From positions 337,321-401,320 of the forward strand of contig JAACJG010000004.1 in assembly GCA_009917695.1 (NCBI GenBank): a stretch of 64,000 bases of DNA, in the 5' to 3' direction. The notes under the pieces were generated by a model, which was not told the origin of the DNA, did no database searches, and saw only the letters and a program-made list of their open reading frames with translations. Source of the stretch: Candidatus Rifleibacterium amylolyticum (GTDB lineage Bacteria > Muiribacteriota > Ozemobacteria > Ozemobacterales > Ozemobacteraceae). Positions 1 through 64,000 of this stretch are shown here, piece by piece. Position 1 is the first letter of the stretch; every line of letters starts with the position of its first letter. The position numbers were made by a program, and so were the translations under genes.

Positions 1-2
1 TA

Positions 3-650
3 GAAATCGCTCCATTCAAAGAAATTTTGCGCAGTCATTATCGCGCCGATCCTGAAAAGGCCATGACAGAAATTGAATCTGAACTTGGCTACCCCTGTTT
101 TGTAAAGCCCGTCAACTCGGGTTCTTCGGTCGGCATCAGCAAGGCGAAGAACCGTGCCGCTCTTAAAGATGCTCTTGATCTGGCTGCCCGATATGACCGC
201 AAAATTCTTATCGAATCTTATGTGAATGGCCGCGAAATAGAGGTTTCGGTTCTTGGTAACGATGACCCGATCGCATCGCTGCCAGGCGAAATCGTGCCTT
301 GCAACGAGTTCTATGATTATAATGCCAAATATGTAGACGATCGTTCAGAACTTAAAATTCCGGCTGATATGCCGGCTGAAACTGTCGAAGAGATCAGGGC
401 GCTCGCTATCAAAGCCTATCGTGCGCTTGACTGTGCCGGCATGGCTCGTGTCGATTTCTTTCTTGAGCGTGGAACTAATCGCATTATTATCAACGAGATA
501 AACACTATTCCTGGTTTTACCAGCATCAGCATGTATCCAAAACTCTGGGAAGCCACCGGAATCAGCTATCCTCAGCTGGTTGACCGCCTGGTTGATCTGG
601 CACTCGAACGCTATCGCGATAAGCAGGAATCACTGGCAACGGTTTCGTAA
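3..650 (+). CDS. ddl: D-alanine--D-alanine ligase, 3' part
   Basis: ATP-grasp enzyme joining two D-alanines for peptidoglycan precursors in the cytoplasm. The frame is open from the left edge, so the N-terminal domain lies outside the window; a TTG at 27 is not the real start. Visible are the ATP-grasp loop FVKPVNSGSSVGISKA, the FYDYNAKYVDD segment typical of Ddl, and the metal-binding end with RVDFFLE, EINTIPGFT and the closing helix LWEATGISYPQLVDRLV. Roughly 215 residues are present, against 300-370 for the family. It ends 3 bp from the convergent gene at 654-2630. Assignment is firm; only the 5' end is missing. Confidence 0.95.
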   Translation, partial: EIAPFKEILRSHYRADPEKAMTEIESELGYPCFVKPVNSGSSVGISKAKNRAALKDALDLAARYDRKILIESYVNGREIEVSVLGNDDPIASLPGEIVPCNEFYDYNAKYVDDRSELKIPADMPAETVEEIRALAIKAYRALDCAGMARVDFFLERGTNRIIINEINTIPGFTSISMYPKLWEATGISYPQLVDRLVDLALERYRDKQESLATVS

Positions 651-653
651 CAT

Positions 654-2630
654 TTATTCGACTGCACGCGTTCCTGGCGTGTTATCTACTGCAAAAATGC
701 ACCCTTCCGGGGTGCTTTCCCATTTATAGGGGCCGAACTGGCAGGCTTTCAGCATGGCTTCACTGCATATCTGGCATATCTTGTCCTGCGGCAGGGGCGT
801 TTCGGCGGTAAAGGCACTGAATTTCTGACTGCAGAAAACTACCTTCAGCTGCTGCTGCGGTGCCAGATAGATGCAGTCGGCACCGAGTCGATTGTGGCGT
901 GCGGCCAGGGCGCAGAGCTCGCTTTCGCTGTCACTGGCGTTTACCTGGTAATCGAGCGAAGTCAAAAAGGCAGACTCATCACGGCCGAGTTTCCAGTCAA
1001 CGGCAAGGCGACCACGCCAGAGTGATACCAGTACCAATCCGTCTGGTCGTGAAGTCGCTGGCAGATAGAGGCCGGTGGCGGCCCGCAGATTGACTCTTGA
1101 TTCGTCGAGAGTCAGCGGGTCGAATTCACTGCGTTCGCCTTCGCGCATGTTTTCAGGAAAAAAATTAAGCTTGTTGATGATTTCGAGACTCTGTAAAAGC
1201 TGATCTGACAGGTTTTCGGCGGCAAACGTCGTGTCGATTTCCATCTGTTGACTGCGTTCGAGCGTGCGTCGCAGAATGCCGCAGAAGGCTACGCCTGAAA
1301 GCAGCGCCAGGGCCTCGATGAAATACGGGCCTGAACCGAACAGTCTGGCCCAGAATATCGGGCTGATGGCGGGTAGAATTGAGAGACCGCTGGTAAAAGC
1401 GATAATCAGAAGAAAATCATTAAAGACAGCATTGTGCTCGAATTTGCGGCGACTCCTTGTAAGCAGCAGGCGAAGGTTCTCGCCGGACAAGTGGTTCTGC
1501 ATGCCACCAAAAATAACTGAGGCCGCCGAAAAGCTCAGGGCGCCGATTTCGACAATACCCTGACGATAACCATCGCGTGATGTGTAGATTTTTTGTGGCA
1601 GGTCGATATTCAGGTCGCCGGCGCTATAGCGTTTGAACATCAGCCATGGAAGAACGAGCTGCAGCATCAGATAAATCGAGGCAAAGAAGACGACAGGAGA
1701 AACAGCCGCTCCAACCGGGCGGGTGATCGGCCAGATCGGCAGCCAGGTAACCATGAGATGCAGAACGATAAGGGCAAGAGTTGCTGAGATCAGTGCGAGG
1801 TGCCTGACAAGCATCAACGATAGCTGCTCGAAACAATAGCTTAACAGCCCGTTACTGTTTTTCTTGACCAGACTTTCGATGCTGTGCAGCGGAATCTGAC
1901 AGAAAAACCAGCTTAAAAGCAGATGAAAGAACAGGAAGCTGAAAGTAGCCTGGATTTCGAGGTGCTCGGCCACACGCAGCGACAGCAGCAATATGGCTGA
2001 AATAGATATAAGAACATTGCACATCGGCGAATATACAAAGGCTATGAATGGGCCGCGCCGATCGGCTCGTGAAGAATAGCGGGCCAGCCAGTTATGCTTC
2101 TCGACATTGGTGACTGCGGCCGGAAACAGCAAAAGCAAAACCCACAGCACCGTAAAAAACATGATTGCGCCTGGCTGATCTTTTGGTGGCGCGGCTGGAG
2201 CGCCTGAAGCAACTACTCCGCGACCGGTCTCGGCATAGTATATTTTGAGCATTTCGAGACTCTGGCTGGTTTCGCTGGCGAAACGGCTGGTCGCGATTAC
2301 GTGCCGCAGCGAAATTTCAGCCTGCGCGTAGTGTTTCAGTCTTAAATAAAGGGCGGCGCGAACGGCATCCAGGCTTACCCGGTCGTCATGCGTCAGCGTT
2401 AAATGTTCGAAACGGTTCAATGCTGACCAGATCAATGCGCTGTCGAGTTCACTACGGCCGGTAATGGCGGCGAGTTTTGACCAGAAGCTGGCGGGTGAGC
2501 GTTGCTGCACCAGTTCCAATAAGGCCTGGTCATCAGGAAAGCCTGGCAGCTGGCGTTGATGAAAATAGCCGACCAGAGTCAGCATAAAGAACATCAGTAT
2601 GGTGACTATTGTTAATGTTCGGGTTCGCAT
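654..2630 (-). CDS. Multi-pass membrane protein of unknown function, 658 aa
   Basis: I do not recognise the family. The N-terminus has a signal-anchor (LTIVTILMFFMLTLVGYF), followed by about 100 extracytoplasmic residues with one TPR-like helix pair (ALYLRLKHYAQAEISLRHVI). Around residues 150-460 there are some seven hydrophobic segments, then a soluble C-terminal domain of about 190 residues containing CQICSEAMLKAC, which could bind metal or form a disulfide. The start at 2630 gives a sensible signal-anchor. It lies 11 bp downstream of the hydrolase-like gene and is probably co-transcribed with it. Envelope location is inferred from the membrane segments only. Confidence 0.7.
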   Translation of the reverse strand: MRTRTLTIVTILMFFMLTLVGYFHQRQLPGFPDDQALLELVQQRSPASFWSKLAAITGRSELDSALIWSALNRFEHLTLTHDDRVSLDAVRAALYLRLKHYAQAEISLRHVIATSRFASETSQSLEMLKIYYAETGRGVVASGAPAAPPKDQPGAIMFFTVLWVLLLLFPAAVTNVEKHNWLARYSSRADRRGPFIAFVYSPMCNVLISISAILLLSLRVAEHLEIQATFSFLFFHLLLSWFFCQIPLHSIESLVKKNSNGLLSYCFEQLSLMLVRHLALISATLALIVLHLMVTWLPIWPITRPVGAAVSPVVFFASIYLMLQLVLPWLMFKRYSAGDLNIDLPQKIYTSRDGYRQGIVEIGALSFSAASVIFGGMQNHLSGENLRLLLTRSRRKFEHNAVFNDFLLIIAFTSGLSILPAISPIFWARLFGSGPYFIEALALLSGVAFCGILRRTLERSQQMEIDTTFAAENLSDQLLQSLEIINKLNFFPENMREGERSEFDPLTLDESRVNLRAATGLYLPATSRPDGLVLVSLWRGRLAVDWKLGRDESAFLTSLDYQVNASDSESELCALAARHNRLGADCIYLAPQQQLKVVFCSQKFSAFTAETPLPQDKICQICSEAMLKACQFGPYKWESTPEGCIFAVDNTPGTRAVE

Positions 2631-2641
2631 GCTCGCCTCTT

Positions 2642-3673
2642 TTATGGTCGATCGGTTACAAGAAGGCCCTTGAGTTTTTTTCCGTCACTCCAGTAGCCCA
2701 TAAATCGCAGTTCGGGGGTGTCTTTGAACGTATTGAGGCTGATCTGACCTGTTAGAGCGTTTTCGAGCGCATCAAAAACCCTGAAAATGGCAAACCAGTC
2801 GAAGGCGTCGATGTGCTGGGTGCGAAGGGTTCCGGCTACCCGGCGTTCACGAAATGTATTTACGAATTCATGGCGGCGGCGCACTACCAGTCGCTCGTAT
2901 ATGGGGCGCTCCGGCGACAGCGGTGCGAGCTCATCAGCTACGAGTGGCGGTTGGCCGTAAAAGTCTGATAAAACGGTGATGAAAATTTTGTTGTCCGATT
3001 TGACACGGTTGGCAGCGTAATAGATTTGGCGCGCCAGCTGATCGTTGACCGGGTCTGTTCGATCGCCGCTGATGACAACCATTTTTGCTTTGCGGCTTAT
3101 TCCAGTAAGATCGAGAAGTTTTAGTGACCGCTGGTGCGGGGTAATTATCAACAGCGAAGTTGGCGCTGGCAGACCAAAATAGTCGGCTGAGGCGGCGACG
3201 TTGGCCGCAAGCACTGCGCCGGCACCATGCCCGATCAATGCCACTCTGGTGTTGTCTACCTGAACTCCCTTGCGGCTGAAGGCCTGCAATAAAAAGTCCT
3301 TGATCGATCTGACAATGTTGCTGTGGTAGTCTTCATCCATGGCGCCGGTTCCCTGAAAACGTGGGAACAGAACGATCTTGCCGCTTCGGCACAGGTGTCT
3401 GATCAGGCCCATGTAGTATTCTGGATCTTCGGTCAGCCAGTCGTGCAGCAGTATTACCAGACCTGCTTTTTCGAGCGTCGGGCCGGCCGGTTCGAAAACC
3501 TGATAGCGCTCATGATTGATGCCGCGTTCCCAGGAGGTCATCGATTCATGACGATATTGAGTACCTCCGGGGCCTTCGGCCGGTTGAACCGGGCCGCGCC
3601 TGAGTTCTCCGGCGGCGTTAGCCTGGGGCAGCAGAGTCAGCAGGAACACGAGAGCAACGGTAAAAAATCGCAT
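2642..3673 (-). CDS. Secreted alpha/beta-hydrolase-fold protein with Gly at the nucleophile position
   Basis: 343 aa. A signal peptide (MRFFTVALVFLLTLLPQANA) directs export. The core has the alpha/beta-hydrolase pattern: a first strand with an oxyanion-type turn (VILLHDW), an ExYxxxxxHLC helix and a nucleophile-elbow sequence VALIGHGAGAVLAA. The elbow normally reads GxSxG; here the codon is GGT, so the serine is replaced by glycine (GHGAG). Later segments KMVVISGDRTDPVN and HIDAFDW look like the acid and histidine regions. The fold is well supported, but hydrolase activity is doubtful and the protein may be a binding or structural relative. It is the first gene of a pair with the membrane protein at 654-2630. 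Confidence 0.72.
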   Translation of the reverse strand: MRFFTVALVFLLTLLPQANAAGELRRGPVQPAEGPGGTQYRHESMTSWERGINHERYQVFEPAGPTLEKAGLVILLHDWLTEDPEYYMGLIRHLCRSGKIVLFPRFQGTGAMDEDYHSNIVRSIKDFLLQAFSRKGVQVDNTRVALIGHGAGAVLAANVAASADYFGLPAPTSLLIITPHQRSLKLLDLTGISRKAKMVVISGDRTDPVNDQLARQIYYAANRVKSDNKIFITVLSDFYGQPPLVADELAPLSPERPIYERLVVRRRHEFVNTFRERRVAGTLRTQHIDAFDWFAIFRVFDALENALTGQISLNTFKDTPELRFMGYWSDGKKLKGLLVTDRP

Positions 3674-3706
3674 TGACCGACTCCGGATTTGATTATAGCT
3701 GGCCTG

Positions 3707-4126
3707 TCAGGCTCTGGTCAGATTCTTTTCGATATGCTGGCGAAAGTATTCGAAGCCAAGTTTCTCGAGCCCGACCAGGAATATAAAAATGACCACACCG
3801 GCAAGGCTGCCAGCCTTGATTTCTGCTCGTCTGACTTCGGGCAGATTTGGATCATGCGGGGTTGTTATGTTTTCGACAAAGACGGCTGTCGCTGCAAGGC
3901 CGATTACCCAGGTGGCGAAGTTTTCGAGGCTGATGAACAGATTCCAGAGGAAGCCGCCAACCCTTCTTTCACCTTTTACAAGTGGGCGAACAGTTAGATA
4001 AAGCGGCAGCATGAGAGGGCCAAGCAGTAATACGACCAGCACCCAGAACCAGTCGAGAGATTTGCGTTGTTTGCTGTCCCAGGCTACCCATATCGTAGCC
4101 ATCGCGCGGATCCATCTAGGCCACAT
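3707..4126 (-). CDS. Small membrane protein, 139 aa, unknown function
   Basis: The start is set at the ATG at 4126, which follows an AGGAG ribosome-binding site; the longer open frame to 4297 has no such site and would overlap the next promoter. Three hydrophobic stretches are visible: FWVLVVLLLGPLMLPLYL, FATWVIGLAATAVFV and GVVIFIFLVGL, with a basic stretch after the first (VRPLVKGERRVGG). No family is recognised. It is transcribed away from the LysM gene, with its own promoter candidate at 4164-4192. Confidence 0.6.
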   Translation of the reverse strand: MWPRWIRAMATIWVAWDSKQRKSLDWFWVLVVLLLGPLMLPLYLTVRPLVKGERRVGGFLWNLFISLENFATWVIGLAATAVFVENITTPHDPNLPEVRRAEIKAGSLAGVVIFIFLVGLEKLGFEYFRQHIEKNLTRA

Positions 4127-4163
4127 AGTTTTTCTCCTCATGCTTTGTTTAATTTTCCCACCC

Positions 4164-4192
4164 AGAATATCATACCGGCCATAAAGTTTCAA
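4164..4192 (-). promoter_or_regulatory. Promoter candidate for the 4126 gene
   Basis: On the minus strand TTGAAA (4192-4187) is followed after 17 bp by TATTCT (4169-4164). The likely transcription start is about 30 bp upstream of the ATG at 4126. Confidence 0.4.
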
Positions 4193-4231
4193 AAAATTGG
4201 GGTACCTTTGCAAAAAAAATCTGAAACTTAG

Positions 4232-4261
4232 TTTCCGTACTGAACGTAATATGGGTATAAT
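4232..4261 (+). promoter_or_regulatory. Promoter candidate for the LysM gene
   Basis: A perfect TATAAT lies at 4256-4261, 35 bp before the ATG. The best -35 is TTTCCG at 4232-4237 with an 18 bp spacer, which is weak. A GAGGTG ribosome-binding site follows at about 4285-4290. Confidence 0.5.
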
Positions 4262-4296
4262 GTAAATATGCCCAAATACTTTCGCGAGGTGAAACA

Positions 4297-5946
4297 ATGA
4301 ATCGCAAAGGAATTATTTTATTATTCTCTGTTTTCGTCCTTGGTTGCGGCATTTTGTTCGCGAGTGACGACGCAAATGCCGGCGCTATGTTCAACGTAAA
4401 CACTGAGATCGAAGCAGTGGCCAAAGAAGTTAACGCCGTTGCCTCTGAAATTGAAAAACTTGCCAACAGTGATGCGCCTGTCGAACAGAAGGTCGAGAAG
4501 GTAATCGAGGTCGTCGGCTACTCTGTTAAAGCCGGTGACAGCCTCTGGAAAATTGCTGAGAGGTTGCTTGGCGACGGTAACCGCTATCGTGAAATCGTCG
4601 AAGCTAACAAAGATGCTTTCCCATCACTGCTCAAAAATCCTGATCTGATTCACGCCGGCTGGAATCTCAAAGTTCCCGTAGAAAAAGAAGCGCCAGCCAA
4701 ACCAGAAACTCAGGAAACTCCGAATGCCAGTCAGCCGGTGGTCGAACCTGGTACTGCCCCAGCTGCCGCTGATGTAGCCAATATTCCGCAGTGGTCGATC
4801 AAGGAAAAAATTGCGAAACTGCAGAACGCTCTTGATTCAGCCAACCGTGCTCTTCTGGCTCAGGGCAAGCGTATTGCCGACCTCAATGCCGGAACCATCA
4901 AATTCATGATCGATAACAAGTTCATGACCGACGAAGAATGGATGGCGATGAACCCGCCCGAAGGTTATTTTTATCGCCTCGACCGCGTCGGCAAAGTTGA
5001 ACTTGTCGGCAGCAACAACATACCGCTGACCAACGAAGAAATTGCCAAAATGGACAGCGCAGCTCAGGCCGAAAGCCAAAAAGATGAAAAAGTTGACGAC
5101 CGCGCCTGGTGGCAGAGATGGCTCGATGCTCTGCGTGGTATTGGCAAAAAGGACGAGACTGCCAAAGCTCCCGAAGAAACCAAGCCCGCAACTGAAACTA
5201 AGCCGGCTACCGAAACCAAGCCTGCTACCGAAACCAAACCGGCAACTGAAACCAAGCCCGCTACCGAAACCAAGCCTGCCACTGAGACCAAACCGGCTAC
5301 CGAAACTAAGCCGACTACTGAAACCAAACCTGCCGCTGAAACCAAGCCGGCAACGGAAGCTGAAATTACCAAGACTGCCAACGAGCAGTATCAGAAGTTT
5401 CTTAATGAGATCAAGATGCCCGAGCTGAACATGAAGTCTTCTGAATATTATCGGGCAATCAATGACGGTTTTAAGCTGGTTCGCGAAAAGGGCCCGCTCT
5501 GGAGCTCCACCAGCCCATTTGATTTCTTCCAGACATATAATCTGGTTGACCTGCAGAAGACGCTTCTGACTTCGCAGCAGCACTTCGAAAAGATGATCGA
5601 CAAAGACCGCACCAACTTCTTCCTCGGCCTCATCGGCCAGAATATTCAGAGTGCCGGTCGCCGTGTCGAACAGGATAAAGCCCGCCTCAAAGAAGCCTGG
5701 GGCAAAATGCAGAAGGCGCTTGAAGCAACCAAGGCCGAGACGGCCAAGCTCAAGGACGAGGAGAAGGCTAATCGGGCCAAGGCCAAGGAATTTACCGACA
5801 AGCTTGCCAAGCTCGATGTTTACGATTCAGCCAACTACAAGGAAGTAGCAAAACTGAAGAGCGAACTCAAAGACCTTGACAGCGATCACAAGGAACTTAC
5901 TACCAACATAGGAAAGCTTGAAAATATCAGCAAACTGTTCAGCTAA
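4297..5946 (+). CDS. Exported LysM-domain protein with ETKPAT repeats and coiled-coil tail
   Basis: 549 aa, with a signal peptide (MNRKGIILLFSVFVLGCGILFA). Cleavage could be at a lipobox-like VLGC or after DANA, so lipidation is uncertain. One LysM domain at about residues 75-127 begins YSVKAGDSLWKIAERLLGDG and ends HAGWNLKVPV; LysM domains bind peptidoglycan glycan strands. Residues 294-353 are ten tandem copies of a six-residue ETKPAT-type unit, probably an extended wall-spanning linker. The C-terminal 150 residues are Lys/Glu/Ala-rich with heptad character, suggesting a coiled coil. A strong terminator follows at 5984. The role is likely envelope or cell-wall organisation; no enzymatic domain is seen. 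Confidence 0.85.
   Translation: MNRKGIILLFSVFVLGCGILFASDDANAGAMFNVNTEIEAVAKEVNAVASEIEKLANSDAPVEQKVEKVIEVVGYSVKAGDSLWKIAERLLGDGNRYREIVEANKDAFPSLLKNPDLIHAGWNLKVPVEKEAPAKPETQETPNASQPVVEPGTAPAAADVANIPQWSIKEKIAKLQNALDSANRALLAQGKRIADLNAGTIKFMIDNKFMTDEEWMAMNPPEGYFYRLDRVGKVELVGSNNIPLTNEEIAKMDSAAQAESQKDEKVDDRAWWQRWLDALRGIGKKDETAKAPEETKPATETKPATETKPATETKPATETKPATETKPATETKPATETKPTTETKPAAETKPATEAEITKTANEQYQKFLNEIKMPELNMKSSEYYRAINDGFKLVREKGPLWSSTSPFDFFQTYNLVDLQKTLLTSQQHFEKMIDKDRTNFFLGLIGQNIQSAGRRVEQDKARLKEAWGKMQKALEATKAETAKLKDEEKANRAKAKEFTDKLAKLDVYDSANYKEVAKLKSELKDLDSDHKELTTNIGKLENISKLFS
5176..5355 (+). repeat. Ten tandem 18-bp coding repeats (ETKPAT)
   Basis: Ten units of 18 bp, each encoding Glu-Thr-Lys-Pro-Ala/Thr-Thr/Ala, with mostly silent third-base differences (aag/aaa, ccc/ccg/cct). 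Copy number may vary by slippage between strains. Confidence 0.95.
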
Positions 5947-5983
5947 AATATAGTTGGCCGCGAAAGATATTTGGTTTATACTG

Positions 5984-6019
5984 CGGGCAGGGGTAACGAC
6001 CCCTGCCCGATTTTTATTT
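5984..6019 (+). terminator. Rho-independent terminator after the LysM gene
   Basis: A perfect 11-bp GC-rich stem (arm CGGGCAGGGGT 5984-5994, loop AACG, arm 5999-6009) is followed by ATTTTTATTT. It separates the LysM gene from the TolB-like gene. Confidence 0.9.
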
Positions 6020-6036
6020 ATGCGAAAGGCGAAAAT

Positions 6037-6873
6037 ATGAAGAGGACAGTTTTTATAGTTTTCATGCTGCTGGTTATTGCAGCGAGTCTGTCGGCCCAGA
6101 CCGAGACTTCGGCGCCAGTTGGAAAAATTCTGTATATTGATTCGGCTGCCGCGGATTCACATTATCTGGCCAGTATCAATCCCGATGGTAGCGACAAAAA
6201 GCGGCTGACGCCGGCTTTTAACAATATGATGTTTCCTCGTTACAACGAAGCATCAGGCTGGATAGGCTTTACCAATAAAGCTCCCGACATGACATCAGAA
6301 ATATATCTGCTGAATCGCACTGGTGATCGCATAAAGAAGGTGTTGACCGGCGCTGCTATCGAAGATTTTTCGCCGGATGGCAAGTTCTTTCTGTATACAA
6401 GCTGCGATGGCAAGGCTGAACTCTTCGTTTACAGCCTCGACCGCAAGCGCGCCAGCAAGATTTCACAGAAACTCAAAGTCACGGCGGCCGACTGGGCGCC
6501 GGGTGGCGAATGGATTGCGGTTTCTGCACTGGCAGAAGACGGCACCAACGACATTTATCTGATCTCAACTCTCGCCCAGGGAATTATCAGGCTGACCGAT
6601 ACAAAAAAAGTTAATGAAACCTTTCCGGTTTTCACTAATGACGAAAAGTATCTGGTCTATTTTACCGACCGCTATGGCAGCAACGAGCTCGAATACATGA
6701 ACATCGAGACCAGGCAGTTGCAGCGCCCCAACGTCGGTGGCCTTTTCCCGTCGCTGTCTCCCGACAACAAGCACGTGGCTTTTCAGGTAGGCGACAGCGT
6801 TGCCATCAGCCGCATCGACGGACTCGATATCAATGTGCTGGTTCCCGGCCGTACACCGATCTGGATTAAATAA
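6037..6873 (+). CDS. Secreted TolB-like beta-propeller protein
   Basis: 278 aa. The start at 6037 follows an AAAGGCG ribosome-binding site and gives a clean signal peptide (MKRTVFIVFMLLVIAASLSA). The mature part consists of repeated PD40/WD40-type blades of the TolB kind: INPDGSDKKRLTPAF, IYLLNRTGDRIKKVLTG, FSPDGKFFLYTSCDG, APGGEWIAVSALAEDG, IYLISTLAQGIIRLT and LSPDNKHVAFQVG. Length fits a single propeller of six blades without the TolB N-terminal domain. No Tol-Pal genes are nearby, so a true TolB role is not supported; it is probably a periplasmic scaffold or binding protein. Confidence 0.8.
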   Translation: MKRTVFIVFMLLVIAASLSAQTETSAPVGKILYIDSAAADSHYLASINPDGSDKKRLTPAFNNMMFPRYNEASGWIGFTNKAPDMTSEIYLLNRTGDRIKKVLTGAAIEDFSPDGKFFLYTSCDGKAELFVYSLDRKRASKISQKLKVTAADWAPGGEWIAVSALAEDGTNDIYLISTLAQGIIRLTDTKKVNETFPVFTNDEKYLVYFTDRYGSNELEYMNIETRQLQRPNVGGLFPSLSPDNKHVAFQVGDSVAISRIDGLDINVLVPGRTPIWIK

Positions 6874-6875
6874 AT

Positions 6876-6904
6876 TTGACCTTGCTGCCGGCTGAATGTA
6901 GAAT
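6876..6904 (+). promoter_or_regulatory. Sigma-70-type promoter for the universal stress protein gene
   Basis: TTGACC (6876-6881), 17 bp spacer, TAGAAT (6899-6904). The start codon lies 33 bp further on, behind a GGGAAGG ribosome-binding site. Confidence 0.7.
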
Positions 6905-6936
6905 GGCAGCAAACAAAATAATGGGAAGGTTCTTCA

Positions 6937-7395
6937 ATGATCAAGATTAACAAAATACTTGTACCGGTAGATTTTTCGGAAGGTTCATCTCTGGCTTTGC
7001 GCTATGCCGCGACTTTTGCCTGCGAATATGGTGCGCAGATTCATCTGCTCAACGTTATCGAAGAAGAGGTTTTACAGCCAGGTTCACTGAGTGATACTCT
7101 CAATACCTCCGATAAATGGGAAGAGCAGAACAAGAAGCTGCTCGAAGAATTCGTTCCCAAAGAGTTCAATAATCTCGATATAATCAAAAAGGTTCAGGGC
7201 GGTCTGGTTTATGAGAGCATCATCGATTATGCCCGTGAAAATGAAGTTAGCCTGATTATTATCGGTGCCCATGGTAAGAGTGGTTTCATCGATTCGTGGC
7301 TTGGTGGTACCAGCTATGAAATCGCCCGTAAGTCGCCCTGTGCCGTGCTTACGGTTAAACCGCAGGCACGCGGTTTCGTTGAAAAAGGCTTCTAA
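6937..7395 (+). CDS. Universal stress protein, UspA family
   Basis: 152 aa, single-domain Usp. The N-terminus KILVPVDFSEGSSLALRYAA has the family's first strand with the nucleotide-contacting Asp. The C-terminal part IIIGAHGKSG...WLGGTSYEIARKSPCAVLTV has the G-2X-G-9X-G phosphate-loop arrangement, though the usual following Ser/Thr is shifted one place (GGT). These cytoplasmic proteins bind ATP and help survival under growth arrest or stress; the client is unknown. It has its own promoter, and its stop overlaps the convergent U32 gene by 4 bp. Confidence 0.92.
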   Translation: MIKINKILVPVDFSEGSSLALRYAATFACEYGAQIHLLNVIEEEVLQPGSLSDTLNTSDKWEEQNKKLLEEFVPKEFNNLDIIKKVQGGLVYESIIDYARENEVSLIIIGAHGKSGFIDSWLGGTSYEIARKSPCAVLTVKPQARGFVEKGF

Positions 7396-9662
7396 GCCGC
7401 TTTAAAAGCAGCCAGCATCCGGTTCAGGTCTTTGGCGACCTGAACCGGATTTTCCTGTGGCGAAATTGCAATATCGATTTGTAGTGAAGCGTTGCCATGG
7501 CGGGTCAGCGAGGCGGGTATATCTTCGAGGAAGGTTGCGGTGACGCCGTTGCCGACCGGCAGCTGAAAGAACTTGTCGTTATGAGAGTTCTGCACGACTT
7601 TGCCGGGTGGCAGATCGCTGGTGAAGCGCGAGAATGACACCAGCGGGTTCCAGGCACAACCACTGCGGAAAGCGGTCAGGTTTTCTGGAATGTGCTCATC
7701 TTTCCATTCCCGGCTGAGTACCGGCTCGACGCCGCGCCCCCTGATATAATCGATTGCTGCGAGATTGCAGGTGTTGAAACACCAGTCGAGCGAGAATTTG
7801 AGATTTGGCAAGAGTCTGGCGAGGTCGAAGGCTTCCCAGCCGAAACACAGGAACTCACCACTTTCCAGCGATTTAAGCTGTTCGAGAAGCTTGTCGAAAT
7901 GTTGCCGGGTAAGTACCGGTGCCAGCCACCACGCGATTTTACTGTGGATTACCTTGTCAGCCCTCGCCTGGTCGCCCTGCCATGGCAGAATCCAGCAATC
8001 GGGATGTATGTCACGCAGAAAGGGGAAACTCTGGTTCCAGACTCGCAATCTGATCTGCGGTTGCTGTTCAGCAGAAAAGTGACTGGTGTAATCGTTCTGC
8101 CGGTTTTCGCCTGCTGCAATGAGCATGCCGGCTATGCTGGTTTTTTCTTTTGGTGGTGGCAGCTGTTCGAGTTTGCAGATGTATTCGACCAGACTTCGCT
8201 TTAACCTTTTGAGGGCGCTGCCACTGATGTGCAGGCCGCGGTCAAGGCGCGCTGTGACCTGGCGGCCGGCTTTGAACTGGTCGCCGAGAACGCTGAATTT
8301 TTCCTGGAGCGGTCCGTCTTCGAGACCTTTGTTCATGGCCAGTTGCAGCGGCTCATCTGTTTCCAGGCGCAGCGGGTGGTCGTTGATGACTGCTTCTACA
8401 GCAAGTGGGGTGCCATCATGTCCTGACCAGAACAGGTCGATCGGTCGTCTCTCCCAGTCGCGGTTCCATTGTGATTCCCACTCAGGGCTGCTTCCCTGTG
8501 ATGATCGGCGAATTTCGGTGCCGGTTTTAAGTGAGGTGGGCAGGCCTCTGACCATCGCATAGCCAGGTCGTTTGCGGTCGGTTTTTATCCAGGTGATGCG
8601 GCTGCCCTGCTTTTCGCCACGAATAAACCAGAATACGCCGTCGCCTGGCGCAAGCTCCTGCACAAGCTTTAGCTCGACAAGTCCTTCATTGCTTTTTCCG
8701 GTGGCTGTGGCTGCCAGAGCGCCTTCGCGCCCGACGTTGCTGCCTGTGTGCCATTCTGATGGGTCCGCCGGCCCTTTGAAAAAGCCCGGGCCGGATGCAC
8801 GCGAAAAAACTTCGTCGAGCGCGGCGGGTTTGGCGGTGGTCGTCTGGTCAAGTGCTTCACGATAAGATTTTACTGTCTGATAAACATATTCAGGGCCCTT
8901 CATGCGGCCTTCGATTTTCAGCGAAACGACACCGCATTTTTGCAGCTGTGTGACCTGCTCGATAAGGCGCAGGTCTTTGGGGCTGAAGCAGCAGGTTGTC
9001 TGTTCGGGTCTGCCGTTTACTTGATATTCGCGCCGGCAGGGCTGGGCACAGGTGCCGCGATTGCCTGAGCGGCTGCCGAGAGCTATGCTCCAGAAACAGC
9101 GTCCGGAAATACTGTAGCACATTGCCCCATGCACGAATACTTCGAGTTCAAGATCTGGATAAGCTTCTCGCAATGAGAGTATTTCGGCATGACTGAGCTC
9201 GCGTGGCAGAATGACTCGTGAAATGTTGAGATCGGCCAGTTCGCTGCGGCCGCCCTGGCCAAACCAGGCTCCCTGCGTGCTGAGGTGCAGGGGTATTCTG
9301 CTTTTTCGCCGCTTTATCAGTGCAGCAACGCCGAGATCCTGGATGATCAGCGAGTCAGGCTGGAGAACTTCGTAAAAATCGAGAGCCTCTTCGAGAAGCT
9401 TGAATTCATGCTCGAATACTATTGTATTGAGCGTAATGTAAAGCTTTTTACCGAGCGCTTCAGTTACCCTTCTGGCCCAGCGCAGACTCTTTTCGTCGAA
9501 GTTTCCGGCAAAAGCGCGAGCACCAAAACGCTGCCCGGCCAGGTAAATAGCGTCAGCGCCAGCCAGACAGGCGGCTTTGAGACAGGCAGTGGTGCCGGCC
9601 GGAGCCAGCAATTCTATGCTTTTGCCGGGCTTGTTCAGTTCTATTCCCTTTCGATAAGCCAT
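7392..9662 (-). CDS. Peptidase U32-family protein (RlhA/TrhP-like, long form)
   Basis: 756 aa, the long architecture with a C-terminal extension. The N-terminal TIM-barrel-like domain begins IELLAPAGTTACLKAACLAGADAIYL. The signature region EVFVHGAMCYSISGRCFWS matches the U32 pattern except that Trp stands where an aliphatic is usual, and further cysteines follow in RGTCAQPCRREY. In studied members such cysteines bind an iron-sulfur cluster, and the proteins hydroxylate rRNA or tRNA rather than cleave protein (RlhA, TrhP). That function is inferred from family. It is the last gene of a leftward group; its start overlaps aroQ by 22 bp, so the true start could lie slightly inside. Confidence 0.88.
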   Translation of the reverse strand: MAYRKGIELNKPGKSIELLAPAGTTACLKAACLAGADAIYLAGQRFGARAFAGNFDEKSLRWARRVTEALGKKLYITLNTIVFEHEFKLLEEALDFYEVLQPDSLIIQDLGVAALIKRRKSRIPLHLSTQGAWFGQGGRSELADLNISRVILPRELSHAEILSLREAYPDLELEVFVHGAMCYSISGRCFWSIALGSRSGNRGTCAQPCRREYQVNGRPEQTTCCFSPKDLRLIEQVTQLQKCGVVSLKIEGRMKGPEYVYQTVKSYREALDQTTTAKPAALDEVFSRASGPGFFKGPADPSEWHTGSNVGREGALAATATGKSNEGLVELKLVQELAPGDGVFWFIRGEKQGSRITWIKTDRKRPGYAMVRGLPTSLKTGTEIRRSSQGSSPEWESQWNRDWERRPIDLFWSGHDGTPLAVEAVINDHPLRLETDEPLQLAMNKGLEDGPLQEKFSVLGDQFKAGRQVTARLDRGLHISGSALKRLKRSLVEYICKLEQLPPPKEKTSIAGMLIAAGENRQNDYTSHFSAEQQPQIRLRVWNQSFPFLRDIHPDCWILPWQGDQARADKVIHSKIAWWLAPVLTRQHFDKLLEQLKSLESGEFLCFGWEAFDLARLLPNLKFSLDWCFNTCNLAAIDYIRGRGVEPVLSREWKDEHIPENLTAFRSGCAWNPLVSFSRFTSDLPPGKVVQNSHNDKFFQLPVGNGVTATFLEDIPASLTRHGNASLQIDIAISPQENPVQVAKDLNRMLAAFKAA

Positions 9663-10063
9663 TCGAGGGCAACTCGATAGACATCAGTCCCAAGCCCCAT
9701 GATTACACCCTTGCAGACAGGGCTGAGAAGGGAAGTCTGCCGAAAAGTTTCGCGCGCTGTGATGTTTGAGATATGTACTTCGACAACCTCGGCGTCGATC
9801 GCGGCAATACAGTCGCGCAGACTTACGCTGGTATGCGCGAGTCCGCCGGCATTGAGAATGACCGAGTCTTCTCTTTTGAGCTTTTGCAGATAGTCAATGA
9901 TTTCGCCTTCGTGATTGCTCTGAAAAAAACAGATCTGCGCGCTGTTGCAGAAAGCGGTTTCTTCAAGTTCCTCGCAGATTTCTTTAAGCGTTCGGGTGCC
10001 ATAAATTTCAGGTTCGCGTTTGCCGAGCAGATTCAGGTTGGGCCCGTTAACTACGTGTATCAT
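9641..10063 (-). CDS. aroQ: Type II 3-dehydroquinate dehydratase
   Basis: 140 aa, typical length. It removes water from 3-dehydroquinate in the shikimate pathway. Motifs are complete: NGPNLNLLGKREPEIYG (Arg16 and catalytic Tyr21), FFQSNHEGEIID, ILNAGGLAHTSVSLRD (Asn71) and EVHISNITARETFRQTS (catalytic His97). It sits 21 bp after the radical-SAM-like gene and overlaps the U32 gene, so the three are probably co-transcribed. No other shikimate gene is in the window. Confidence 0.96.
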   Translation of the reverse strand: MIHVVNGPNLNLLGKREPEIYGTRTLKEICEELEETAFCNSAQICFFQSNHEGEIIDYLQKLKREDSVILNAGGLAHTSVSLRDCIAAIDAEVVEVHISNITARETFRQTSLLSPVCKGVIMGLGTDVYRVALEWLIERE

Positions 10064-10084
10064 CTTCCATCACCTTCACCTTTC

Positions 10085-11191
10085 TTAAGAAAGCAGGATA
10101 TCAAGTATATTATAAGATGTTTTCATGAACATTATCAGTTCGCCGGCGCTTCGTAACCCGGCCAGGCGACTGAAAAAGCGGCGGCGCCAGAATCTCGCCA
10201 TCACTCTTTTGAGGTCGGAAAGCGCCCAGCAGTGCAGGTTGTCGAGGCAGATGCGCTCGGCAGTTGCCAGCAGATCAGGCTCAGTCGCGGTGCCTATGCT
10301 GTTGCGGTTTAATTGTAATCCTGGCTGACAATCTGCTGCCTTTATTCGCGCAAGCTGATCGAGGCATATGTGAGCTGTTTCGGGAGCAGGGTGATAGAGC
10401 CATATCTGACGCAGCGGCGCGCCGATTCTGGTGAAATGCTGGTCTTCGCGGATTTTGAAGCTGGCAGCGAAAGGCATGTTGAGGTTCAGCATGACCGACC
10501 GCAGTTCGTGCAGGTTCGTGGGAGTAAGTCCTGAGGGCCGAAAATGCACGGCGTTATAGCCCGAAAGATTGAGCCAGCTGACTAATTTTGCGACCCAGTC
10601 GATTCCTGGCCAGCTGAATATACTTTCTGAGCGATCAAGAAGACCCAGCCAGGGCTGAAAAACCTCTATCGTGCGCCCGGCCAGCCATTTTTCCGGGTGA
10701 GATTCATAATCTCCATCGAGCATGGGTTCTTCGGGTATGTCGAGGGTGTCAAAGCGTTCTCCCGGCAGTTCATCAAAGATTCCGGTGGGAATCTCGCCGC
10801 GCAGTATCCGCAGAACCGCGGTTTTGCCGGTTCTGGTCACGGTAAAATCAAAAGGTTCGCGATGGGCTCCTCCCGGGTCGCTGATGCCGATGCGTGCACC
10901 CGGGAAGCGTTCGCGAAGCTCTGACAGAGTGTCGACATTTATCTTGTCTGTGGGATTGTCGCCACCCTGAATGATTATGGCTTTAGGGTTGCTGAAGTCC
11001 TGCAGGTATTCGCTCAGTTGCGTGCCGTTGCTGCTGTTTATTACAGCAATGCGGTCAGGTGCGGTTGCAGCCAGACAAAGCAGGCCGAGTGGTGCGAAGC
11101 GCCCGCCAAACCGGCGCAGGCTGTAGTATTCGCCTGTTGCCGGTTCCTTTTCTATGCTGATCAGAAGTATTTCGCTGTTGGGGTTGTGCAT
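10085..11191 (-). CDS. B12-binding/radical-SAM-like protein lacking the cluster cysteines
   Basis: 368 aa from the ATG at 11191. The layout resembles B12-dependent radical SAM proteins: an N-terminal Rossmann-like part with FAPLGLLCLAATAPD and an AIIIQGGDNPT segment, a linker FDTLDIPEEPMLDGD resembling the family's LDxLPxP stretch, then a barrel-like half (WLNLSGYNAVHFRPSGLTP, MPFAASFKIRED). The CxxxCxxC motif for the iron-sulfur cluster is absent, and the few cysteines are scattered. It may be a degenerate family member with a binding or partner role. The relationship is judged by eye and should be tested by profile search. It is the first gene of the aroQ operon. Confidence 0.5.
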   Translation of the reverse strand: MHNPNSEILLISIEKEPATGEYYSLRRFGGRFAPLGLLCLAATAPDRIAVINSSNGTQLSEYLQDFSNPKAIIIQGGDNPTDKINVDTLSELRERFPGARIGISDPGGAHREPFDFTVTRTGKTAVLRILRGEIPTGIFDELPGERFDTLDIPEEPMLDGDYESHPEKWLAGRTIEVFQPWLGLLDRSESIFSWPGIDWVAKLVSWLNLSGYNAVHFRPSGLTPTNLHELRSVMLNLNMPFAASFKIREDQHFTRIGAPLRQIWLYHPAPETAHICLDQLARIKAADCQPGLQLNRNSIGTATEPDLLATAERICLDNLHCWALSDLKRVMARFWRRRFFSRLAGLRSAGELIMFMKTSYNILDILLS

Positions 11192-11222
11192 GGGTAAGCT
11201 TATTAAGTTCGCGGTTAGTCGA

Positions 11223-11231
11223 ATTCTACCA
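11223..11231 (-). promoter_or_regulatory. Extended -10 promoter for the 11191-7392 operon
   Basis: On the minus strand TGG is followed directly by TAGAAT (11228-11223), an extended -10. No good -35 is seen. Confidence 0.4.
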
Positions 11232-11329
11232 CATATCTGTCTGCTTGCCACGAGATTAGAAAGCTGCCAGGTGAAATCTGCTCATAAACAGTCAGAAGCC
11301 GCTGATTACGCTGATTGCTACGGTTTTCC

Positions 11330-11410
11330 GTCATCCTGCGCGCAGTCGCAGGATCCAGAGAATTAATCAAGATATGGATTCTGCGACTTCGCTTCGCTCC
11401 GCGCAGAATG
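11330..11410. repeat. Dispersed hairpin repeat, family B
   Basis: Two facing arms: GTCATCCTGCGCGCAGTCGC...AGGATCCAG, and its inverted partner ATGGATTCTGCGACTTCG...GCGCAGAATG. Related copies lie at 18528-18587, 22816-22884 and 49608-49674. Just before it, at 11289-11318, a CTGATTACGCTGATT stretch resembles family D. Confidence 0.8.
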
Positions 11411-11488
11411 TCCGCTTTTGGCTCTGGGATTCATATATGACAGAGGACTGGATATTGAACGGGACTTGCCGATCGATGATACAAAAAG

Positions 11489-11517
11489 TTTACATGCTGG
11501 CGGGATGCTGTTAGAAT
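11489..11517 (+). promoter_or_regulatory. Promoter for the UbiA-family gene
   Basis: TTTACA (11489-11494), 17 bp, TAGAAT (11512-11517); the ATG is 39 bp downstream. Apart from this promoter and the repeats at 11289-11410, the 365-bp gap between 11191 and 11557 holds nothing recognisable. Confidence 0.65.
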
Positions 11518-11556
11518 ACTGCCCGGGTCAGACATTACTGCAGCAGAGGACAGCGA

Positions 11557-12471
11557 ATGATTGCGCCGGTTTTTTCCAGTCTCAGGCCAAAACAATGGAT
11601 CAAGAACCTGATTCTGTTTGCCGCATTGATGTTTTCGGAAAAGGGACTTTTGTTCGAACCGTCTGCCTGGCTCTATTCGGTTGCCGGCTTTCTGATTTTC
11701 TGTGGATTATCAGGCAGCGTGTATCTGCTCAATGACATTGCCGATGTCGAAAAAGATCGTCTGCATCCTCAGAAGTCGAAGCGTCCGATAGCTGCCGGCG
11801 AGCTCTCATTGACTGAAGGCAAGGCGGCGCTGATAATAATTCTTCTGGTCTGTCTGGCTGCCGCTTACCACATTTCCCAGCTCTTTTTCTCGATGGCGCT
11901 GGCCTATTTCATGCTTAATCTGGCCTACAGCTTCAAGCTCAAGAATATGGTAATTCTCGATGTAATGTGCATCGCAACCGGCTTTGTGCTGCGAGCTACC
12001 GCCGGTGTCGGCGCCCTCAAGGGGCTTGAACCAACCATATATATTTCGCACTGGCTGGTGCTCTCAACAATGATGCTGGCGATGTTTCTTGGTCTTGCCA
12101 AGCGCCGTCAGGAGATTGCCAATCATCAGGACGATGCGGTTTTGCACCGCAGGATTCTTGCTCAGTATTCGCTTTCGTTTATCGACCAGATGACCTCGGT
12201 TCTTGCAGCCATGGCTATTGTGACCTATTCGTTTTATACGGTCAGCGCTGATACCATTGCCAAATTTGGCAGCGACAAGCTGGTTTACACCGTGCCGATG
12301 GTTCTGTATGGCATTTTGCGCTATCTTTATCTGATGCATATTCAGGATCAGGGCGAGAACCCTTCTGAAGTCGTCATGCATGACCGCCCGCTCCAGATAA
12401 ATCTGGTGATCTGGGCGGTTGCTGTCGTTATCATCATTCACTTTTCAAAATCAGGCTGGTTCAATTTCTGA
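11557..12471 (+). CDS. UbiA-family prenyltransferase, decaprenyl-phosphate phosphoribosyltransferase-like
   Basis: 304 aa integral membrane enzyme with about eight or nine hydrophobic helices. The N-terminal LRPKQWIKNLILFAALMF and the metal/diphosphate motif NDIADVEKDRLH (Asn59, Asp60, Asp63, Asp67) followed by KSKRPIAAG are typical of the branch that adds 5-phosphoribose to polyprenyl phosphate, as in mycobacterial arabinan synthesis (Rv3806c type). A second conserved region is SFKLKNMVILDVMCIATGFVLRA. The substrate is inferred from family resemblance; no epimerase partner (DprE1/E2 type) is adjacent. It has its own promoter. Confidence 0.82.
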   Translation: MIAPVFSSLRPKQWIKNLILFAALMFSEKGLLFEPSAWLYSVAGFLIFCGLSGSVYLLNDIADVEKDRLHPQKSKRPIAAGELSLTEGKAALIIILLVCLAAAYHISQLFFSMALAYFMLNLAYSFKLKNMVILDVMCIATGFVLRATAGVGALKGLEPTIYISHWLVLSTMMLAMFLGLAKRRQEIANHQDDAVLHRRILAQYSLSFIDQMTSVLAAMAIVTYSFYTVSADTIAKFGSDKLVYTVPMVLYGILRYLYLMHIQDQGENPSEVVMHDRPLQINLVIWAVAVVIIIHFSKSGWFNF

Positions 12472-12481
12472 CGGGCTAAAG

Positions 12482-12509
12482 TTTTGCTGCAGAAATGCCG
12501 ATATATAAA
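12482..12509 (+). promoter_or_regulatory. Weak promoter candidate for the 12536 gene
   Basis: TTTTGC (12482-12487), 16 bp, TATAAA (12504-12509), followed by a GGGAGA ribosome-binding site before ATG 12536. Confidence 0.3.
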
Positions 12510-12535
12510 GTAGAAGACGATATCGGGAGAATAGT

Positions 12536-13027
12536 ATGCGGCGAATAGCTGTTCTGGGTCTTGTTACACTGGTCTTTCTGCTTTTTGTCGTTGCAGCCAG
12601 CGGCTTTAAAACGATCGACAGATCGATCGTTGAAATTGTCGGTTGTAGTCTTTCTGGTAACGACGCATTTTTTAAGGTTTTTCCGAAAGACTATGCTCCT
12701 GGGCTTGTCACGCTCAATGTTAAGGTTTTTGATGACAGAGGCATTGCGGCGCTTGGCTCGCGCAAGATCGAAATTCTTCATATGCCGGCCGAAGGCTTGT
12801 CTTTTCGTGTGCCACTGACTGGCAATCTGAGCTCACACAAGACCTACCGTGTCGTTGTCGATCTGCCGGGCAATGAGATTAAGATGGCCACTATGACCTG
12901 GACTGATATGGCGGTTACGGCAAACAATTCAGCCCAGTTCTTTACGCGCAATTTCAATCCGATTTCAGAGCCGGTTGATTTGCGTAACCAGATCGATATC
13001 GATGTTGTCGGGCGCAGTCTGCGTTAA
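12536..13027 (+). CDS. Secreted protein of unknown function, 163 aa
   Basis: It starts with a hydrophobic segment (IAVLGLVTLVFLLFVVAASGF) that may be a signal peptide or anchor. The rest is beta-rich, with alternating hydrophobic residues (VTLNVKVFDDRG, KTYRVVVDLPG), suggesting one immunoglobulin-like or similar beta-sandwich domain. No family is recognised. A GGGAGA ribosome-binding site supports the start. Its stop overlaps the convergent C26 gene by 4 bp. Confidence 0.65.
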   Translation: MRRIAVLGLVTLVFLLFVVAASGFKTIDRSIVEIVGCSLSGNDAFFKVFPKDYAPGLVTLNVKVFDDRGIAALGSRKIEILHMPAEGLSFRVPLTGNLSSHKTYRVVVDLPGNEIKMATMTWTDMAVTANNSAQFFTRNFNPISEPVDLRNQIDIDVVGRSLR

Positions 13028-13809
13028 TTGAATCTGGTGCCGACAGCATGTCGGGCTGCGGCTTCGATCAGGCCGGTAAACAGCTGGCGGCTTGGCAGGT
13101 CGCCAGAAAATGTTTCTTCTGGATGCCACTGAACACCAGTATAAAAGCGATCGTTGTCGCACTCTATCGCTTCTATTACGCCATCACCTGTGCGCGCAAC
13201 ACAGCTGAATCCTGGCGGCACCTCTTTTATTGCCTGGTGATGAAATGAATTGGTGAACAGCTCATTGTTTGCCTGCTTGACAATATTCGCCAGTTTTGAA
13301 GGCCCTTCGAGCTTAATCTGATGTGAAACCGCCCATCGAGGTGACTTTTGCGAGTGCTGTATCTGGGCGATTCCTGAAAGATCCTGGTGCACTTTGCCGC
13401 CGAGCGCAATAGCGATAACCTGGCAGCCACGGCAGATGCCGAGCACAGGTATTTTATGCTGACTGTATGCTGTTTTAGCAAGACCAAGTTCGAATTCATC
13501 ACGAAATGGATTGACCAGATCCAGTGCGGTTGCTGGATCCTCGCCCTGATAACGTGGGTGAACGTCTTCGCCGCCGGGCAGCAGCAGGCCGTCGATCATG
13601 CCGAGGTAACGATCGATAAAGCTCTGCAGGTCGGTCTGAGTAAAAAGCTCTCCCGGCCGTGCCGGTGCCGGCAGCAGAATCGGCAGGCCCCCGGCCATCT
13701 GTACAGCATGAAAGTATTTGCGAGAAACATAAGTTCTGATGCGCATTTCATTGTCGCGTACCGAAGAGTCTGCGTAGGCAATTCCGATTACCGGGCGTCG
13801 ATTACTCAT
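13024..13809 (-). CDS. Class I glutamine amidotransferase-like gamma-glutamyl hydrolase (peptidase C26, PuuD-like)
   Basis: 261 aa from the ATG at 13809, one base after the permease stop and behind an AAAGGA site. PVIGIAY opens the fold; LLLPGGEDVHP forms the oxyanion region; VLGICRGCQ holds the nucleophile Cys126, and GVQWHPEE carries the His and Glu of the triad. Relatives hydrolyse gamma-glutamyl amide bonds such as gamma-glutamyl-GABA or folate polyglutamate. As the last gene of a peptide-uptake operon it probably processes an imported gamma-glutamyl compound, which is inference from context. Confidence 0.88.
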   Translation of the reverse strand: MSNRRPVIGIAYADSSVRDNEMRIRTYVSRKYFHAVQMAGGLPILLPAPARPGELFTQTDLQSFIDRYLGMIDGLLLPGGEDVHPRYQGEDPATALDLVNPFRDEFELGLAKTAYSQHKIPVLGICRGCQVIAIALGGKVHQDLSGIAQIQHSQKSPRWAVSHQIKLEGPSKLANIVKQANNELFTNSFHHQAIKEVPPGFSCVARTGDGVIEAIECDNDRFYTGVQWHPEETFSGDLPSRQLFTGLIEAAARHAVGTRFN

Positions 13810-13810
13810 G

Positions 13811-14638
13811 TTACCAGTTTCCTTTGCGTGAGGGATCGAGAATATCGCGTAGTTCGTCGCCAAAGATATTGAACACGATTACCAGAAAAGCTATGCAAAG
13901 ACCAGGGTAGACTACCAGTTCCGGGCGGCGCAGCATATAGTCTTTGGCCGAAGCCACCATGCCTCCCCAGGTTGGCAGCGAGGGATCGACGCCGAGACCA
14001 AGAAAGCTCAAGCTGGCTTCTGAAAGCACGGCAGTTGCCATGCCCATTGTGAATATAACTGTTATAAGTGGTAGACAGTTCGGCAGAATGTGGGTGAGCA
14101 CTATGCGCAGGTGGCTTGCTCCCAAGGTGCGCGCGGCCAGAACATACTCGGCTGAGCGCAGTTCGAGCGCAGCTGACCTGATTATGCGTGCCATTTCTGC
14201 CCAGCCGACGATAGCAAGTGCGAAAATGACTGTCTTAATACCGCTGCCCATTACCATAGAGACGGCGATTGCCAGCAACAAACTGGGAAATGCCAGAAAC
14301 ATATCGACGATACGCATCAGAAACCAGTCGAGCCAGCCCCCGGCATAACCGGCGGCCAGACCTATTGCCAGACCTATAAGCAACGAAGACAGGCGCGCCG
14401 AAAAGCCGATGATCAGCGACAGCCGCGCGCCGTAAATCAGGCGGGAATAGACGCATTGCCCAAGTTGATCACAGCCGAGCGGAAAGCCTTCTTCGCGGCT
14501 GAGGCGTCGTAGCGGGTCGGTTTCCATCGGGTCGTTGGCAGCCAGCAGAGGTGCGAATATGGCGACCAGCAATACCAGTGCTATTCCGATAAAGCTGAGC
14601 CAGCCGGCCAGAGTTAGATTGCGCAGTAAAGTTTTCAT
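13811..14638 (-). CDS. Oligopeptide/dipeptide ABC transporter permease, DppC/OppC type
   Basis: 275 aa inner-membrane permease with six hydrophobic segments. The N-terminal helix (WLSFIGIALVLLVAIFAPLLA) precedes a short loop reading FPLGCDQLGQCVYSRLIYGARLS, matching the OppC FxLGTDxxGRD region with cysteines at unusual places. The EAA loop that contacts the ATPase is EYVLAARTLGASHLRIVLTHILPN. It overlaps the DppB-type gene by 4 bp. No ATPase is encoded in this operon; the nearest are at 38600-40589. Confidence 0.92.
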   Translation of the reverse strand: MKTLLRNLTLAGWLSFIGIALVLLVAIFAPLLAANDPMETDPLRRLSREEGFPLGCDQLGQCVYSRLIYGARLSLIIGFSARLSSLLIGLAIGLAAGYAGGWLDWFLMRIVDMFLAFPSLLLAIAVSMVMGSGIKTVIFALAIVGWAEMARIIRSAALELRSAEYVLAARTLGASHLRIVLTHILPNCLPLITVIFTMGMATAVLSEASLSFLGLGVDPSLPTWGGMVASAKDYMLRRPELVVYPGLCIAFLVIVFNIFGDELRDILDPSRKGNW

Positions 14639-15585
14639 CGTGCCAGTTTCCCCAGCATTTCGTCGCGAATTTTCGGGTTGATCCAGGCGTAGAGCAGATC
14701 GACCAGCAGGTTGACCAGAATGAAAACAAGTGCGCCGAGCAGAACTATGCCTTGAATTACCGGGTAGTCCCGTTGCAGAATTGCATCCATGGCGAAGCGA
14801 CCGATACCTGGCAGGTCGAAGATAGTTTCGACGATTACTGAGCCGTTGAGGTAGCTTGAAAGATCCAGACCGATGACTGTAATCACCGGAATCAGTGCAT
14901 TGACCAGGCCGTGTCGAAACAGAATGCGCATCGGACTGAGGCCTTTGGCGCGGGCGGTTCTGATAAAGTCCTGATTAAGCACCTCTATCATGCTGCTGCG
15001 CACAATGCGCGCCAGAAAAGCGGCTGAGCGTATGCCCAGGGTGAAAGCCGGCAGTATGAAGGGCATCAGCGAGTTTTCGGCGGCAAAGCCGGATGAAGGA
15101 AACCATTTGAGCCGGACAGCGAAGACGTAGAGAAAGACCAGGCCCGAAAGAAAAACCGGTATGCTGATGCCGGCTACCGAAAAGAAGGTGCAGACACGGT
15201 CGAGCCAGCGGCCCTGGGTTATCGCGCTGATGATGCCGGCGAGAATTCCCAGTATGATCGAAAAGCTCATGGCGATAGCAGCGAGTTTAAGTGTGAATGG
15301 CAGCTTTTCGACAACCGACTCGAGCACTGGTTTGCCTGAAACGGCCGAACTGCCCAGATCACCGCTGAACGTTCGCTTGAGATATGAGAAGAAACGCTGA
15401 TGCAGAGGCTGATTCAGCCCCATTTCTTCGGCGATACGCGCAAGCGTTTCGGCATCGGCACGAGGGCCGGCAACTGTCTGCGCGGGATCGCCAGGAATCA
15501 GATAGAGCACGATAAATGCTATAAGCAGTATGCCCAGAAGAACTGGTATGGTGGCGGCAAGTCTTCTGAGCGTGAATTCGAGCAT
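14635..15585 (-). CDS. Oligopeptide/dipeptide ABC transporter permease, DppB/OppB type
   Basis: 316 aa. The N-terminus LEFTLRRLAATIPVLLGILLIAFIVLYLIPGDPA is diagnostic of the DppB branch. About six transmembrane helices follow, with EAA loop DFIRTARAKGLSPMRILFRHGLVNA and the closing ETIFDLPGIGRFAMDAILQRDYPVIQG. It is partner of the DppC-type permease, whose frame overlaps its stop. Its start abuts the binding-protein gene (stop at 15586). Confidence 0.94.
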   Translation of the reverse strand: MLEFTLRRLAATIPVLLGILLIAFIVLYLIPGDPAQTVAGPRADAETLARIAEEMGLNQPLHQRFFSYLKRTFSGDLGSSAVSGKPVLESVVEKLPFTLKLAAIAMSFSIILGILAGIISAITQGRWLDRVCTFFSVAGISIPVFLSGLVFLYVFAVRLKWFPSSGFAAENSLMPFILPAFTLGIRSAAFLARIVRSSMIEVLNQDFIRTARAKGLSPMRILFRHGLVNALIPVITVIGLDLSSYLNGSVIVETIFDLPGIGRFAMDAILQRDYPVIQGIVLLGALVFILVNLLVDLLYAWINPKIRDEMLGKLAR

Positions 15586-17184
15586 TTATTCTTTAACAGA
15601 AAGGGTTAAGGCGTTGTCGCAGAAGAACATCGGCGAAAAATCCATGTTGCTGACTTTTTCGCTGGTCAGGTAACTTTCGCTGGCATGCCAGAGGTAGATC
15701 CAGGGAGCATGCTCGGCAACCTTACGGTTGATGCGGCTGTAGGCCTCTGAGCGGCGATCGGCATCCTGTATTTTTACGGAGTCTTCGATCATGCTGTCGA
15801 TTTCTTCGTTCTTGAAGCGGGCGCGATTGCCGCCCGAACCCCAGTTACTCGAATGAAAAACCGGGAAAAGAAAATTTTCGCCGTCAGGATAATCGCCAAA
15901 CCAGCTCATGTAAAATGCCGGTGCTTCGCCTTTGCTTACTGCGTCTTTTAGGGCGCTCCATTCCATTGGTTTGAGGTTGATGACAACACCGTGCTTCTTG
16001 AGTTCGCCCTGAAGCAGGCGCGTGATTTCGAAGGCAGATTGGGCTGAGCGCTGGTAGAGATCGAAGGTGAGCGGGTTTGTTTTTGAGTAGCCGGCCTCTT
16101 TAAGCAGGCGGCGGCCTTCTTCCGGGTTGAACTCGAGGCCGTTGCTGCCCTCACTGTAACCGCTTATGCCAGGGGGAATACTGCCATTGGCGGCGACAGC
16201 CCGTCCCTGATAGACTGCCTTGATGATTTTTTCACGATCGACCAGCATGTTGAGAGCGCGTCGTACTCTGACATCGTCGAACGGGGCACTCTGGTTGTTG
16301 AAGCCTATATAAAAGACGTTAAGAGAAGGAACATCGGTTATGCGGGCAGCAAAGTCGGGATCAGATTTGAACCGCTCGTAGTTGGCAGGATAAAGCTGCA
16401 ACATGTCGAGGTTGCCACTTTCGAATTCCATTTCGGCCTTCATGTTTTCGGGTATGATACGCATATCTATGCGGGCCAGTCGGGGCTTTTGTCCATGATA
16501 TGCCGTATTGGCTGTGAGTCTTATGTGGCTGTCGCGAACACGTTCGCTGATTTTGAACGGGCCGGTGCCGAAGGGCTTTTCAAAAAAGCTTCGGTCGCTG
16601 ATTGCATGGGCGTTGCCAGACGGCAGAATGTAGCAGGCTGGCATGCTGAGAAGACTCAGGAACGGAGCGAACGGTGCGCTGAGTTTGATCGAAACCGTAT
16701 AGTCATCGATGGCGGTAATGCCGGCAACACGACTGCTTTCGCCGCGCAGACGCTCGGCCGCGCCCTCGATTTTTTCGAGCACCCAGGTGCGGGGTGAGCC
16801 TACAGCCGGGTCGAGAATGCGATCGAGAGAATATACAACATCGCTGGAAGTCAACGCCTGGCCATTATGAAAAAACACGTTCTGTTTTAGCTTGAATACA
16901 AGCTCTTTGCCATCTGGCGTAACTGTCCATGATTCGGCAAGATTGCCAACCAGCTTCATTTTTTCGTCATAGCGAACGAGACCGTCGAATACTTTGGCCT
17001 GAATGCTGGCTTCGTTGACATCGACGCCACGCGCAGGGTCAAGGTTGGAAGGTTCCGACGACAGGTATCCTGAAAACACACCTTTACAGCTGGAAGGGTT
17101 GGTTTCGGCCGGAGTGTTGAGCAGCAGACTGGCTGCCATGGCCATGATACAGACAAAAGCCGTCGAAAAGAGAATTCGTTTCAT
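15586..17184 (-). CDS. Periplasmic oligopeptide-type solute-binding protein (SBP_bac_5)
   Basis: 532 aa, the normal family length, with a signal peptide (LFSTAFVCIMAMAASLLL). It carries the family hallmarks YLSSEPSNLDPARGVDVNE, AESWTVTPDGKELVFKLKQ, FHNGQALTSSDVVYSLDR, FGTGPFKI and VRRALNMLVDREKII. It captures peptides or similar solutes in the periplasm for the two permeases immediately downstream. An AAGGTGG ribosome-binding site precedes the ATG. A second, lipidated relative is encoded at 36893-38587. Confidence 0.93.
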   Translation of the reverse strand: MKRILFSTAFVCIMAMAASLLLNTPAETNPSSCKGVFSGYLSSEPSNLDPARGVDVNEASIQAKVFDGLVRYDEKMKLVGNLAESWTVTPDGKELVFKLKQNVFFHNGQALTSSDVVYSLDRILDPAVGSPRTWVLEKIEGAAERLRGESSRVAGITAIDDYTVSIKLSAPFAPFLSLLSMPACYILPSGNAHAISDRSFFEKPFGTGPFKISERVRDSHIRLTANTAYHGQKPRLARIDMRIIPENMKAEMEFESGNLDMLQLYPANYERFKSDPDFAARITDVPSLNVFYIGFNNQSAPFDDVRVRRALNMLVDREKIIKAVYQGRAVAANGSIPPGISGYSEGSNGLEFNPEEGRRLLKEAGYSKTNPLTFDLYQRSAQSAFEITRLLQGELKKHGVVINLKPMEWSALKDAVSKGEAPAFYMSWFGDYPDGENFLFPVFHSSNWGSGGNRARFKNEEIDSMIEDSVKIQDADRRSEAYSRINRKVAEHAPWIYLWHASESYLTSEKVSNMDFSPMFFCDNALTLSVKE

Positions 17185-17231
17185 GTTGCCACCTTGATAT
17201 GATATTTTTCTCTTTTCTCTTTATCGGCAAG

Positions 17232-17693
17232 TCAGGGCTGCACCTTTAATTCTGCGAAAAGTTCGTTATCTCTGACTTCTAGAACCGCTACTGAAGCGGG
17301 CAATCCGCCGCGTGGCAGAGTGGGGCTGCCAGGGTTGATTACCAGCAGGCTTCCTTCATCGTGAATCAACGAAATATGTGTGTGACCATAGACCATGACG
17401 CGGCTTTGTGCCGACAACGCCTGACGGGCGACCGGGGCCCGATGTGCGGCGGTAAGCAGCCCACAGCCGATATCGACAGAGATTGACTCGGGCGTATGCA
17501 TACTGTGATCGCAGTTTCCGCGCACGGCGCAGACCGGCGCAATATCTTGAAGAGCCTGAATATATTCGGGTCTTTCGACATCGCCGGCATGCACGATCAG
17601 GCTTACTCCTTTAAATGCCTCGGTTATCCACTCAGGTATAGAGCAGGTGGCCGGGTTTACAGCATGGGTATCAGAAATTATTCCGATTTTCAT
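17232..17693 (-). CDS. YfcE/MJ0936-type metallophosphoesterase
   Basis: 153 aa from the ATG at 17693; the longer frame adds an unlikely N-terminus. The calcineurin-like motifs are all short and in order: IGIISDTH (Asp, His), VHAGDVE, VRGNCDH and VYGHTH. The usual THGH motif reads TAAHRAP, keeping only the second His. These proteins bind two metals and act as phosphodiesterases; the physiological substrate is unknown. It lies 47 bp upstream of the binding-protein gene and may lead that operon. It is divergent from the RDD gene. Confidence 0.88.
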   Translation of the reverse strand: MKIGIISDTHAVNPATCSIPEWITEAFKGVSLIVHAGDVERPEYIQALQDIAPVCAVRGNCDHSMHTPESISVDIGCGLLTAAHRAPVARQALSAQSRVMVYGHTHISLIHDEGSLLVINPGSPTLPRGGLPASVAVLEVRDNELFAELKVQP

Positions 17694-17783
17694 AACTGAT
17701 TGCTGATCTCCTGTCGAATAGGCTAAAGAATAAGCTTTTGCGATATTTCGACGGTGTCGGAATTTTTTCGCGTCAGCCCGGTA

Positions 17784-17812
17784 TTGTGGCAAAGGCAAAC
17801 TGATTGTATAAT
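17784..17812 (+). promoter_or_regulatory. Promoter for the RDD-family gene
   Basis: TTGTGG (17784-17789), 17 bp, perfect TATAAT (17807-17812). The ATG at 17873 is 60 bp downstream, behind a GGAGG site. Confidence 0.65.
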
Positions 17813-17872
17813 CATGACGTCCGCCTGGCGCAAGCAGGTTTAAATTTACGATGTTTCGGAGGATTTAACAAG

Positions 17873-18499
17873 ATGTCTGAAGCTGAAAATAAAAGCACCG
17901 ATCAGGCGACTGGAAACGCCAGCAACCAGACTGGCAGCGCCGGAGGCAGTGCGAGTCAGGTTGCCGCAGGTGCAGCTGGCAGCGTCTCGTTTCATCTCGA
18001 CCAGATTCTTCAGAAACGTCTGCTGGCAGCTTTTATCGATCTGGTGCTGGTTGGCGTGGTTTCGTCGATACTGATTCTTATCTCGGTATTCATTCTGCCG
18101 AATATTCTCTCTTCACTGTTCAGCTTTTTTGTTTTTATGGCGGCAGCCGTAGTGGTTCTGGTCAGAGATATGCCATATAAGCTCGGCGAACTCGATGGGC
18201 AGACTCCTGGCAAGAAGGCGATGAATATTAGAGTAACCGACTTGCAGGGCAACCCCATTACTCTCAAACAGTCGATTCAGCGCAACGCCATTCTGGCAAT
18301 GCCCTATGTCGTTTCTGCCCTCGGCAGTCTGTTTGCAATGATTCCGATCATCGGCATCGTTGGCACACTTCTGATCGTCATGCCACTCATGCTGATCACC
18401 TTTGTTGCCAACTGTTACGAGATATATCGCATCTACAGTGGTGAGCGCAACCGCCGATGGGGTGATGAGTTCGCCGGCACCATAGTTGCCTGGGAATAA
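17873..18499 (+). CDS. RDD-family membrane protein
   Basis: 208 aa. The start at 17873 has a strong CGGAGG ribosome-binding site. A 40-residue Ser/Gly/Ala-rich hydrophilic N-terminus precedes the RDD domain: KRLLAAFIDLVLVGVVSSIL (with the signature Arg and Asp), a second helix pair, then DGQTPGKKAMNIRVTDLQG, a conserved loop of the family, and two further helices. RDD proteins are poorly characterised; some act as ion antiporters. No operon partner is evident. Confidence 0.85.
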   Translation: MSEAENKSTDQATGNASNQTGSAGGSASQVAAGAAGSVSFHLDQILQKRLLAAFIDLVLVGVVSSILILISVFILPNILSSLFSFFVFMAAAVVVLVRDMPYKLGELDGQTPGKKAMNIRVTDLQGNPITLKQSIQRNAILAMPYVVSALGSLFAMIPIIGIVGTLLIVMPLMLITFVANCYEIYRIYSGERNRRWGDEFAGTIVAWE

Positions 18500-18527
18500 G
18501 CCGCTCTGTCGTTCTGCGCATCAAACT

Positions 18528-18587
18528 CTCATTCTGCGCGAAGTCGCACAATCCATGTTATTCTGGGCGCAGTCGCAGAATCCATGT
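18528..18587. repeat. Two direct copies of dispersed repeat, family B
   Basis: Copies at about 18528-18556 (CATTCTGCGCGAAGTCGCAC...AATCCATG) and 18559-18587 (TTATTCTGGGCGCAGTCGC...AGAATCCATG), close to the arms at 11330-11410 and 49608-49674. Confidence 0.8.
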
Positions 18588-18620
18588 GTTTGAGGTATCC
18601 TGCCAGGCTGAGCCAAAAAT

Positions 18621-18652
18621 TTGTTAATTTTTGTGGCGGTTTGCTGTATAGT
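18621..18652 (+). promoter_or_regulatory. Possible promoter giving a leaderless transcript
   Basis: TATAGT at 18647-18652 lies only 5 bp from ATG 18658; TTGTTA at 18621-18626 is 20 bp upstream, a long spacer. If used, the transcript would start at or next to the start codon. Confidence 0.3.
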
Positions 18653-18657
18653 GGCAG

Positions 18658-19173
18658 ATGATGAACCGAAACCAGATGATACTGCTGCTGCTGGCGATAT
18701 TCAGTTTTCCGCTGATCTATCTCTTTATTCCCGACTCTGAGCCGGGCAGTCTTTCATCGCTCGAAGGTGTCACACTTTCGAATATCTCAGGGCAGAAGTT
18801 CAGACTTGCCGGTCAGTTTGTCGAAAAACCCCTGCTGCTGGTGTTCTGGTCGGTGACCTGTGGAACCTGTATTGAAGAGATCCCCTTTATAATAAGGCTT
18901 CATGAAGAACTCAAGAATAAAATGACGATAATAGGAATTCATCCGCCAGGCTATCCGCCTGCTAAAATTCAGCGTTTCGTCAAAAAATATCCGCAGCAGA
19001 TTTCTTATATGCTGGCGATCGATGATCAGAGCACGCTGATCAAGACTTACAATATCACGGTTCTGCCGCGAACTGTTCTGGTTAACCGTCATGGCACCGT
19101 TCTTTATGACCATCTCGGATATGCGCCAGAAAACGAAAAGGAGATTGAGCTTGCCATCAAATCACATCTTTGA
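18658..19173 (+). CDS. Membrane-anchored TlpA/ResA-like thioredoxin
   Basis: 171 aa. An N-terminal anchor (MILLLLAIFSFPLIYLFI) places the thioredoxin fold outside the cytoplasmic membrane. The active site is WSVTCGTCIEEIP (CGTC) and the cis-Pro segment is ITVLPRTVLVNRHGTVLYDHLGY. Such proteins reduce or oxidise thiols, often keeping haem-binding CxxCH cysteines reduced for cytochrome c maturation. It heads a five-gene operon ending with a multihaem cytochrome, which fits that role. The two possible starts (MM) differ by one residue. Confidence 0.88.
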   Translation: MMNRNQMILLLLAIFSFPLIYLFIPDSEPGSLSSLEGVTLSNISGQKFRLAGQFVEKPLLLVFWSVTCGTCIEEIPFIIRLHEELKNKMTIIGIHPPGYPPAKIQRFVKKYPQQISYMLAIDDQSTLIKTYNITVLPRTVLVNRHGTVLYDHLGYAPENEKEIELAIKSHL

Positions 19174-19768
19174 CAGCATTATTCAGAGTCTTACGGCCAG
19201 GCATCGAAGCTTGCTGGTCCTGCTGTTATTGCTTCTGCAGGTTTTTGGCTTTTCGTCAGATCTGCCGGCGGCTGAATCAGCTTCTGGCAGCAAATTGCTG
19301 GCGCCAGGGCAGTTGGCGCCGATCAGTTCGCTTACAGCCATAAATGATATTGAGCATGAATTTCCGGTGCCCGGTGCCTGGAACATGGTTTTCTTCTGGT
19401 CGCTGTTCTGCCATTCCTGCATTGAAGAGATGCCGGCCGTGCAGGCTCGTCTGGCTGATTATGGCGAGAGCGGGCCGAAAGTTTTTTTTGTGTCGCTCGA
19501 TACAGCCAGAATGCAGAAAGCGCTGATAAACTTCTGTCGTCTGCGCGATTTAAAGCATAATGTGTTAATGGAACGGGTTGCTTCAGATTCTTATGAAGTG
19601 GCAGATAAGTGGGGCGTGGTGATGACACCCTCAGTTTTTATCGTTGACCCCGAGGGCAAGGTCGCCTGGTCTGGTCAGGGCCCGCTCGATGTCGAAGGTT
19701 TTTTCGCCGGATACGATGCCATGGTGCAGCCACCGGCATCAGCGACCGAATGTAGTGAAGGTCATTGA
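19151..19768 (+). CDS. Second exported TlpA-like thioredoxin
   Basis: 205 aa if started at TTG 19151, which follows AAGGAG by 7 bp and overlaps the previous gene by 23 bp; a longer open frame begins at 19091. A signal sequence (SLLVLLLLLLQVFGF) is followed by a thioredoxin domain with active site WSLFCHSCIEEMP (CHSC) and a cis-Pro region VVMTPSVFIVDPEGKVAW. The C-terminus has one further Cys (ATECSEG). The dipeptides between the cysteines differ (GT and HS), so the two paralogues may have different redox potentials or partners. Confidence 0.82.
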   Translation: MPSNHIFDSIIQSLTARHRSLLVLLLLLLQVFGFSSDLPAAESASGSKLLAPGQLAPISSLTAINDIEHEFPVPGAWNMVFFWSLFCHSCIEEMPAVQARLADYGESGPKVFFVSLDTARMQKALINFCRLRDLKHNVLMERVASDSYEVADKWGVVMTPSVFIVDPEGKVAWSGQGPLDVEGFFAGYDAMVQPPASATECSEGH

Positions 19769-19770
19769 AT

Positions 19771-20736
19771 ATGTTCGAAAAGATCACTCTGCTCGACGAT
19801 CATCACATGATTCTAGTTTCCCGGCGCATGGTATTTGCCGTAATTGGTGCGCTTCTGAGCTTGACATTCCTGCTGATGCTGTTCTTTTTGCATGTTGATT
19901 TTGATTACCTGCTTGGTCGCAAAGACCTCGCCATGAAGGTTGGTCAGACCACAATCACACTCGAAGAACTCAATCAGATACAGGCAATTTCAGGGGTAAA
20001 AGCGAAAAAACTAGATGCTGCTGCTTTTGCATCGGAGTTTTTCGATACTCTGCTCTATGCTGAGGGTGGCCGCCGACTTGGTCTCGACCGCCGCCCCGAT
20101 TTTATAAGAAAGATCGCGATTTTTGACCAGGCGGTTGCCAAAGGTGATGCCAAAGAAACTTTGTCTCGCGCCGTTTTTCTGATAGAAGAGCTTGCCGCCG
20201 CCGCCCGCCGCGAAGTTAGCGAGGCGAGTTATCACCCCGCCGAACTGGCTGAAATCAAGGTTAATGCTCCATCGCCTGTTCAGCGGCTGCATCTAAAAAC
20301 CATTCTGGTCGCAGGTGAAGAGGCGGCTCAGCAGTTGCTGGCCGAACACGACGCAGGCGCAGTCTTTGCCGATCTCAACGCAAGCTGGAGTCTTTCGCTC
20401 TATCGCGGCGTCGGCGGCGATATTGGCTGGAAATCGGCTGGCGATTTTCCCCCCGGCGTATTCGAAAAGCTGCTTGAAGCCGGTGATGATAAAATTGTTC
20501 GCGGTTTTGCCGATGAAGCAGGCATTCATCTGTATATGATTGCAGCCCGGCCAAAGATCGATCAGGCGCAGCAGGAAAAGGCTGAGCGTGAACTTCAGCT
20601 GCGTGAGTTGCGTCGGCGCCGTCTGATGAAGTATATAATTGAGTTGCGAAACTCGGTCGATTACTGGGTTAATCCTGTTTTGCAGGTGCGCTGTCAGACA
20701 GTGCAACGGGCTGATACGACAGATTCAAGTCAATAA
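19771..20736 (+). CDS. Membrane-anchored parvulin-type peptidyl-prolyl isomerase/foldase
   Basis: 321 aa from ATG 19771, three bases after the previous stop (an alternative TTG is at 19765). One N-terminal transmembrane helix (MVFAVIGALLSLTFLLMLFFL) is followed by a SurA/PrsA-like N-terminal chaperone region and a parvulin domain at about residues 170-260: LHLKTILVAGEEAAQQLL, GVGGDIGWKSAGDFPPGVFEKLL and IHLYMIAARP. The last 60 residues are charged, with RRRRLMKYI. It probably assists folding of exported proteins such as the cytochrome encoded two genes downstream. Confidence 0.85.
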   Translation: MFEKITLLDDHHMILVSRRMVFAVIGALLSLTFLLMLFFLHVDFDYLLGRKDLAMKVGQTTITLEELNQIQAISGVKAKKLDAAAFASEFFDTLLYAEGGRRLGLDRRPDFIRKIAIFDQAVAKGDAKETLSRAVFLIEELAAAARREVSEASYHPAELAEIKVNAPSPVQRLHLKTILVAGEEAAQQLLAEHDAGAVFADLNASWSLSLYRGVGGDIGWKSAGDFPPGVFEKLLEAGDDKIVRGFADEAGIHLYMIAARPKIDQAQQEKAERELQLRELRRRRLMKYIIELRNSVDYWVNPVLQVRCQTVQRADTTDSSQ

Positions 20737-20747
20737 GGGAGTTCTTG

Positions 20748-21296
20748 ATGGAAAAGCATACGAGAAAGCACTATCTGATATTGCCGTCATACCAGATTCG
20801 GCTGGTAGCGTTTATGTCTCTGGTAGTGTTCGTCGGGTCAATATTGCATGGCTATTTTCTTTATCAGATCACCAGCAAAAACATACAGGAAGGCTTTCTG
20901 TCAGCGCACAACCGCCTGCGCTCGACCTGGGAAATCCTCAAACCCGCAATAATTGTCACCAACAGCCTGAGTTTTCTGCTGATTACCGTTTTTCTGCTGA
21001 TTATCACCGTGTTTATCTCGCATCGCCTTATCGGGCCAATGTTCAAGGTCGCCGGTCATTTACGCCGCCTTTCTTCAGGAAAGCTGGCTGAGTCTTCGTT
21101 GCGTCTGCGCGAAGGTGACGAAGGGCAGGTTCTGTGCGAGGCCGTTAACGAGTTACAGGACAAATACCGGCAGCGCTTCATCAGATTACGCAAATTGAGA
21201 ACCGCCATCGATCAGGAGCAGCTCAGCTCCTCACAGATTGCTGCTCAGATAGAAGACATACTCAACGAAATCGAAATCGGTAATGAAAATAGCTGA
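20748..21296 (+). CDS. HAMP-domain membrane protein without an output domain
   Basis: 182 aa from ATG 20748 with GGGAG upstream. Two transmembrane helices (VAFMSLVVFVGSILHGYFLY and SFLLITVFLLIITVFI) flank a short periplasmic loop. A HAMP domain follows (SHRLIGPMFKVAGHLRRLSS ending GDEGQVLCEAVNELQD) and then a coiled coil. No kinase, cyclase or methyl-accepting region follows, so it either signals by contact or serves as a structural partner of the cytochrome. It overlaps the cytochrome gene by 14 bp, indicating coupled translation. Confidence 0.85.
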   Translation: MEKHTRKHYLILPSYQIRLVAFMSLVVFVGSILHGYFLYQITSKNIQEGFLSAHNRLRSTWEILKPAIIVTNSLSFLLITVFLLIITVFISHRLIGPMFKVAGHLRRLSSGKLAESSLRLREGDEGQVLCEAVNELQDKYRQRFIRLRKLRTAIDQEQLSSSQIAAQIEDILNEIEIGNENS

Positions 21297-22725
21297 AATC
21301 TTTATTAACAAAGCATTACCTGCTTTCTGCCTGGCTCTGGCAATGCAGATCGGGCTTCCTGCAACTGCATTGGCGCAGATGCAGAGTAAAGACCATCAAA
21401 AACTGGCAGAAGAAGCCGGTTGTATGGTCTGCCATTACATGCCGCCCGAAACCGCAACAGGAACAGAAGTCGGCCAGCCAGTCGATCGCCGTCTCAAACG
21501 CGGCGCCGGACAATGGTGCATCAACTGCCACTCGATGGAAGCGATGACTCTGCACCCGACCGGAATCAAGGTCGAAAATGGCACCGATCTTCCTCTCGAA
21601 GAAGGCATGTATATGAGCTGCCTGACCTGTCACTCGCCGCATGCCGCCGCACTTGCCTCCGAACCATGGGCGCCGCTGGCGATCAGTCCGGCCATCAAAG
21701 ACGATTTCAGCACATTTCTGCTCAATCATCCGAACAATGAGGGGCAGCTCTGCGCCAAATGCCACGCGCCAGGCAGCGAAGTTTTCAGCGGCAGCCTGCA
21801 CAGCCCTAAAGCCTTCGATAACCGCAATTTTGCCGGCTCTGAGTCTTGCAAAGCCTGCCATCTTGATATCTACGACCAGTGGAAGCTGACGCCGCATGCC
21901 CGCATGACCCGCCGCTTTCGCCATGTCGAAAATCAGGCCGAAATTCCGGTCGAAGAGCTTGGCGTGCCGCGCGAAAAAATCGCCTGGGTTCTTGGCTCGC
22001 ATTACGTACATCGTTTCGTTGCCGAAGCCAGCGGAACTCTGGTTGTGCTGCCAAAAATCTGGGATATTCACGAAAAGAAATGGCTGCCGGTTACCGATTA
22101 TGGCTGGCGCTCACGTTTCTGGCTCAAGCAGTGCGCCGGTTGTCATACCACCGGGTTCTCTGCCGAAAACGACAGTTTTGCCGAGGCAGGCGTTGGTTGC
22201 GAAGCCTGTCATGGTCCTGGTGTCAATCATGTGCGCACCGGTTCGCCCGAATACATCATGTCGATCAAAAAACTGACTCCGGAACGCCAGGAAATGATCT
22301 GCGTTTCATGCCATACTTCAGGCATCGACAACAGCGGGCAATATCATTTTCCGGTGGGTTATCGACCCGGCGATGATCTGACGAAATTTTTCTCAGGCCT
22401 GACTCCCAAGCCCGGCCAGTCATTCGAAAATTTCACCGGTGACGAAACCTACGAAGACCGCCGTCGCCAGTGGGAATTTCTACAGACTCGCCTGTTTCTC
22501 GCCAGTGGTTTGACCTGCGATTACTGTCAGAACTTTCGCAATGTCAAAACCCCGGATGCCGCAGAGTTTCTTACACACAACCAGTATTGTCTGACCTGTC
22601 ATACCGACAAGCATGACCACCCCGAAGAGTCGCCGGGCACCAACTGTAACGTCTGCCATCAGCCGACTCGACACCTCAACGGCAACCTCTCGATCCACGA
22701 TCACCGCTACAAATTCGAAAAATAA
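21283..22725 (+). CDS. Periplasmic multihaem cytochrome c, ten CxxCH plus one CxxCQ
   Basis: 480 aa with a signal peptide ending PATALA. Ten CxxCH haem-attachment motifs occur in order: CMVCH, CINCH, CLTCH, CAKCH, CKACH, CAGCH, CEACH, CVSCH, CLTCH and CNVCH. An eleventh site at residues 412-416 is CDYCQ, lacking the axial His, so either no haem binds there or the ligand is unusual. The central CEACHGPGVNH resembles the core of octahaem and NapC-associated families. It is presumably an electron carrier or reductase of the periplasm or outer surface; the substrate is unknown. It is the last gene of the TlpA-TlpA-parvulin-HAMP operon. Confidence 0.93.
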   Translation: MKIAEIFINKALPAFCLALAMQIGLPATALAQMQSKDHQKLAEEAGCMVCHYMPPETATGTEVGQPVDRRLKRGAGQWCINCHSMEAMTLHPTGIKVENGTDLPLEEGMYMSCLTCHSPHAAALASEPWAPLAISPAIKDDFSTFLLNHPNNEGQLCAKCHAPGSEVFSGSLHSPKAFDNRNFAGSESCKACHLDIYDQWKLTPHARMTRRFRHVENQAEIPVEELGVPREKIAWVLGSHYVHRFVAEASGTLVVLPKIWDIHEKKWLPVTDYGWRSRFWLKQCAGCHTTGFSAENDSFAEAGVGCEACHGPGVNHVRTGSPEYIMSIKKLTPERQEMICVSCHTSGIDNSGQYHFPVGYRPGDDLTKFFSGLTPKPGQSFENFTGDETYEDRRRQWEFLQTRLFLASGLTCDYCQNFRNVKTPDAAEFLTHNQYCLTCHTDKHDHPEESPGTNCNVCHQPTRHLNGNLSIHDHRYKFEK

Positions 22726-22762
22726 ACAGCCAGTCCGCAGATTACTCAGTGCTGCCGTTTTT

Positions 22763-22804
22763 TCGTGCTCAGCGAAGCGGTAATCGTAATCGTTCTCGTA
22801 ATCG
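22763..22804. repeat. Dispersed repeat, family C
   Basis: TCGTGCTCAGCGAAGCGG followed by TAATCGTAATCGTTCTCG. Related to 28924-28964, 30305-30352 and 49448-49483. At 22736-22748 a CCGCAGATTACTC stretch resembles family D. Confidence 0.75.
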
Positions 22805-22815
22805 CATTTTTGCTA

Positions 22816-22884
22816 TTCATCCTGCGCGAAACGAAGCGGAGTCGCAGGATCCAGAAATGCGCCAAGAATCTGGATCCTGCGACC
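22816..22884. repeat. Dispersed repeat, family B, two facing arms
   Basis: TTCATCCTGCGCGAAACG...GTCGCAGGATCCAG (22816-22854) and the inverted arm CTGGATCCTGCGACC (22870-22884). Confidence 0.8.
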
Positions 22885-22934
22885 TCACCGTACGGCCAGC
22901 ACCGCATGAGGGGTGTTCGATTGCAACAAGGTTC

Positions 22935-23198
22935 TTACTCGTAATGAGTCCAGAGGCGGAGAACTTTTATGGTTCGCTCTTTCTGGTATATCTGATAAAC
23001 CAGGCGATGTTGCAGATTTATGCGTCGCGAAATTGCGCCGGTAAGATCTCCTACCAGCCGCTCAAAGGGCGGTGGGTTTTGAAGAGGATCTTTGCTTATT
23101 ATCTCAAGTAACTCGCAGGCTTTTTCTTTAAGTCCTGATGCCGCAAGCTTTTTTGCATCCTTTTGTGCCTGTCTTGTATATACGAGTCTCCAGTTCAC
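22935..23198 (-). CDS. YoeB/Txe-family mRNA interferase toxin
   Basis: 87 aa from a GTG at 23198 whose first bases overlap the antitoxin stop (GTGA), behind a GAGGG site. YoeB cleaves mRNA at the ribosome. Conserved features: VYTRQAQKDAKKL, PFERLVGDLTGAISRRIN, the catalytic-Arg segment QHRLVYQI and the terminal WTHYE with the His-Tyr pair used in catalysis by YoeB. Length fits. Antitoxin-first order and translational coupling are typical of type II toxin-antitoxin pairs. Confidence 0.9.
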   Translation of the reverse strand: MNWRLVYTRQAQKDAKKLAASGLKEKACELLEIISKDPLQNPPPFERLVGDLTGAISRRINLQHRLVYQIYQKERTIKVLRLWTHYE

Positions 23199-23437
23199 CA
23201 GTCGGGACCCTCGTCGCATTCTTCAAGATCTTGAGCCATGCCCTCTCTGATAGACTCGCGCATGCCGGGTATTGAAAGAAGGTAGAGCGTTTCTTCAATG
23301 GCATTCCAGTCTTCTTCTGAAATCAGTACCGCGTTGCCGCGTTTTCCGGTAATGACGATCGGACGATGCGATTTGTTGGTCTCATCGATCAGGCTATATA
23401 ACTTTGAGCGGGCATCAGTAACGTTTAAAACAGTCAT
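23195..23437 (-). CDS. YefM/Phd-family antitoxin
   Basis: 80 aa. The N-terminal DNA-binding half is standard: TVLNVTDARSKLYSLIDE, PIVITGKRGNAVLISEEDW. The acidic C-terminus (AQDLEECDEGPDW) would wrap the YoeB toxin. Start supported by AGGAGA 8 bp upstream. Expected to repress its own operon together with the toxin by binding the palindrome at 23456-23467. Confidence 0.92.
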   Translation of the reverse strand: MTVLNVTDARSKLYSLIDETNKSHRPIVITGKRGNAVLISEEDWNAIEETLYLLSIPGMRESIREGMAQDLEECDEGPDW

Positions 23438-23455
23438 TTTATTATCTCCTGCAAT

Positions 23456-23467
23456 AAGCGTACGCTT
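23456..23467. promoter_or_regulatory. Palindromic operator candidate of the yefM-yoeB pair
   Basis: Perfect 12-bp palindrome AAGCGTACGCTT, 19 bp upstream of the antitoxin ATG. Its GTAC centre resembles the TGTACA core bound by E. coli YefM; use here is inferred. Confidence 0.4.
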
Positions 23468-23545
23468 TTACGTCTTGTTCGTCAAGGCGATTTTTTGAAG
23501 TTGTGGCTGGTACTGGTTGCATTATTGTGTTAAGCTTTCTGCACC

Positions 23546-24361
23546 ATGCAGGTTCTGCTTGTCTCAACTTTGCTCGCTTACGCGCTGGCAACCTTCTTTC
23601 GCGTTAAAGAACGGGTGGCCGGCCGCACCATGCATTTGCACGCCAACCTGTCGTTTGGGCTCGGGCTGGTCTGCAACCTGATTCTCGCCCTCGAAATCTT
23701 CGCGCTCGGCGAAAGCCATCTGCAATATCGCACTCTGTTCGTTGTAGGCGCTCTCAGTCTTTCTTTATCAACTGCCGCAATCGAAAGGGTGCTCAAAGAA
23801 AACTTTTTCAGCATCTTCACACTGCCGGTTAGTTTCGTATTCATGGTATGCTCAACCTTCGTCGATGGCAAGCTCGCCGGTGCCCATTTCGCTCAGGGCT
23901 GGTTCGCGCTGCATCTGCTGCTGGCCATACTCGGCGAGTGCTTCTTTATGATCGCCGCCGTATCCTCGCTGACCTACCTCTTTGTCGTGCGTCGTCTGAA
24001 AAAAAAGAACCGCCTGCGTGCCGTCTTTTTCTTTCCGCCATTGGCGCGCCTAGATGACCTGACCTTCAAACTCATCGTTTCCGGCACAATTGTTTTTGCA
24101 GTTGGTCTCGCTGCCGGTCTGTATGGCAATCTCAAGCATTTCACAGCGTTTACACCCGGTGGCAAACACATTTTTGCCGCCTTTCTGCTGCTGTTTTATC
24201 TGGCTCTTATTGTTGCCAGACGTCCGTTCAAGCTGGCGGGAAATCGACTCGCGGTGCTTGCTGTAACCGGATTTGCGCTGTCAATCGGTCTGGTCGTTCT
24301 GCCTGACAATGAACTGCACTGGAAGCCTCTGCAGCCAACCGTTCAGGAGGCAGCGAAATGA
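23546..24361 (+). CDS. hemX: HemX/CcsA-like membrane protein of the haem locus
   Basis: 271 aa with eight hydrophobic helices. It matches the HemX branch of cytochrome-assembly proteins: HLHANLSFGLGL and LHLLLAILGECFFMIAAVSSLTYLFV retain the conserved histidines and the HxxLA-type helix. The tryptophan-rich WWD haem-handling loop of true CcsA/CcmC is missing; that region reads YGNLKHFTAFTPGGKH. HemX proteins influence HemA levels in Bacillus, and placement just before sirC and hemA fits. No good ribosome-binding site is seen, so the start is less certain. Its last codons overlap sirC (ATGA). Confidence 0.72.
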   Translation: MQVLLVSTLLAYALATFFRVKERVAGRTMHLHANLSFGLGLVCNLILALEIFALGESHLQYRTLFVVGALSLSLSTAAIERVLKENFFSIFTLPVSFVFMVCSTFVDGKLAGAHFAQGWFALHLLLAILGECFFMIAAVSSLTYLFVVRRLKKKNRLRAVFFFPPLARLDDLTFKLIVSGTIVFAVGLAAGLYGNLKHFTAFTPGGKHIFAAFLLLFYLALIVARRPFKLAGNRLAVLAVTGFALSIGLVVLPDNELHWKPLQPTVQEAAK

Positions 24362-24966
24362 GATATATGCCAATATTTATCGATCTTGAAGCAAAGCCGG
24401 TGCTGGTTGTCGGTGCCGGCCAGGTCGCATTACGCCGCGCCAGACAGCTGCTCGACGCCGGCGCGCGGGTTACTGTGATCGCGACTTCGATAATTGCCGG
24501 ATTTCATGATCTGGCAGGTGTAGATCTGATCGAGCGCCCAGTGCAGAGCGAAGACGTTTCGACTCATTATAGCCTGGTTATCGTCGCAACTGATAATGCA
24601 GACGTGAACGCAATGATTTCAGATGAGTGTGCTGACCTCGGCATACTCTGCAACCGCTGCGACAGTTTTGCCGAAGGCAGTTTTGTTTGTGGCAATGTAT
24701 TGCGGCGCGGTCCGGTTACCTGCGCGACCATGGCCGGTGGTGTGCCAGAAATTGCAAAGTACATCAACCTGAAGATAAATAGTCTGCTGACTCCTGCTTT
24801 GATCGAACTGGCAACTTTGCTCGTCGAGTTGCGTCCTGCGATCAAAGACGCGCGTCAAGAGCAGACCCGCGAACTTATTGCGAGCCTGGTTTCGGATGAG
24901 ACCATTGCGCGCATCGAGCGTGAAGGCACTGCCAAACTGCGTGAGGAGATAATGGCATGTCTCTGA
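24358..24966 (+). CDS. sirC: Precorrin-2 dehydrogenase (siroheme synthase N-terminal domain)
   Basis: 202 aa. NAD-dependent oxidation of precorrin-2 to sirohydrochlorin. The Rossmann motif VLVVGAGQVALRRARQLLDAGARVTVI opens the protein; CNRCDSFAEGSFVCGNVLRRGPVTCATMAGG is the conserved central region; the tail (SLLTPALIELATLL...) is the CysG/Met8 dimerisation helix region. Ferrochelation, as in Met8p, is possible but cannot be told from sequence. It overlaps hemX by 4 bp and hemA by 10 bp, so all are co-translated. Confidence 0.93.
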   Translation: MRYMPIFIDLEAKPVLVVGAGQVALRRARQLLDAGARVTVIATSIIAGFHDLAGVDLIERPVQSEDVSTHYSLVIVATDNADVNAMISDECADLGILCNRCDSFAEGSFVCGNVLRRGPVTCATMAGGVPEIAKYINLKINSLLTPALIELATLLVELRPAIKDARQEQTRELIASLVSDETIARIEREGTAKLREEIMACL

Positions 24967-26252
24967 TCGTATTCGGGCTCAACCATAAATCAGCACCGGT
25001 CGCGATTCGTGAAAAACTCGCGCATCTATGTGGCGTCCCGATTCCACAGGCAGACGGCTGTAATCTGGAGTCTGTGCCTGTTTATACCTGCAATCGCGTC
25101 GAAGTTTATTATGCCGGCAACGCTGCCGCAGCGCAGCGAAGCTTTGTCGAACTGCTGGCGCACAACGGCATCAATTATGATAACCTTGTTGAATACTTTT
25201 ATCGACATGACGGCGAAGATGCGGTTTTACACCTGCTTGCGGTGGCAGCCGGACTTGATTCGATGATTCTCGGCGAAAACCAGATTCTGCACCAGGTCAA
25301 AGAATCATACCGCTACTCGACCGAACAGGGTTTTGTCGGCAAGCAGCTGCATCGCCTGTTCCAAAAGGCACTTGAAGTAGGCAAAAAGGTACGCAGCGAA
25401 ACCGGAATATCACAGAACCGCGTTTCGATAGCTTCGACCGCTGTAGATCTGGCGCGCAGTATCTTTGGCCCGCTGAGCGCTTCGACTGCTCTCGTTATCG
25501 GCGCCGGTGAAATGGCCAGCCTGGTGGCTGTACATCTGCGCGAAAACGGCGTCAAAAAAATGCTCTTCGTCAACCGCACTGAAGCCAGCGCCCAGGAACT
25601 CGCCGAAAAATTCGACGGCGAATCGCGCCCGTTCGAACAGCTCGAAGAATTGCTTGGCCGCTGCGATATCGTAATCTCATCGACTTCGGCACCCGCTGCT
25701 ATTGTCAGTGTCGCTCTGATGCAAAAGGTCATGCAGAAGCGCAGTGAGCGCCCGATTTTTATCGTCGATATCGCTGTGCCGCGAGACTTTGAAGCAGACT
25801 GTCAGGATATTGCCAATCTGTTTCTCTACGACGTCGATGATCTGCAGAATGTCGTCAACGAAAACATGTCGCAGCGCCATGTCGAAGCCGAAAAAGCTCG
25901 CGCTATAGTTCAATATGAGGCCTCGCAGTTTCAGACTTCGGTTGCTGCTTTTACTGTGGTGCCTTTGATCAATCGTCTGCGCGAACAGACCGAAACCATA
26001 CGCCAGACTGAGATGGAACGTTTTTTTGCGCAAAACCCGGATCTGAACGAAGAACATAAGCAGGCGTTCGATCAGTGTTCGCGCTCTTTGACTGCCAAAT
26101 GGCTGCATAATCAGATCGTGGCGCTTAAAAAGCAGGGTTCTGCCGACAGCGAACAGCTCAGGCTGATCGCTGAAACGCTGGGATTGGCTGAAGACAGCCT
26201 GCCGCAGACGCCTTTGAGCGTGGCCGGGCAGAAAAGGAAAACAGGTGAATAA
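24957..26252 (+). CDS. hemA: Glutamyl-tRNA reductase
   Basis: 431 aa. Reduces glutamyl-tRNA to glutamate-1-semialdehyde, the first committed step of the C5 pathway. Markers: FGLNHKSAPVAIREKLA, VPVYTCNRVEVYY with the catalytic Cys, AAGLDSMILGENQILHQVKE, the NADPH-binding VIGAGEMASLVAVHL and the C-terminal dimerisation helices. Length is normal. It begins inside the sirC 3' end and is followed directly by hemC. Confidence 0.97.
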   Translation: MSLIVFGLNHKSAPVAIREKLAHLCGVPIPQADGCNLESVPVYTCNRVEVYYAGNAAAAQRSFVELLAHNGINYDNLVEYFYRHDGEDAVLHLLAVAAGLDSMILGENQILHQVKESYRYSTEQGFVGKQLHRLFQKALEVGKKVRSETGISQNRVSIASTAVDLARSIFGPLSASTALVIGAGEMASLVAVHLRENGVKKMLFVNRTEASAQELAEKFDGESRPFEQLEELLGRCDIVISSTSAPAAIVSVALMQKVMQKRSERPIFIVDIAVPRDFEADCQDIANLFLYDVDDLQNVVNENMSQRHVEAEKARAIVQYEASQFQTSVAAFTVVPLINRLREQTETIRQTEMERFFAQNPDLNEEHKQAFDQCSRSLTAKWLHNQIVALKKQGSADSEQLRLIAETLGLAEDSLPQTPLSVAGQKRKTGE

Positions 26253-27173
26253 ATGAAAATCAGATATGGCACCCGCGGCAGTAAACTGGCACTGCATCAG
26301 ACAAGACATGCAGTCGCCATTGCGCAGGCTTGTGTGCCAGATTGTGAATTCGAAGAGGTCATAATCAAAACGCTTGGCGACCAGATCACAAATATGCCGT
26401 TGTTTAAAGTAGGTGGCCAGGGGCTTTTCATCAAGGAAATCGAACAGGCTTTGCTCGAACGGCGAATTGATGTTGCTGTTCACAGTCTTAAAGATATGCC
26501 GCATGCAATGTCAGCTGGTCTGGCAGTTCTCGCGGCCGGCTGCCGCGAAGATGCACGCGACTGCTTTGTTTCGGTAAAATACGAATCATTTGCATCGCTG
26601 CCGGCCGGTGCCGTGATCGGCACTTCCAGTCTGCGCCGCCGCGCGCAACTGCGAAGTCTGCGTAACGATCTGCAGTTTTCCGACTTTCGCGGCAATCTCG
26701 ATACTCGCCTGAAAAAACTCGAAGATGACGAAGTCGATGCAATAATACTTGCCGCCGCCGGTTTTCATCGCTTCGGCTGGCATGACCGCATCAGACACTA
26801 CTTTACCATCGAAGAAATGCTGCCGCCGGCAGGGCAGGGGATAATCGCCATTCAATGCCGCAGTGAAGATGTTGCCCTTCTCACGCCAGTCTTCGCTACC
26901 TTCGCCGACCCGGTCGCCGCCGCCCGGGCTGAAGCCGAACGTGCTTTTCTGGGAGTGCTTCAGGGTGGTTGTTCAACGCCGATGGCCGTTCACGCCGAAG
27001 TCGAAGGTGACGAGCTGAAGTTGCATTCGTTCATCGGTTCTGTCAGCGGTACTGAGGTAATTCGCAAAGTGCATGCCGGCAAAGTCTCGCAGGCCTCTGA
27101 GATCGGTCGCATCGCCGCCGAAGCAATGCTCGCCGCTGGCGCCGCGGATCTGATCGGAGCCTCGCATGAATAG
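26253..27173 (+). CDS. hemC: Porphobilinogen deaminase (hydroxymethylbilane synthase)
   Basis: 306 aa. Joins four porphobilinogen molecules into hydroxymethylbilane. It has IRYGTRGSKLALHQT, AVHSLKDMPH (catalytic Asp), GTSSLRRRAQLRSLR, FRGNLDTRLKKL and the dipyrromethane-cofactor cysteine in VLQGGCSTPMAVHAE. ATG follows the hemA stop directly. The 161-bp gap to cobA/hemD holds two repeats (27184-27250 and 27286-27309). Confidence 0.97.
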   Translation: MKIRYGTRGSKLALHQTRHAVAIAQACVPDCEFEEVIIKTLGDQITNMPLFKVGGQGLFIKEIEQALLERRIDVAVHSLKDMPHAMSAGLAVLAAGCREDARDCFVSVKYESFASLPAGAVIGTSSLRRRAQLRSLRNDLQFSDFRGNLDTRLKKLEDDEVDAIILAAAGFHRFGWHDRIRHYFTIEEMLPPAGQGIIAIQCRSEDVALLTPVFATFADPVAAARAEAERAFLGVLQGGCSTPMAVHAEVEGDELKLHSFIGSVSGTEVIRKVHAGKVSQASEIGRIAAEAMLAAGAADLIGASHE

Positions 27174-27183
27174 CGCATATTAT

Positions 27184-27250
27184 GTCATTGCGAGGCGCTC
27201 GCGCCGAAGCGTATGCCGAAGGCATAAGCCCAGCTCTGAGGCTAATCTCA
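27184..27250. repeat. Dispersed repeat, family A, divergent copy
   Basis: Begins GTCATTGCGAGGCGCTCGCG and ends GCTAATCTCACC, with an internal CGTATGCCGAAGGCATAAG hairpin. The outer ends match other family A copies. Confidence 0.65.
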
Positions 27251-27285
27251 CCGAATATAAAAAAGCATCGAACACGATCAATCCC

Positions 27286-27309
27286 GTAGGGGCGCGTTGA
27301 GACGCGCCC
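27286..27309. repeat. Hairpin repeat, family E
   Basis: GTA then an 8-bp stem GGGCGCGT (27290-27297), loop TGAG, ACGCGCCC (27302-27309). A second GTAGGGG hairpin lies at 49347-49378. It lacks a T-run and so is not a clear terminator. Confidence 0.55.
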
Positions 27310-27334
27310 GCACGCAACAACCGGAGATACCAAA

Positions 27335-28849
27335 ATGAATAAACCTAATGTATATCTTGTCGGGGCGGGGCCGGGCGATCCTGGCTTGATTACCGTGCGT
27401 GGCGTTGAACTGGTGCGGGCAGCCGATGTGCTGATTCACGACCAGCTCGGAACTGCCGAGTTCCTTGCCATGGCCAAAGAAGGCTGTGAACTTTATGACG
27501 TCGGCAAGTTCGCTGGCAATCACAAGGTTACGCAGGATGGCATAAACGAACTGCTGGTACAGAAGGCTCGCGAAAACAAACTGGTAGTACGTCTTAAGGG
27601 CGGTGATCCGTTCGTGTTTGGCCGCGGCGGCGAAGAAATGCTTTATCTGGCTGAACATGGGATTGCTTCTGAGGTTGTACCAGGCGTTACTTCAGCGATT
27701 TCGGCTCCCTGTTATGCCGGAATTCCGATCACTCAACGCGGCTATACTGCCAGTCTTGCCATTGTCACCGGGCACGAGGCCGAAAAAGAAGGCACAGACA
27801 TCGACTGGCAGGCTCTGGCGAAGATAGGCACTGTCGTCTTTCTGATGGGAGTGAAGAACCTGCCGGTAATCGCGAAGAGTCTTATCGATTGTGGCCGCAG
27901 TCCACAGACGCCGGTTGCCATGATTCAGAACGGAACTTACCCAGGTCAGAAAACCGTCTGCGGAACTCTGGCCGATATCGCACAGATCGCCGAAACTGCC
28001 GGAATAAAACCTCCTGCGGTAACTGTCGTTGGCGAAGTAGTTGCTCTGCGTGAAAAGCTGCAGTGGTTCGAAAAACGTCCGTTGTTCGGCAAAACCATTG
28101 TAGTGACGCGTTCACGCCATCAGGCCAGTGTGCTGTGTTCGCAATTGCGTGAACTCGGCGCTCAGGTTATCGAATGCCCGACGATTAAGATCGTTCAACA
28201 CGGTCCAGGTGAAGAATTTCGTGAATTTATGTCTGAATCCGACAGTTATGAACATCTGGTATTTACCTCCGTTAACGGTGTAGAAGGCTTTATCAATGCA
28301 TTGCAGAAACAGGGCCGAGACCTGCGCTTTCTCGGCGGAAAAAAAGTGATCTGCATTGGCCCGGCGACTGCTGAAGCCTTTGTAAAACGTGGCATAACCC
28401 CTGATTTTGTGCCCGAAAGCTATGTTGCCGAAGCATTGCTGCCATATTTCGAAAAGCTGCCGTCTGCCGGCGTAGCATTGCTGCGTGCCGAAAAGGCCCG
28501 CGAGGTGCTGCCTGAGGCTCTTGCCAAACTTGGGCACAATGTCAAAGTTTTTCCTGTATATCATACAGAATATGTAGATGCTGAAAACAACGCCACAATT
28601 AATGCGCTGGCGGCAGGTCAGGTAGATCTCGTAACTTTCACCAGTTCATCTACCGCAGAAGGCTTCGCCCGTGTCATGACCGGTAGTCAGATCGCCCCTG
28701 CTTCAGTGCCGGCCGCTTCTATTGGGCCGGTGACAACGCAGACCTGCCGCGACCTCGGCTTCAACCTCAAGCTCGAAGCCACCGAATACACCATCCCCGG
28801 TCTGGTCGATGCCATGTGCAAATACTTTGAGTCATTGCGAGGAGCATAG
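27335..28849 (+). CDS. cobA-hemD: Uroporphyrinogen-III C-methyltransferase fused to uroporphyrinogen-III synthase
   Basis: 504 aa bifunctional enzyme. Residues 1 to about 250 are SUMT (CobA): VYLVGAGPGDPGLITVRG, RLKGGDPFVFGRGGEE, VPGVTSAISAPCYAGIPITQRG. Residues about 255-500 are HemD (IVVTRSRHQASVLCSQL, LVFTSVNGVEGF, VTFTSSSTAEGFARV). HemD closes hydroxymethylbilane to uroporphyrinogen III and CobA methylates it to precorrin-2, feeding SirC. The final residues SLRGA and the stop are encoded by a family A repeat (28831 onward), so the C-terminus was altered by repeat insertion. CCGGAG precedes the start. Confidence 0.95.
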   Translation: MNKPNVYLVGAGPGDPGLITVRGVELVRAADVLIHDQLGTAEFLAMAKEGCELYDVGKFAGNHKVTQDGINELLVQKARENKLVVRLKGGDPFVFGRGGEEMLYLAEHGIASEVVPGVTSAISAPCYAGIPITQRGYTASLAIVTGHEAEKEGTDIDWQALAKIGTVVFLMGVKNLPVIAKSLIDCGRSPQTPVAMIQNGTYPGQKTVCGTLADIAQIAETAGIKPPAVTVVGEVVALREKLQWFEKRPLFGKTIVVTRSRHQASVLCSQLRELGAQVIECPTIKIVQHGPGEEFREFMSESDSYEHLVFTSVNGVEGFINALQKQGRDLRFLGGKKVICIGPATAEAFVKRGITPDFVPESYVAEALLPYFEKLPSAGVALLRAEKAREVLPEALAKLGHNVKVFPVYHTEYVDAENNATINALAAGQVDLVTFTSSSTAEGFARVMTGSQIAPASVPAASIGPVTTQTCRDLGFNLKLEATEYTIPGLVDAMCKYFESLRGA

Positions 28850-28904
28850 CGACGAATGTGCCAGCACGGTCATTGCGAGGCGCCGGCGGCAACGAAGCAA
28901 TCTC
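28831..28904. repeat. Two tandem family A repeats overlapping the cobA-hemD stop
   Basis: Copies at 28831-28856 (GTCATTGCGAGGAGCATAGC...) and 28869-28904 (GTCATTGCGAGGCGCCGG...ACGAAGCAATCTC). The first supplies the last codons of the fusion gene. Confidence 0.9.
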
Positions 28905-28923
28905 TATGATAGAGAGTGCAACT

Positions 28924-28964
28924 CGATACCGATACGGATTACGATTAGGAGCACGAGCACGATT
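28924..28964. repeat. Dispersed repeat, family C
   Basis: CGATACCGATACGGATTACG, then ATTAGGAGCACGAGCACGA. Same elements, in opposite orientation, occur at 49448-49483. Confidence 0.75.
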
Positions 28965-29022
28965 GTGATGCGGGATTCGATGAGTTGGTGAAACAATAGG
29001 TGCGTTTCCGAAAGGGTAAGAT

Positions 29023-30228
29023 ATGATCAATATAAGCAAAATATATGCGGGGCATTCTACAACGGGGGATCCGCTGCGTTATGGCACCAGTCACGGTGGC
29101 GCGGTCAGCCATTCTCATCATTTCAAGGGGCATGGTGTGGCAAAAAGTGCGGCCGAACGCCGCCCGGTCGTGGTCTGGAACGTTTCGAAGCGTTGCAATC
29201 TCAAATGTATTCACTGTTACACAAATTCTGACTACAGCCTTGCGCCCGATGAGCTGAGTTTTGCCGAAGGGCAGAGATTGATTGACGATCTGGCTGCTTT
29301 TGGCGTGCCGGCGTTGCTGTTTTCTGGCGGTGAGCCGCTGATGCGTCCTGATCTGTTTGAGCTGGCAGCTTATGCGGTTAGCAAGGGCCTGCGCCCCGTA
29401 TTGTCGACTAACGGTACGTTGATAGATGAACGAATGGCTCAGCGTATCAAAGATACCGGTTTCATTTACGCCGGCATCTCGCTCGATGGAATCGCTGAGA
29501 CCAACGATCATTTTCGTGGTGTCGAAGGAGCCTTCATTAACGCCATGAACGGCTTTCGCAAATGTGTGGCGGTCGGGCAGCGCGTCGGCTTGCGCCTTAC
29601 TTTGACCCGGCAGAACGTGCTCGATCTCGATAAAATCTTTGATTTTCTGCTCGAAGAGAAGATTCCGAGGGCATGCTTCTATCATCTTGTCTATTCAGGT
29701 CGTGGTAAGAGCGAAGACGATCTGACTCATGAAGAATCTCGTCTGGCTCTCGACACTATCTGTCGTCGCACCCGTCAGGCCATTGAATCGGGTGTCGATC
29801 TCGACATTCTTACTGTCGATAACCACGTCGATGGTCCCTATATCTATCTTAAGCTGCTGCAGGAAGACCCTGCTCGCGCCGAAGAAGTTCGCAAGCTGCT
29901 CGAATGGAACGGTGGTGGCACCTATTCGACCGGAGTTGGTATTGCCGATATAGACTGGTCTGGCAACGTTCATCCAGACCAGTTCTGGCAGGACAAAACC
30001 TTTGGCAATGTAAGACAGCGCCCGTTCTCAGAAATATGGCAGGACACTTCCGACCCGCTGATGGCCGGCCTGAAAGACCGCCTGCCGCTCCTCAAGGGCA
30101 AATGCGCAACCTGTCGGTTCCGCAAAATGTGCGGTGGTTCGCTGCGAGTGCGCGCTTTCCGTGTCTACGACGACCCCTGGATGCCAGACCCCGCCTGCTA
30201 CCTGTCAGATGCTGAAATCTCATCATAA
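29023..30228 (+). CDS. ahbC: AhbC-like radical SAM enzyme (12,18-didecarboxysiroheme deacetylase)
   Basis: 401 aa. The cluster motif CNLKCIHC (Cys58, Cys62, Cys65) binds the radical-SAM [4Fe-4S]; SGGEPLMRPD and STNGTLID follow. The N-terminus ISKIYAGHSTTGDPLRYG and the region FYHLVYSGRGKSEDD are typical of AhbC and relatives. A C-terminal set of cysteines (GKCATCRFRKMCGG...DPACYL) would hold an auxiliary cluster. AhbC removes acetyl groups from didecarboxysiroheme to give Fe-coproporphyrin III in siroheme-dependent haem synthesis. Neighbouring sirC and cobA-hemD support this; NirJ-type activity is an alternative. AhbA, AhbB and AhbD are not in the window. Confidence 0.83.
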   Translation: MINISKIYAGHSTTGDPLRYGTSHGGAVSHSHHFKGHGVAKSAAERRPVVVWNVSKRCNLKCIHCYTNSDYSLAPDELSFAEGQRLIDDLAAFGVPALLFSGGEPLMRPDLFELAAYAVSKGLRPVLSTNGTLIDERMAQRIKDTGFIYAGISLDGIAETNDHFRGVEGAFINAMNGFRKCVAVGQRVGLRLTLTRQNVLDLDKIFDFLLEEKIPRACFYHLVYSGRGKSEDDLTHEESRLALDTICRRTRQAIESGVDLDILTVDNHVDGPYIYLKLLQEDPARAEEVRKLLEWNGGGTYSTGVGIADIDWSGNVHPDQFWQDKTFGNVRQRPFSEIWQDTSDPLMAGLKDRLPLLKGKCATCRFRKMCGGSLRVRAFRVYDDPWMPDPACYLSDAEISS

Positions 30229-30230
30229 CG

Positions 30231-30286
30231 GTCATTGCGAGGATTCTGCGTAGCTCGCAGAGCGAAGCAGAAGACGAAGCAACCTC
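30231..30286. repeat. Dispersed repeat, family A
   Basis: GTCATTGCGAGGATTCTGCG ... AGACGAAGCAACCTC, starting 3 bp after the ahbC stop. Confidence 0.85.
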
Positions 30287-30304
30287 ATGAGTAGCAGGTA
30301 AAAT

Positions 30305-30352
30305 CCCGATTACGAATTACGATTACCGCTTCGCTGAGCACGAGCACGATAA
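30305..30352. repeat. Dispersed repeat, family C
   Basis: CCCGATTACGAATTACGATT, then ACCGCTTCGCTGAGCACG and AGCACGATAAAC. The rest of the 189-bp gap before 30418 holds only a ribosome-binding site. Confidence 0.75.
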
Positions 30353-30417
30353 ACCCTTTAATGCCATGCGGTTTGTGTCGATAGATAGATAAAAATCGAT
30401 ACAAATGAGGTGGCGAC

Positions 30418-30684
30418 ATGCAATTCGCTGGTTTTGTGCTGGTAACCCTGCTGTTCTGTGGCGGTTTCATGCTGGCGCAGGCGATATTTTTTCATCACAC
30501 CGGTCGTACATTCTGGCGCGCCTTTGTACCTTCCGGGATGCGTTACTCTGTTTTGCCCAAAGATCGTGTACATATGGATTCGTTCATGGTCATGGAAGAA
30601 TACGCGGCACTTCTGCTTCTGGGGTCTTTTCTGCTTCTTCCACTGATTGCATTGAGTGTCATGGGCTTCATCGCACTCTTTTAA
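30418..30684 (+). CDS. Small two-helix membrane protein, 88 aa
   Basis: GAGGTGG lies 6 bp before the ATG. Two transmembrane helices (FAGFVLVTLLFCGGFMLAQAIF and ALLLLGSFLLLPLIALSVMG) flank a basic and Met-rich loop. No family is recognised. It stands alone between repeat clusters, 4 bp upstream of a family A copy, so function and partner are unknown. Confidence 0.6.
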   Translation: MQFAGFVLVTLLFCGGFMLAQAIFFHHTGRTFWRAFVPSGMRYSVLPKDRVHMDSFMVMEEYAALLLLGSFLLLPLIALSVMGFIALF

Positions 30685-30688
30685 TATT

Positions 30689-30716
30689 GTCATTGCGAGG
30701 AGCGAAGCGACGAAGC
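30689..30716. repeat. Dispersed repeat, family A, left-arm copy
   Basis: GTCATTGCGAGGAGCGAAGC followed by GACGAAGC, truncated before the CAATCTC end. It directly precedes the full copy at 30727-30760. Confidence 0.9.
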
Positions 30717-30726
30717 TGCTAAATCG

Positions 30727-31086
30727 GTCATTGCGAGGAGCGAAGCGACGAAGCAATCTCATGGATAAACAGTATTACATCTATATGATGACTAACAATG
30801 GTAACTCCGTTATTTATACCGGAGTTACCGGCAACCTTATACAGCGTGTCTATCAGCACAGAGAAAAAATGTGTGACGGCTTTACCAAAAGGTATAACAT
30901 TGTGAAGCTCGTCTATTATGAAGAATTCAAAGACGTTAAAGATGCAATAACGAGGGAGAAGCAGCTAAAAGGCGGGTCTCGAAAGCGTAAGGTCGAATTG
31001 ATTACTGCGTTTAATCCGGATTGGCAGGATTTGTATGAGACGATTCTGTGAGATTGCTTCGTCGGCTGGTGCCTCCTCGCAATGAC
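30727..31086 (+). mobile_element. Candidate GIY-YIG-bearing repeat element bounded by inverted family A copies
   Basis: The left copy (30727-30760, GTCATTGCGAGGAGC...GACGAAGCAATCTC) ends at the base before the GIY-YIG start codon. The inverted right copy (31050-31086, GAGATTGCTTCGTC...CCTCCTCGCAATGAC) begins inside the TGA stop codon. The whole 360-bp unit is thus repeat-ORF-inverted repeat with no other sequence. This recalls REP/RAYT elements, with a nuclease in place of a transposase. Mobility is inferred. Confidence 0.6.
30761..31051 (+). CDS. GIY-YIG nuclease-domain protein, 96 aa
   Basis: Single-domain GIY-YIG (YhbQ/UPF0213-like). The paired tyrosine motifs appear as YIYMMTNN and VIYTGVT, followed by the helix NLIQRVYQHR with the conserved Arg, KLVYYEEF, and the metal-binding Glu in AITREKQLKGG. 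The family cuts DNA in homing, repair or mobile contexts; small stand-alone members are mostly uncharacterised. The start at 30761 directly follows the repeat, with no visible ribosome-binding site, and the stop lies in the inverted repeat. Expression may depend on repeat-derived signals. Confidence 0.88.
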   Translation: MDKQYYIYMMTNNGNSVIYTGVTGNLIQRVYQHREKMCDGFTKRYNIVKLVYYEEFKDVKDAITREKQLKGGSRKRKVELITAFNPDWQDLYETIL

Positions 31087-31178
31087 AAAGGAAGTATGTT
31101 GCAAAGTGCAGTTTATGCGGGTTTTCTTTGGAAAGCGGTACCTGGAGAGGGAAGCGGAAAAAATATTTTAAAAAAAAG

Positions 31179-31207
31179 TTGACGAAACTAAACTCCCATG
31201 CTAATTT
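31179..31207 (+). promoter_or_regulatory. Promoter for the first lipoprotein gene
   Basis: TTGACG (31179-31184), 17 bp, TAATTT (31202-31207), preceded by an A-rich tract (about 31160-31178) that could act as an UP element. Confidence 0.55.
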
Positions 31208-31243
31208 CATTTTGCACAAACACCATAGGAGGATTTGGTTCTA

Positions 31244-32047
31244 ATGAAAAAACTTTTTGTTCTGTTTCTTCTCGTAGCTCTCGTTCCCTTTTCTGTAGGT
31301 TGCAGCCTTTGGGGTGGCGATGATGACGCTATCACCTATCCGCCCGTTCTGACTGCTAAAGTAACTGTTCCCGCTGGTGGCTTCAGCCTTCTTGGCGCAG
31401 CTCCAACAACTTATGCCGGTTATTATGTAACTGTTAATGGAATTATGCTTCCAATCACCGACGAAACTGGCAACGTGTTGACCTTCAGCAAAGTTCTTGA
31501 AGCAGCTGATACTGCTCTCAAAGCTGAACTCGAAGCTGCCGGCAACGTTGTAAAAGTTGAAATCTTCAAAGCAGATGGCACTTCAGCAGGCGCTCTGTAT
31601 TTCGTTACCCAGGCTGGCACTGTAACAACTGTCACCGTAAGCGATACTGGCGTTGTCCAGGTAACTGATGGCACAACTACCAAGACCCCGACCGTAGTTG
31701 ATGAAGAAAACCTTTACACTATCACCAGCGTAACTAACAATAACGTAGCCGTTTCTGCTACTCAGGATGTTGTAGTTAATAATGGCAATATCGATTTCCT
31801 GGTAACTGTATCAGGTTCTGTAAATGCCACTGCTGACGCAGAATACAGTGTAACCGTCAGCGGAACTGCTGTAACTGATGAAGATTTCACAATCACCCAG
31901 GCCAACGCTGGCACCACTTTCACCATCAGCATCCCGGCTGCAGAACGCGTAGCTGGCAAAGCATACACTGTAAAAATCAAGTATATCGCTGTTGATGGCA
32001 AGCTTCTCGACGCAACTGAATTCTCATTCAAAATGCCCAACGCCTGA
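31244..32047 (+). CDS. Lipoprotein with Ig-like C-terminal domain, paralogue 1
   Basis: 267 aa from ATG 31244 (GGAGG lies 12 bp upstream). The signal peptide MKKLFVLFLLVALVPFSVGC ends in a lipobox with Cys20, followed by an acidic tether (GGDDD). The mature protein is Thr/Val/Ala-rich and beta-structured; the last 80 residues (YSVTVSGTAVTDEDFTI ... YTVKIKYIAVDGKLL) look like an immunoglobulin-like domain. It shares a near-identical signal peptide and a related C-terminal domain with the next gene. Probably an abundant surface or periplasmic protein; a terminator follows directly. Confidence 0.78.
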   Translation: MKKLFVLFLLVALVPFSVGCSLWGGDDDAITYPPVLTAKVTVPAGGFSLLGAAPTTYAGYYVTVNGIMLPITDETGNVLTFSKVLEAADTALKAELEAAGNVVKVEIFKADGTSAGALYFVTQAGTVTTVTVSDTGVVQVTDGTTTKTPTVVDEENLYTITSVTNNNVAVSATQDVVVNNGNIDFLVTVSGSVNATADAEYSVTVSGTAVTDEDFTITQANAGTTFTISIPAAERVAGKAYTVKIKYIAVDGKLLDATEFSFKMPNA

Positions 32048-32073
32048 TTTAATCTGATTTAATCGGACTACTG

Positions 32074-32104
32074 ACTCCCCTGCTTGGCAGGGGAGTTTTG
32101 TTTT
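32074..32104 (+). terminator. Rho-independent terminator
   Basis: 10-bp perfect stem ACTCCCCTGC (32074-32083), loop TTG, GCAGGGGAGT (32087-32096), then TTTGTTTT. Confidence 0.9.
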
Positions 32105-32191
32105 GCGAGAAATATGCTGCGTTCGCCTGACCGCTCGCGCAGAATAACGGTTGTTTTTGTCTGAGATGTTATTGTGTTGAACAATAAAGTC

Positions 32192-32218
32192 TTGCTCTTT
32201 GCATTTGGCTGTGATAAT
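32192..32218 (+). promoter_or_regulatory. Promoter candidate for the second lipoprotein gene
   Basis: Extended -10 TGT-GATAAT (32210-32218) with TTGCTC at 32192-32197 (15 bp spacer). Confidence 0.45.
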
Positions 32219-32257
32219 TATTCGATTACAAATTGTCTACAGGAGATATGGGTTAGA

Positions 32258-33091
32258 ATGAAAAAGCTTTTTGTTTTGTTTCTTTTGGTTTCTCTGGTTC
32301 CGTTTGCGGTTGGCTGCTTCGGCGGCGACAGTGATGACGATGTTTATACCCCTGCAAGCCTTGAGCTGACAGTAGACGGTCTTGATAAAGCCAGTTTACG
32401 CGCTTTTGCTTATGCTGACTGGGCAGTTGAACTGGCTTTTGGGTCGTATAAGGTCGTGCTTGAAGCTAAAGAAGCGGTTTCTGGTAACGCTAACGCAGCT
32501 GTGTTCTACAAACAGCTGACCAGTGACAGTGAACGTGCTGTTAGAGACGCCCTTCTCGAAGCCGGCAACAAAATTACCGCCTCTCTTTACAAAAAGGGAT
32601 CAGCGGTTCCTGACAAGTCGGCCGTTTTCTTCAGCAGCGCTTCGGTTACCAAAATGGAGATTGCGATCACTGCAACTGGCGTAACTGTCAGTATCAACGA
32701 CCAGGATGTCGCTGGTGGCGTCGAATACGTTCTGGCAGCTGGTGCGGTTACTTCTGGTGGTGTTGCGCTCGAAACTGATGCTACAGCAGATCCAACCGTG
32801 CTTGCTCCGGTTAACAATGAAGTGATCATAAATGTTGCCCCAAATACTGAGTTGGCTGATGCTGATATCACTGCCGCCAAAACTAATAGCACTTATGATG
32901 TTAAGGTCAATGGCGTGGCCGTTCCTCAGGCCAGGTTTGCTCCAACTCTCAAGGATGACGGTTCGATCGACCTTACAGTAGACACTACCGGGCTTGTTGC
33001 CGGTACCAAATATACTGTCGTTATTTATTACATTCAGGTTGGCGAGAAGATTCTAACTTCAGAATCTACATACTATTTCACAATTAACTGA
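32258..33091 (+). CDS. Lipoprotein with Ig-like C-terminal domain, paralogue 2
   Basis: 277 aa from ATG 32258, with AGGAGA about 13 bp upstream. Signal peptide MKKLFVLFLLVSLVPFAVGC is nearly identical to that of the preceding gene, then GGDSDDD. The middle is diverged, but the C-terminal domain (YDVKVNGVAVPQARFAP, GTKYTVVIYYIQVGEKIL) aligns with the paralogue's YSVTVSG... and AYTVKIKYIAVDGKLL. The pair arose by duplication and then diverged outside the signal peptide. Separate promoters and a terminator between them mean independent expression. Function unknown. Confidence 0.78.
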   Translation: MKKLFVLFLLVSLVPFAVGCFGGDSDDDVYTPASLELTVDGLDKASLRAFAYADWAVELAFGSYKVVLEAKEAVSGNANAAVFYKQLTSDSERAVRDALLEAGNKITASLYKKGSAVPDKSAVFFSSASVTKMEIAITATGVTVSINDQDVAGGVEYVLAAGAVTSGGVALETDATADPTVLAPVNNEVIINVAPNTELADADITAAKTNSTYDVKVNGVAVPQARFAPTLKDDGSIDLTVDTTGLVAGTKYTVVIYYIQVGEKILTSESTYYFTIN

Positions 33092-33128
33092 CCTGATCTT
33101 TTTTCGCAAAAGAACTGAAAAATTCACC

Positions 33129-33200
33129 GTCATTGCGAGCGTAGCGAAGCAATCCTGCTGACAATAAGATTGCTTCAGGGCTTTCGCCCTTCGCAATGAC
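33129..33200. repeat. Family A repeat as facing arms (hairpin)
   Basis: GTCATTGCGAGCGTAGCG...AAGCAATCCT (33129-33154) faces AAGATTGCTTCAGGGC...CTTCGCAATGAC (33166-33200). MITE-like arrangement. Confidence 0.85.
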
Positions 33201-33244
33201 GGTTGTCTTTTTGTCCGGGAACTGCTGGATGGAAAATTTACGGC

Positions 33245-33274
33245 TTGTTAGGTGTGGGGGTCTGTGATATTATT
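33245..33274 (+). promoter_or_regulatory. Promoter candidate for the prepilin operon, possibly leaderless
   Basis: TTGTTA (33245-33250), 18 bp, TATTAT (33269-33274). The ATG at 33281 is 7 bp past the -10, where transcription would start, and there is no ribosome-binding site. Confidence 0.4.
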
Positions 33275-33280
33275 TGGCGC

Positions 33281-34039
33281 ATGAATAGACAAGCATTTTC
33301 TTTGATTGAACTGTTGATCGTCGTTACCATCATCGCGATACTGGTGGGCGTTGCTTTGCCATACTATCAGGACTACGTCAAGGAGACACGTCTTACCAAG
33401 GCCAAGCATGAGCTCGATATCATCAAGCAGGCGCTGATCAAGCACGATACCTTCGAAGACCGCCTTTATATCGCAAGCGATCCGCGGGTGCTGCTGGGCA
33501 AATATCTGCAGGATCTGCCGCGCGACCCCTGGGGACGTGATTATGAGATCGACTGGGTTAAGGGTCAGGTGCGTTCACTTGGTCCTGATCACAGCCTTGA
33601 TCGCGATAACATAACGGTTGATTACAAGCCTCCGTTGACATTACAGAAGGCGACCTGGGTCGATTCAGACAACAACCGACAAATAAGTCAGGACGATTAT
33701 CTCAGGCTTGAGTTTTCCAGGTTTCTTGATGGCACTGGAACTGCACCTCTCACCTATTCCAATTCGTCTGACTCCGGTAATCTCTGGTTTTCAGAAGATG
33801 TCGCCATAGGTGCGCTTGTTGGAACCAGTGTGGCGCAGATACCTGGATATTATACCAATGAGATTTTAATACCTTTTGGGCCAACCGCAAGTGCTACGGC
33901 ACTGAATTTAGGTTCGTCAACGGTTGGAATCTCTATTTCAAACGCTTCAGGAACAGGGATCAAGGATTATTCGGGGCGCGCAGCCTGTGGAAGCGCTGGC
34001 GAATTTCCGGCAGTCGAAGTTATAATCAAGGCAAATTAA
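33281..34039 (+). CDS. Type IV pilin/GspG-like prepilin with added surface domain
   Basis: 252 aa. The class III signal is MNRQAFSLIELLIVVTIIAI: cleavage would fall before Phe, with Glu5 of the mature protein present (FSLIE). The N-terminal 100 residues follow the GspG/minor pseudopilin plan, including LPRDPWGRDYEIDW. An extra C-terminal domain of about 130 residues starts with WVDSDNNRQISQDDYLRLEF, an EF-hand-like calcium-loop candidate, and is beta-rich. Processing by a prepilin peptidase and assembly into a pilus or pseudopilus are expected; no assembly genes are in the window. The next gene begins at the following base. Confidence 0.87.
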   Translation: MNRQAFSLIELLIVVTIIAILVGVALPYYQDYVKETRLTKAKHELDIIKQALIKHDTFEDRLYIASDPRVLLGKYLQDLPRDPWGRDYEIDWVKGQVRSLGPDHSLDRDNITVDYKPPLTLQKATWVDSDNNRQISQDDYLRLEFSRFLDGTGTAPLTYSNSSDSGNLWFSEDVAIGALVGTSVAQIPGYYTNEILIPFGPTASATALNLGSSTVGISISNASGTGIKDYSGRAACGSAGEFPAVEVIIKAN

Positions 34040-36880
34040 ATGGCAAAGCATAAGGTGCGCAACGCGGCCGGTTCTGTGCGGTCGCAGGCAGGTGTTTCTG
34101 CTGCTGCGACTTTTCTCGAACCGCTGGAGAACACCCTGCATCAAACTTTCAGCAAAAGCCCGAAAGAAGCGCGCGCCGATCTTTCACTGACCGACTGGAT
34201 CGTTTACATCGGCATTCTGCTTGTGGTGCTGATCATGCCGTTTCTTTACAGCCGCGCTACGACTGAAAATTTTCTGACGCCCAAAGAATTTTTCTCAAAA
34301 ATGGCCATCGTGCTGCTGGCCGGTATTTACTGCACCAGAGTGTTTACCCGCCGAAAGATTGTGTTGGCAAGAACCAGCATGGATCTGCCGTTGGCTTTGT
34401 TTTTCGGCTTTGCCACCTTTTCAGTGCTCTGGAACTATAATATGCCATCGGCCGTGCGAGATCTGCGTGGGACTTTCAGTATTCTGCTGCTGTTTCCGCT
34501 GATCGTTAACGTCGTGCGCAGTCGCTGGCAGGTTGAACTGATCTTATGGGTCGTCATTTTCACCGGCATCGCAACTTCGAGCATCGGTATCATGGAAACC
34601 TACAACTTCTACTTCAAGTTCGACTCTCAGAATCTCGTAAGATTTGTGCGAGACGAAGTAGAGGCTGGCAAGATAGATCCGAATGGCTTTTATCTGCCGC
34701 TGTTTCCGCAGCTGGCAGACCCGAAGCGCCAGATGTTCTCGGTTGTTTCAACTTTTGGAAACCGCAACTACCTTGGCACCTTTGCGATGTTCACGGCATT
34801 TTTGCCGCTGGCCTTTTTCTTTTACTATCGCAGTCTGGCCATGAAGATCGTCTCGATGGGTCTTTACGCCTGGATGCTTTATGGCATGTATATAACGCGT
34901 TGTCGAGCTGCGATAATAGGTATAGGTATCGGCATCTTTTACATGGTTATCATGATTGCGCTCAACGACCGTAACCGCAAGCTGATACGGCGGCATGCCC
35001 GTTTTTTTGTGATAGCGGTTGCTCTGATTTTTGCCGGGCTGTTCATGGTTTCACTGAAGACAATGACCACCGACAGCGTACTTGACAAGTTAAAGTGGAC
35101 TCTCACACTCGACCGCACTACCAGTAACACTTATGAACGCATGTGGGTCTGGTATGCAACCATACAGAGTTTCAATAAATCAGTGGGTGGATGGTTGTTT
35201 GGCCGAGGATTTGGTTCGTTCAAGCATTTTTTCCCGTATCAGGAAGCTGAAACTTTCAGTGATGCCAATAAAGAGACCTTTACACCGGTAACTTTCCGTC
35301 AGGCTCATAATGACTGGCTCCAGGTAATTGCCGAGCTTGGCATTACCGGTCTTATTCTCTTATGTTTTCTTGTTTTCAGATTTTTTGCAAGTATTCAGGG
35401 GGCTTTGCGCCGGGAAATCTTCGCGCGAGCCGACGGGCAGATGAATGGCGACCATATTCTGCTGATCGGAATTGCTGCTGCAATGGTGGCGCAGTTGCTG
35501 GCAGCCCTGCCCGATTTCCCATTTCATCGCATCGAAACAGCTGTTTACGCTGTATTGTTTCTTGCTCTGGTACCGGTGTTAACCGAAACAGACTTTTTTC
35601 TCTCTCCGCTGGAACGTCGCCAGTTGCCGGTGCAGCCGGTTATTGGCATCTTGTTTGCTATAATAGCCGCTTCGGCTTCATTGTTGGGCGCCTATTATGA
35701 ATGGCGGTGCTGGCAGGCTGACGAACTGGTAAGAAATGCTGACATGTATATGCGTCATAGCCAGGCTGAAGCTCAGAATGCTGCCAAGTCTATGCTGTTG
35801 CGCGCCATAGAGCTTGACCCGCTTCCGGGTGATCCTTATCTTAAGCTGTCACAGGTTTATCAGCAGCAGGGTGACCATGAGCTGGCACTCAAATATGCTG
35901 ACAAATCTTTTAAAAACATCAACTTCAATGCCCGCTCTACCTATCATTCAGCAGTTTTCCGCAAGATGCACATCTATTATCATCTTCTCAACAACCTGCC
36001 GGAAGCATATCGCTACGCCACGCAGGGGCTTGATCTCACCTGTGGCACAGCCCGTTCGATCTACTATATGTATGGCGGAAAAATAGCGCTCGACATCACG
36101 CGTTATCCAATTCCTGAAGACCGGCGCATCGAGTTGATGAATCAGGCTGAAACCTGGCTGACCCGGGCTCTCAACTTCGATGGTTTTGAGTTACAGGCAA
36201 AGGCGTCATTGGCTGTTATTAAAGCCGGGCAACAGAAATGGGATGCCGCCTTGGAATATGCCGCAAGCGTTTCTGCGCAGGTCTCTGACCGTGACCCGAC
36301 CATGCTCAACATTATAGGTATTGCCGCTTCTAATCTTGGCGATCAGGCGAGAGCCGAAGCTTCTCTCAAGAAGGCTCTCGATCTTAGCCCCGGAAACGCA
36401 GTCTTCAAACGTGATCTTGGCGTCGTCTACATCAGATCACAACGTCTGGATCTTGCTCGTCCACATCTGGAAGACGTAGCACTCTCTGCCGCTCCTCCTG
36501 AAATCAAACAGCATGCTCAGTCTCTGATTGCCTCGGTAACCGAAGCCGAGATTGGTATGGTAAAAAGTCTTCTGTCCAGCGGCCACGCCCAACAGGCTCA
36601 GCCAATTCTGCAGCGCCTGCATGTCGCGCGAACAGTGAGCGAAGAACAAAAGAAATGGGCTGAAGATACACTGGTAAAGATTAACAGGCTGCCGGCTGAA
36701 GCACCGCAGACCCAGTCGCCGCAGTCGTTGCCAAATGCCATCATCGACGGGCAGCCAGTCAGTGTTCCGCAGCCACAGTTGCCGAATGTTGTTCTGGACG
36801 GGCTTCCAGTTACCATGCCTGTTGTTGCGACGTTAAATTCTTTGCCGGTTCCGGCATCTGCAACTGCCGAACCCCGATAA
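34040..36880 (+). CDS. O-antigen ligase/polymerase-like (Wzy_C) membrane protein with TPR tail
   Basis: 946 aa. After a basic cytoplasmic N-terminus, about a dozen transmembrane helices cover residues 50-560. The large periplasmic loop ends in VTFRQAHNDWLQVIAELGITGLI, the Wzy_C/WaaL-type catalytic region with the conserved His and Glu-x-Gly. Residues about 570-850 are tetratricopeptide-like helix pairs (PYLKLSQVYQQQGDHELALKY, DQARAEASLKKALDLSPGNA). The tail is Pro/Gln-rich, with two imperfect copies of LPNxxxDGxPVxxP. Such proteins transfer or polymerise lipid-linked glycans. Direct coupling to the prepilin gene suggests pilin glycosylation (PglL/PilO-like), an inference. Confidence 0.82.
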   Translation: MAKHKVRNAAGSVRSQAGVSAAATFLEPLENTLHQTFSKSPKEARADLSLTDWIVYIGILLVVLIMPFLYSRATTENFLTPKEFFSKMAIVLLAGIYCTRVFTRRKIVLARTSMDLPLALFFGFATFSVLWNYNMPSAVRDLRGTFSILLLFPLIVNVVRSRWQVELILWVVIFTGIATSSIGIMETYNFYFKFDSQNLVRFVRDEVEAGKIDPNGFYLPLFPQLADPKRQMFSVVSTFGNRNYLGTFAMFTAFLPLAFFFYYRSLAMKIVSMGLYAWMLYGMYITRCRAAIIGIGIGIFYMVIMIALNDRNRKLIRRHARFFVIAVALIFAGLFMVSLKTMTTDSVLDKLKWTLTLDRTTSNTYERMWVWYATIQSFNKSVGGWLFGRGFGSFKHFFPYQEAETFSDANKETFTPVTFRQAHNDWLQVIAELGITGLILLCFLVFRFFASIQGALRREIFARADGQMNGDHILLIGIAAAMVAQLLAALPDFPFHRIETAVYAVLFLALVPVLTETDFFLSPLERRQLPVQPVIGILFAIIAASASLLGAYYEWRCWQADELVRNADMYMRHSQAEAQNAAKSMLLRAIELDPLPGDPYLKLSQVYQQQGDHELALKYADKSFKNINFNARSTYHSAVFRKMHIYYHLLNNLPEAYRYATQGLDLTCGTARSIYYMYGGKIALDITRYPIPEDRRIELMNQAETWLTRALNFDGFELQAKASLAVIKAGQQKWDAALEYAASVSAQVSDRDPTMLNIIGIAASNLGDQARAEASLKKALDLSPGNAVFKRDLGVVYIRSQRLDLARPHLEDVALSAAPPEIKQHAQSLIASVTEAEIGMVKSLLSSGHAQQAQPILQRLHVARTVSEEQKKWAEDTLVKINRLPAEAPQTQSPQSLPNAIIDGQPVSVPQPQLPNVVLDGLPVTMPVVATLNSLPVPASATAEPR

Positions 36881-36892
36881 ACAAGGAAAGTC

Positions 36893-38587
36893 ATGAATAA
36901 TTCACGTTCAATTGTATTTTTAGCTGTTGTCATCGTTGCCCTGCTCAGCAGTGGTTGTTGCCAGAAAAGCGCTCCTCTTCCCGAAAATATTAACGCCCTG
37001 CTTAATGACAGCAGTGGCAAGGTCGTGCGTATCGGCATTTATGGCGACCCAATGGGACTTAACCCGATTGGGCACCAGAATATCGATCACAGTCGAATGG
37101 TCAGCAATTTTGTGCATGCCAGTCCGATTCGTAAACTGGCTGATGGAAGTTTTGAACCTTATCTCTTTGATTCTTACTGGCTGAGCAAGGGCGAAGACGG
37201 AACTCTGATCATGGAAGCCGTCTGGAAAAACAATCTGAAATGGCACGACGGCACCGACTTTGACCCGCGTGACCTCGAATTCACCTTCCAGCAGATGCAG
37301 AATGAAAAAGTGCAGAGTCCTTATGCCGAGCTGGTTAAAGGTGTTGTCAGCATATCTTCGTTCGGTCAGGGCAAACGTACCAGAATCGTATTTGCCAGCG
37401 ACTCGCGCCGATATTTTGATCTTCTCACCGTGGGAATTCTGCCGTCGCATTTGTTGAGGGGGCTTGAATACAGTGAGCCTGCGTTGCCTTCTGCATTCAA
37501 TAAAGATGCTTCTCAGGAGGCCCCCGCCTCGTATTCATGGGCTGCTTATATTGAAAAGCCGGTTGGTCTTGGGCCTTACAGCGTAAAAGAGCGCGAAATG
37601 GGCTCCTATCTCCTTCTTGAGGCGAACCCGAATTTTTACGACGGGAGAGTTGCTTCGCGTCCTCAGGTCTTGATTCGCAGCAGTTTTAATTACCAGCAGC
37701 TGATCACCGACTTCAGGTCGCAGCTCTACGACTGGGTTAACTTGCCTTCGATGCTGGCTGAGCAGCTTGAGCTGATGAAGATCGAAAACATTCGACTGGT
37801 GCGTTATCCTAATTCGGCCAGATTGTTGTGGGTTTTCAATAATCGTCGTTCGCCACTTGATAACCCCGCTTTTCGCCAGGCCCTCGATTTGATTGTGGAT
37901 AGAGCAAAGATCAAAAATCAGTTTCCTGCTGATGCCACCCTGCTTTATCAGAACCCTCTCTCCAGCGGAACGGCGCCAACCGAAGCTTATGGAGAACGAC
38001 TGGCGCGTGCTCTTAAGCTCCTCGAAGAAGCTGGTATAAAAGACAGTAATAATGACGGTATTCGCGAATTTGCCGGAAAGCCTTGTGAAATAAGCATTCT
38101 GGTTAATGACGATAATCTGACCCGTCGTGTCATTGCCGACAAAATAGTTGAAGATCTCAGATCTGTCGGTATCAAGGCTAAGGTTGAGGCCGTATCCTGG
38201 GCCGATTTTGTCGGTTCACGTCTGAAAGACGGCAATTTCGATACGGCTTTGCTCAGCTATCAATTGCCGGCAGGCGGCAACTGGGTTGCCTTTTTGCACT
38301 CTTCGCCGACAGCTCTCGACAGCCTTAATTTTGCCGGAGTGGCCGATGAAGAGCTCGATCAAGCTCTGATGAAGCTTGATTCTGCTTTTGTCGATGAGGA
38401 CACGCAGGCGGCACGTGCAACAGTGGGGCGTTATCTCGAAAATCAAAAGCCGGTTGCATTTCTGCTGCAGCCTAACGACATCGGCATGTATCACGGCGAA
38501 GCCGGTTCTTCTGTTGCTTCGAACACAGTCTGGAACGATGTCACATACTGGCGCCTGCTTTTCGGGCCAGAAAATTCGAAGTTATAA
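36893..38587 (+). CDS. Oligopeptide-type solute-binding lipoprotein (SBP_bac_5)
   Basis: 564 aa with lipoprotein signal SIVFLAVVIVALLSSGC. Family features: VRIGIYGDPMGLNPIGHQN, LKWHDGTDFDPRDLEFTFQQM, EKPVGLGPYSV, DNPAFRQALDLIVDRAKI and a loop EAGIKDSNNDGIREFAG common in this family. It would deliver peptides or similar compounds to an ABC permease. The two ATPases that follow (38600, 39579) complete a D-F set, but no permease is encoded here; the permeases at 13811-15585 are the only ones in the window. 12 bp separate it from the upstream gene. Confidence 0.92.
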   Translation: MNNSRSIVFLAVVIVALLSSGCCQKSAPLPENINALLNDSSGKVVRIGIYGDPMGLNPIGHQNIDHSRMVSNFVHASPIRKLADGSFEPYLFDSYWLSKGEDGTLIMEAVWKNNLKWHDGTDFDPRDLEFTFQQMQNEKVQSPYAELVKGVVSISSFGQGKRTRIVFASDSRRYFDLLTVGILPSHLLRGLEYSEPALPSAFNKDASQEAPASYSWAAYIEKPVGLGPYSVKEREMGSYLLLEANPNFYDGRVASRPQVLIRSSFNYQQLITDFRSQLYDWVNLPSMLAEQLELMKIENIRLVRYPNSARLLWVFNNRRSPLDNPAFRQALDLIVDRAKIKNQFPADATLLYQNPLSSGTAPTEAYGERLARALKLLEEAGIKDSNNDGIREFAGKPCEISILVNDDNLTRRVIADKIVEDLRSVGIKAKVEAVSWADFVGSRLKDGNFDTALLSYQLPAGGNWVAFLHSSPTALDSLNFAGVADEELDQALMKLDSAFVDEDTQAARATVGRYLENQKPVAFLLQPNDIGMYHGEAGSSVASNTVWNDVTYWRLLFGPENSKL

Positions 38588-38599
38588 GGCGGTTCTGCC

Positions 38600-39577
38600 T
38601 TGCTTAGAATCGACGATTTTTCACTGCAGCTCAAGGGGAGCGATGGCCGTACTTTGCCTGTGCTCGAAAATGTTTCGTTGCAGCTCAACCAGGGATGTTG
38701 TCTTGGCGTCGCCGGTGAATCAGGCTCTGGAAAATCAGTTCTGGCAATGAGTATCGCTGCTTTGTTGCCATCTGGCGCGGTGCATTCGCGCCAGGGAAAG
38801 ATAGAATTCGAAGGCTGTGATATGCTTTCTGCCAGAGAATCAGAATTGCAGCAGCTGCGTGGTCGTAAGATCGGTTTTATTTTTCAGGAGCCGATGACGG
38901 CGATGAACCCATTGATGACGCTTTATGATCAGATCGTTGAAACAGTTTACGCTCATTTCCCGGCAACCAGCAGGGCAGATGCCGATAAACGCGTCATGCA
39001 GGCTCTTGAGAGGGCCGGCTTCAAGGAGCCCGATAAGTTTCTGAATTCTTATCCTCACCAACTTAGCGGCGGTATGCGCCAGCGGGCGATGATTGCCATG
39101 GCGCTGGTGCTTGAACCAGGGCTTATTATCGCAGATGAGCCAACTACCGCGATTGATGCGGCTCTACAAGTTCAGCTGCTGGCCAGGTTACGCCAGCAGA
39201 TAGAACAGGAACAGCGCAGCATGATTTTTATCAGTCACGATCTTGGCGTGATAAAAGCTGTTTCAGATCAGCTTGCTGTTTTTTACGCCGGGTGTCTGGT
39301 TGAAAGTGGTTCTACCAGAGCGGTGCTCGAATCGCCAGCCCATCCTTATACTGCCGATCTGGTCGCAGCACTGCCACGTCTGGTCAGTGAGCGCAAGCTG
39401 CCGGTTCCTATTGCCGGTACGTTGCCGGCTCCCGATAAAAAGCCGGCAGGTTGCGTATATTCGGATCGCTGCCGTTATGCTCGTGAAGAATGCCATAAGC
39501 AGCGTCCGAAAACGCGCGAGATTGCACCCGGGTGGCAGGCGCGCTGCCTGTTTCCATTGCACCAGGAGAAGTGCTGA
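38600..39577 (+). CDS. Oligopeptide ABC transporter ATPase, OppD/DppD type
   Basis: 325 aa from a TTG start behind AAGGCGG. Walker A GESGSGKS (residues 39-46), Q-loop FIFQEPMTAMNP, signature LSGGMRQR, Walker B LIIADEPTTAID and the His switch FISHDLGVI are intact. The C-terminal oligopeptide-specific region GCVYSDRCRYAREECHKQRP has the three or four cysteines that hold an iron-sulfur cluster in DppD. It energises peptide uptake together with the OppF-type partner encoded next. Confidence 0.94.
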   Translation: MLRIDDFSLQLKGSDGRTLPVLENVSLQLNQGCCLGVAGESGSGKSVLAMSIAALLPSGAVHSRQGKIEFEGCDMLSARESELQQLRGRKIGFIFQEPMTAMNPLMTLYDQIVETVYAHFPATSRADADKRVMQALERAGFKEPDKFLNSYPHQLSGGMRQRAMIAMALVLEPGLIIADEPTTAIDAALQVQLLARLRQQIEQEQRSMIFISHDLGVIKAVSDQLAVFYAGCLVESGSTRAVLESPAHPYTADLVAALPRLVSERKLPVPIAGTLPAPDKKPAGCVYSDRCRYAREECHKQRPKTREIAPGWQARCLFPLHQEKC

Positions 39578-39578
39578 T

Positions 39579-40589
39579 ATGACAGGGCACAATCAAGCTG
39601 AACATACATCAGCCCATGTTCTTGATGTCCGCGGGCTCAGTCGCAGCTTCAGTGTGGAAAAGAGCATGGTGCAGAGCGCTTTGGATCGGTTGCGCGGCGT
39701 TGCGCCTCAGACTTTGCGCGCATTGCACGAAGTCAGTTTTTCGATTGCCAGAGGTGAAACTCTTGGTCTGCTTGGCGAAAGTGGTTCTGGCAAGTCTACT
39801 CTTGCTCGCGTTCTTATGGGAATCTATGAGCCAGATTCCGGTTCGGCCAAGCTTTGTGGTCGAGAAATTTTTGGTGTAAGAGGTAGCGAGCGCCTGGCAG
39901 TATTGCGCAATATGCAGATGGTTTTTCAAGATCCATTTGGTTCGCTTGACCCACGTATGACTGTGCGACAGATAATCAGTGAGCCTCTTAAGATTCACGG
40001 CCTGATGCCCAGGGAAAACGTCGAAACTCATCTGGCGCGTGCTCTGACTGACGTCGGGCTAGATGCCGGCGCTCTCGATCTTTACCCCTCTGAATTCAGC
40101 GGTGGGCAGCGGCAGCGCATCGGCATCTGTCGCGCTCTTATGCTTAATCCGGCTTTACTGATCGCCGACGAAGCGGTTTCTGCTCTCGACGTTTCGGTGC
40201 AGGCACAGATTCTTGAACTGCTGATAAGGCTGCGTTCTGAGCGCAACCTGGCGATGCTTTTTATTTCACATGACGTCGCGGTAGTGCGGCAGATTTCTGA
40301 CCGAATAATACTGCTGTATCGCGGGAATCTGGTAGAAGAATTGCCGGCAGATCAGTTGCTCGAGGATGGCTGCCACCCTTATACCAGACACCTTCTTGAA
40401 GCCGCGCTTTTTTTGCGCGAAGGCGATCGCCTGCCCGATGCAATATCCGCGACCGCACTTGTCGAAACAAATGCCGGCTGCTGCTACCGTCCGGTTTGTC
40501 CGCAGGCGGGCAAAGAATGCCAGCAGCGGCCGCTGCTGCGAGAAATCAAGCCCGGGCACCGGGTAGCCTGCCATTTCGCAGGTGAATAG
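39579..40589 (+). CDS. Oligopeptide ABC transporter ATPase, OppF/DppF type
   Basis: 336 aa from ATG 39579, behind AGGAG and one base after the OppD stop; the much longer open frame reaching back to 39273 runs through oppD and is not used. Walker A GESGSGKST (66-74), FQDPFGSLDPRMTV, signature FSGGQRQR, Walker B LLIADEAVSALD and FISHDVAVV are complete. The C-terminal region CCYRPVCPQAGKECQQRP again has the cysteine pattern. Forms the ATPase heterodimer with the preceding protein. Confidence 0.94.
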   Translation: MTGHNQAEHTSAHVLDVRGLSRSFSVEKSMVQSALDRLRGVAPQTLRALHEVSFSIARGETLGLLGESGSGKSTLARVLMGIYEPDSGSAKLCGREIFGVRGSERLAVLRNMQMVFQDPFGSLDPRMTVRQIISEPLKIHGLMPRENVETHLARALTDVGLDAGALDLYPSEFSGGQRQRIGICRALMLNPALLIADEAVSALDVSVQAQILELLIRLRSERNLAMLFISHDVAVVRQISDRIILLYRGNLVEELPADQLLEDGCHPYTRHLLEAALFLREGDRLPDAISATALVETNAGCCYRPVCPQAGKECQQRPLLREIKPGHRVACHFAGE

Positions 40590-40630
40590 CGAATCTATAT
40601 AAAATGGTATTGAAAACTTCGCTTAAACCT

Positions 40631-40664
40631 GTCATTGCGAGGAGCATAGCGACGAAGCAATCTC
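40631..40664. repeat. Dispersed repeat, family A
   Basis: GTCATTGCGAGGAGCATAGC then GACGAAGCAATCTC. Part of a 386-bp gap (40590-40975) that otherwise holds the repeat at 40780-40865 and the promoter at 40905. Confidence 0.9.
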
Positions 40665-40779
40665 ATCGTTTTGAGTAATTTTGAATGAGCTTTTGTATGA
40701 TTATGGGGGCAGGTAATGTTCGGCGAACAGGCAAGCCTTCACCAACTAGGCGCTAGAATGTTGAGATGGTGTCTTTTTT

Positions 40780-40865
40780 GTCATTGCGACTGCGAGGTAT
40801 ATCCGAAGCAGGAAGCAATCTTATTGTCTGTGAGATTGCTTCAGGGCTTTGCCCCTCGCAATGAC
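40780..40865. repeat. Family A repeat as facing arms (hairpin)
   Basis: GTCATTGCGACTGCGAGG...AGCAATCTTA faces GAGATTGCTTCAGGGC...CCTCGCAATGAC, with a spacer of a few bases (TTGTCTGT). Same plan as 33129-33200. Confidence 0.87.
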
Positions 40866-40904
40866 TATTTTAACCGGGCATTGCTGTTTGGGGTACGGCT
40901 TTCG

Positions 40905-40933
40905 TTGACTTCCCGTTGATGCTCGTTTATAAT
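40905..40933 (+). promoter_or_regulatory. Strong sigma-70-type promoter of the MutL-like operon
   Basis: TTGACT (40905-40910), 17 bp, perfect TATAAT (40928-40933); ATG 40976 follows behind GGAGG. Among the best consensus matches in the window. Confidence 0.8.
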
Positions 40934-40975
40934 CCATAGCTTGTAATTGCAAATTTGTGTTTTGGAGGTCTTTCC

Positions 40976-42301
40976 ATGAGCGTTGTCTGGCGACCGCCCA
41001 GGAAACTGCTGCCCATTCTGGCGCTTTTCCTGTGTCTGGTATCGACTATGGTTCTTGTGGCACAACAGGATGAAGTTCCGGCTGCCACCGCTGTTCAGTC
41101 AGAGATGACTGAGATCACGGAAGAAGTTATCGGTGACGATAGCGTTGCACCAGATGATGTTCAACCATCGACCACGGAAACAGCTGCCGCCGACGAACAA
41201 GCCGGCGAAACCCTGAGCAGCAGCGATGCTACTGCGACTCAACCAGCAGCTCAATCGCTTCCTGAAATCAGCGAGACCCAGACTGAACCTGTTACTTCAC
41301 CAGCACAAACTGTGCAGACGGAAACTGCCGATACCCCTGTCGCGCCTGACGCTGGCGCTGCCGCTGTTGCCGCTGACGAAGTAAGTAAGCCAGTTGCCGA
41401 GCCGGCCGTCGATGAAACCGAAAAGCCTGCTGCTGCCTCAGTTGCTGTTGCAGTTGCCGAACCGGCGAAAGAACCGGTCGTCGATGCTGGCCAGCAGTAT
41501 TTCGACATGAAACGCGCCAACGTTCTGGTCGTCATTCTTACCTTGATGGCCTTTGTCAGCTATTACACATTTCATGCCCAGCGTGGTAAAGAGCTGTTCA
41601 TCAGACGCATCAGCGGTCTGTCGGCGCTCGAAGACGCTGTAGGTCGTGCTACCGAAATGGGTCGCGGCGTTCTTTACATTCCGGGCATCATGGATATGGA
41701 CGACATTCAGACCATTGCCGGCGTTACCATCATGGGTCACGTCGCCAAGAAAACAGCTGAATACGATACTCCGCTGTTCGCGCCGATGACCAGATCTTTC
41801 GTCATGTCGGTTGCGCAGGAAATCGTCAAACAGTCATACCTCGAAAAGGGCCGCCCGGACGCTTACCGCCCCGACCGCATCAACTACCTTACTGATGACC
41901 AGTTTGGTTATGTCGCTGGTGTCGGCGGCATCATGATGCGCGAAAAGCCGGCCGCCTGCTTTTATCTCGGCACTTTCTACGCCGAATCACTGATTCTCGC
42001 CGAAACCGGTAACGCGGTCGGCGCCATTCAGATCGCCGGTACTGCCGAACCTTCGCAGATTCCGTTCTTCGTAGCAGCCTGCGACTACACGCTGATCGGC
42101 GAAGAGCTCTTCGCGGCATCGGCCTACCTTTCCAAAAACCCAAAAGAAGTCGGCTCTCTCAAAGGGCAGGATATCATCAAGCTGCTTATCATTCTGGTGA
42201 TGATCGTCGGCACCTTGCTGGTAACCATTGCGCAAACCGAGTATGGCGCTGGCACCGTATTCGCCACGCTAGCCGAAAACTTTATGCGACTGTTGAAGTG
42301 A
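40976..42301 (+). CDS. DUF6754-like membrane protein, first gene of MutL-like operon
   Basis: 441 aa, with an N-terminal hydrophobic signal (LLPILALFLCLVSTMVLVA), a 130-residue extracytoplasmic Ala/Glu/Pro/Thr-rich linker, a transmembrane helix (NVLVVILTLMAFVSYYTF) and a conserved domain beginning ISGLSALEDAVGRATEMGRG and VLYIPGIMDMDDIQTIAGVTI. A final helix (IIKLLIILVMIVGTLLVTIA) precedes the C-terminus. The conserved part resembles the uncharacterised DUF6754 family as I remember it. GGAGG and a strong promoter support the start. Its role is probably structural, in a membrane complex with the next genes. Confidence 0.7.
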   Translation: MSVVWRPPRKLLPILALFLCLVSTMVLVAQQDEVPAATAVQSEMTEITEEVIGDDSVAPDDVQPSTTETAAADEQAGETLSSSDATATQPAAQSLPEISETQTEPVTSPAQTVQTETADTPVAPDAGAAAVAADEVSKPVAEPAVDETEKPAAASVAVAVAEPAKEPVVDAGQQYFDMKRANVLVVILTLMAFVSYYTFHAQRGKELFIRRISGLSALEDAVGRATEMGRGVLYIPGIMDMDDIQTIAGVTIMGHVAKKTAEYDTPLFAPMTRSFVMSVAQEIVKQSYLEKGRPDAYRPDRINYLTDDQFGYVAGVGGIMMREKPAACFYLGTFYAESLILAETGNAVGAIQIAGTAEPSQIPFFVAACDYTLIGEELFAASAYLSKNPKEVGSLKGQDIIKLLIILVMIVGTLLVTIAQTEYGAGTVFATLAENFMRLLK

Positions 42302-42312
42302 GGTAGACATAA

Positions 42313-43200
42313 ATGCTTTTTATTAAAAGAACATTACCGCTTATAATTACGTTTTTTACCGGGATTATCATGATAATCGCCTTTTTCAGCGGCCCGGCGC
42401 TGCCTTCGGTTAAGGCTCTCGAAGATACTTTCCCGAAGTGGATTCAGGTTATCATGTCTTTCACCATGCTGCTTGGTGCGTTCAGCCTGTTGCGCATCAA
42501 TCTCAACAAGATTTCGCGCAAGGTTGACGGCTGGGGTTACAGTCTGGCGCTGGTCATCGGCTTTTTGACCATGGCCATTCTCGGCTTCCTTTCAGGCAGC
42601 TGGCCAATGTTCGACCGTGACATCAAGGTTGGCGAAAAGTATTATCTGCTTGCTGAAAACAGCATGTCTGACCGTCTGGTTACCGTTGTCGGCTCTTCAG
42701 TCGATGAAGAAGGGAATCCGGTCGTCGATGTTACCGCTGATCCGATACCTGGTCAGCCCGTGCCGGCACCTGAGCGTGCGCCGGTTTATCGCCTCAAGGG
42801 CACTTTCATGGCCTGGATCAACAGCGTTCAGCAGGTGCTTTTTCAGGGCGTTTTCAAAGCCGCGCAGGCGACGATGTTCTCTCTGCTCGCTTTCTTTGTA
42901 GCGTCAGCATCGTTTCGCGCTTTCAGGGTTAAGTCGAAAGAAGCCGGTCTGCTCATGGGCGCGGCCTTTATCGTTATGCTTGGCAACGTGCCGATCGGCA
43001 ATCTGGTCAGCCGTCTGCTTTCTTATATTCCGCTCATCGGCCCCTATCTCGACATTGCCATGATCAAGGAATGGATCCTGGCATACCCGAGTTCAGCCGC
43101 TCAGAGCGCAATTCTGGTCGGTGCCATGCTCGGTTACATTTCGGCTTCAATGAAGATCATCTTCGGGGTAGAGCGCTCTCACCTCGGTGGCGAAGGCTAA
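42313..43200 (+). CDS. Membrane protein of MutL-like operon, 295 aa
   Basis: Six or seven hydrophobic helices: LPLIITFFTGIIMIIAFFSG, WIQVIMSFTMLLGAFSLL, YSLALVIGFLTMAILGFL, then a roughly 75-residue soluble segment (DIKVGEKYYLLAENSM...) and three to four more helices (ATMFSLLAFFVASASFRAF, LLMGAAFIVMLGN, ILVGAMLGYISASMKII). No family is recognised. It begins 11 bp after the previous stop. Likely an integral subunit of the putative complex; transport cannot be claimed from sequence. Confidence 0.7.
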   Translation: MLFIKRTLPLIITFFTGIIMIIAFFSGPALPSVKALEDTFPKWIQVIMSFTMLLGAFSLLRINLNKISRKVDGWGYSLALVIGFLTMAILGFLSGSWPMFDRDIKVGEKYYLLAENSMSDRLVTVVGSSVDEEGNPVVDVTADPIPGQPVPAPERAPVYRLKGTFMAWINSVQQVLFQGVFKAAQATMFSLLAFFVASASFRAFRVKSKEAGLLMGAAFIVMLGNVPIGNLVSRLLSYIPLIGPYLDIAMIKEWILAYPSSAAQSAILVGAMLGYISASMKIIFGVERSHLGGEG

Positions 43201-43210
43201 GGAGACAAAT

Positions 43211-44113
43211 ATGGAATTCTTCATCAAACTCAAAAACCTTGACCGCCGCTGGGTGTTCTTGTTCGTAGCCGCTTCTGTTGTGCTGCCGATGATTTTCAAG
43301 TTCGATTTTCCGGTATTTCCGGGCAAATCGGTAGCTGGTCTGCACGACTTTGTCGAAAAGCTCCCGGAAGGCACACGCTGCTTTCTGTCGTTCGATTACG
43401 ACCCTGCCTCTGAGCCTGAACTTGGGCCCTCTGCTATAGCCATTCTGGCCCACATGTTCAGAAGGGGCGTTAAGCCGATGTGTGGTGGCAACTGGCCTCT
43501 TGGCGGCGAAATGGCTGAAGCAGCTCTCGATAAGGCGACCAAGATCTATATGTCCACCTACGATGAAATGAAGGCGGCCGGAAAACTGGCGCCAGGATGC
43601 AAGCCAACTCTGGTCAAAGGCGAAGATTACGTTAACCTCGGTTACAAACCGGGTGCGATCATTCACGTTAAGGCGTTGGTTACTGATTTCATGGGCCCGT
43701 ATCCGTCTGATCGCGATGGCAACTCGACCAAAGAAATGGCGATCTTCAAGAATCCCGATGGTCGCAAATTCTCGATGAGTGATGTCGGCATCATCATCAG
43801 CTTTACTGCCGGCACCGGCGGTATCGAATCTTTCATCAACGTGGCTGGCGATCATAAGCGCCCGATGGCGGCCGGCTGCACTTCGGTCAATATTCCGCGT
43901 TTTATCACCTATATGCAGACCGGGCAGCTGGTTGGCATGACTGGTGGACTTCCCGGCGCTGCCGAGTATGAAAAGCTGATCGATTACATGGGTAAAGGCC
44001 GCGAGGGCATGGCTCCGCAGTCTATTGCACATCTGGTTATCATGCTGTTCATCATCGTGGGCAATATCGCGTTTATTGCCGAGCAGAGAGCCGCCAAGCG
44101 GAAAAAGGCCTGA
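43211..44113 (+). CDS. Two-helix protein with large exported domain, MutL-like operon
   Basis: 300 aa from ATG 43211 with AAGGAG upstream. An N-terminal helix (WVFLFVAASVVLPMIF) and a C-terminal helix (HLVIMLFIIVGNIAFIA) flank about 230 soluble residues, probably outside the membrane. This domain contains CFLSFDYDPASEPELGPSA, AHMFRRGVKPMCGGNWPLGG, IISFTAGTGGIESFINVAGD and PMAAGCTSVNIPRF. No catalytic motif is recognised. Conserved-looking glycine-rich loops suggest ligand binding. Unknown function. Confidence 0.68.
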   Translation: MEFFIKLKNLDRRWVFLFVAASVVLPMIFKFDFPVFPGKSVAGLHDFVEKLPEGTRCFLSFDYDPASEPELGPSAIAILAHMFRRGVKPMCGGNWPLGGEMAEAALDKATKIYMSTYDEMKAAGKLAPGCKPTLVKGEDYVNLGYKPGAIIHVKALVTDFMGPYPSDRDGNSTKEMAIFKNPDGRKFSMSDVGIIISFTAGTGGIESFINVAGDHKRPMAAGCTSVNIPRFITYMQTGQLVGMTGGLPGAAEYEKLIDYMGKGREGMAPQSIAHLVIMLFIIVGNIAFIAEQRAAKRKKA

Positions 44114-44128
44114 GGAGGGAATAACACC

Positions 44129-44791
44129 ATGACTACAATTACGCTTTCAATCTGGGTTGGTGCATTCATCACCCTGTGCTGTTTCAGCTTTCTGATCAAG
44201 GATAACCCGTTCTATCGCTTTGCCGAACACCTGTTCGTCGGCGTTTCAGCTGGTTACTATTTCTCGCTGATTTCTTTTCATCAGGTTCTCAAGCCGAACC
44301 TGCTGGCCAAAATCATGCCGGCATACTTTGCGACCGGTCAGGCTGCCAGTGCGCCGCCCGAATATTCTCTGCTGATACCCGGCTTTCTCGGCATTCTCAT
44401 GCTGTTCAGGCTTTCTGCTTCATATTCATGGATCAGCCGTTTCACTGTCGCCTTCGTTATGGGCGTATCGACCGGTCTGGCCATCGTTTATTCAACCCAG
44501 CAGTTCCTGATTCCGCAGGTTGCCAAGGCGATCAGACCTATCGTCGTCGCCGGCGATTACTTTCAGAGCTTCTCAAATCTCGTGCTGGTAATTGGCTCGA
44601 TCTCGTGCCTGTTCTACTTCTTTTTCAGCACCGAGCATCGTGGTCCGGTCTATGGCAACGTCGCCCGCGTCGGCATCTGGTTTTTGATGATCAGCTTCGG
44701 CGCTTCGTTCGGCGCTACCGTCATGGGTCGTATTTCGCTGCTTATCGGCCGTTTCCAGTTTCTGTTGTCGGAATGGCTGAAGATAGTCTAA
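44129..44791 (+). CDS. Polytopic membrane protein of MutL-like operon, 220 aa
   Basis: About six transmembrane helices in a compact protein (LSIWVGAFITLCCFSFLI, HLFVGVSAGYYFSLISF, LLIPGFLGILMLFRL, FTVAFVMGVSTGLAIVY, LVLVIGSISCLFYFFF, GIWFLMISFGASFGATVMG). AGGAGGG precedes the start. It lies 15 bp after the previous gene. No family is recognised. Confidence 0.7.
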   Translation: MTTITLSIWVGAFITLCCFSFLIKDNPFYRFAEHLFVGVSAGYYFSLISFHQVLKPNLLAKIMPAYFATGQAASAPPEYSLLIPGFLGILMLFRLSASYSWISRFTVAFVMGVSTGLAIVYSTQQFLIPQVAKAIRPIVVAGDYFQSFSNLVLVIGSISCLFYFFFSTEHRGPVYGNVARVGIWFLMISFGASFGATVMGRISLLIGRFQFLLSEWLKIV

Positions 44792-44806
44792 TGGAGCGTT
44801 GATTCG

Positions 44807-45137
44807 ATGGGAATGTGGACGATTCCGAAAGAGCCGACGGAGGAACAGAAATTTTCCGCCGCCGAACTCGACGAGTTTACCGCAGCTATTGCTACGGCTG
44901 TCTACGCCCGTCGCATGAGCGTTCCGGTCATCATGGCGCTCGAAATGGCCAAGCCGCTGTCCTTTCTGGGATACAGCAGTCTGGTCGTTTTCGGCCCAAT
45001 TCTCGAAATGATAATCGACCCGGTCAAGATGGAAAAGTTTCAGGCGCTGCTGGCTGATCGCAGCCGGATCGAGCGCCTGATCGTCAGCATCGAAGACCTG
45101 GAAAAGTCTAAAACAGAAGACAAGGAAGGTGAATCAC

Positions 45138-45151
<14 letters not shown>
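44807..45151 (+). CDS. Small protein of MutL-like operon, 114 aa
   Basis: No clear membrane span; helical, with an amphipathic middle (SVPVIMALEMAKPLSFLGYSSLVVF) and a charged tail (RLIVSIEDLEKSKTEDKEG). It may be peripheral to the membrane or re-entrant. It lies 15 bp after the polytopic gene and its 3' end overlaps the MutL-like start by 14 bp, indicating translational coupling with that ATPase. No family recognised. Confidence 0.65.
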
Positions 45152-46943
<1,792 letters not shown>

Positions 46944-46961
46944 GCGAAAGGACAATAATCA

Positions 46962-48086
46962 ATGGCCAGTGCATATACCCCAGGTCTCAAAATCGTTGCA
47001 AGAACACTAGTCGAAAAAGACAGAAGACTGCCGCTCAAAGGCGACGTTCATGTTAAGAAGGGCGATCGCGTGACTGCCGAAACGGTAGTTGCCTCGACCA
47101 ATCTGCCGGGAAACGTTTTTCCGGTTAATATAGCCAACATGCTTGGCTGCGAAGCCCGCGAAATTACTGATTTTCTCGTGAAAAAAGAAGGTGACCTTCT
47201 CGAAAAAGATGATGTCATTGCCGAAACTCAGGGTTTTTTCGGGTTTTTCAAAACTTTCGTGCGTTCGCCAATCAAGGGAACAGTCGAAAGTCTTTCGACC
47301 GTAACCGGTCAGGCAATTCTGCGTGAACCGCCGATTCCGGTCGAAGTCCATGCCTATGTTGATGGCGTTATCGATGACGTATACCCCGAAGAAGGCGTTA
47401 AGGTAAATACCGCTGCGACTTTTATTCAGGGCATTTTCGGTATTGGGCCCGAAGTCATCGGCGATCTCAAGATGGCGGTTAATTCGCCTTCAGACGTTCT
47501 CGACAAAGACAACATCAAGCTTGAGCACAAAGGCAAGATCATTGTCGGCGGCTCTCTGGTAACAGCTGCCGCGCTCGACCGTGCTGTTGAACTCGGTGTC
47601 AAAGGTGTTATCGTCGGTGGTTATGATGCGCACGATCTCAAAGAATTTCTCGGTTACGATCTTGGCGTCGCCATCACCGGAACCGAAGACAAAGGCATAA
47701 CTCTGGTCGTCACCGAAGGTTTCGGCAAGATCAATATGGCCAAAAAGACCTTCGATCTGCTCAAGAACGCCGAAGGCCGCAAAACCTCGATCAATGGCGC
47801 AACTCAGATTCGCGCCGGTGTTATCAGACCCGAAGTCGTTATTCCGCTCGCAGATGCTAATATCGCCGATCAGAAACATGCCGCCAACACTGGTATGACG
47901 GTAGGCACTCTGGTGCGCATCATTCGCCAGCCTCACTTTGGTGAAGTTGCCAAAGTAGTTTCGCTGCCTGAAAAGCCGGTAATCATACCTTCAGAAGCCA
48001 AAGTTCGCGTTGTTGAAATCGAAACACTGTCGGCAGGTGAAAAAATGATTCTGCCGCGTGCCAATGTGGAAATAATCGAAGAATAA
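46962..48086 (+). CDS. Barrel-sandwich/KOW-like protein paired with MutL-like ATPase
   Basis: 374 aa, soluble. The N-terminal half has two barrel-sandwich-like repeats (GDVHVKKGDRVTAETVVAS, FVRSPIKGTVESLSTVTGQ, VEVHAYVDGVIDDVYPEEGV) resembling RnfC or biotinyl/lipoyl-type hammerheads, but no MKM modification site. A Gly-rich middle (GKIIVGGSLVTAAALDRAVE, GVKGVIVGGYDAHDLKEFLG) looks like a nucleotide- or ligand-binding alpha/beta segment. The C-terminus (TVGTLVRIIRQPHFGEVAKV) looks like a KOW-type barrel. It lies 18 bp after the ATPase gene. Likely a soluble partner of the ATPase. Confidence 0.65.
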   Translation: MASAYTPGLKIVARTLVEKDRRLPLKGDVHVKKGDRVTAETVVASTNLPGNVFPVNIANMLGCEAREITDFLVKKEGDLLEKDDVIAETQGFFGFFKTFVRSPIKGTVESLSTVTGQAILREPPIPVEVHAYVDGVIDDVYPEEGVKVNTAATFIQGIFGIGPEVIGDLKMAVNSPSDVLDKDNIKLEHKGKIIVGGSLVTAAALDRAVELGVKGVIVGGYDAHDLKEFLGYDLGVAITGTEDKGITLVVTEGFGKINMAKKTFDLLKNAEGRKTSINGATQIRAGVIRPEVVIPLADANIADQKHAANTGMTVGTLVRIIRQPHFGEVAKVVSLPEKPVIIPSEAKVRVVEIETLSAGEKMILPRANVEIIEE

Positions 48087-48090
48087 GACA

Positions 48091-49320
48091 ATGACAGAAA
48101 AATTCAAAGATATCGATCCCGAACAGCTAAAAAAGGAAGTTAAGGAAGAACTCATCAAACGCGAGATTCTCATGGGTCTCGAAGAAGATGAAATCGATCT
48201 TTTTGAACTGTTCAGAGTTCTGGTTAAACACTGGAAGCTTGTCATCGTCATGCCCTTTGTGGTAGCAGTGCTGGTCGCCCTGTACAGTTTGACCCTGCCC
48301 AACTACTTCAAGGCGAACTCAACGATTTTCGTTCATTCGAACAGCAAGCTCAGTGCTCTCAGCAGTCTGCCGTTTGCAGGAATGATTCCGGGGCTTGGTG
48401 GCGGTGGCGGTGGCGCCGAATATCTGATGGTATATCTCAAGAGCCGCACGATGAGCGATCGAATTATAAAGCGCTTTGGTGTGGCGACCAATCCGGCGAT
48501 TGTCGGCGAGAAACCCAAAGAAGATATCAAGTATGATGAAATTCTCAAAATCGTAGATAAGATTGTGTCGGTTGATAAAGACAAGGATGGCTTGATAACT
48601 ATATCGGCTGAAACACTCTCTCCGGAAGTCTCTGCCGAGATTGCCATGGCTTATGTAGACTATCTCAGCAGCTTCGCCCGTGGGCCGCAGAAAGAGAAAC
48701 GTGTGTTTATCGAACAGCAGCTCGAAAAAGTCAGCAAAGAACTTGAGCAGGCAGAAGAAACCTTCAAGGCTTTTCAAGATAAACACCAGATGTTTGCTCT
48801 TGAAAAACAGGCTGCAACTGTGATCGAGAAGCTGGCCAGGCTCGAAGCCGAGAAAATTGGAGCCGGTGTGTCTCTGCAGATGCAGGAAAGCCTGCTCAAG
48901 TCATCCGGCAGTGTGCCTGAACTGGTGAAGATTGAAGGCCAGAAGGTCTCCGAAGAAGCAAAAATAGCTGCTCTCGAAAAAGAAATAGGCTCAACCGAAA
49001 AAGAAATCGCACAATTGCCGCAGCTGGCTCTCGAATTCGCCCGCCTTCAGCGAAATCTAAAGGTCAAAGAAAAAGTGTTTGGTGTTCTGACCGAACAGCA
49101 CGAAATGGCCAAAATAGCTGAAGCCGAAGAAGGCAGCCAGTTCGAAGTCATCGATGTGGCACGGGCTCCTGAACTTAAATCAAAGCCACGCCGTTCAATC
49201 ATGGTTATTCTGGCTGGTTTGAGCGCCGGCGTTCTGGGCGTGTTCGCAGCCTTTCTGATCGAGTTCATCCGTCGTCGCAAAGAACAGGAAGCGAAGCACG
49301 CCGCCCCGGCTGCCGCCTGA
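48091..49320 (+). CDS. Wzz/GumC-type chain-length determinant protein
   Basis: 409 aa. An N-terminal soluble helix leads to a Wzz domain: EIDLFELFRVLVKHWKLVIV with the first transmembrane helix, TLPNYFKANSTIFV, and GLITISAETLSPEVSAEIAM. A long periplasmic coiled coil (residues about 190-340) precedes the second transmembrane helix (SIMVILAGLSAGVLGVFAAF) and a short basic-Ala tail with no kinase domain. Such proteins set polysaccharide chain length or help export. It starts 4 bp after the previous stop, so it shares the MutL-like operon; the polysaccharide locus begins 2.6 kb downstream. Confidence 0.86.
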   Translation: MTEKFKDIDPEQLKKEVKEELIKREILMGLEEDEIDLFELFRVLVKHWKLVIVMPFVVAVLVALYSLTLPNYFKANSTIFVHSNSKLSALSSLPFAGMIPGLGGGGGGAEYLMVYLKSRTMSDRIIKRFGVATNPAIVGEKPKEDIKYDEILKIVDKIVSVDKDKDGLITISAETLSPEVSAEIAMAYVDYLSSFARGPQKEKRVFIEQQLEKVSKELEQAEETFKAFQDKHQMFALEKQAATVIEKLARLEAEKIGAGVSLQMQESLLKSSGSVPELVKIEGQKVSEEAKIAALEKEIGSTEKEIAQLPQLALEFARLQRNLKVKEKVFGVLTEQHEMAKIAEAEEGSQFEVIDVARAPELKSKPRRSIMVILAGLSAGVLGVFAAFLIEFIRRRKEQEAKHAAPAAA

Positions 49321-49346
49321 TCTGTTCTAACTTCTGTAACAACGCG

Positions 49347-49378
49347 TAGGGGTTCAACCTGTTGAACCCCTATTCTTT
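49347..49378 (+). terminator. Terminator-like hairpin (family E repeat) after the MutL-like operon
   Basis: TAGGGGTTCAA and TTGAACCCCTA pair over 11 bp around CCTG, then TTCTTTAT. It has the same GTAGGGG opening as the hairpin at 27286-27309, so it may be a dispersed repeat used as a terminator. The rest of the 228-bp gap holds a family C repeat and AT-rich DNA. Confidence 0.65.
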
Positions 49379-49447
49379 ATAAGATGATAATTGCAGAATC
49401 TTTATTAAGAAAAATGGCTTCGTTTCCGCTGTTATTAATAGCACAAT

Positions 49448-49483
49448 GCTCGTGCTCGTGCTCGTGCTCGTAATCGTAATCGA
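49448..49483. repeat. Dispersed repeat, family C
   Basis: Four CTCGTG units (GCTCGTGCTCGTGCTCGTG) followed by CTCGTAATCGTAATCG. Confidence 0.8.
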
Positions 49484-49548
49484 AAGAATCGTTTTCTCTC
49501 TGTTTTCGTGATTATAACAACTTTACAAAATAATGCAGGTGTTTCTCA

Positions 49549-51321
49549 TTGATCACATTATTTTCGTGGTTTAACAGCAGGATAGCAGAAGCATACCAGA
49601 CAACACATTGTCATTCTGCGCGACCTGTTCTTCGAAGCCTTGGCGAAGAAGAAAGTCGCAGAATCCATCTTAAAGATTCATCCGATCCGCTGTCGCCTGC
49701 TGAAACGCTCCGCCGACTCGGCGCTCCAGCTGAATTGGCGAACATCTTTACCTCACTGATTGATTGTGAAATTATTCTCAAAGCTGCCGTAGATGGCGAT
49801 GTGCCAGACCTGGAGCTTCGCGAAAAAAAACGTAAGCGTAACACCGGACAGTTTTATACCCCTGAAGCCTTGGCCGAACGGCTGGTTGAGATTGCCGATC
49901 TTGCACCAGAAGGCGATATTCTCGACCCGGCCTGCGGCGATGGCAGTTTTTTAATGGCTATGGCAAGAAAACTGGCCCAGAACAAGACTTATCCGCAGAT
50001 TACGCAGATGGCCGCAGATGAGAATGAAGAATTCTTAAGCCGTCTGCACGGCTTCGATATCGATCTGCAGGCTTTATTTATCTGCTTAACCCGGCTGATA
50101 TGCGCTTTCCCGAACAGTGGCTGGCCTGTGCTCAAGCATAGCGATTTTCTGATGAATCCACCTGATCGCTGTTACTCAGTGATAATAGGCAATCCTCCAT
50201 ACCGGGTAAATCTTGACGAAGCTTTTAAACAGCGCCTGGCAGAGATTTATGAAACAGGCGAGGGTGAAAAAGACCTCTATACATTTTTTATTGAGGGTAG
50301 CCTCAAGGCTTTGCGACCGGGTGGTCGGCTGGTTATGCTGACTTCGCATACCTATCTGGTAAATCACCAGTGCAGCAAAATCAGACGGCATATTTTTGCT
50401 GAGCATAATGTTCGGGCCATTATGCTTTTGCCATCCAGGTTTTTTGTGCAGGCACCAGGTGTTTTGCCGGTCGTTCTCGTTGCCGATGCCGAGTCGCCCC
50501 CTGATGGCAATCAGTTAAGTGTTTACACGTCGTATAACGAAAAAGACGGCTGGAGTCAGTGTTTTCATGCACCCGCCAGTCTCTTTGTTGAAAGCAGTGG
50601 TCTGCGTCAGGCAATAGTGCCACCGCAATTGCAGCAGGTTTTTGCCGAGATGAACAGTTGCAGCCGGCTGGGCCGTCACTGTCGGGTGGGTGTCGGCATT
50701 CAGGAAGCTCTCAAGCGTGATGGAAAGATTTCGCGTTACGTCAGCGACAAGAAGATATCTGCAGCATATAAGCGCGTTTTGCGCGGACGTGAGCTCGAGC
50801 CATTCACCATCAACTGGGAAGGTAATTATATCGACTATGGACCACATCTGGCCTATGCTGGCGATGAAGCCGTCTTTGCCGGGCCCAAAATTCTGTATCA
50901 GAATATTCGCAATGAGCGCCTCAAGATCAGGCTGGTAGCAGCTTATGACAATGAAGGCTTTTTCCCGAAAAATTCGCTGTCCTATATTCTTACCAAGCCA
51001 GAAGATTTAAGTGCATGGTTCCTGATTGGGTTACTCAACAGTCTGCTGGTAAATGCCTGGTTCAGCGGGAATTTTCACAGCTTTCACATTACTGTTACGC
51101 AGGTGCGTCAGATCCCGCTGCCGCAATGTTCTGCCGCGCTTCAACAAAAGATTTCAGATTTGGCAGAGCGGTTACATGCGACTAACGGCGGCACCAATAA
51201 TTGGCAGAAGACTTATGAGCAGCTGAATCTGCTGGTATGTGAGAGCTACCTTGGTGTCGGCGATCATAAACAGCTGCTGACCATCTGTGATAATTTTCTT
51301 GATCAGGCCGCCGCGTTATGA
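49549..51321 (+). CDS. N6-adenine DNA methyltransferase (Eco57I/type IIG-like), repeat-expanded
   Basis: 590 aa from TTG 49549 behind AGGTG. TGQFYTPEALAERLVE (99-114), motif I ILDPACGDGSF (124-134) and motif IV VIIGNPPYRV (211-220) define an N6-adenine methyltransferase that binds S-adenosylmethionine. Residues 280-590 resemble the target-recognition half of Eco57I-like or stand-alone enzymes; no nuclease motif is evident and no restriction gene is adjacent. Two dispersed repeats lie inside the frame: family B at about residues 20-42 and family D at about 148-158, the latter just after motif I. A later start would avoid only the first. Activity is plausible but unproven. Confidence 0.83.
   Translation: MITLFSWFNSRIAEAYQTTHCHSARPVLRSLGEEESRRIHLKDSSDPLSPAETLRRLGAPAELANIFTSLIDCEIILKAAVDGDVPDLELREKKRKRNTGQFYTPEALAERLVEIADLAPEGDILDPACGDGSFLMAMARKLAQNKTYPQITQMAADENEEFLSRLHGFDIDLQALFICLTRLICAFPNSGWPVLKHSDFLMNPPDRCYSVIIGNPPYRVNLDEAFKQRLAEIYETGEGEKDLYTFFIEGSLKALRPGGRLVMLTSHTYLVNHQCSKIRRHIFAEHNVRAIMLLPSRFFVQAPGVLPVVLVADAESPPDGNQLSVYTSYNEKDGWSQCFHAPASLFVESSGLRQAIVPPQLQQVFAEMNSCSRLGRHCRVGVGIQEALKRDGKISRYVSDKKISAAYKRVLRGRELEPFTINWEGNYIDYGPHLAYAGDEAVFAGPKILYQNIRNERLKIRLVAAYDNEGFFPKNSLSYILTKPEDLSAWFLIGLLNSLLVNAWFSGNFHSFHITVTQVRQIPLPQCSAALQQKISDLAERLHATNGGTNNWQKTYEQLNLLVCESYLGVGDHKQLLTICDNFLDQAAAL
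49608..49674. repeat. Family B repeat inside the methyltransferase reading frame
   Basis: TTGTCATTCTGCGCGACC...AAGTCGCAGAATCCATC, with an inner inverted pair (CTTCGAAGCC/GGCGAAGAAG). Encodes about residues 20-42. Confidence 0.85.
49991..50020. repeat. Family D repeat inside the methyltransferase reading frame
   Basis: ATCCGCAGATTACGCAGATG followed by GCCGCAGATG, a tandem of GCAGAT units encoding about residues 148-157. Partial relatives at 11289-11318 and 22736-22748. Confidence 0.65.
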
Positions 51322-51327
51322 TAAATT
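51299..51327 (+). promoter_or_regulatory. Promoter of the FmdB-type gene
   Basis: TTGATC (51299-51304), 17 bp, TAAATT (51322-51327), immediately upstream of the CIRCE element, so HrcA bound there would block initiation. Confidence 0.6.
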
Positions 51328-51328
51328 A

Positions 51329-51355
51329 TTAGCACTCTGATAAATCGAGTGCTAA
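51329..51355. promoter_or_regulatory. Perfect CIRCE operator (HrcA binding site)
   Basis: TTAGCACTC, nine bases, GAGTGCTAA: an exact match to the CIRCE consensus, placed over the expected transcription start of the next gene. CIRCE is bound by HrcA and normally controls groESL or dnaK operons. Confidence 0.95.
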
Positions 51356-51385
51356 CTGTTTTTGTGCCCTCAGGAGGAAAGGTTC

Positions 51386-51754
51386 ATGCCAACCTACAGC
51401 TATAGATGTACAAAATGTAATACAACATTTGATGCCTTTCATTCAATGTCGTGCAAAGATCCGCAGCACTGTCCGGATTGTGGCGGGGAAGGCACCAAGC
51501 TGCTTTCAGCTAGTTCGGTAATTTTTAAAGGATCTGGTTTTTATTCAACCGATTACCGCGATTCCGGCTACCTCGAAGCCAAAAAAAAAGACGGTAACGG
51601 CGTCAGCAAACCTGAAAGCAAGCCAGATTCAACGACCACGCCAGCTACAGAATCTTCTGCCCCAGCTAAAAAGGCAGATACTCCAGCAGCCGCTCCTGCA
51701 ACATCGACAACGCCTTCACCGGCAAAAACGACTCCCACCGCCCAGGCCGCCTGA
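51386..51754 (+). CDS. FmdB-family zinc-ribbon protein with low-complexity tail
   Basis: 122 aa from ATG 51386 with CAGGAGG upstream. The FmdB-type zinc ribbon occupies residues 1-45: MPTYSYRCTKCNTTFDAFHS, then HCPDCGGEG, giving two CxxC pairs for zinc. A GSGFYSTDYRDSGY segment follows, as in many family members. The remaining 60 residues are a Ser/Thr/Pro/Ala/Lys-rich disordered tail. The biochemical role of this family is not established. The CIRCE operator puts it under probable HrcA heat-shock control, hinting at a protein-quality role. Confidence 0.9.
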   Translation: MPTYSYRCTKCNTTFDAFHSMSCKDPQHCPDCGGEGTKLLSASSVIFKGSGFYSTDYRDSGYLEAKKKDGNGVSKPESKPDSTTTPATESSAPAKKADTPAAAPATSTTPSPAKTTPTAQAA

Positions 51755-51808
51755 AAGTAAGTACTTTTACCATTTTTCTGATTTTGCCAGTGTTGCAATG
51801 CCCAACTT

Positions 51809-51845
51809 GTCACTGCGAGGAGACCCTGGTCGATGAAGCAGTCTC
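51809..51845. repeat. Dispersed repeat, family A, variant
   Basis: GTCACTGCGAGGAGACCC...GATGAAGCAGTCTC. The remainder of 51755-51953 shows no gene. Confidence 0.8.
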
Positions 51846-51953
51846 AAGGTTTTTTGGACAGAGCCCCCTTTTCACTTTTTTCGCCGGCGTCAGTGGTGAT
51901 ATCTTTGCGCTAAAAAGCTTCGAAAACGCTGCTTTTTGTCGATAAACATAGGA

Positions 51954-52892
51954 ATGGCGGCGAAACCAACAATTTTAATGACCGGAGCCTCTGGCTTTGC
52001 AGGCGGCAATATTGCTGCCTGGTTTTTGCAGCGAGGCTACCGGATTATTGCGCCTTGCCGGGTGCGACCCGCTGACGACCGCATTGAATTTCATCAGATT
52101 TCCCGTATAGATCGTTATACCTTCTGGGAAGACATGCTGAGAGGTGTCGATGCTGTCGTTCATCTGGCCGGTCGCGCTCATCAGATGCGCGAGAAACCGG
52201 ATTCATATCATCTCTATTTCGAAACGAATTTTGAAGGATCGGTTAATCTGGCTCTCCAGGCCGCAAAGCAGGGTGTAAAGCGCTTTATCTTTGTCAGCAG
52301 CATCAAAGCGATGATCAGTGACGCCTGCGAAATGGCGCTAACCGAGAACACGCCCTGCAATCCTCTCGAACCCTATGGACAGTCAAAGCTCAAGGCCGAA
52401 ATCGAGCTCAAAAAGATCAGCGAAGAAACCGGTATGGAACTGGTGATTCTGCGCCCGCCGCTTATTTACGGCCCTGGAGTAAAAGGCAACTTCGAGAGTC
52501 TTGTCAGACTGGTCAAAAATTTCGGCATTCTGCCGCTTGGTGGTCTGACCAATCGCCGCAGCCTGCTTGCCATCGACAATCTTGCTTCGGCGATCGAAAC
52601 CGCCATGCTCAGCGCAACAACGCCCGGCAAAACCTATCTGCTCAGCGATGGTGAGGAAATTTCGACAACCGAGCTGGTAACCCGCATAGCAGCTGTCTTC
52701 AACCCTGCCTGCCGCATCATATCTCTGCCAAGATGGCTCTGGCTACTCAGCTCAAGAATTCCACTGCTATCCGTAAAAATCGCCCGCCTCGAAGGCTCAC
52801 TGCCGGTAGACTCAAGCCGCTTCGCCTCTGAAACAAACTGGCAGCCAACCATCAATATGGAACAACAGCTTAAGAAGATGCTATCGGAATAG
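51954..52892 (+). CDS. SDR-type NAD(P)-dependent epimerase/reductase, WbpV/WreQ-like
   Basis: 312 aa from ATG 51954 (a TTG at 51936 is the alternative; neither has a good ribosome-binding site). Extended SDR motifs: TILMTGASGFAGGNIAAWFL, FIFVSSIKAM, YGQSKLKAE (Tyr and Lys of the active site) and VILRPPLIYGPG. The C-terminal NRRSLLAIDNLASAIE, YLLSDGEEISTTELV and LEGSLPVDSSRF resemble the branch that reduces 4-keto UDP-sugars to UDP-QuiNAc or UDP-FucNAc. Such genes often pair with a WbpL-like initiating transferase, as here (next gene, convergent). The exact sugar is inferred. Confidence 0.82.
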   Translation: MAAKPTILMTGASGFAGGNIAAWFLQRGYRIIAPCRVRPADDRIEFHQISRIDRYTFWEDMLRGVDAVVHLAGRAHQMREKPDSYHLYFETNFEGSVNLALQAAKQGVKRFIFVSSIKAMISDACEMALTENTPCNPLEPYGQSKLKAEIELKKISEETGMELVILRPPLIYGPGVKGNFESLVRLVKNFGILPLGGLTNRRSLLAIDNLASAIETAMLSATTPGKTYLLSDGEEISTTELVTRIAAVFNPACRIISLPRWLWLLSSRIPLLSVKIARLEGSLPVDSSRFASETNWQPTINMEQQLKKMLSE

Positions 52893-52903
52893 GGGCCGAA
52901 ACG

Positions 52904-53848
52904 TCACATTGTGCCAATGCCCGCCATCATTGCAGCTGCAATGAATAAGATCATATTGATCGTTACAAAGAATAAAGTCACTTCATGATGGGTGTAACCC
53001 TTTTGAACAGCCTGTTGATATAGATGCTGTTTATGAGCTTCCCAAAAACGTTCTCCTCGAATAATTCTTTTTATCAGAGTGAACCCTGCGTCACCCCAGA
53101 ATAGAGCCATTAATACGAGGTGAGTGTAGAAGCCTCCTGCCCAGCCAGTTCCTGAACCAATGGCAAGACAGCCAAAGGCATAACCCAAAAAGCCGCTGCC
53201 GGCATCGCCCATAAAGATCTTTGCCGGTGGCCAGTTCCAGAACAAAAAGCCGAGTGCCGCGGCGGCGATTACCCAGGTTATTGCAAGATTATTTAACATG
53301 CCGAGTCTGCCGGCAATGTATCCGGCTCCGAGTGCTATTACGACTGCTTCGGATCCAGCAAGACCGTCGATACCATCCATAAAATTGTAGAAGTTAATAG
53401 ACCATGCCACCCAAAAACCTGCCAGAAAGCGATACAGCAATGGTACCTCTTCTGGCATCAGCTGAACAACAGCCCAAACTGCTGCAATTATATGCACCAT
53501 AAAGCGTTTTTGTGCTGACAATGAAGATTTGTCGTCAAGCCAGCCAATCCAGGCGACCAGGCTTCCGCCAATTCCGATTGTAAGCAGCCACTTGTGCGGA
53601 ATCAAATGTGGTCTGATAAGCCCTAAAAAAACGATGGCGCCGATGGCGGTCAGCGCCATGGGTGCGCCGCCGGCTCTTGACATTGGCTGTTCATGGAGAC
53701 TGCGCTGGTTTGGCATGTCGAGAAATATTGACTTCTTGATCGAAACACGCCGCATATAGCCACAGCCAATGCTGGAAACAATTGTAACCAGCATGCAGAC
53801 AACAACCAGCAGGAATGGCACTTCAATCAAAATGTTGGTCTGTGGCAT
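52904..53848 (-). CDS. Undecaprenyl-phosphate sugar-1-phosphate transferase (WecA/WbpL-type)
   Basis: 314 aa polytopic membrane enzyme of the MraY/WecA superfamily, with about ten helices. It has FLDMPNQRSLHEQPMSRAGG, the aspartate pair in GWLDDKSSLS, FYNFMDGIDGLAG, IFMGDAGSGFLGY and the His-rich loop EAHKQHLYQQ. It starts O-antigen repeat synthesis by placing an N-acetylated sugar phosphate on undecaprenyl phosphate; a FucNAc or QuiNAc substrate is suggested by the adjacent reductase. It is the distal gene of a leftward glycan cluster, with AGAGG before the ATG. Confidence 0.92.
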   Translation of the reverse strand: MPQTNILIEVPFLLVVVCMLVTIVSSIGCGYMRRVSIKKSIFLDMPNQRSLHEQPMSRAGGAPMALTAIGAIVFLGLIRPHLIPHKWLLTIGIGGSLVAWIGWLDDKSSLSAQKRFMVHIIAAVWAVVQLMPEEVPLLYRFLAGFWVAWSINFYNFMDGIDGLAGSEAVVIALGAGYIAGRLGMLNNLAITWVIAAAALGFLFWNWPPAKIFMGDAGSGFLGYAFGCLAIGSGTGWAGGFYTHLVLMALFWGDAGFTLIKRIIRGERFWEAHKQHLYQQAVQKGYTHHEVTLFFVTINMILFIAAAMMAGIGTM

Positions 53849-53864
53849 AGTTAAGCCTCTGTTG

Positions 53865-55070
53865 TTACGCGGGTTTGTGGCGGTTATCCGCAGTATCCCT
53901 GCTATCCTCGTATATTTTCAACATCTTTGCAAGTACTAACTGCCGGGAATATTTTTCGAGCACTGCCTGGCGGGCCTGAGCTCCCAGCCTGATTCTATAA
54001 GCCCTGTTGCTTGCAAGTTTATGAATAGCCTCTGCCAGTGCCCTGGGATTGCGGGCAGGGACCAGCAGACCTGTAGTCCCATTGGTTACAGCTTCGCGAC
54101 ATCCGGGAACGTCTGTGGCAATACATGGAAGACCGCACGATGCCGCTTCGAGTATGCAGGTCGGCATACCCTCTCGATATGATGGAAGAACCATTATATC
54201 GGCCGCTCTTAAAAACTGTGGGATATCGGCAATATGCCCAAGATAATCGCATAAGCCCTTGCTCTGCCAGCCTGCGATTTCCATTTCAGCTATGCTCTCG
54301 GGGTTGGATGGGTCGGGAGCCCCGGCGAGACGGAGTTTGAATTCCAGGCCTTTTTGTCTCAGTATTGAAGTACTTTCGATCAGCTCATAAAGACCTTTGT
54401 CACGTAACATTCTACCAACGTAGGCTATAGTGAAAATTTCGCTCTGAGGAGTTCCCGGGCAGAATCTTTCGGTATCAATGCCAACTCCGGGAAGTATCGA
54501 GAGCTGACTGTCAGTAAGTTTGAACGTGTTTTCGGCCCACATGGCATCCTCTGTATTCAGTACGATCAATCGGCTCTTGCGGCTGGAGAATATCAGGCGC
54601 AAAGCCCGGATGAGAATAGGTTGTAGCAACCTGGCCTTTACAGAGGATGATGTGAAAACGAAGCCAAGGCCTGTCATCATATTGACTACAGGAATATTGC
54701 TCAACGCTGAATAAACAGAGCTGAATATGATCGGTTTAAGAGCAATAGCATGAATAAGCTGCGGTTGCCACTTTCGAATAATGCTGAATATTTTCATAAA
54801 GGCGTTCAGGTCAGCAAGTGGAGTGATAGATGTGCGCGCAAGTTTTACCGGGAACGTGTGGATTCCGGCCGCTTCGATTTCTTGCAAAGCTGAATCGCCT
54901 TTTTGCCCGGTATTGCAGACCAGAATGACTTCCCAGCCACTGTTTTGTGCGGCTACAGCAAAATGTAGAAAATGCATGGCGAAATACCAGTCTTCGGTAG
55001 CAAAAAACATCAGCCTTGGTTTCACTTTGGCAGGTTTTTCTGTCATTTTCTTCTGTTCTCTGTTTTCCAT
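53865..55070 (-). CDS. Glycosyltransferase, GT4 family (WbpJ/WfaG-like)
   Basis: 401 aa GT-B fold. The N-terminal RLMFFATEDWYFAMHFLHFA is typical of transferases paired with WbpL-like enzymes in O-antigen loci. The C-terminal domain has FTIAYVGRMLRDKGLYELIE and the nucleotide-sugar-binding EGMPTCILEAASCGLPCIAT (E-x7-E). Retaining transferase on the cytoplasmic face, adding an early sugar of the repeat unit. The start could also be nine codons later (MTEKPAK). 16 bp separate it from the initiating transferase gene. Confidence 0.9.
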   Translation of the reverse strand: MENREQKKMTEKPAKVKPRLMFFATEDWYFAMHFLHFAVAAQNSGWEVILVCNTGQKGDSALQEIEAAGIHTFPVKLARTSITPLADLNAFMKIFSIIRKWQPQLIHAIALKPIIFSSVYSALSNIPVVNMMTGLGFVFTSSSVKARLLQPILIRALRLIFSSRKSRLIVLNTEDAMWAENTFKLTDSQLSILPGVGIDTERFCPGTPQSEIFTIAYVGRMLRDKGLYELIESTSILRQKGLEFKLRLAGAPDPSNPESIAEMEIAGWQSKGLCDYLGHIADIPQFLRAADIMVLPSYREGMPTCILEAASCGLPCIATDVPGCREAVTNGTTGLLVPARNPRALAEAIHKLASNRAYRIRLGAQARQAVLEKYSRQLVLAKMLKIYEDSRDTADNRHKPA

Positions 55071-55098
55071 TGCTCAGGGCAAGCCAGCATCGAATGAA

Positions 55099-56196
55099 TC
55101 ATAAATTTACTGGCGGTTTCGCGACGATTTCTTTCGCAATACGTGAGGCAAGGCCTTTTAATCCATGATGACAATGGATGTATTGCGACAACGCCAGAAG
55201 TTGCTTATGATCCTGTGCCGCGTTTGCCAGGAGATGTCTTTCAAAATAAGAGACGAGGGTTTCCGGTTGAATGTCAGGTACAATGTATCTGTCGGCCTGA
55301 ACGCCAGCTGCAGCGAAAATATCTCTGAATGACCTGTTTTGCAAAATTACTGGTATTCCAATGGCCATTGCCTCAAGCGCTGCCTTGTCTACTGAACCTT
55401 CGGCCGGCGCAAGATTTGTGCTCAGATCGCATGAAGTCAGATATTCGCAGATCTTTGCGTGAGCGACTGAGCCGCAGAAAACGACGTTGGTCGAAATGCC
55501 AAGTCGGGCCACCTGCTCTTGAAGACTGTTTTTATATGAGCAATCGCGGGCGTTCAGAGCATCACCGATCAGATAAAGTTTGATGGAGTTATCGCCGTGC
55601 CTGCGTGTGAATAAGGCAACAGCTTCGATCAATGCATGGATGTTTTTGCTGGGTGAAAGTCGCGAGACGTTTACCAGCATATACGGCTGATTCCTTTCTC
55701 GAAACGGGCGAAAGGGGAATTTTGCTTCAGTAATTCCCTGCCCGACACATACCTTTTTATTGCTGGGAATCTGAAAGCCTGATTCTGTGCTGGTAACTAC
55801 TTTATCGACAAGTGCGTGCGCCAGATGCAGAGAAAATGGTGTTGCCTGGTGCCCATACCACATGGTCATGGGGATTCCGTAGCACTTGAGCACAGGGGCG
55901 GCCATCACCGCGAATATCTGAATCATGTGAATGAAGCAGTAGTCGATCTGATGGTGTCTCAGAACGCCCAGCAGGAGGCGGTAGAATTCAAGCGCACGAC
56001 GAAGTTCACTGTAACCTTTTTCTCGTCCAACGCTGAACACCCTGACATTTTCTCTTACCTGTATTCTGCCGGAAGTGTGGGTGATGACAAAAACCTTGTC
56101 AAAATGGCCGGCCAGCTCGTTTACCCAATCAGTAGTGAAGCCGAGTACGCCGTCATCAGTGTCCATTTTCATGTTGAAAAGCAGTAGATTGGCCAC
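55099..56196 (-). CDS. Glycosyltransferase, GT4 family
   Basis: 365 aa from a GTG behind AGGAAG. GT-B C-terminal features: PYMLVNVSRLSPSKNIHALIE, a VVFCGSVAHAKICEYLTSCD segment and APAEGSVDKAALEAMAIGIPVI (E-x7-E). The acceptor half begins NLLLFNMKMDTDDGVLGF and includes MTMWYGHQATPFS. Donor and linkage cannot be read from sequence. It lies 28 bp upstream of the next glycosyltransferase gene in the same leftward transcript. Confidence 0.88.
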   Translation of the reverse strand: MANLLLFNMKMDTDDGVLGFTTDWVNELAGHFDKVFVITHTSGRIQVRENVRVFSVGREKGYSELRRALEFYRLLLGVLRHHQIDYCFIHMIQIFAVMAAPVLKCYGIPMTMWYGHQATPFSLHLAHALVDKVVTSTESGFQIPSNKKVCVGQGITEAKFPFRPFRERNQPYMLVNVSRLSPSKNIHALIEAVALFTRRHGDNSIKLYLIGDALNARDCSYKNSLQEQVARLGISTNVVFCGSVAHAKICEYLTSCDLSTNLAPAEGSVDKAALEAMAIGIPVILQNRSFRDIFAAAGVQADRYIVPDIQPETLVSYFERHLLANAAQDHKQLLALSQYIHCHHGLKGLASRIAKEIVAKPPVNL

Positions 56197-56318
56197 AGGT
56201 ATTCTTCCTGATTCAATTTTCCGGACTCTCCGGGTTATACAGCTCAGAAGAGATTAAGTCATCAGCCTGGGCATGTCAAGCCACAGCTAATGCGATTGGT
56301 CTGAATCAGACTGTTTTA

Positions 56319-56921
56319 TCAGCTGTTTTTGCAGAGAACTATAACCCAGCCATCAGGGTCACTTCTTTGCCATATCGGGTCGAGCAGACTGGATGTGGTG
56401 GCATGTGCGGCAAGCAATTGCAGAGGCAGCGATGATTTCGCAATGTATCCTTCGGTGGCAATTGTCAGGATTTTCTTGATCGCAGCCGGAGGATAAGGAC
56501 GTATGTGCGAAAACGTGTTCCAGATTCTTTTAACGCCAGGAGTGGTCAGAAGAATGATGCCATGTTTACGTACAACGCGAGCGGCTTCCTTGAGAAAATT
56601 AAAGGCGTCGGCGGGGTAGAAATGTTCGATCAGCATCGCAGAATGAATACCATCAAAGGTATTGTCAGCGTAATCCATGGCGAACGCTGACATGACTGAA
56701 GCTGGCAAATTTCGTTGCTGGCATTTGTTGACTAAATCAGAGTTTATATCTATGCCCTGCCAGTTGCTATAACGTTCAAGCATTTTACCCTCGCCGCAAC
56801 CTATATCCAGTATCTTCTGGTTGCCAAGATAATAATCGATATATGGCAGTCGCCTCTTTTGCATCAGAAGAATGTAGTATTTCCACCAAACGAGAGGTCT
56901 GACCTGGCTGTTTTCACTCAT
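56319..56921 (-). CDS. SAM-dependent class I methyltransferase, tandem paralogue 1
   Basis: 200 aa from ATG 56921, 6 bp after AGGTG. Motif I KILDIGCGEGKMLERYSNWQ, then GIDINSDLV, a post-II DYADNTFDGIHSAMLIEHF and motif IV LLTTPGVKRIWNTFSH. It is clearly related to the next gene (shared SNWQGIDI, YIDYYLGN, RIWNTFSHIRPYPP, SDPDGWVI), so they are tandem duplicates. Likely methylates a sugar of the polysaccharide or caps the chain; the target is unknown. Confidence 0.87.
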   Translation of the reverse strand: MSENSQVRPLVWWKYYILLMQKRRLPYIDYYLGNQKILDIGCGEGKMLERYSNWQGIDINSDLVNKCQQRNLPASVMSAFAMDYADNTFDGIHSAMLIEHFYPADAFNFLKEAARVVRKHGIILLTTPGVKRIWNTFSHIRPYPPAAIKKILTIATEGYIAKSSLPLQLLAAHATTSSLLDPIWQRSDPDGWVIVLCKNS

Positions 56922-56984
56922 GTTTTTCACCTGCAGAGCGTTTTTGATTCAATATTGTCCGGATTTCGGTCAGTGGGCATGGTG

Positions 56985-57608
56985 TCAGATTTTTTCGCAT
57001 ACTATTATCCATCCATCGGGGTCTGAAGCTGGTAAAATCGGGTCGAGAAGGGCTGTTATTCTTGCTGCCAGGCCATTGCCTGCCCGAGTAGCGTGGCTGG
57101 CCAGCAATTTAAGAGGCAAACTGGTTTTTCCCAGATAGCCTTCGGTAGGCACATTCAGCAGCTTATACAATGATATCGGCGGATATGGACGGATATGGGA
57201 AAACGTGTTCCAGACTCTTTTGATTCCTGGTGTAGTCAAAAGCAGGAGTCCGCCAGGTTTCAGAATCTTTGAGGCTTCTTGAAGAAATGTAAGAGCCTGG
57301 GCTGGTGGAAAATGCTCTATCATTTGTGCGGCATGCACTCCATCAAAAGAGCATTCAGGTAACTGAATATTCAGAACAGACATTACCTCAGCCTGAAAAC
57401 CTTTGCTCTGGCACTTTCTGACGAGTTCAGGATCAATATCAATTCCTTGCCAGTTGCTGTATCTGGCCAGCATCAATCCTTCGCCACAGCCGGCGTCAAG
57501 GACACGACGATTCCCGAGATAATAGTCGATGTAGGGCGCTCGTCGGTGCTTTTTTGCCAGCGAATAATAATCCCGCCAGGTCATTGGTCTGGGAGTTTCA
57601 GCATTCAC
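56985..57608 (-). CDS. SAM-dependent class I methyltransferase, tandem paralogue 2
   Basis: 207 aa from a GTG that overlaps the flippase stop (GTGA), with AAGGAG upstream. Motif I VLDAGCGEGLMLARYSNWQ, GIDIDPELVRKC, CSFDGVHAAQMIEHF and LLLTTPGIKRVWNTFSH. Compared with paralogue 1 it has an insert near the C-terminus (GNGLAARITALLDPILPA). Both enzymes probably act on the same class of glycan with different site choice. Confidence 0.87.
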   Translation of the reverse strand: MNAETPRPMTWRDYYSLAKKHRRAPYIDYYLGNRRVLDAGCGEGLMLARYSNWQGIDIDPELVRKCQSKGFQAEVMSVLNIQLPECSFDGVHAAQMIEHFPPAQALTFLQEASKILKPGGLLLLTTPGIKRVWNTFSHIRPYPPISLYKLLNVPTEGYLGKTSLPLKLLASHATRAGNGLAARITALLDPILPASDPDGWIIVCEKI

Positions 57609-58876
57609 AACGATTTCTCCTTTTTATGGGAAAGGATTGAAGCGTAACTGTAGCGCGCAAAGATGATGGTGCCAGCAAGGTATACCATTGTTGTGGCCAA
57701 TGCAACTGGTTTGAGCCCGAGGTGCCCGGTAAGTGAAATCATTGCCAACAGGAGCGCGGCGACTATCAGCTGTAGACAGATGGATTTCCGGTCATCACGG
57801 GATAGAATGGCAAATATCAGATGAATTGTATTGAAACCCTGGTAGAGAACCAGGCTGACGCCTATCAGTATGCTGGCTACCAGCAATTCATTGCTGAAGT
57901 TTTGCGGGGCGATGACATAGGCTGCGGTTGGCGAAGACACCAGGCCTAACAACATGCCAGAACCGCACAGCATGATAGTGTAATACATCAATTTTTTAAG
58001 TCTTTGTTCGTTGAATTCGCCCCAGGCGGTTACAATTCTGCCGCGCAATACCGAAATGATTGGAGATATTATCGTTGCTGCGACGCTGGCGCCTGTTCTC
58101 GCTACTTTGTAAAGGCCGACAGCGGTTGAATTTGAGACCACACTCATTGCGAGAGTGTCGCCGTTAGCCAGTATCTGCTGCAAAATGCCCCGCAACAATG
58201 ACGATCTACAGGAGCCTATTGCCCTGCCTGCCAGTGAAGGGCTGAATGTTTCGCCAACGACATCTGCAATCGACGGGAAAGGAGTGTGAGCCAGATACTT
58301 CTCGATCGCTGCACCAACAAGAGTTTTAACGAAATTGCTTATCAGCAGGCCATATACAGCTCCAATGGCGCCCCATCTGGTTGCCAGCCAGATGGTCAGA
58401 ATGGTCTGAAAGATGGTTGAAGCTATTGCGTGCAGCGACAGGTGATAGAAGCGGTTCTGAATTGTCTGAATACCGCGAATGGCTGCGTGCCCGATATTTA
58501 CCAGGCACAGGCCGCTCAAGACCCAAACCATGCGGTCAACATTGAACCATGGCGCGGCTGCCCAGAGCAGCGGAGCCAGTATCATACCTCCTGCTCCAAG
58601 AAGTCTGATGTCGTAAGCGATTAGAAAAGCCATGGTTTTGGAGCGTTCTGCATGACTTAGTCTCTCTGATTCCTCAAAAGCCTGAATTGCTATTTCACCG
58701 CTTCGCCAGACAAGAGATGTCGAGGCTAATTGGCCGAGGGCAATCATTGCCGCGTAAACGCCGTATGAATCGATGCCGAGCTTTCGCACCAGATATGCCT
58801 GAATGACCAGATTGCAGACTTTGTCGAGAAATGTGGCCGCGAGAATCCAGGATGAGTCGGAAACGAATCGTTTCAT
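57605..58876 (-). CDS. wzx: Polysaccharide repeat-unit flippase, Wzx/MATE-like
   Basis: 423 aa from ATG 58876, which shares one base with the preceding stop (TAATG); the longer frame is not needed. Twelve to fourteen hydrophobic helices start with SSWILAATFLDKVCNLVIQA and LVRKLGIDSYGVYAAMIAL, the usual Wzx opening, and end with VALATTMVYLAGTIIFARYS. It moves undecaprenyl-linked repeat units across the cytoplasmic membrane. Its presence makes this a Wzx/Wzy-type locus; no wzy is inside it, the only Wzy_C-like protein being at 34040-36880. Confidence 0.88.
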   Translation of the reverse strand: MKRFVSDSSWILAATFLDKVCNLVIQAYLVRKLGIDSYGVYAAMIALGQLASTSLVWRSGEIAIQAFEESERLSHAERSKTMAFLIAYDIRLLGAGGMILAPLLWAAAPWFNVDRMVWVLSGLCLVNIGHAAIRGIQTIQNRFYHLSLHAIASTIFQTILTIWLATRWGAIGAVYGLLISNFVKTLVGAAIEKYLAHTPFPSIADVVGETFSPSLAGRAIGSCRSSLLRGILQQILANGDTLAMSVVSNSTAVGLYKVARTGASVAATIISPIISVLRGRIVTAWGEFNEQRLKKLMYYTIMLCGSGMLLGLVSSPTAAYVIAPQNFSNELLVASILIGVSLVLYQGFNTIHLIFAILSRDDRKSICLQLIVAALLLAMISLTGHLGLKPVALATTMVYLAGTIIFARYSYASILSHKKEKSL

Positions 58877-59637
58877 TATTCTGGCTTGACGAAAACCGCC
58901 AGATAGCCATCTGCCATGATTTTCTGGCTCCATCCCTGCTCATTGCCTGGACGAATTGATGCGATTCTTTCTAATACCGTGCCGAAGAGATACCCGGCAG
59001 CCGAGAAGAGTTTTCGGATGCCCAGCTGTGGTGGGGTCAGATACTGTATCGTTCTTACCAGGTGTGAACAGATCATTCCTTCGCCAAGTGCATACAGGCA
59101 TTCACATTTAAAGCCCGCACTTTCCCACCATTTAAGCAATGACGTATGGGTAAATCGCCAGTAGTCATCATATGAACCTGTGGGCGAGTTGTCGCCATGA
59201 TACTGGTGTTGAAACGGTACACTGACTATCAATTTGCCCCCGGGTTTTAATACTCTGTAAGCCTCTCCGGCTATCGTTGAAATATCGTAGACATGTTCAA
59301 ACAGCCAGAAAGCAAGAATATGGTCAAATGTCGCATCGGCAAATGGCAACGCTTTTTCTACGTCTACAGCGATAACCCCCGGGGCTGCATTAATATCTGT
59401 GCAAATAATCTCTGCGTCATGGTTGAGCAGTAATTTATGATAGAAATTGTTAGAATGTTTACCGCCCAGATCGATTATTTTGCCGCTCAAACGCTGTGTC
59501 GTCAACGGAAGCGTGCGGTGAAAGTAAGACCTGAGCAGAGATAACCCGGAAAGCAGATCCATAAAAACCCTGTGCGGTGGCAAGAATTTGTGGACCAGAC
59601 CACGTGCAGTATATTTTGTGTCGGTATTTTTTAGCAT
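58876..59637 (-). CDS. SAM-dependent methyltransferase (type 11)
   Basis: 253 aa from ATG 59637 behind CAGGAA; an upstream ATG at 59700 lacks a site. KIIDLGGKHSNNFYHKLLLN replaces the normal glycine-rich motif I, ICTDINAAPGVIAVD follows, then ALPFADATFDHILAFWLFEHV and RVLKPGGKLIVSVPFQHQYH are standard. YDDYWRFTHTSLLKWWESAG is typical of methyltransferases in glycan loci. Target unknown. The gene overlaps wzx by one base. Confidence 0.82.
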   Translation of the reverse strand: MLKNTDTKYTARGLVHKFLPPHRVFMDLLSGLSLLRSYFHRTLPLTTQRLSGKIIDLGGKHSNNFYHKLLLNHDAEIICTDINAAPGVIAVDVEKALPFADATFDHILAFWLFEHVYDISTIAGEAYRVLKPGGKLIVSVPFQHQYHGDNSPTGSYDDYWRFTHTSLLKWWESAGFKCECLYALGEGMICSHLVRTIQYLTPPQLGIRKLFSAAGYLFGTVLERIASIRPGNEQGWSQKIMADGYLAVFVKPE

Positions 59638-59796
59638 AGATTCCTGATGACGGCGTTTTTCAATTGGTTTCACCCCTGCTGAAAGCAGTTGTTCGAACAA
59701 CGTAAGATAAGCGGCGAAAGGCGATCTGGCGCTAATTCTAGTTGGAAATGCAGGTCAAGTCAAGGATATTTCACATGCAGGCAGTTTGCCTGATAT

Positions 59797-60972
59797 TCAG
59801 CCGGCTGATTGCAGCCAGGCTGTAACCAGCTTTTCGCGAATGATTTCAGCAGAATATCTTTGCTGCATGGCGATCTGCCCTCTGGCACCCATCTCTTCCC
59901 GGGTTTTTGCATCTTGCAGCAATTCTAATACAGCTTTTGCAAGGTCTTCTGCCCTGCCGGAAGATATCAGTCTGCCAGTCACGCCGTCGCTGATAATTTC
60001 TTTAGGTCCGCCAGTCGCAGTGCTGATAACCGGAGTTTTTGACAGTAATGATTCTACAACAACCATGCCAAAGGCTTCGTGCGAAGATGTCAGAAGAAAG
60101 ACGTCGCCGCATTTGTAAAGGTCAGGCAGCCTGTCTCTGCTGACATGACCGGTGAGAATGGTTTTTTCACGCAAGTGGTGGCGTTCCAGAAGTGCAAATA
60201 GTTTCTCCTTTTCGCTGCCATCGCCGGCAATCACAAACCTGGTTTCTGGCAGCTGTCTGGCGATCGCTGCAGCCGTTTCTACCCACAGATCGATGTTCTT
60301 GGGTGGATAAAGCCGGCCAACGAAAAGAACGGTTGGATGATCAGCGAGGCCTGGCAGCAAAGTGTTCTTTGCTGAAGATCGAGAAAGTTCCGTCGGCGGC
60401 GGCAGACTTACCGGTACCGGTACAACGATGAATTTCTCTGGGGACAGCCGCCACTCTTCTGCCAGGCGAACTTTCATATTTTCTGAAACAACTCTGATTT
60501 TATCAGCTCCACGGCAGACAATCATAGCGATTATTGCCCGGAGACGATATGCTGAGCTCTGTTGATTCCATTCCCTCGTTCCGATGTCGGCATGCAGTTG
60601 TAGCAGCAGCTTTGCCCTGCTCAGTTTTGCGGCAAGAAAGGCAACTGGGCCAGATTCCCATGGGCTCTGAGCCGTTACCAGATCTGGTTTGAAATTTTTA
60701 ACTGCCTGCAGCGCCGGCAAAAGCGAGTATAAAGGAGCAAGAAGCCTGTGAGGAGCCGCTATCGGAATTATCGACAGCCCGCTTTCCTCATGCTGAGGCT
60801 GAAGATTGCTGCCAGCTGGGACTGAAACCAGAACCGCCAGTTTGCTTGCGATACCGGTCTGCCGGCGAAGTTCTGCAACATAATCGCGATGCCGAAGACG
60901 AGTATGCCCTGGCGGTAAATCGTCATGACAAACACAAATTTCGGGATCGTTGGAAAACATCAGTATGCGCAC
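59797..60972 (-). CDS. Glycosyltransferase, GT4 family
   Basis: 391 aa from the GTG at 60972 (GGGAAG 6 bp upstream), giving the natural N-terminus MRILMFSNDPEI. GT-B with PTVLFVGRLYPPKNIDLWVE, RFVIAGDGSEKEKL, TGHVSRDRLPDLYKCGDVFL and SSHEAFGMVVVESLLSKTPV (E-x7-E). The donor side has LHADIGTREW. Separated from the downstream methyltransferase by about 160 bp, so it may be expressed from its own signal. Divergent from the gene at 61155. Confidence 0.9.
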   Translation of the reverse strand: MRILMFSNDPEICVCHDDLPPGHTRLRHRDYVAELRRQTGIASKLAVLVSVPAGSNLQPQHEESGLSIIPIAAPHRLLAPLYSLLPALQAVKNFKPDLVTAQSPWESGPVAFLAAKLSRAKLLLQLHADIGTREWNQQSSAYRLRAIIAMIVCRGADKIRVVSENMKVRLAEEWRLSPEKFIVVPVPVSLPPPTELSRSSAKNTLLPGLADHPTVLFVGRLYPPKNIDLWVETAAAIARQLPETRFVIAGDGSEKEKLFALLERHHLREKTILTGHVSRDRLPDLYKCGDVFLLTSSHEAFGMVVVESLLSKTPVISTATGGPKEIISDGVTGRLISSGRAEDLAKAVLELLQDAKTREEMGARGQIAMQQRYSAEIIREKLVTAWLQSAG

Positions 60973-61154
60973 TTGTAACTTCCCAATTCCAGTGATAAAA
61001 GCAAGAATAACCCTAGCTGGAAACGTTGGCAAGGGATATCTTGCGCTCACTCAATCAAAAAATCTTGTTTTGAGACGGCGATTATGCCAGAATATGCCCG
61101 TGAAGTTCCAGAGAACAACCTGCATAAATTTTTGAATAAGGCTCACAGACTGCA

Positions 61155-62273
61155 ATGAACATACTCCATGTGGCTACAACCCTTGATCGCGGGGGTGCCG
61201 AAAAACATATAGTCGATCTGGCGCAGGCACAGCTAAACGACGGTCATCGCGTGACGATAGCGTTTTTACGGCGAAAGAACGATTACTGGGCAGAATTCAT
61301 GAGATCTGCCGGAGCCGAGGTCATCGATCTTGGTCTGGAAAGGTATCCTGATATAACTCCGCTGGTTCGACTCGTCAAGCTGATCTACTCACGCCGGCCG
61401 GATATTGTTCATGCTCATCTGCAACCGGCAGAACTTTATCTTCGTTTTGCTCTGATGATGCCGGGAATTCCGCGCATTCCCTTTGTCATTACCAAACACA
61501 ATGACGAGCCATTTTATCCCGGTCCTGAAGCCAGTTTGCTTGGCGGGTGGGTCGCCCGAAGGTCGTCGTGTGTAATAGCGATTTCCGAGGCAGTGCGGCA
61601 GAACACCTGTATCAAAGACCTTGGTCTGGCTCCTGGCAAGGTTAAAACGATACACTATGGCATCGATCCTGCGCCATATCAGAAGATCTCATCCCAGGAA
61701 ACACGGCAATGGCGCGCGCAGTTTGGCATAACGCCCGAGCAGATGCTGATTGGCACAGCAGCTCGACTTGTCCCACAAAAGGCCCTGCATGTGCTGATAG
61801 CTGGATTTGCAGCTTTTCTCCGCAAAAAAGCGGGTGGCATCGATGCCAGACTGATGCTCATTGGGCGCGGCCCACTTGAAAACGACCTGAAAGATCAGGT
61901 GCGCGAAGCCGGCCTCGAAAATGAAGTCATTTTTGCAGGATTCAGAGAAGATATTCCTCTGGCTATGAAGAGTTTCGATGTATTCGCGTTGACGTCTAAT
62001 TATGAAGGTTTTGGACAGGTTCTGGTCGAGGCCATGTCGGCAGAGGTTCCGGTTATTGCAAGTCGCGTCAGTTCAATACCAGAGATTGTTGTAGATGGTG
62101 AAACCGGCTATGTTTTTGAACCAGGCGATGTTGTTGCATTGAGCGAAAGATTTGCCGCATTGCGCTCGCCGGAAATTCGCAAAAAGCTCGGAACAGCAGG
62201 TTTGTTGAGAATACAGAAGGAATTCCGCCCGGAAACGGTCTGGCAGAAACTTCAGCCGATATACGGATTGTAA
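61155..62273 (+). CDS. Glycosyltransferase, GT4 family
   Basis: 372 aa, the only rightward glycosyltransferase of the locus. The N-terminus MNILHVATTLDRGGAEKHIV has the glycine-rich acceptor loop. The C-terminal half has IGTAARLVPQKALHVLI, LMLIGRGPLENDL, IFAGFREDIPLAMKSFDVFAL and SNYEGFGQVLVEAMSAEVPVI (E-x7-E). No strong ribosome-binding site or promoter is obvious. It ends 19 bp from the convergent gene at 62293. Confidence 0.9.
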   Translation: MNILHVATTLDRGGAEKHIVDLAQAQLNDGHRVTIAFLRRKNDYWAEFMRSAGAEVIDLGLERYPDITPLVRLVKLIYSRRPDIVHAHLQPAELYLRFALMMPGIPRIPFVITKHNDEPFYPGPEASLLGGWVARRSSCVIAISEAVRQNTCIKDLGLAPGKVKTIHYGIDPAPYQKISSQETRQWRAQFGITPEQMLIGTAARLVPQKALHVLIAGFAAFLRKKAGGIDARLMLIGRGPLENDLKDQVREAGLENEVIFAGFREDIPLAMKSFDVFALTSNYEGFGQVLVEAMSAEVPVIASRVSSIPEIVVDGETGYVFEPGDVVALSERFAALRSPEIRKKLGTAGLLRIQKEFRPETVWQKLQPIYGL

Positions 62274-62292
62274 GCTGTCTAAGCTGCTTTAT

Positions 62293-63498
62293 TTATCGAG
62301 ATGAGAGAACCGTTTCGATAATCCGGCAGGTCGAGTTCACCGCAGCGTTCCAGGAGTAGCGTCCGAGTTCATTCTGGGCGTTGCTGGCAAGTTTGTTGCG
62401 TTGTTCAGGGGCCTTCGCAAGGTTGGCGATTGCTTCGGCAAGACTGTCTGGATTCTGTACTGGCACCAGAAGTCCGGTTTTTTCATGCGTAATCAGTTCC
62501 GGATTCCCGCCAATGTTACTGGCAATTACAGGGGTGCCGGCCTGCATGGCCTGTAAAATGGTGTGCGAAAGTCCTTCGTAAAGAGAGCACAATGCGAAAA
62601 TATCGAGTGAGTGCAGATAGGCAGCCATATCTGCTTGCGGAATGCACCCAAGAAAATGTACTTCATTCTGCATGCCACAATCATTGGCCAGCTTTGAAAG
62701 ATTGTCTTTTTCCGGACCATCACCCATGACCACGACCTGAACTTTTGCCGGAGTTGTCTTCAGAATGGCGGCAGCTTTGATCAGTATGTCTACGCCTTTC
62801 CACGCTGTAAGCCGACATGCCGTTCCAACCAGTTTGACATCTGGTGGCAATCTGTGTCGCAATTCGGCGATCAGCGGAGCTATAGCCGTTGATGCCAAAG
62901 GTTCATTCAGGAAATCCACTGAGTTGTAGATCAGCGAACATTTTGTTGATTTCACTCCGATAGTCCCGGCTATTTGCTGCATGAATCCGCTTACGGCTAT
63001 TACATGGTCGGCATTGCACATTATCGATTTACGCAGCCGTTTTCTTGCCTCGATTGCAGCACCGTATTTTCGTTTTTGAAAAGTTTCCAGATCATCAGTA
63101 ACTTCACCTGTCGAAGATGCCAGCTCCCAGGCGCTGTCTCCAGCGAACCGCAGAATATATGGGACTTTCAGCAGTTTCTTCGCGAGCAGGCACGACAGGC
63201 CAACGCTGTAGGTGTCGGTGGCATACAGGAGGTCTGCTCCTTTTGCCATGCGTAGCAGTTGCGCCAGAAAAATTGCCTGGCGCAGAGGTGAACGCCGGTT
63301 CTTGTTGATGCGTGTTACATTGAACTGTCGATCTGGCCTGCCAGCTCTGAGTTTTGCGTCAGCATCGCCATACGCCAATACCGAACATGAATAACCATGA
63401 TCACAGAGAGCGACCGTCATGGCTTCGATCATTGTCGCAGGTCCACCTATATCCGGAGGATAGATTCCTGTGGCCATTAGAATTTTTCTGGAAGTCAT
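62293..63498 (-). CDS. Glycosyltransferase, GT4 family, with E-x7-Q active-site motif
   Basis: 401 aa. The N-terminus KILMATGIYPPDIGGPATMI has the usual acceptor loop. VGTACRLTAWKGVDILIKAA and VVVMGDGPEKDNLSKLA are standard. The donor motif reads SLYEGLSHTILQAMQAGTPV, so the second Glu of E-x7-E is Gln; this Glu contacts the donor ribose in characterised enzymes, so donor choice or activity may differ. It is the outermost gene of the cluster in this window, reading leftward toward the convergent gene. Confidence 0.88.
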   Translation of the reverse strand: MTSRKILMATGIYPPDIGGPATMIEAMTVALCDHGYSCSVLAYGDADAKLRAGRPDRQFNVTRINKNRRSPLRQAIFLAQLLRMAKGADLLYATDTYSVGLSCLLAKKLLKVPYILRFAGDSAWELASSTGEVTDDLETFQKRKYGAAIEARKRLRKSIMCNADHVIAVSGFMQQIAGTIGVKSTKCSLIYNSVDFLNEPLASTAIAPLIAELRHRLPPDVKLVGTACRLTAWKGVDILIKAAAILKTTPAKVQVVVMGDGPEKDNLSKLANDCGMQNEVHFLGCIPQADMAAYLHSLDIFALCSLYEGLSHTILQAMQAGTPVIASNIGGNPELITHEKTGLLVPVQNPDSLAEAIANLAKAPEQRNKLASNAQNELGRYSWNAAVNSTCRIIETVLSSR

Positions 63499-63714
63499 AC
63501 TGTCACTTCGCTTTGATAAGTTGCAGCCAAAACGTTGCCGGTAATTTCTGCCTGGAAATTTTGCATTGATTCAAAGTTTTCGTCACTGCTTTTACTAGAT
63601 TTTGAGCGCAGCATAAATCAATCGGTTAGATTTTACAACTGCCCAATAATCTGTTTCAAATTGTTGACAAAGATTTTGTTAAAGTTCTCTGGGCACTCAT
63701 GAATGCTTTTTTGG

Positions 63715-63744
63715 TTTAAAAATGCTGATTGAGGCTGTTATAAT
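63715..63744 (+). promoter_or_regulatory. Promoter for the gene at the right edge
   Basis: Extended -10 TGT-TATAAT (63736-63744), with TTTAAA (63715-63720) 18 bp upstream. The 291-bp gap from 63499 otherwise shows only AT-rich DNA. Confidence 0.6.
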
Positions 63745-63789
63745 GATGCGGCGATGAACCTTAGCTAAATTAGACATGGCAGGCGTGAA

Positions 63790-64000
63790 TTGTTAGACAG
63801 AGAACTTGTAGAAAATTTATACAGCTCGAAGAGCGATGTTAAGCGGGCGGCGGTTTATCGACTGTTGTTCGACCGGCGCTATGACCTGCTCGATGAGCTT
63901 AAAAAAGCGGCTACCTTCGAAAAAAACGAAGAGATGGCCGTGTTCATGGTGCAGGTTTGTCTGACGCTCGAGAATTTTCCTCGCGATTTATCGCTTGAAC
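63790..64000 (+). CDS. Start of a helical-repeat-like protein, cut by the window edge
   Basis: Open frame from TTG 63790 to the end of the window (70 codons) with no stop. It reads MLDRELVENLYSSKSDVKRA, then AVYRLLFDRRYDLLDELKKA and EEMAVFMVQVCLTLE. The spacing of Leu/Ala and the Ser-Asp-Val-Lys-Arg-Ala pattern suggest HEAT-type helix pairs. A good promoter lies 46 bp upstream and GCAGGCG sits before the start. Family and function need the rest of the gene. Confidence 0.6.
   Translation, partial: MLDRELVENLYSSKSDVKRAAVYRLLFDRRYDLLDELKKAATFEKNEEMAVFMVQVCLTLENFPRDLSLE

What the first reader, a model, noticed from the sequence alone, without database searches (positions are those of the whole stretch)
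51299..51754. Perfect CIRCE heat-shock operator controls an FmdB-type zinc-ribbon gene
TTAGCACTC-N9-GAGTGCTAA sits just past a -10 sequence and upstream of a small zinc-ribbon gene, not a chaperonin or dnaK operon. FmdB-like proteins have no settled function; HrcA control would tie this one to proteostasis.
Basis: partly seen in the sequence, partly recalled or inferred. Interest (0 to 1): 0.7.

Follow-up and report, generated by a model that had tools for sequence, protein, structure and literature searches.

The report
HrcA-controlled Ruc-type chaperone gene in Riflebacteria
A textbook heat-shock operator sits in front of a small zinc-ribbon gene that matches Ruc, a known oxidation-activated chaperone of tuberculosis bacteria, so the switch is real and conserved, but the regulator-gene pairing was already known and is shown here to recur in several distant bacterial phyla.

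Summary
A perfect CIRCE operator (51329-51355) lies 30 nt before the ATG of an FmdB-type zinc-ribbon gene (51386-51754). The genome encodes full-length HrcA and has only one other CIRCE, in front of a groES-groEL-groES-groEL-hrcA-grpE-dnaK-dnaJ gene run. One of the two genera without it has also lost hrcA and every other CIRCE. The claim of no settled function does not hold: the protein has the Ruc (Rv0991c) architecture, with Cys8/11/29/32 at Ruc's exact positions, an FKGSGFYxTDxR motif and a disordered tail. Ruc is an oxidation-activated chaperone and an established HrcA target in M. tuberculosis. So this is a new member of a known kind: an HrcA-repressed ruc in Candidatus Riflebacteria. New in extent: a scan of GTDB genomes found at least 97 CIRCE-ruc pairs across Actinomycetota, Chloroflexota, Eremiobacterota, Armatimonadota, Ignavibacteriota and Riflebacteria; ten encode homologues without ribbon cysteines, which cannot be redox-gated. 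HrcA binding, heat induction and chaperone activity are untested in this organism.

The parts
51320..51325 (+). candidate -10 hexamer GATAAA, overlapping the stop of the upstream methyltransferase gene
   Evidence: sequence; similar A+T-rich hexamer 2-3 nt before CIRCE in several relatives; not significant by consensus scan
51329..51355 (.). CIRCE operator, perfect 18/18 match to TTAGCACTC-N9-GAGTGCTAA
   Evidence: unique in window, one of two in the genome
51372..51377 (+). ribosome-binding site AGGAGG, 8 nt before the ATG
   Evidence: sequence; AGGAGGAAAGG-like site retained in most orthologues, also in genus g11 where CIRCE is gone
51386..51754 (+). ruc / FmdB-family zinc-ribbon protein, 122 aa: ribbon Cys8-Cys11-Cys29-Cys32, FKGSGFYSTDYRD motif, disordered Ala/Pro/Thr/Lys tail
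   Evidence: AlphaFold2 model mean pLDDT 89-91 for residues 1-20, 79 for 21-30 and 91 for 31-40, then 52-65 with almost no secondary structure
49549..51321 (+). upstream neighbour, Eco57I/TaqI-type N6-adenine methyltransferase; its 3' end holds the candidate promoter
   Evidence: adjacent to ruc in much of the family

Best explanation
The locus is a single-gene heat-shock unit. HrcA bound to the CIRCE dyad near the start of transcription keeps a Ruc-type chaperone gene off. When unfolded proteins accumulate, HrcA loses activity (in other bacteria because GroEL is titrated away from it) and ruc is derepressed together with the groES-groEL-hrcA-grpE-dnaK-dnaJ run that carries the genome's only other CIRCE. 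The small protein is most likely a holdase. The zinc-bound, reduced ribbon keeps it inactive; oxidation releases zinc and lets the disordered tail help hold unfolded proteins for DnaK/DnaJ. Shown here: the operator, its conservation, hrcA, the predicted regulon content and the protein architecture. Inferred from M. tuberculosis Ruc and general HrcA biology: repression, heat induction, redox activation and chaperone action.
For: Perfect operator, chance effectively nil. HrcA equivalog TIGR00331 at 273 bits against a cut-off of 197, over the whole profile. The only other CIRCE heads the groES/groEL/hrcA/grpE/dnaK/dnaJ run. CIRCE with 0-1 mismatches within 170 nt of the orthologue in 12 genomes of 5 genera; arms 98% identical against 53% in the spacer and 45-63% in the flanks. 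Four of four genomes of genus g11 lack hrcA, lack any CIRCE and still carry the orthologue, with best upstream site 8-9 mismatches. Ruc identity: Cys8, 11, 29 and 32 as in Rv0991c, invariant FKG-GFY..D in 34 CIRCE-linked homologues including a mycobacterial one, structured ribbon plus disordered tail. Ruc chaperone activity and HrcA repression in M. tuberculosis: PMC7448276.
Against: Genus g5 (G009, G016) has hrcA and a CIRCE at groEL but none at ruc, so the link is dispensable. Other families of the phylum have Ruc-like genes without CIRCE. The genome also has Hsp33, so Ruc is not its only redox-chaperone candidate. In two genomes (G004, G015) CIRCE is present but hrcA was not found, presumably because the assemblies are incomplete. 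The ruc neighbourhood here holds no chaperone genes. No expression, binding or activity data exist for this organism.
Confidence: 0.85

Rival explanations
1. HrcA does control the gene, but the protein is not a redox chaperone here; it is another kind of FmdB zinc-ribbon protein (for example a nucleic-acid- or ribosome-binding factor) induced on heat shock.
For: FmdB/TIGR02605 is a broad family; four paralogues in the same genome have no CIRCE, and the three that were read have different tails. Hsp33 is also present. Ruc function rests, as far as found here, on one experimental paper.
Against: This copy has the Ruc motif FKGSGFYxTDxR, the Ruc cysteine spacing and the operator; the same subfamily is CIRCE-linked in at least 97 genomes.
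Confidence: 0.12
2. The CIRCE is a relic or chance palindrome with no regulatory role at this gene.
For: Genus g5 keeps hrcA but lost the site at ruc.
Against: Expectation about 2e-7 for a site with at most 1 mismatch in 300 nt; conserved arms between diverged spacer and flanks in 12 genomes; loss together with hrcA in g11.
Confidence: 0.02
3. The operator mainly serves a longer transcript including the downstream NAD-dependent epimerase (51954-52892), with ruc as a passenger.
For: Same strand, 200-nt gap.
Against: Among the relatives searched the epimerase follows ruc only in G003 and G005; the operator and ruc stay together in the others.
Confidence: 0.02

Closest known systems
Ruc (Rv0991c) of Mycobacterium tuberculosis, redox-regulated chaperone with unstructured C terminus (Becker et al. 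2020, PMC7448276)
   Same: FmdB-type zinc ribbon with Cys8/11/29/32, FKGSGFYxTD motif (seen here in a Mycobacterium homologue, L136), disordered hydrophilic tail, HrcA operator upstream, co-regulated with chaperonins
   Different: Different phylum; no SigH input is known; long tail, at or above the upper limit reported for Ruc tails; one extra Cys23 not present in all orthologues; redox activity untested; this genome also has Hsp33
HrcA/CIRCE regulon (groESL, hrcA-grpE-dnaK-dnaJ; rpoH in Geobacter sulfurreducens, PMC545781)
   Same: Identical operator consensus, hrcA equivalog, groES/groEL run as the other target
   Different: Adds ruc as the only separate target; one CIRCE heads the whole groE-hrcA-dnaK run
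Hsp33 (HslO)
   Same: Works alike in principle: zinc-held, oxidation-activated holdase with a disordered region
   Different: Unrelated sequence; a separate Hsp33 gene exists in this genome

Membership tests
CIRCE operator / HrcA regulon | TTAGCACTC-N9-GAGTGCTAA | tested here: met
   18/18 at 51329-51355
CIRCE operator / HrcA regulon | hrcA in the same genome | tested here: met
   TIGR00331 full length, above cut-off
CIRCE operator / HrcA regulon | conserved at the orthologue in relatives | tested here: met
   12 of 18 orthologues; missing in genus g11 (hrcA also missing) and genus g5 (hrcA present)
CIRCE operator / HrcA regulon | operator overlaps promoter or transcription start | tested here: inconclusive
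   candidate -10 ends 3 nt upstream, but the promoter scan is not clearly above chance
CIRCE operator / HrcA regulon | HrcA binds; gene induced by heat | not testable with these tools
   needs gel shift and RT-qPCR
Ruc family | N-terminal zinc ribbon with two CxxC pairs 17 residues apart | tested here: met
   C8-x2-C11-x17-C29-x2-C32; ribbon modelled with confidence
Ruc family | disordered hydrophilic C-terminal tail | tested here: met
   residues after about 43: low pLDDT, almost no secondary structure; Ala/Pro/Thr/Lys/Ser-rich
Ruc family | zinc-bound inactive form, oxidation-activated chaperone | not testable with these tools
   shown only for the M. tuberculosis protein (PMC7448276)
Ruc family | gene near chaperone genes (frequent, not defining) | tested here: not met
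   neighbours are MutL/GlmL-like, RnfC-N, Wzz, N6-methyltransferase and epimerase genes

The most novel reading that the evidence does not exclude
HrcA repression of ruc is not a mycobacterial peculiarity but a recurrent, possibly ancient, core HrcA target across several phyla. In lineages where Ruc has lost all its ribbon cysteines (Solirubrobacterales, some Acidimicrobiia) the protein is a constitutively active holdase whose main gate is transcriptional control by HrcA.
Probability: 0.5. Interest if true: 0.55.

Novelty: new member of a known kind. Interest (0 to 1): 0.4.

Why it matters
It extends the Ruc-HrcA pairing, tested experimentally (in the papers found) only in M. tuberculosis, to an uncultivated phylum, and shows by genome scan that CIRCE-ruc recurs in several phyla. 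That makes 'FmdB with the FKGSGFY motif' annotatable as a candidate HrcA-regulated chaperone. The joint loss of hrcA, all CIRCE sites and the ruc operator in one genus is natural evidence that the site is read by HrcA. Cysteine-free relatives under the same operator offer a direct test of whether redox gating is essential to Ruc.

Tried and rejected
Chance palindrome: rejected by shuffles, the whole-genome count and conservation. Reliance on the sigma-70 scan: dropped, not clearly above shuffles. Search for a solved homologue: none at E up to 1. Tree to decide between ancient and repeatedly gained CIRCE-ruc: only 75 columns, many deep forks unresolved, so left open. Hsp33/Ruc mutual exclusion as an argument for function: not supported here, Hsp33 is present in the window's genus.

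Full report
Observation. The window holds one CIRCE element, TTAGCACTCTGATAAATCGAGTGCTAA, at 51329-51355; no other site with up to 3 mismatches exists in 64 kb and none appeared in 100 shuffles. The next gene starts at ATG 51386 behind AGGAGG (51372-51377) and ends at 51754. Its 122-aa product matches TIGR02605 (FmdB family zinc ribbon) at 64 bits and Pfam Zn_ribbon_8 at 50 bits.

Genome context. The host genome (G000, 5.39 Mb, 96% complete) has one hrcA (TIGR00331 at 273 bits, cut-off 197) and only two CIRCE sites with up to 3 mismatches. The second, with one mismatch, lies 50 nt before groES in a same-strand run groES-groEL-groES-groEL-hrcA-grpE-dnaK-dnaJ (dnaK and dnaJ read). The predicted HrcA regulon is therefore this chaperone run plus the FmdB gene.

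Conservation. All 40 genomes held for the phylum were searched. Eighteen genomes of the window's family carry the orthologue (FHSM...IFKGSGFYxTDYRD). Twelve have CIRCE with 0-1 mismatches upstream: G000-G003, G005, G010, G011, G012, G015, G017, G019 and G020, from five genera; the distance to the ATG is 23-37 nt in eight, 77 nt in two, 168 nt in one and 2 nt in one. Across the twelve the two arms are 98% identical while the spacer is 53% and the 20-nt flanks 63% and 45%. Every other CIRCE with at most 2 mismatches in the family that could be assigned precedes groES or groEL, except one before a DUF2188 gene in G010; one more lies at a contig end in G003.

Loss with the repressor. Genus g11 (G018, G021, G022, G023; two of them 95-96% complete) has no detectable hrcA and no CIRCE anywhere, yet keeps the orthologue; in G018 it still lies behind the same methyltransferase gene, with the ribosome-binding site intact and unrelated sequence where CIRCE would be. 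Genus g5 keeps hrcA and a CIRCE at groEL but has none at ruc. In the protein tree both CIRCE-less genera are nested among CIRCE-bearing orthologues, so the site was most simply present in the family ancestor and lost twice. Caveats: these are incomplete metagenome assemblies, the tree is short of columns, and G004 and G015 show CIRCE without a detected hrcA.

What the protein is. The subfamily here matches Ruc (Rv0991c), described in PMC7448276: an HrcA-repressed, heat-induced M. tuberculosis protein with a four-cysteine zinc ribbon and a disordered tail. Reduced zinc-bound Ruc is inactive, oxidised Ruc prevents aggregation and helps Hsp70, the tail is required, and Cys-to-Ser variants are active without oxidation. 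The window protein has cysteines at exactly Ruc's positions 8, 11, 29 and 32. With 33 CIRCE-linked homologues, including one from a Mycobacterium species (L136), it shares invariant M1 P2 Y4 Y6 C8 C11 C29 C32 and F47 K48 G49 G51 F52 Y53 D56. AlphaFold2 gives a confident three-strand ribbon over about residues 1-40 and low confidence with almost no secondary structure beyond. The four FmdB paralogues in the same genome have no CIRCE; the three that were read lack the FKGSGFY motif.

Breadth. Ninety-seven encode a Ruc-like protein with the FKGSGFY-type motif; the rest are chance matches or genes cut by the end of the stretch. They come from Actinomycetota (most), Chloroflexota, Eremiobacterota, Armatimonadota, Ignavibacteriota and Riflebacteria; single hits labelled Acidobacteriota (L176) and Deinococci (L169) group with actinobacterial proteins and may be mis-binned. 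Of 30 such genomes tested, 25 have hrcA. In the papers found, HrcA control of ruc is described only for M. tuberculosis; no held paper joins CIRCE, HrcA and FmdB. Whether the pairing is ancient or arose repeatedly cannot be decided from 75 aligned columns.

Side result. Ten of the 97 CIRCE-linked homologues have no cysteine in the ribbon region. In six of those ten genomes (G058, G065, G066, G075, G079, G080) the only FmdB-model match over the cut-off appears to be the cysteine-free copy itself; three others (G069, G073, G082) have a further, ordinary FmdB match and one has none. The cysteine-free proteins cannot be zinc- or redox-gated through the ribbon. Since Cys-to-Ser Ruc is active without oxidant, they are predicted to be constitutive and controlled mainly by transcription; this is inference.

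Mechanism and confidence. Shown: operator, conservation, repressor gene, predicted regulon make-up, protein architecture. Inferred: HrcA occupancy near the transcription start, derepression on heat shock, and an oxidation-activated holdase feeding DnaK/DnaJ. The promoter itself is not settled. Verdict: a real, conserved HrcA target, a new member of a known kind (HrcA-controlled Ruc), moderately interesting for its phylogenetic breadth.

Noticed in passing
L107, L124, L126, L132, L161, L169, L187, L197, L202, L210: CIRCE-controlled Ruc homologues (MPIYEYRRPDGTTFEV.. and MPTYVYKFIDTGETIEV.. types) with no zinc-ribbon cysteines but the FKG-GF motif kept; ribbon-based redox gating is impossible in these.
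   Followed up: partly
L094 (G010:C30:12182-12208): Perfect CIRCE 25 nt before a 78-aa DUF2188 gene, a possible further non-chaperone HrcA target in one Riflebacteria genome; not seen in its sister genome G017.
   Followed up: partly
G000 C9:78559-79380: The window's genome encodes Hsp33 as well as Ruc, unlike the anticorrelation reported for the two families; within the phylum Hsp33 was found only in the window's own family.
   Followed up: partly
window 45129-51321: Conserved gene order MutL/GlmL-like, RnfC-N-like, Wzz-like, orphan Eco57I/TaqI-type N6-methyltransferase, ruc in much of the family; no restriction partner of the methyltransferase is apparent among the adjacent genes.
   Followed up: no
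L222 (G002), position about 8167: In G002 the CIRCE lies only 2 nt from the ruc ATG; compared with sister G001 about 30 nt with the ribosome-binding site is missing: a real deletion or an assembly error.
   Followed up: no
L093 1591-7449: Two tandem groES-groEL pairs, then hrcA-grpE-dnaK-dnaJ, in one co-directional run behind a single CIRCE.
   Followed up: partly
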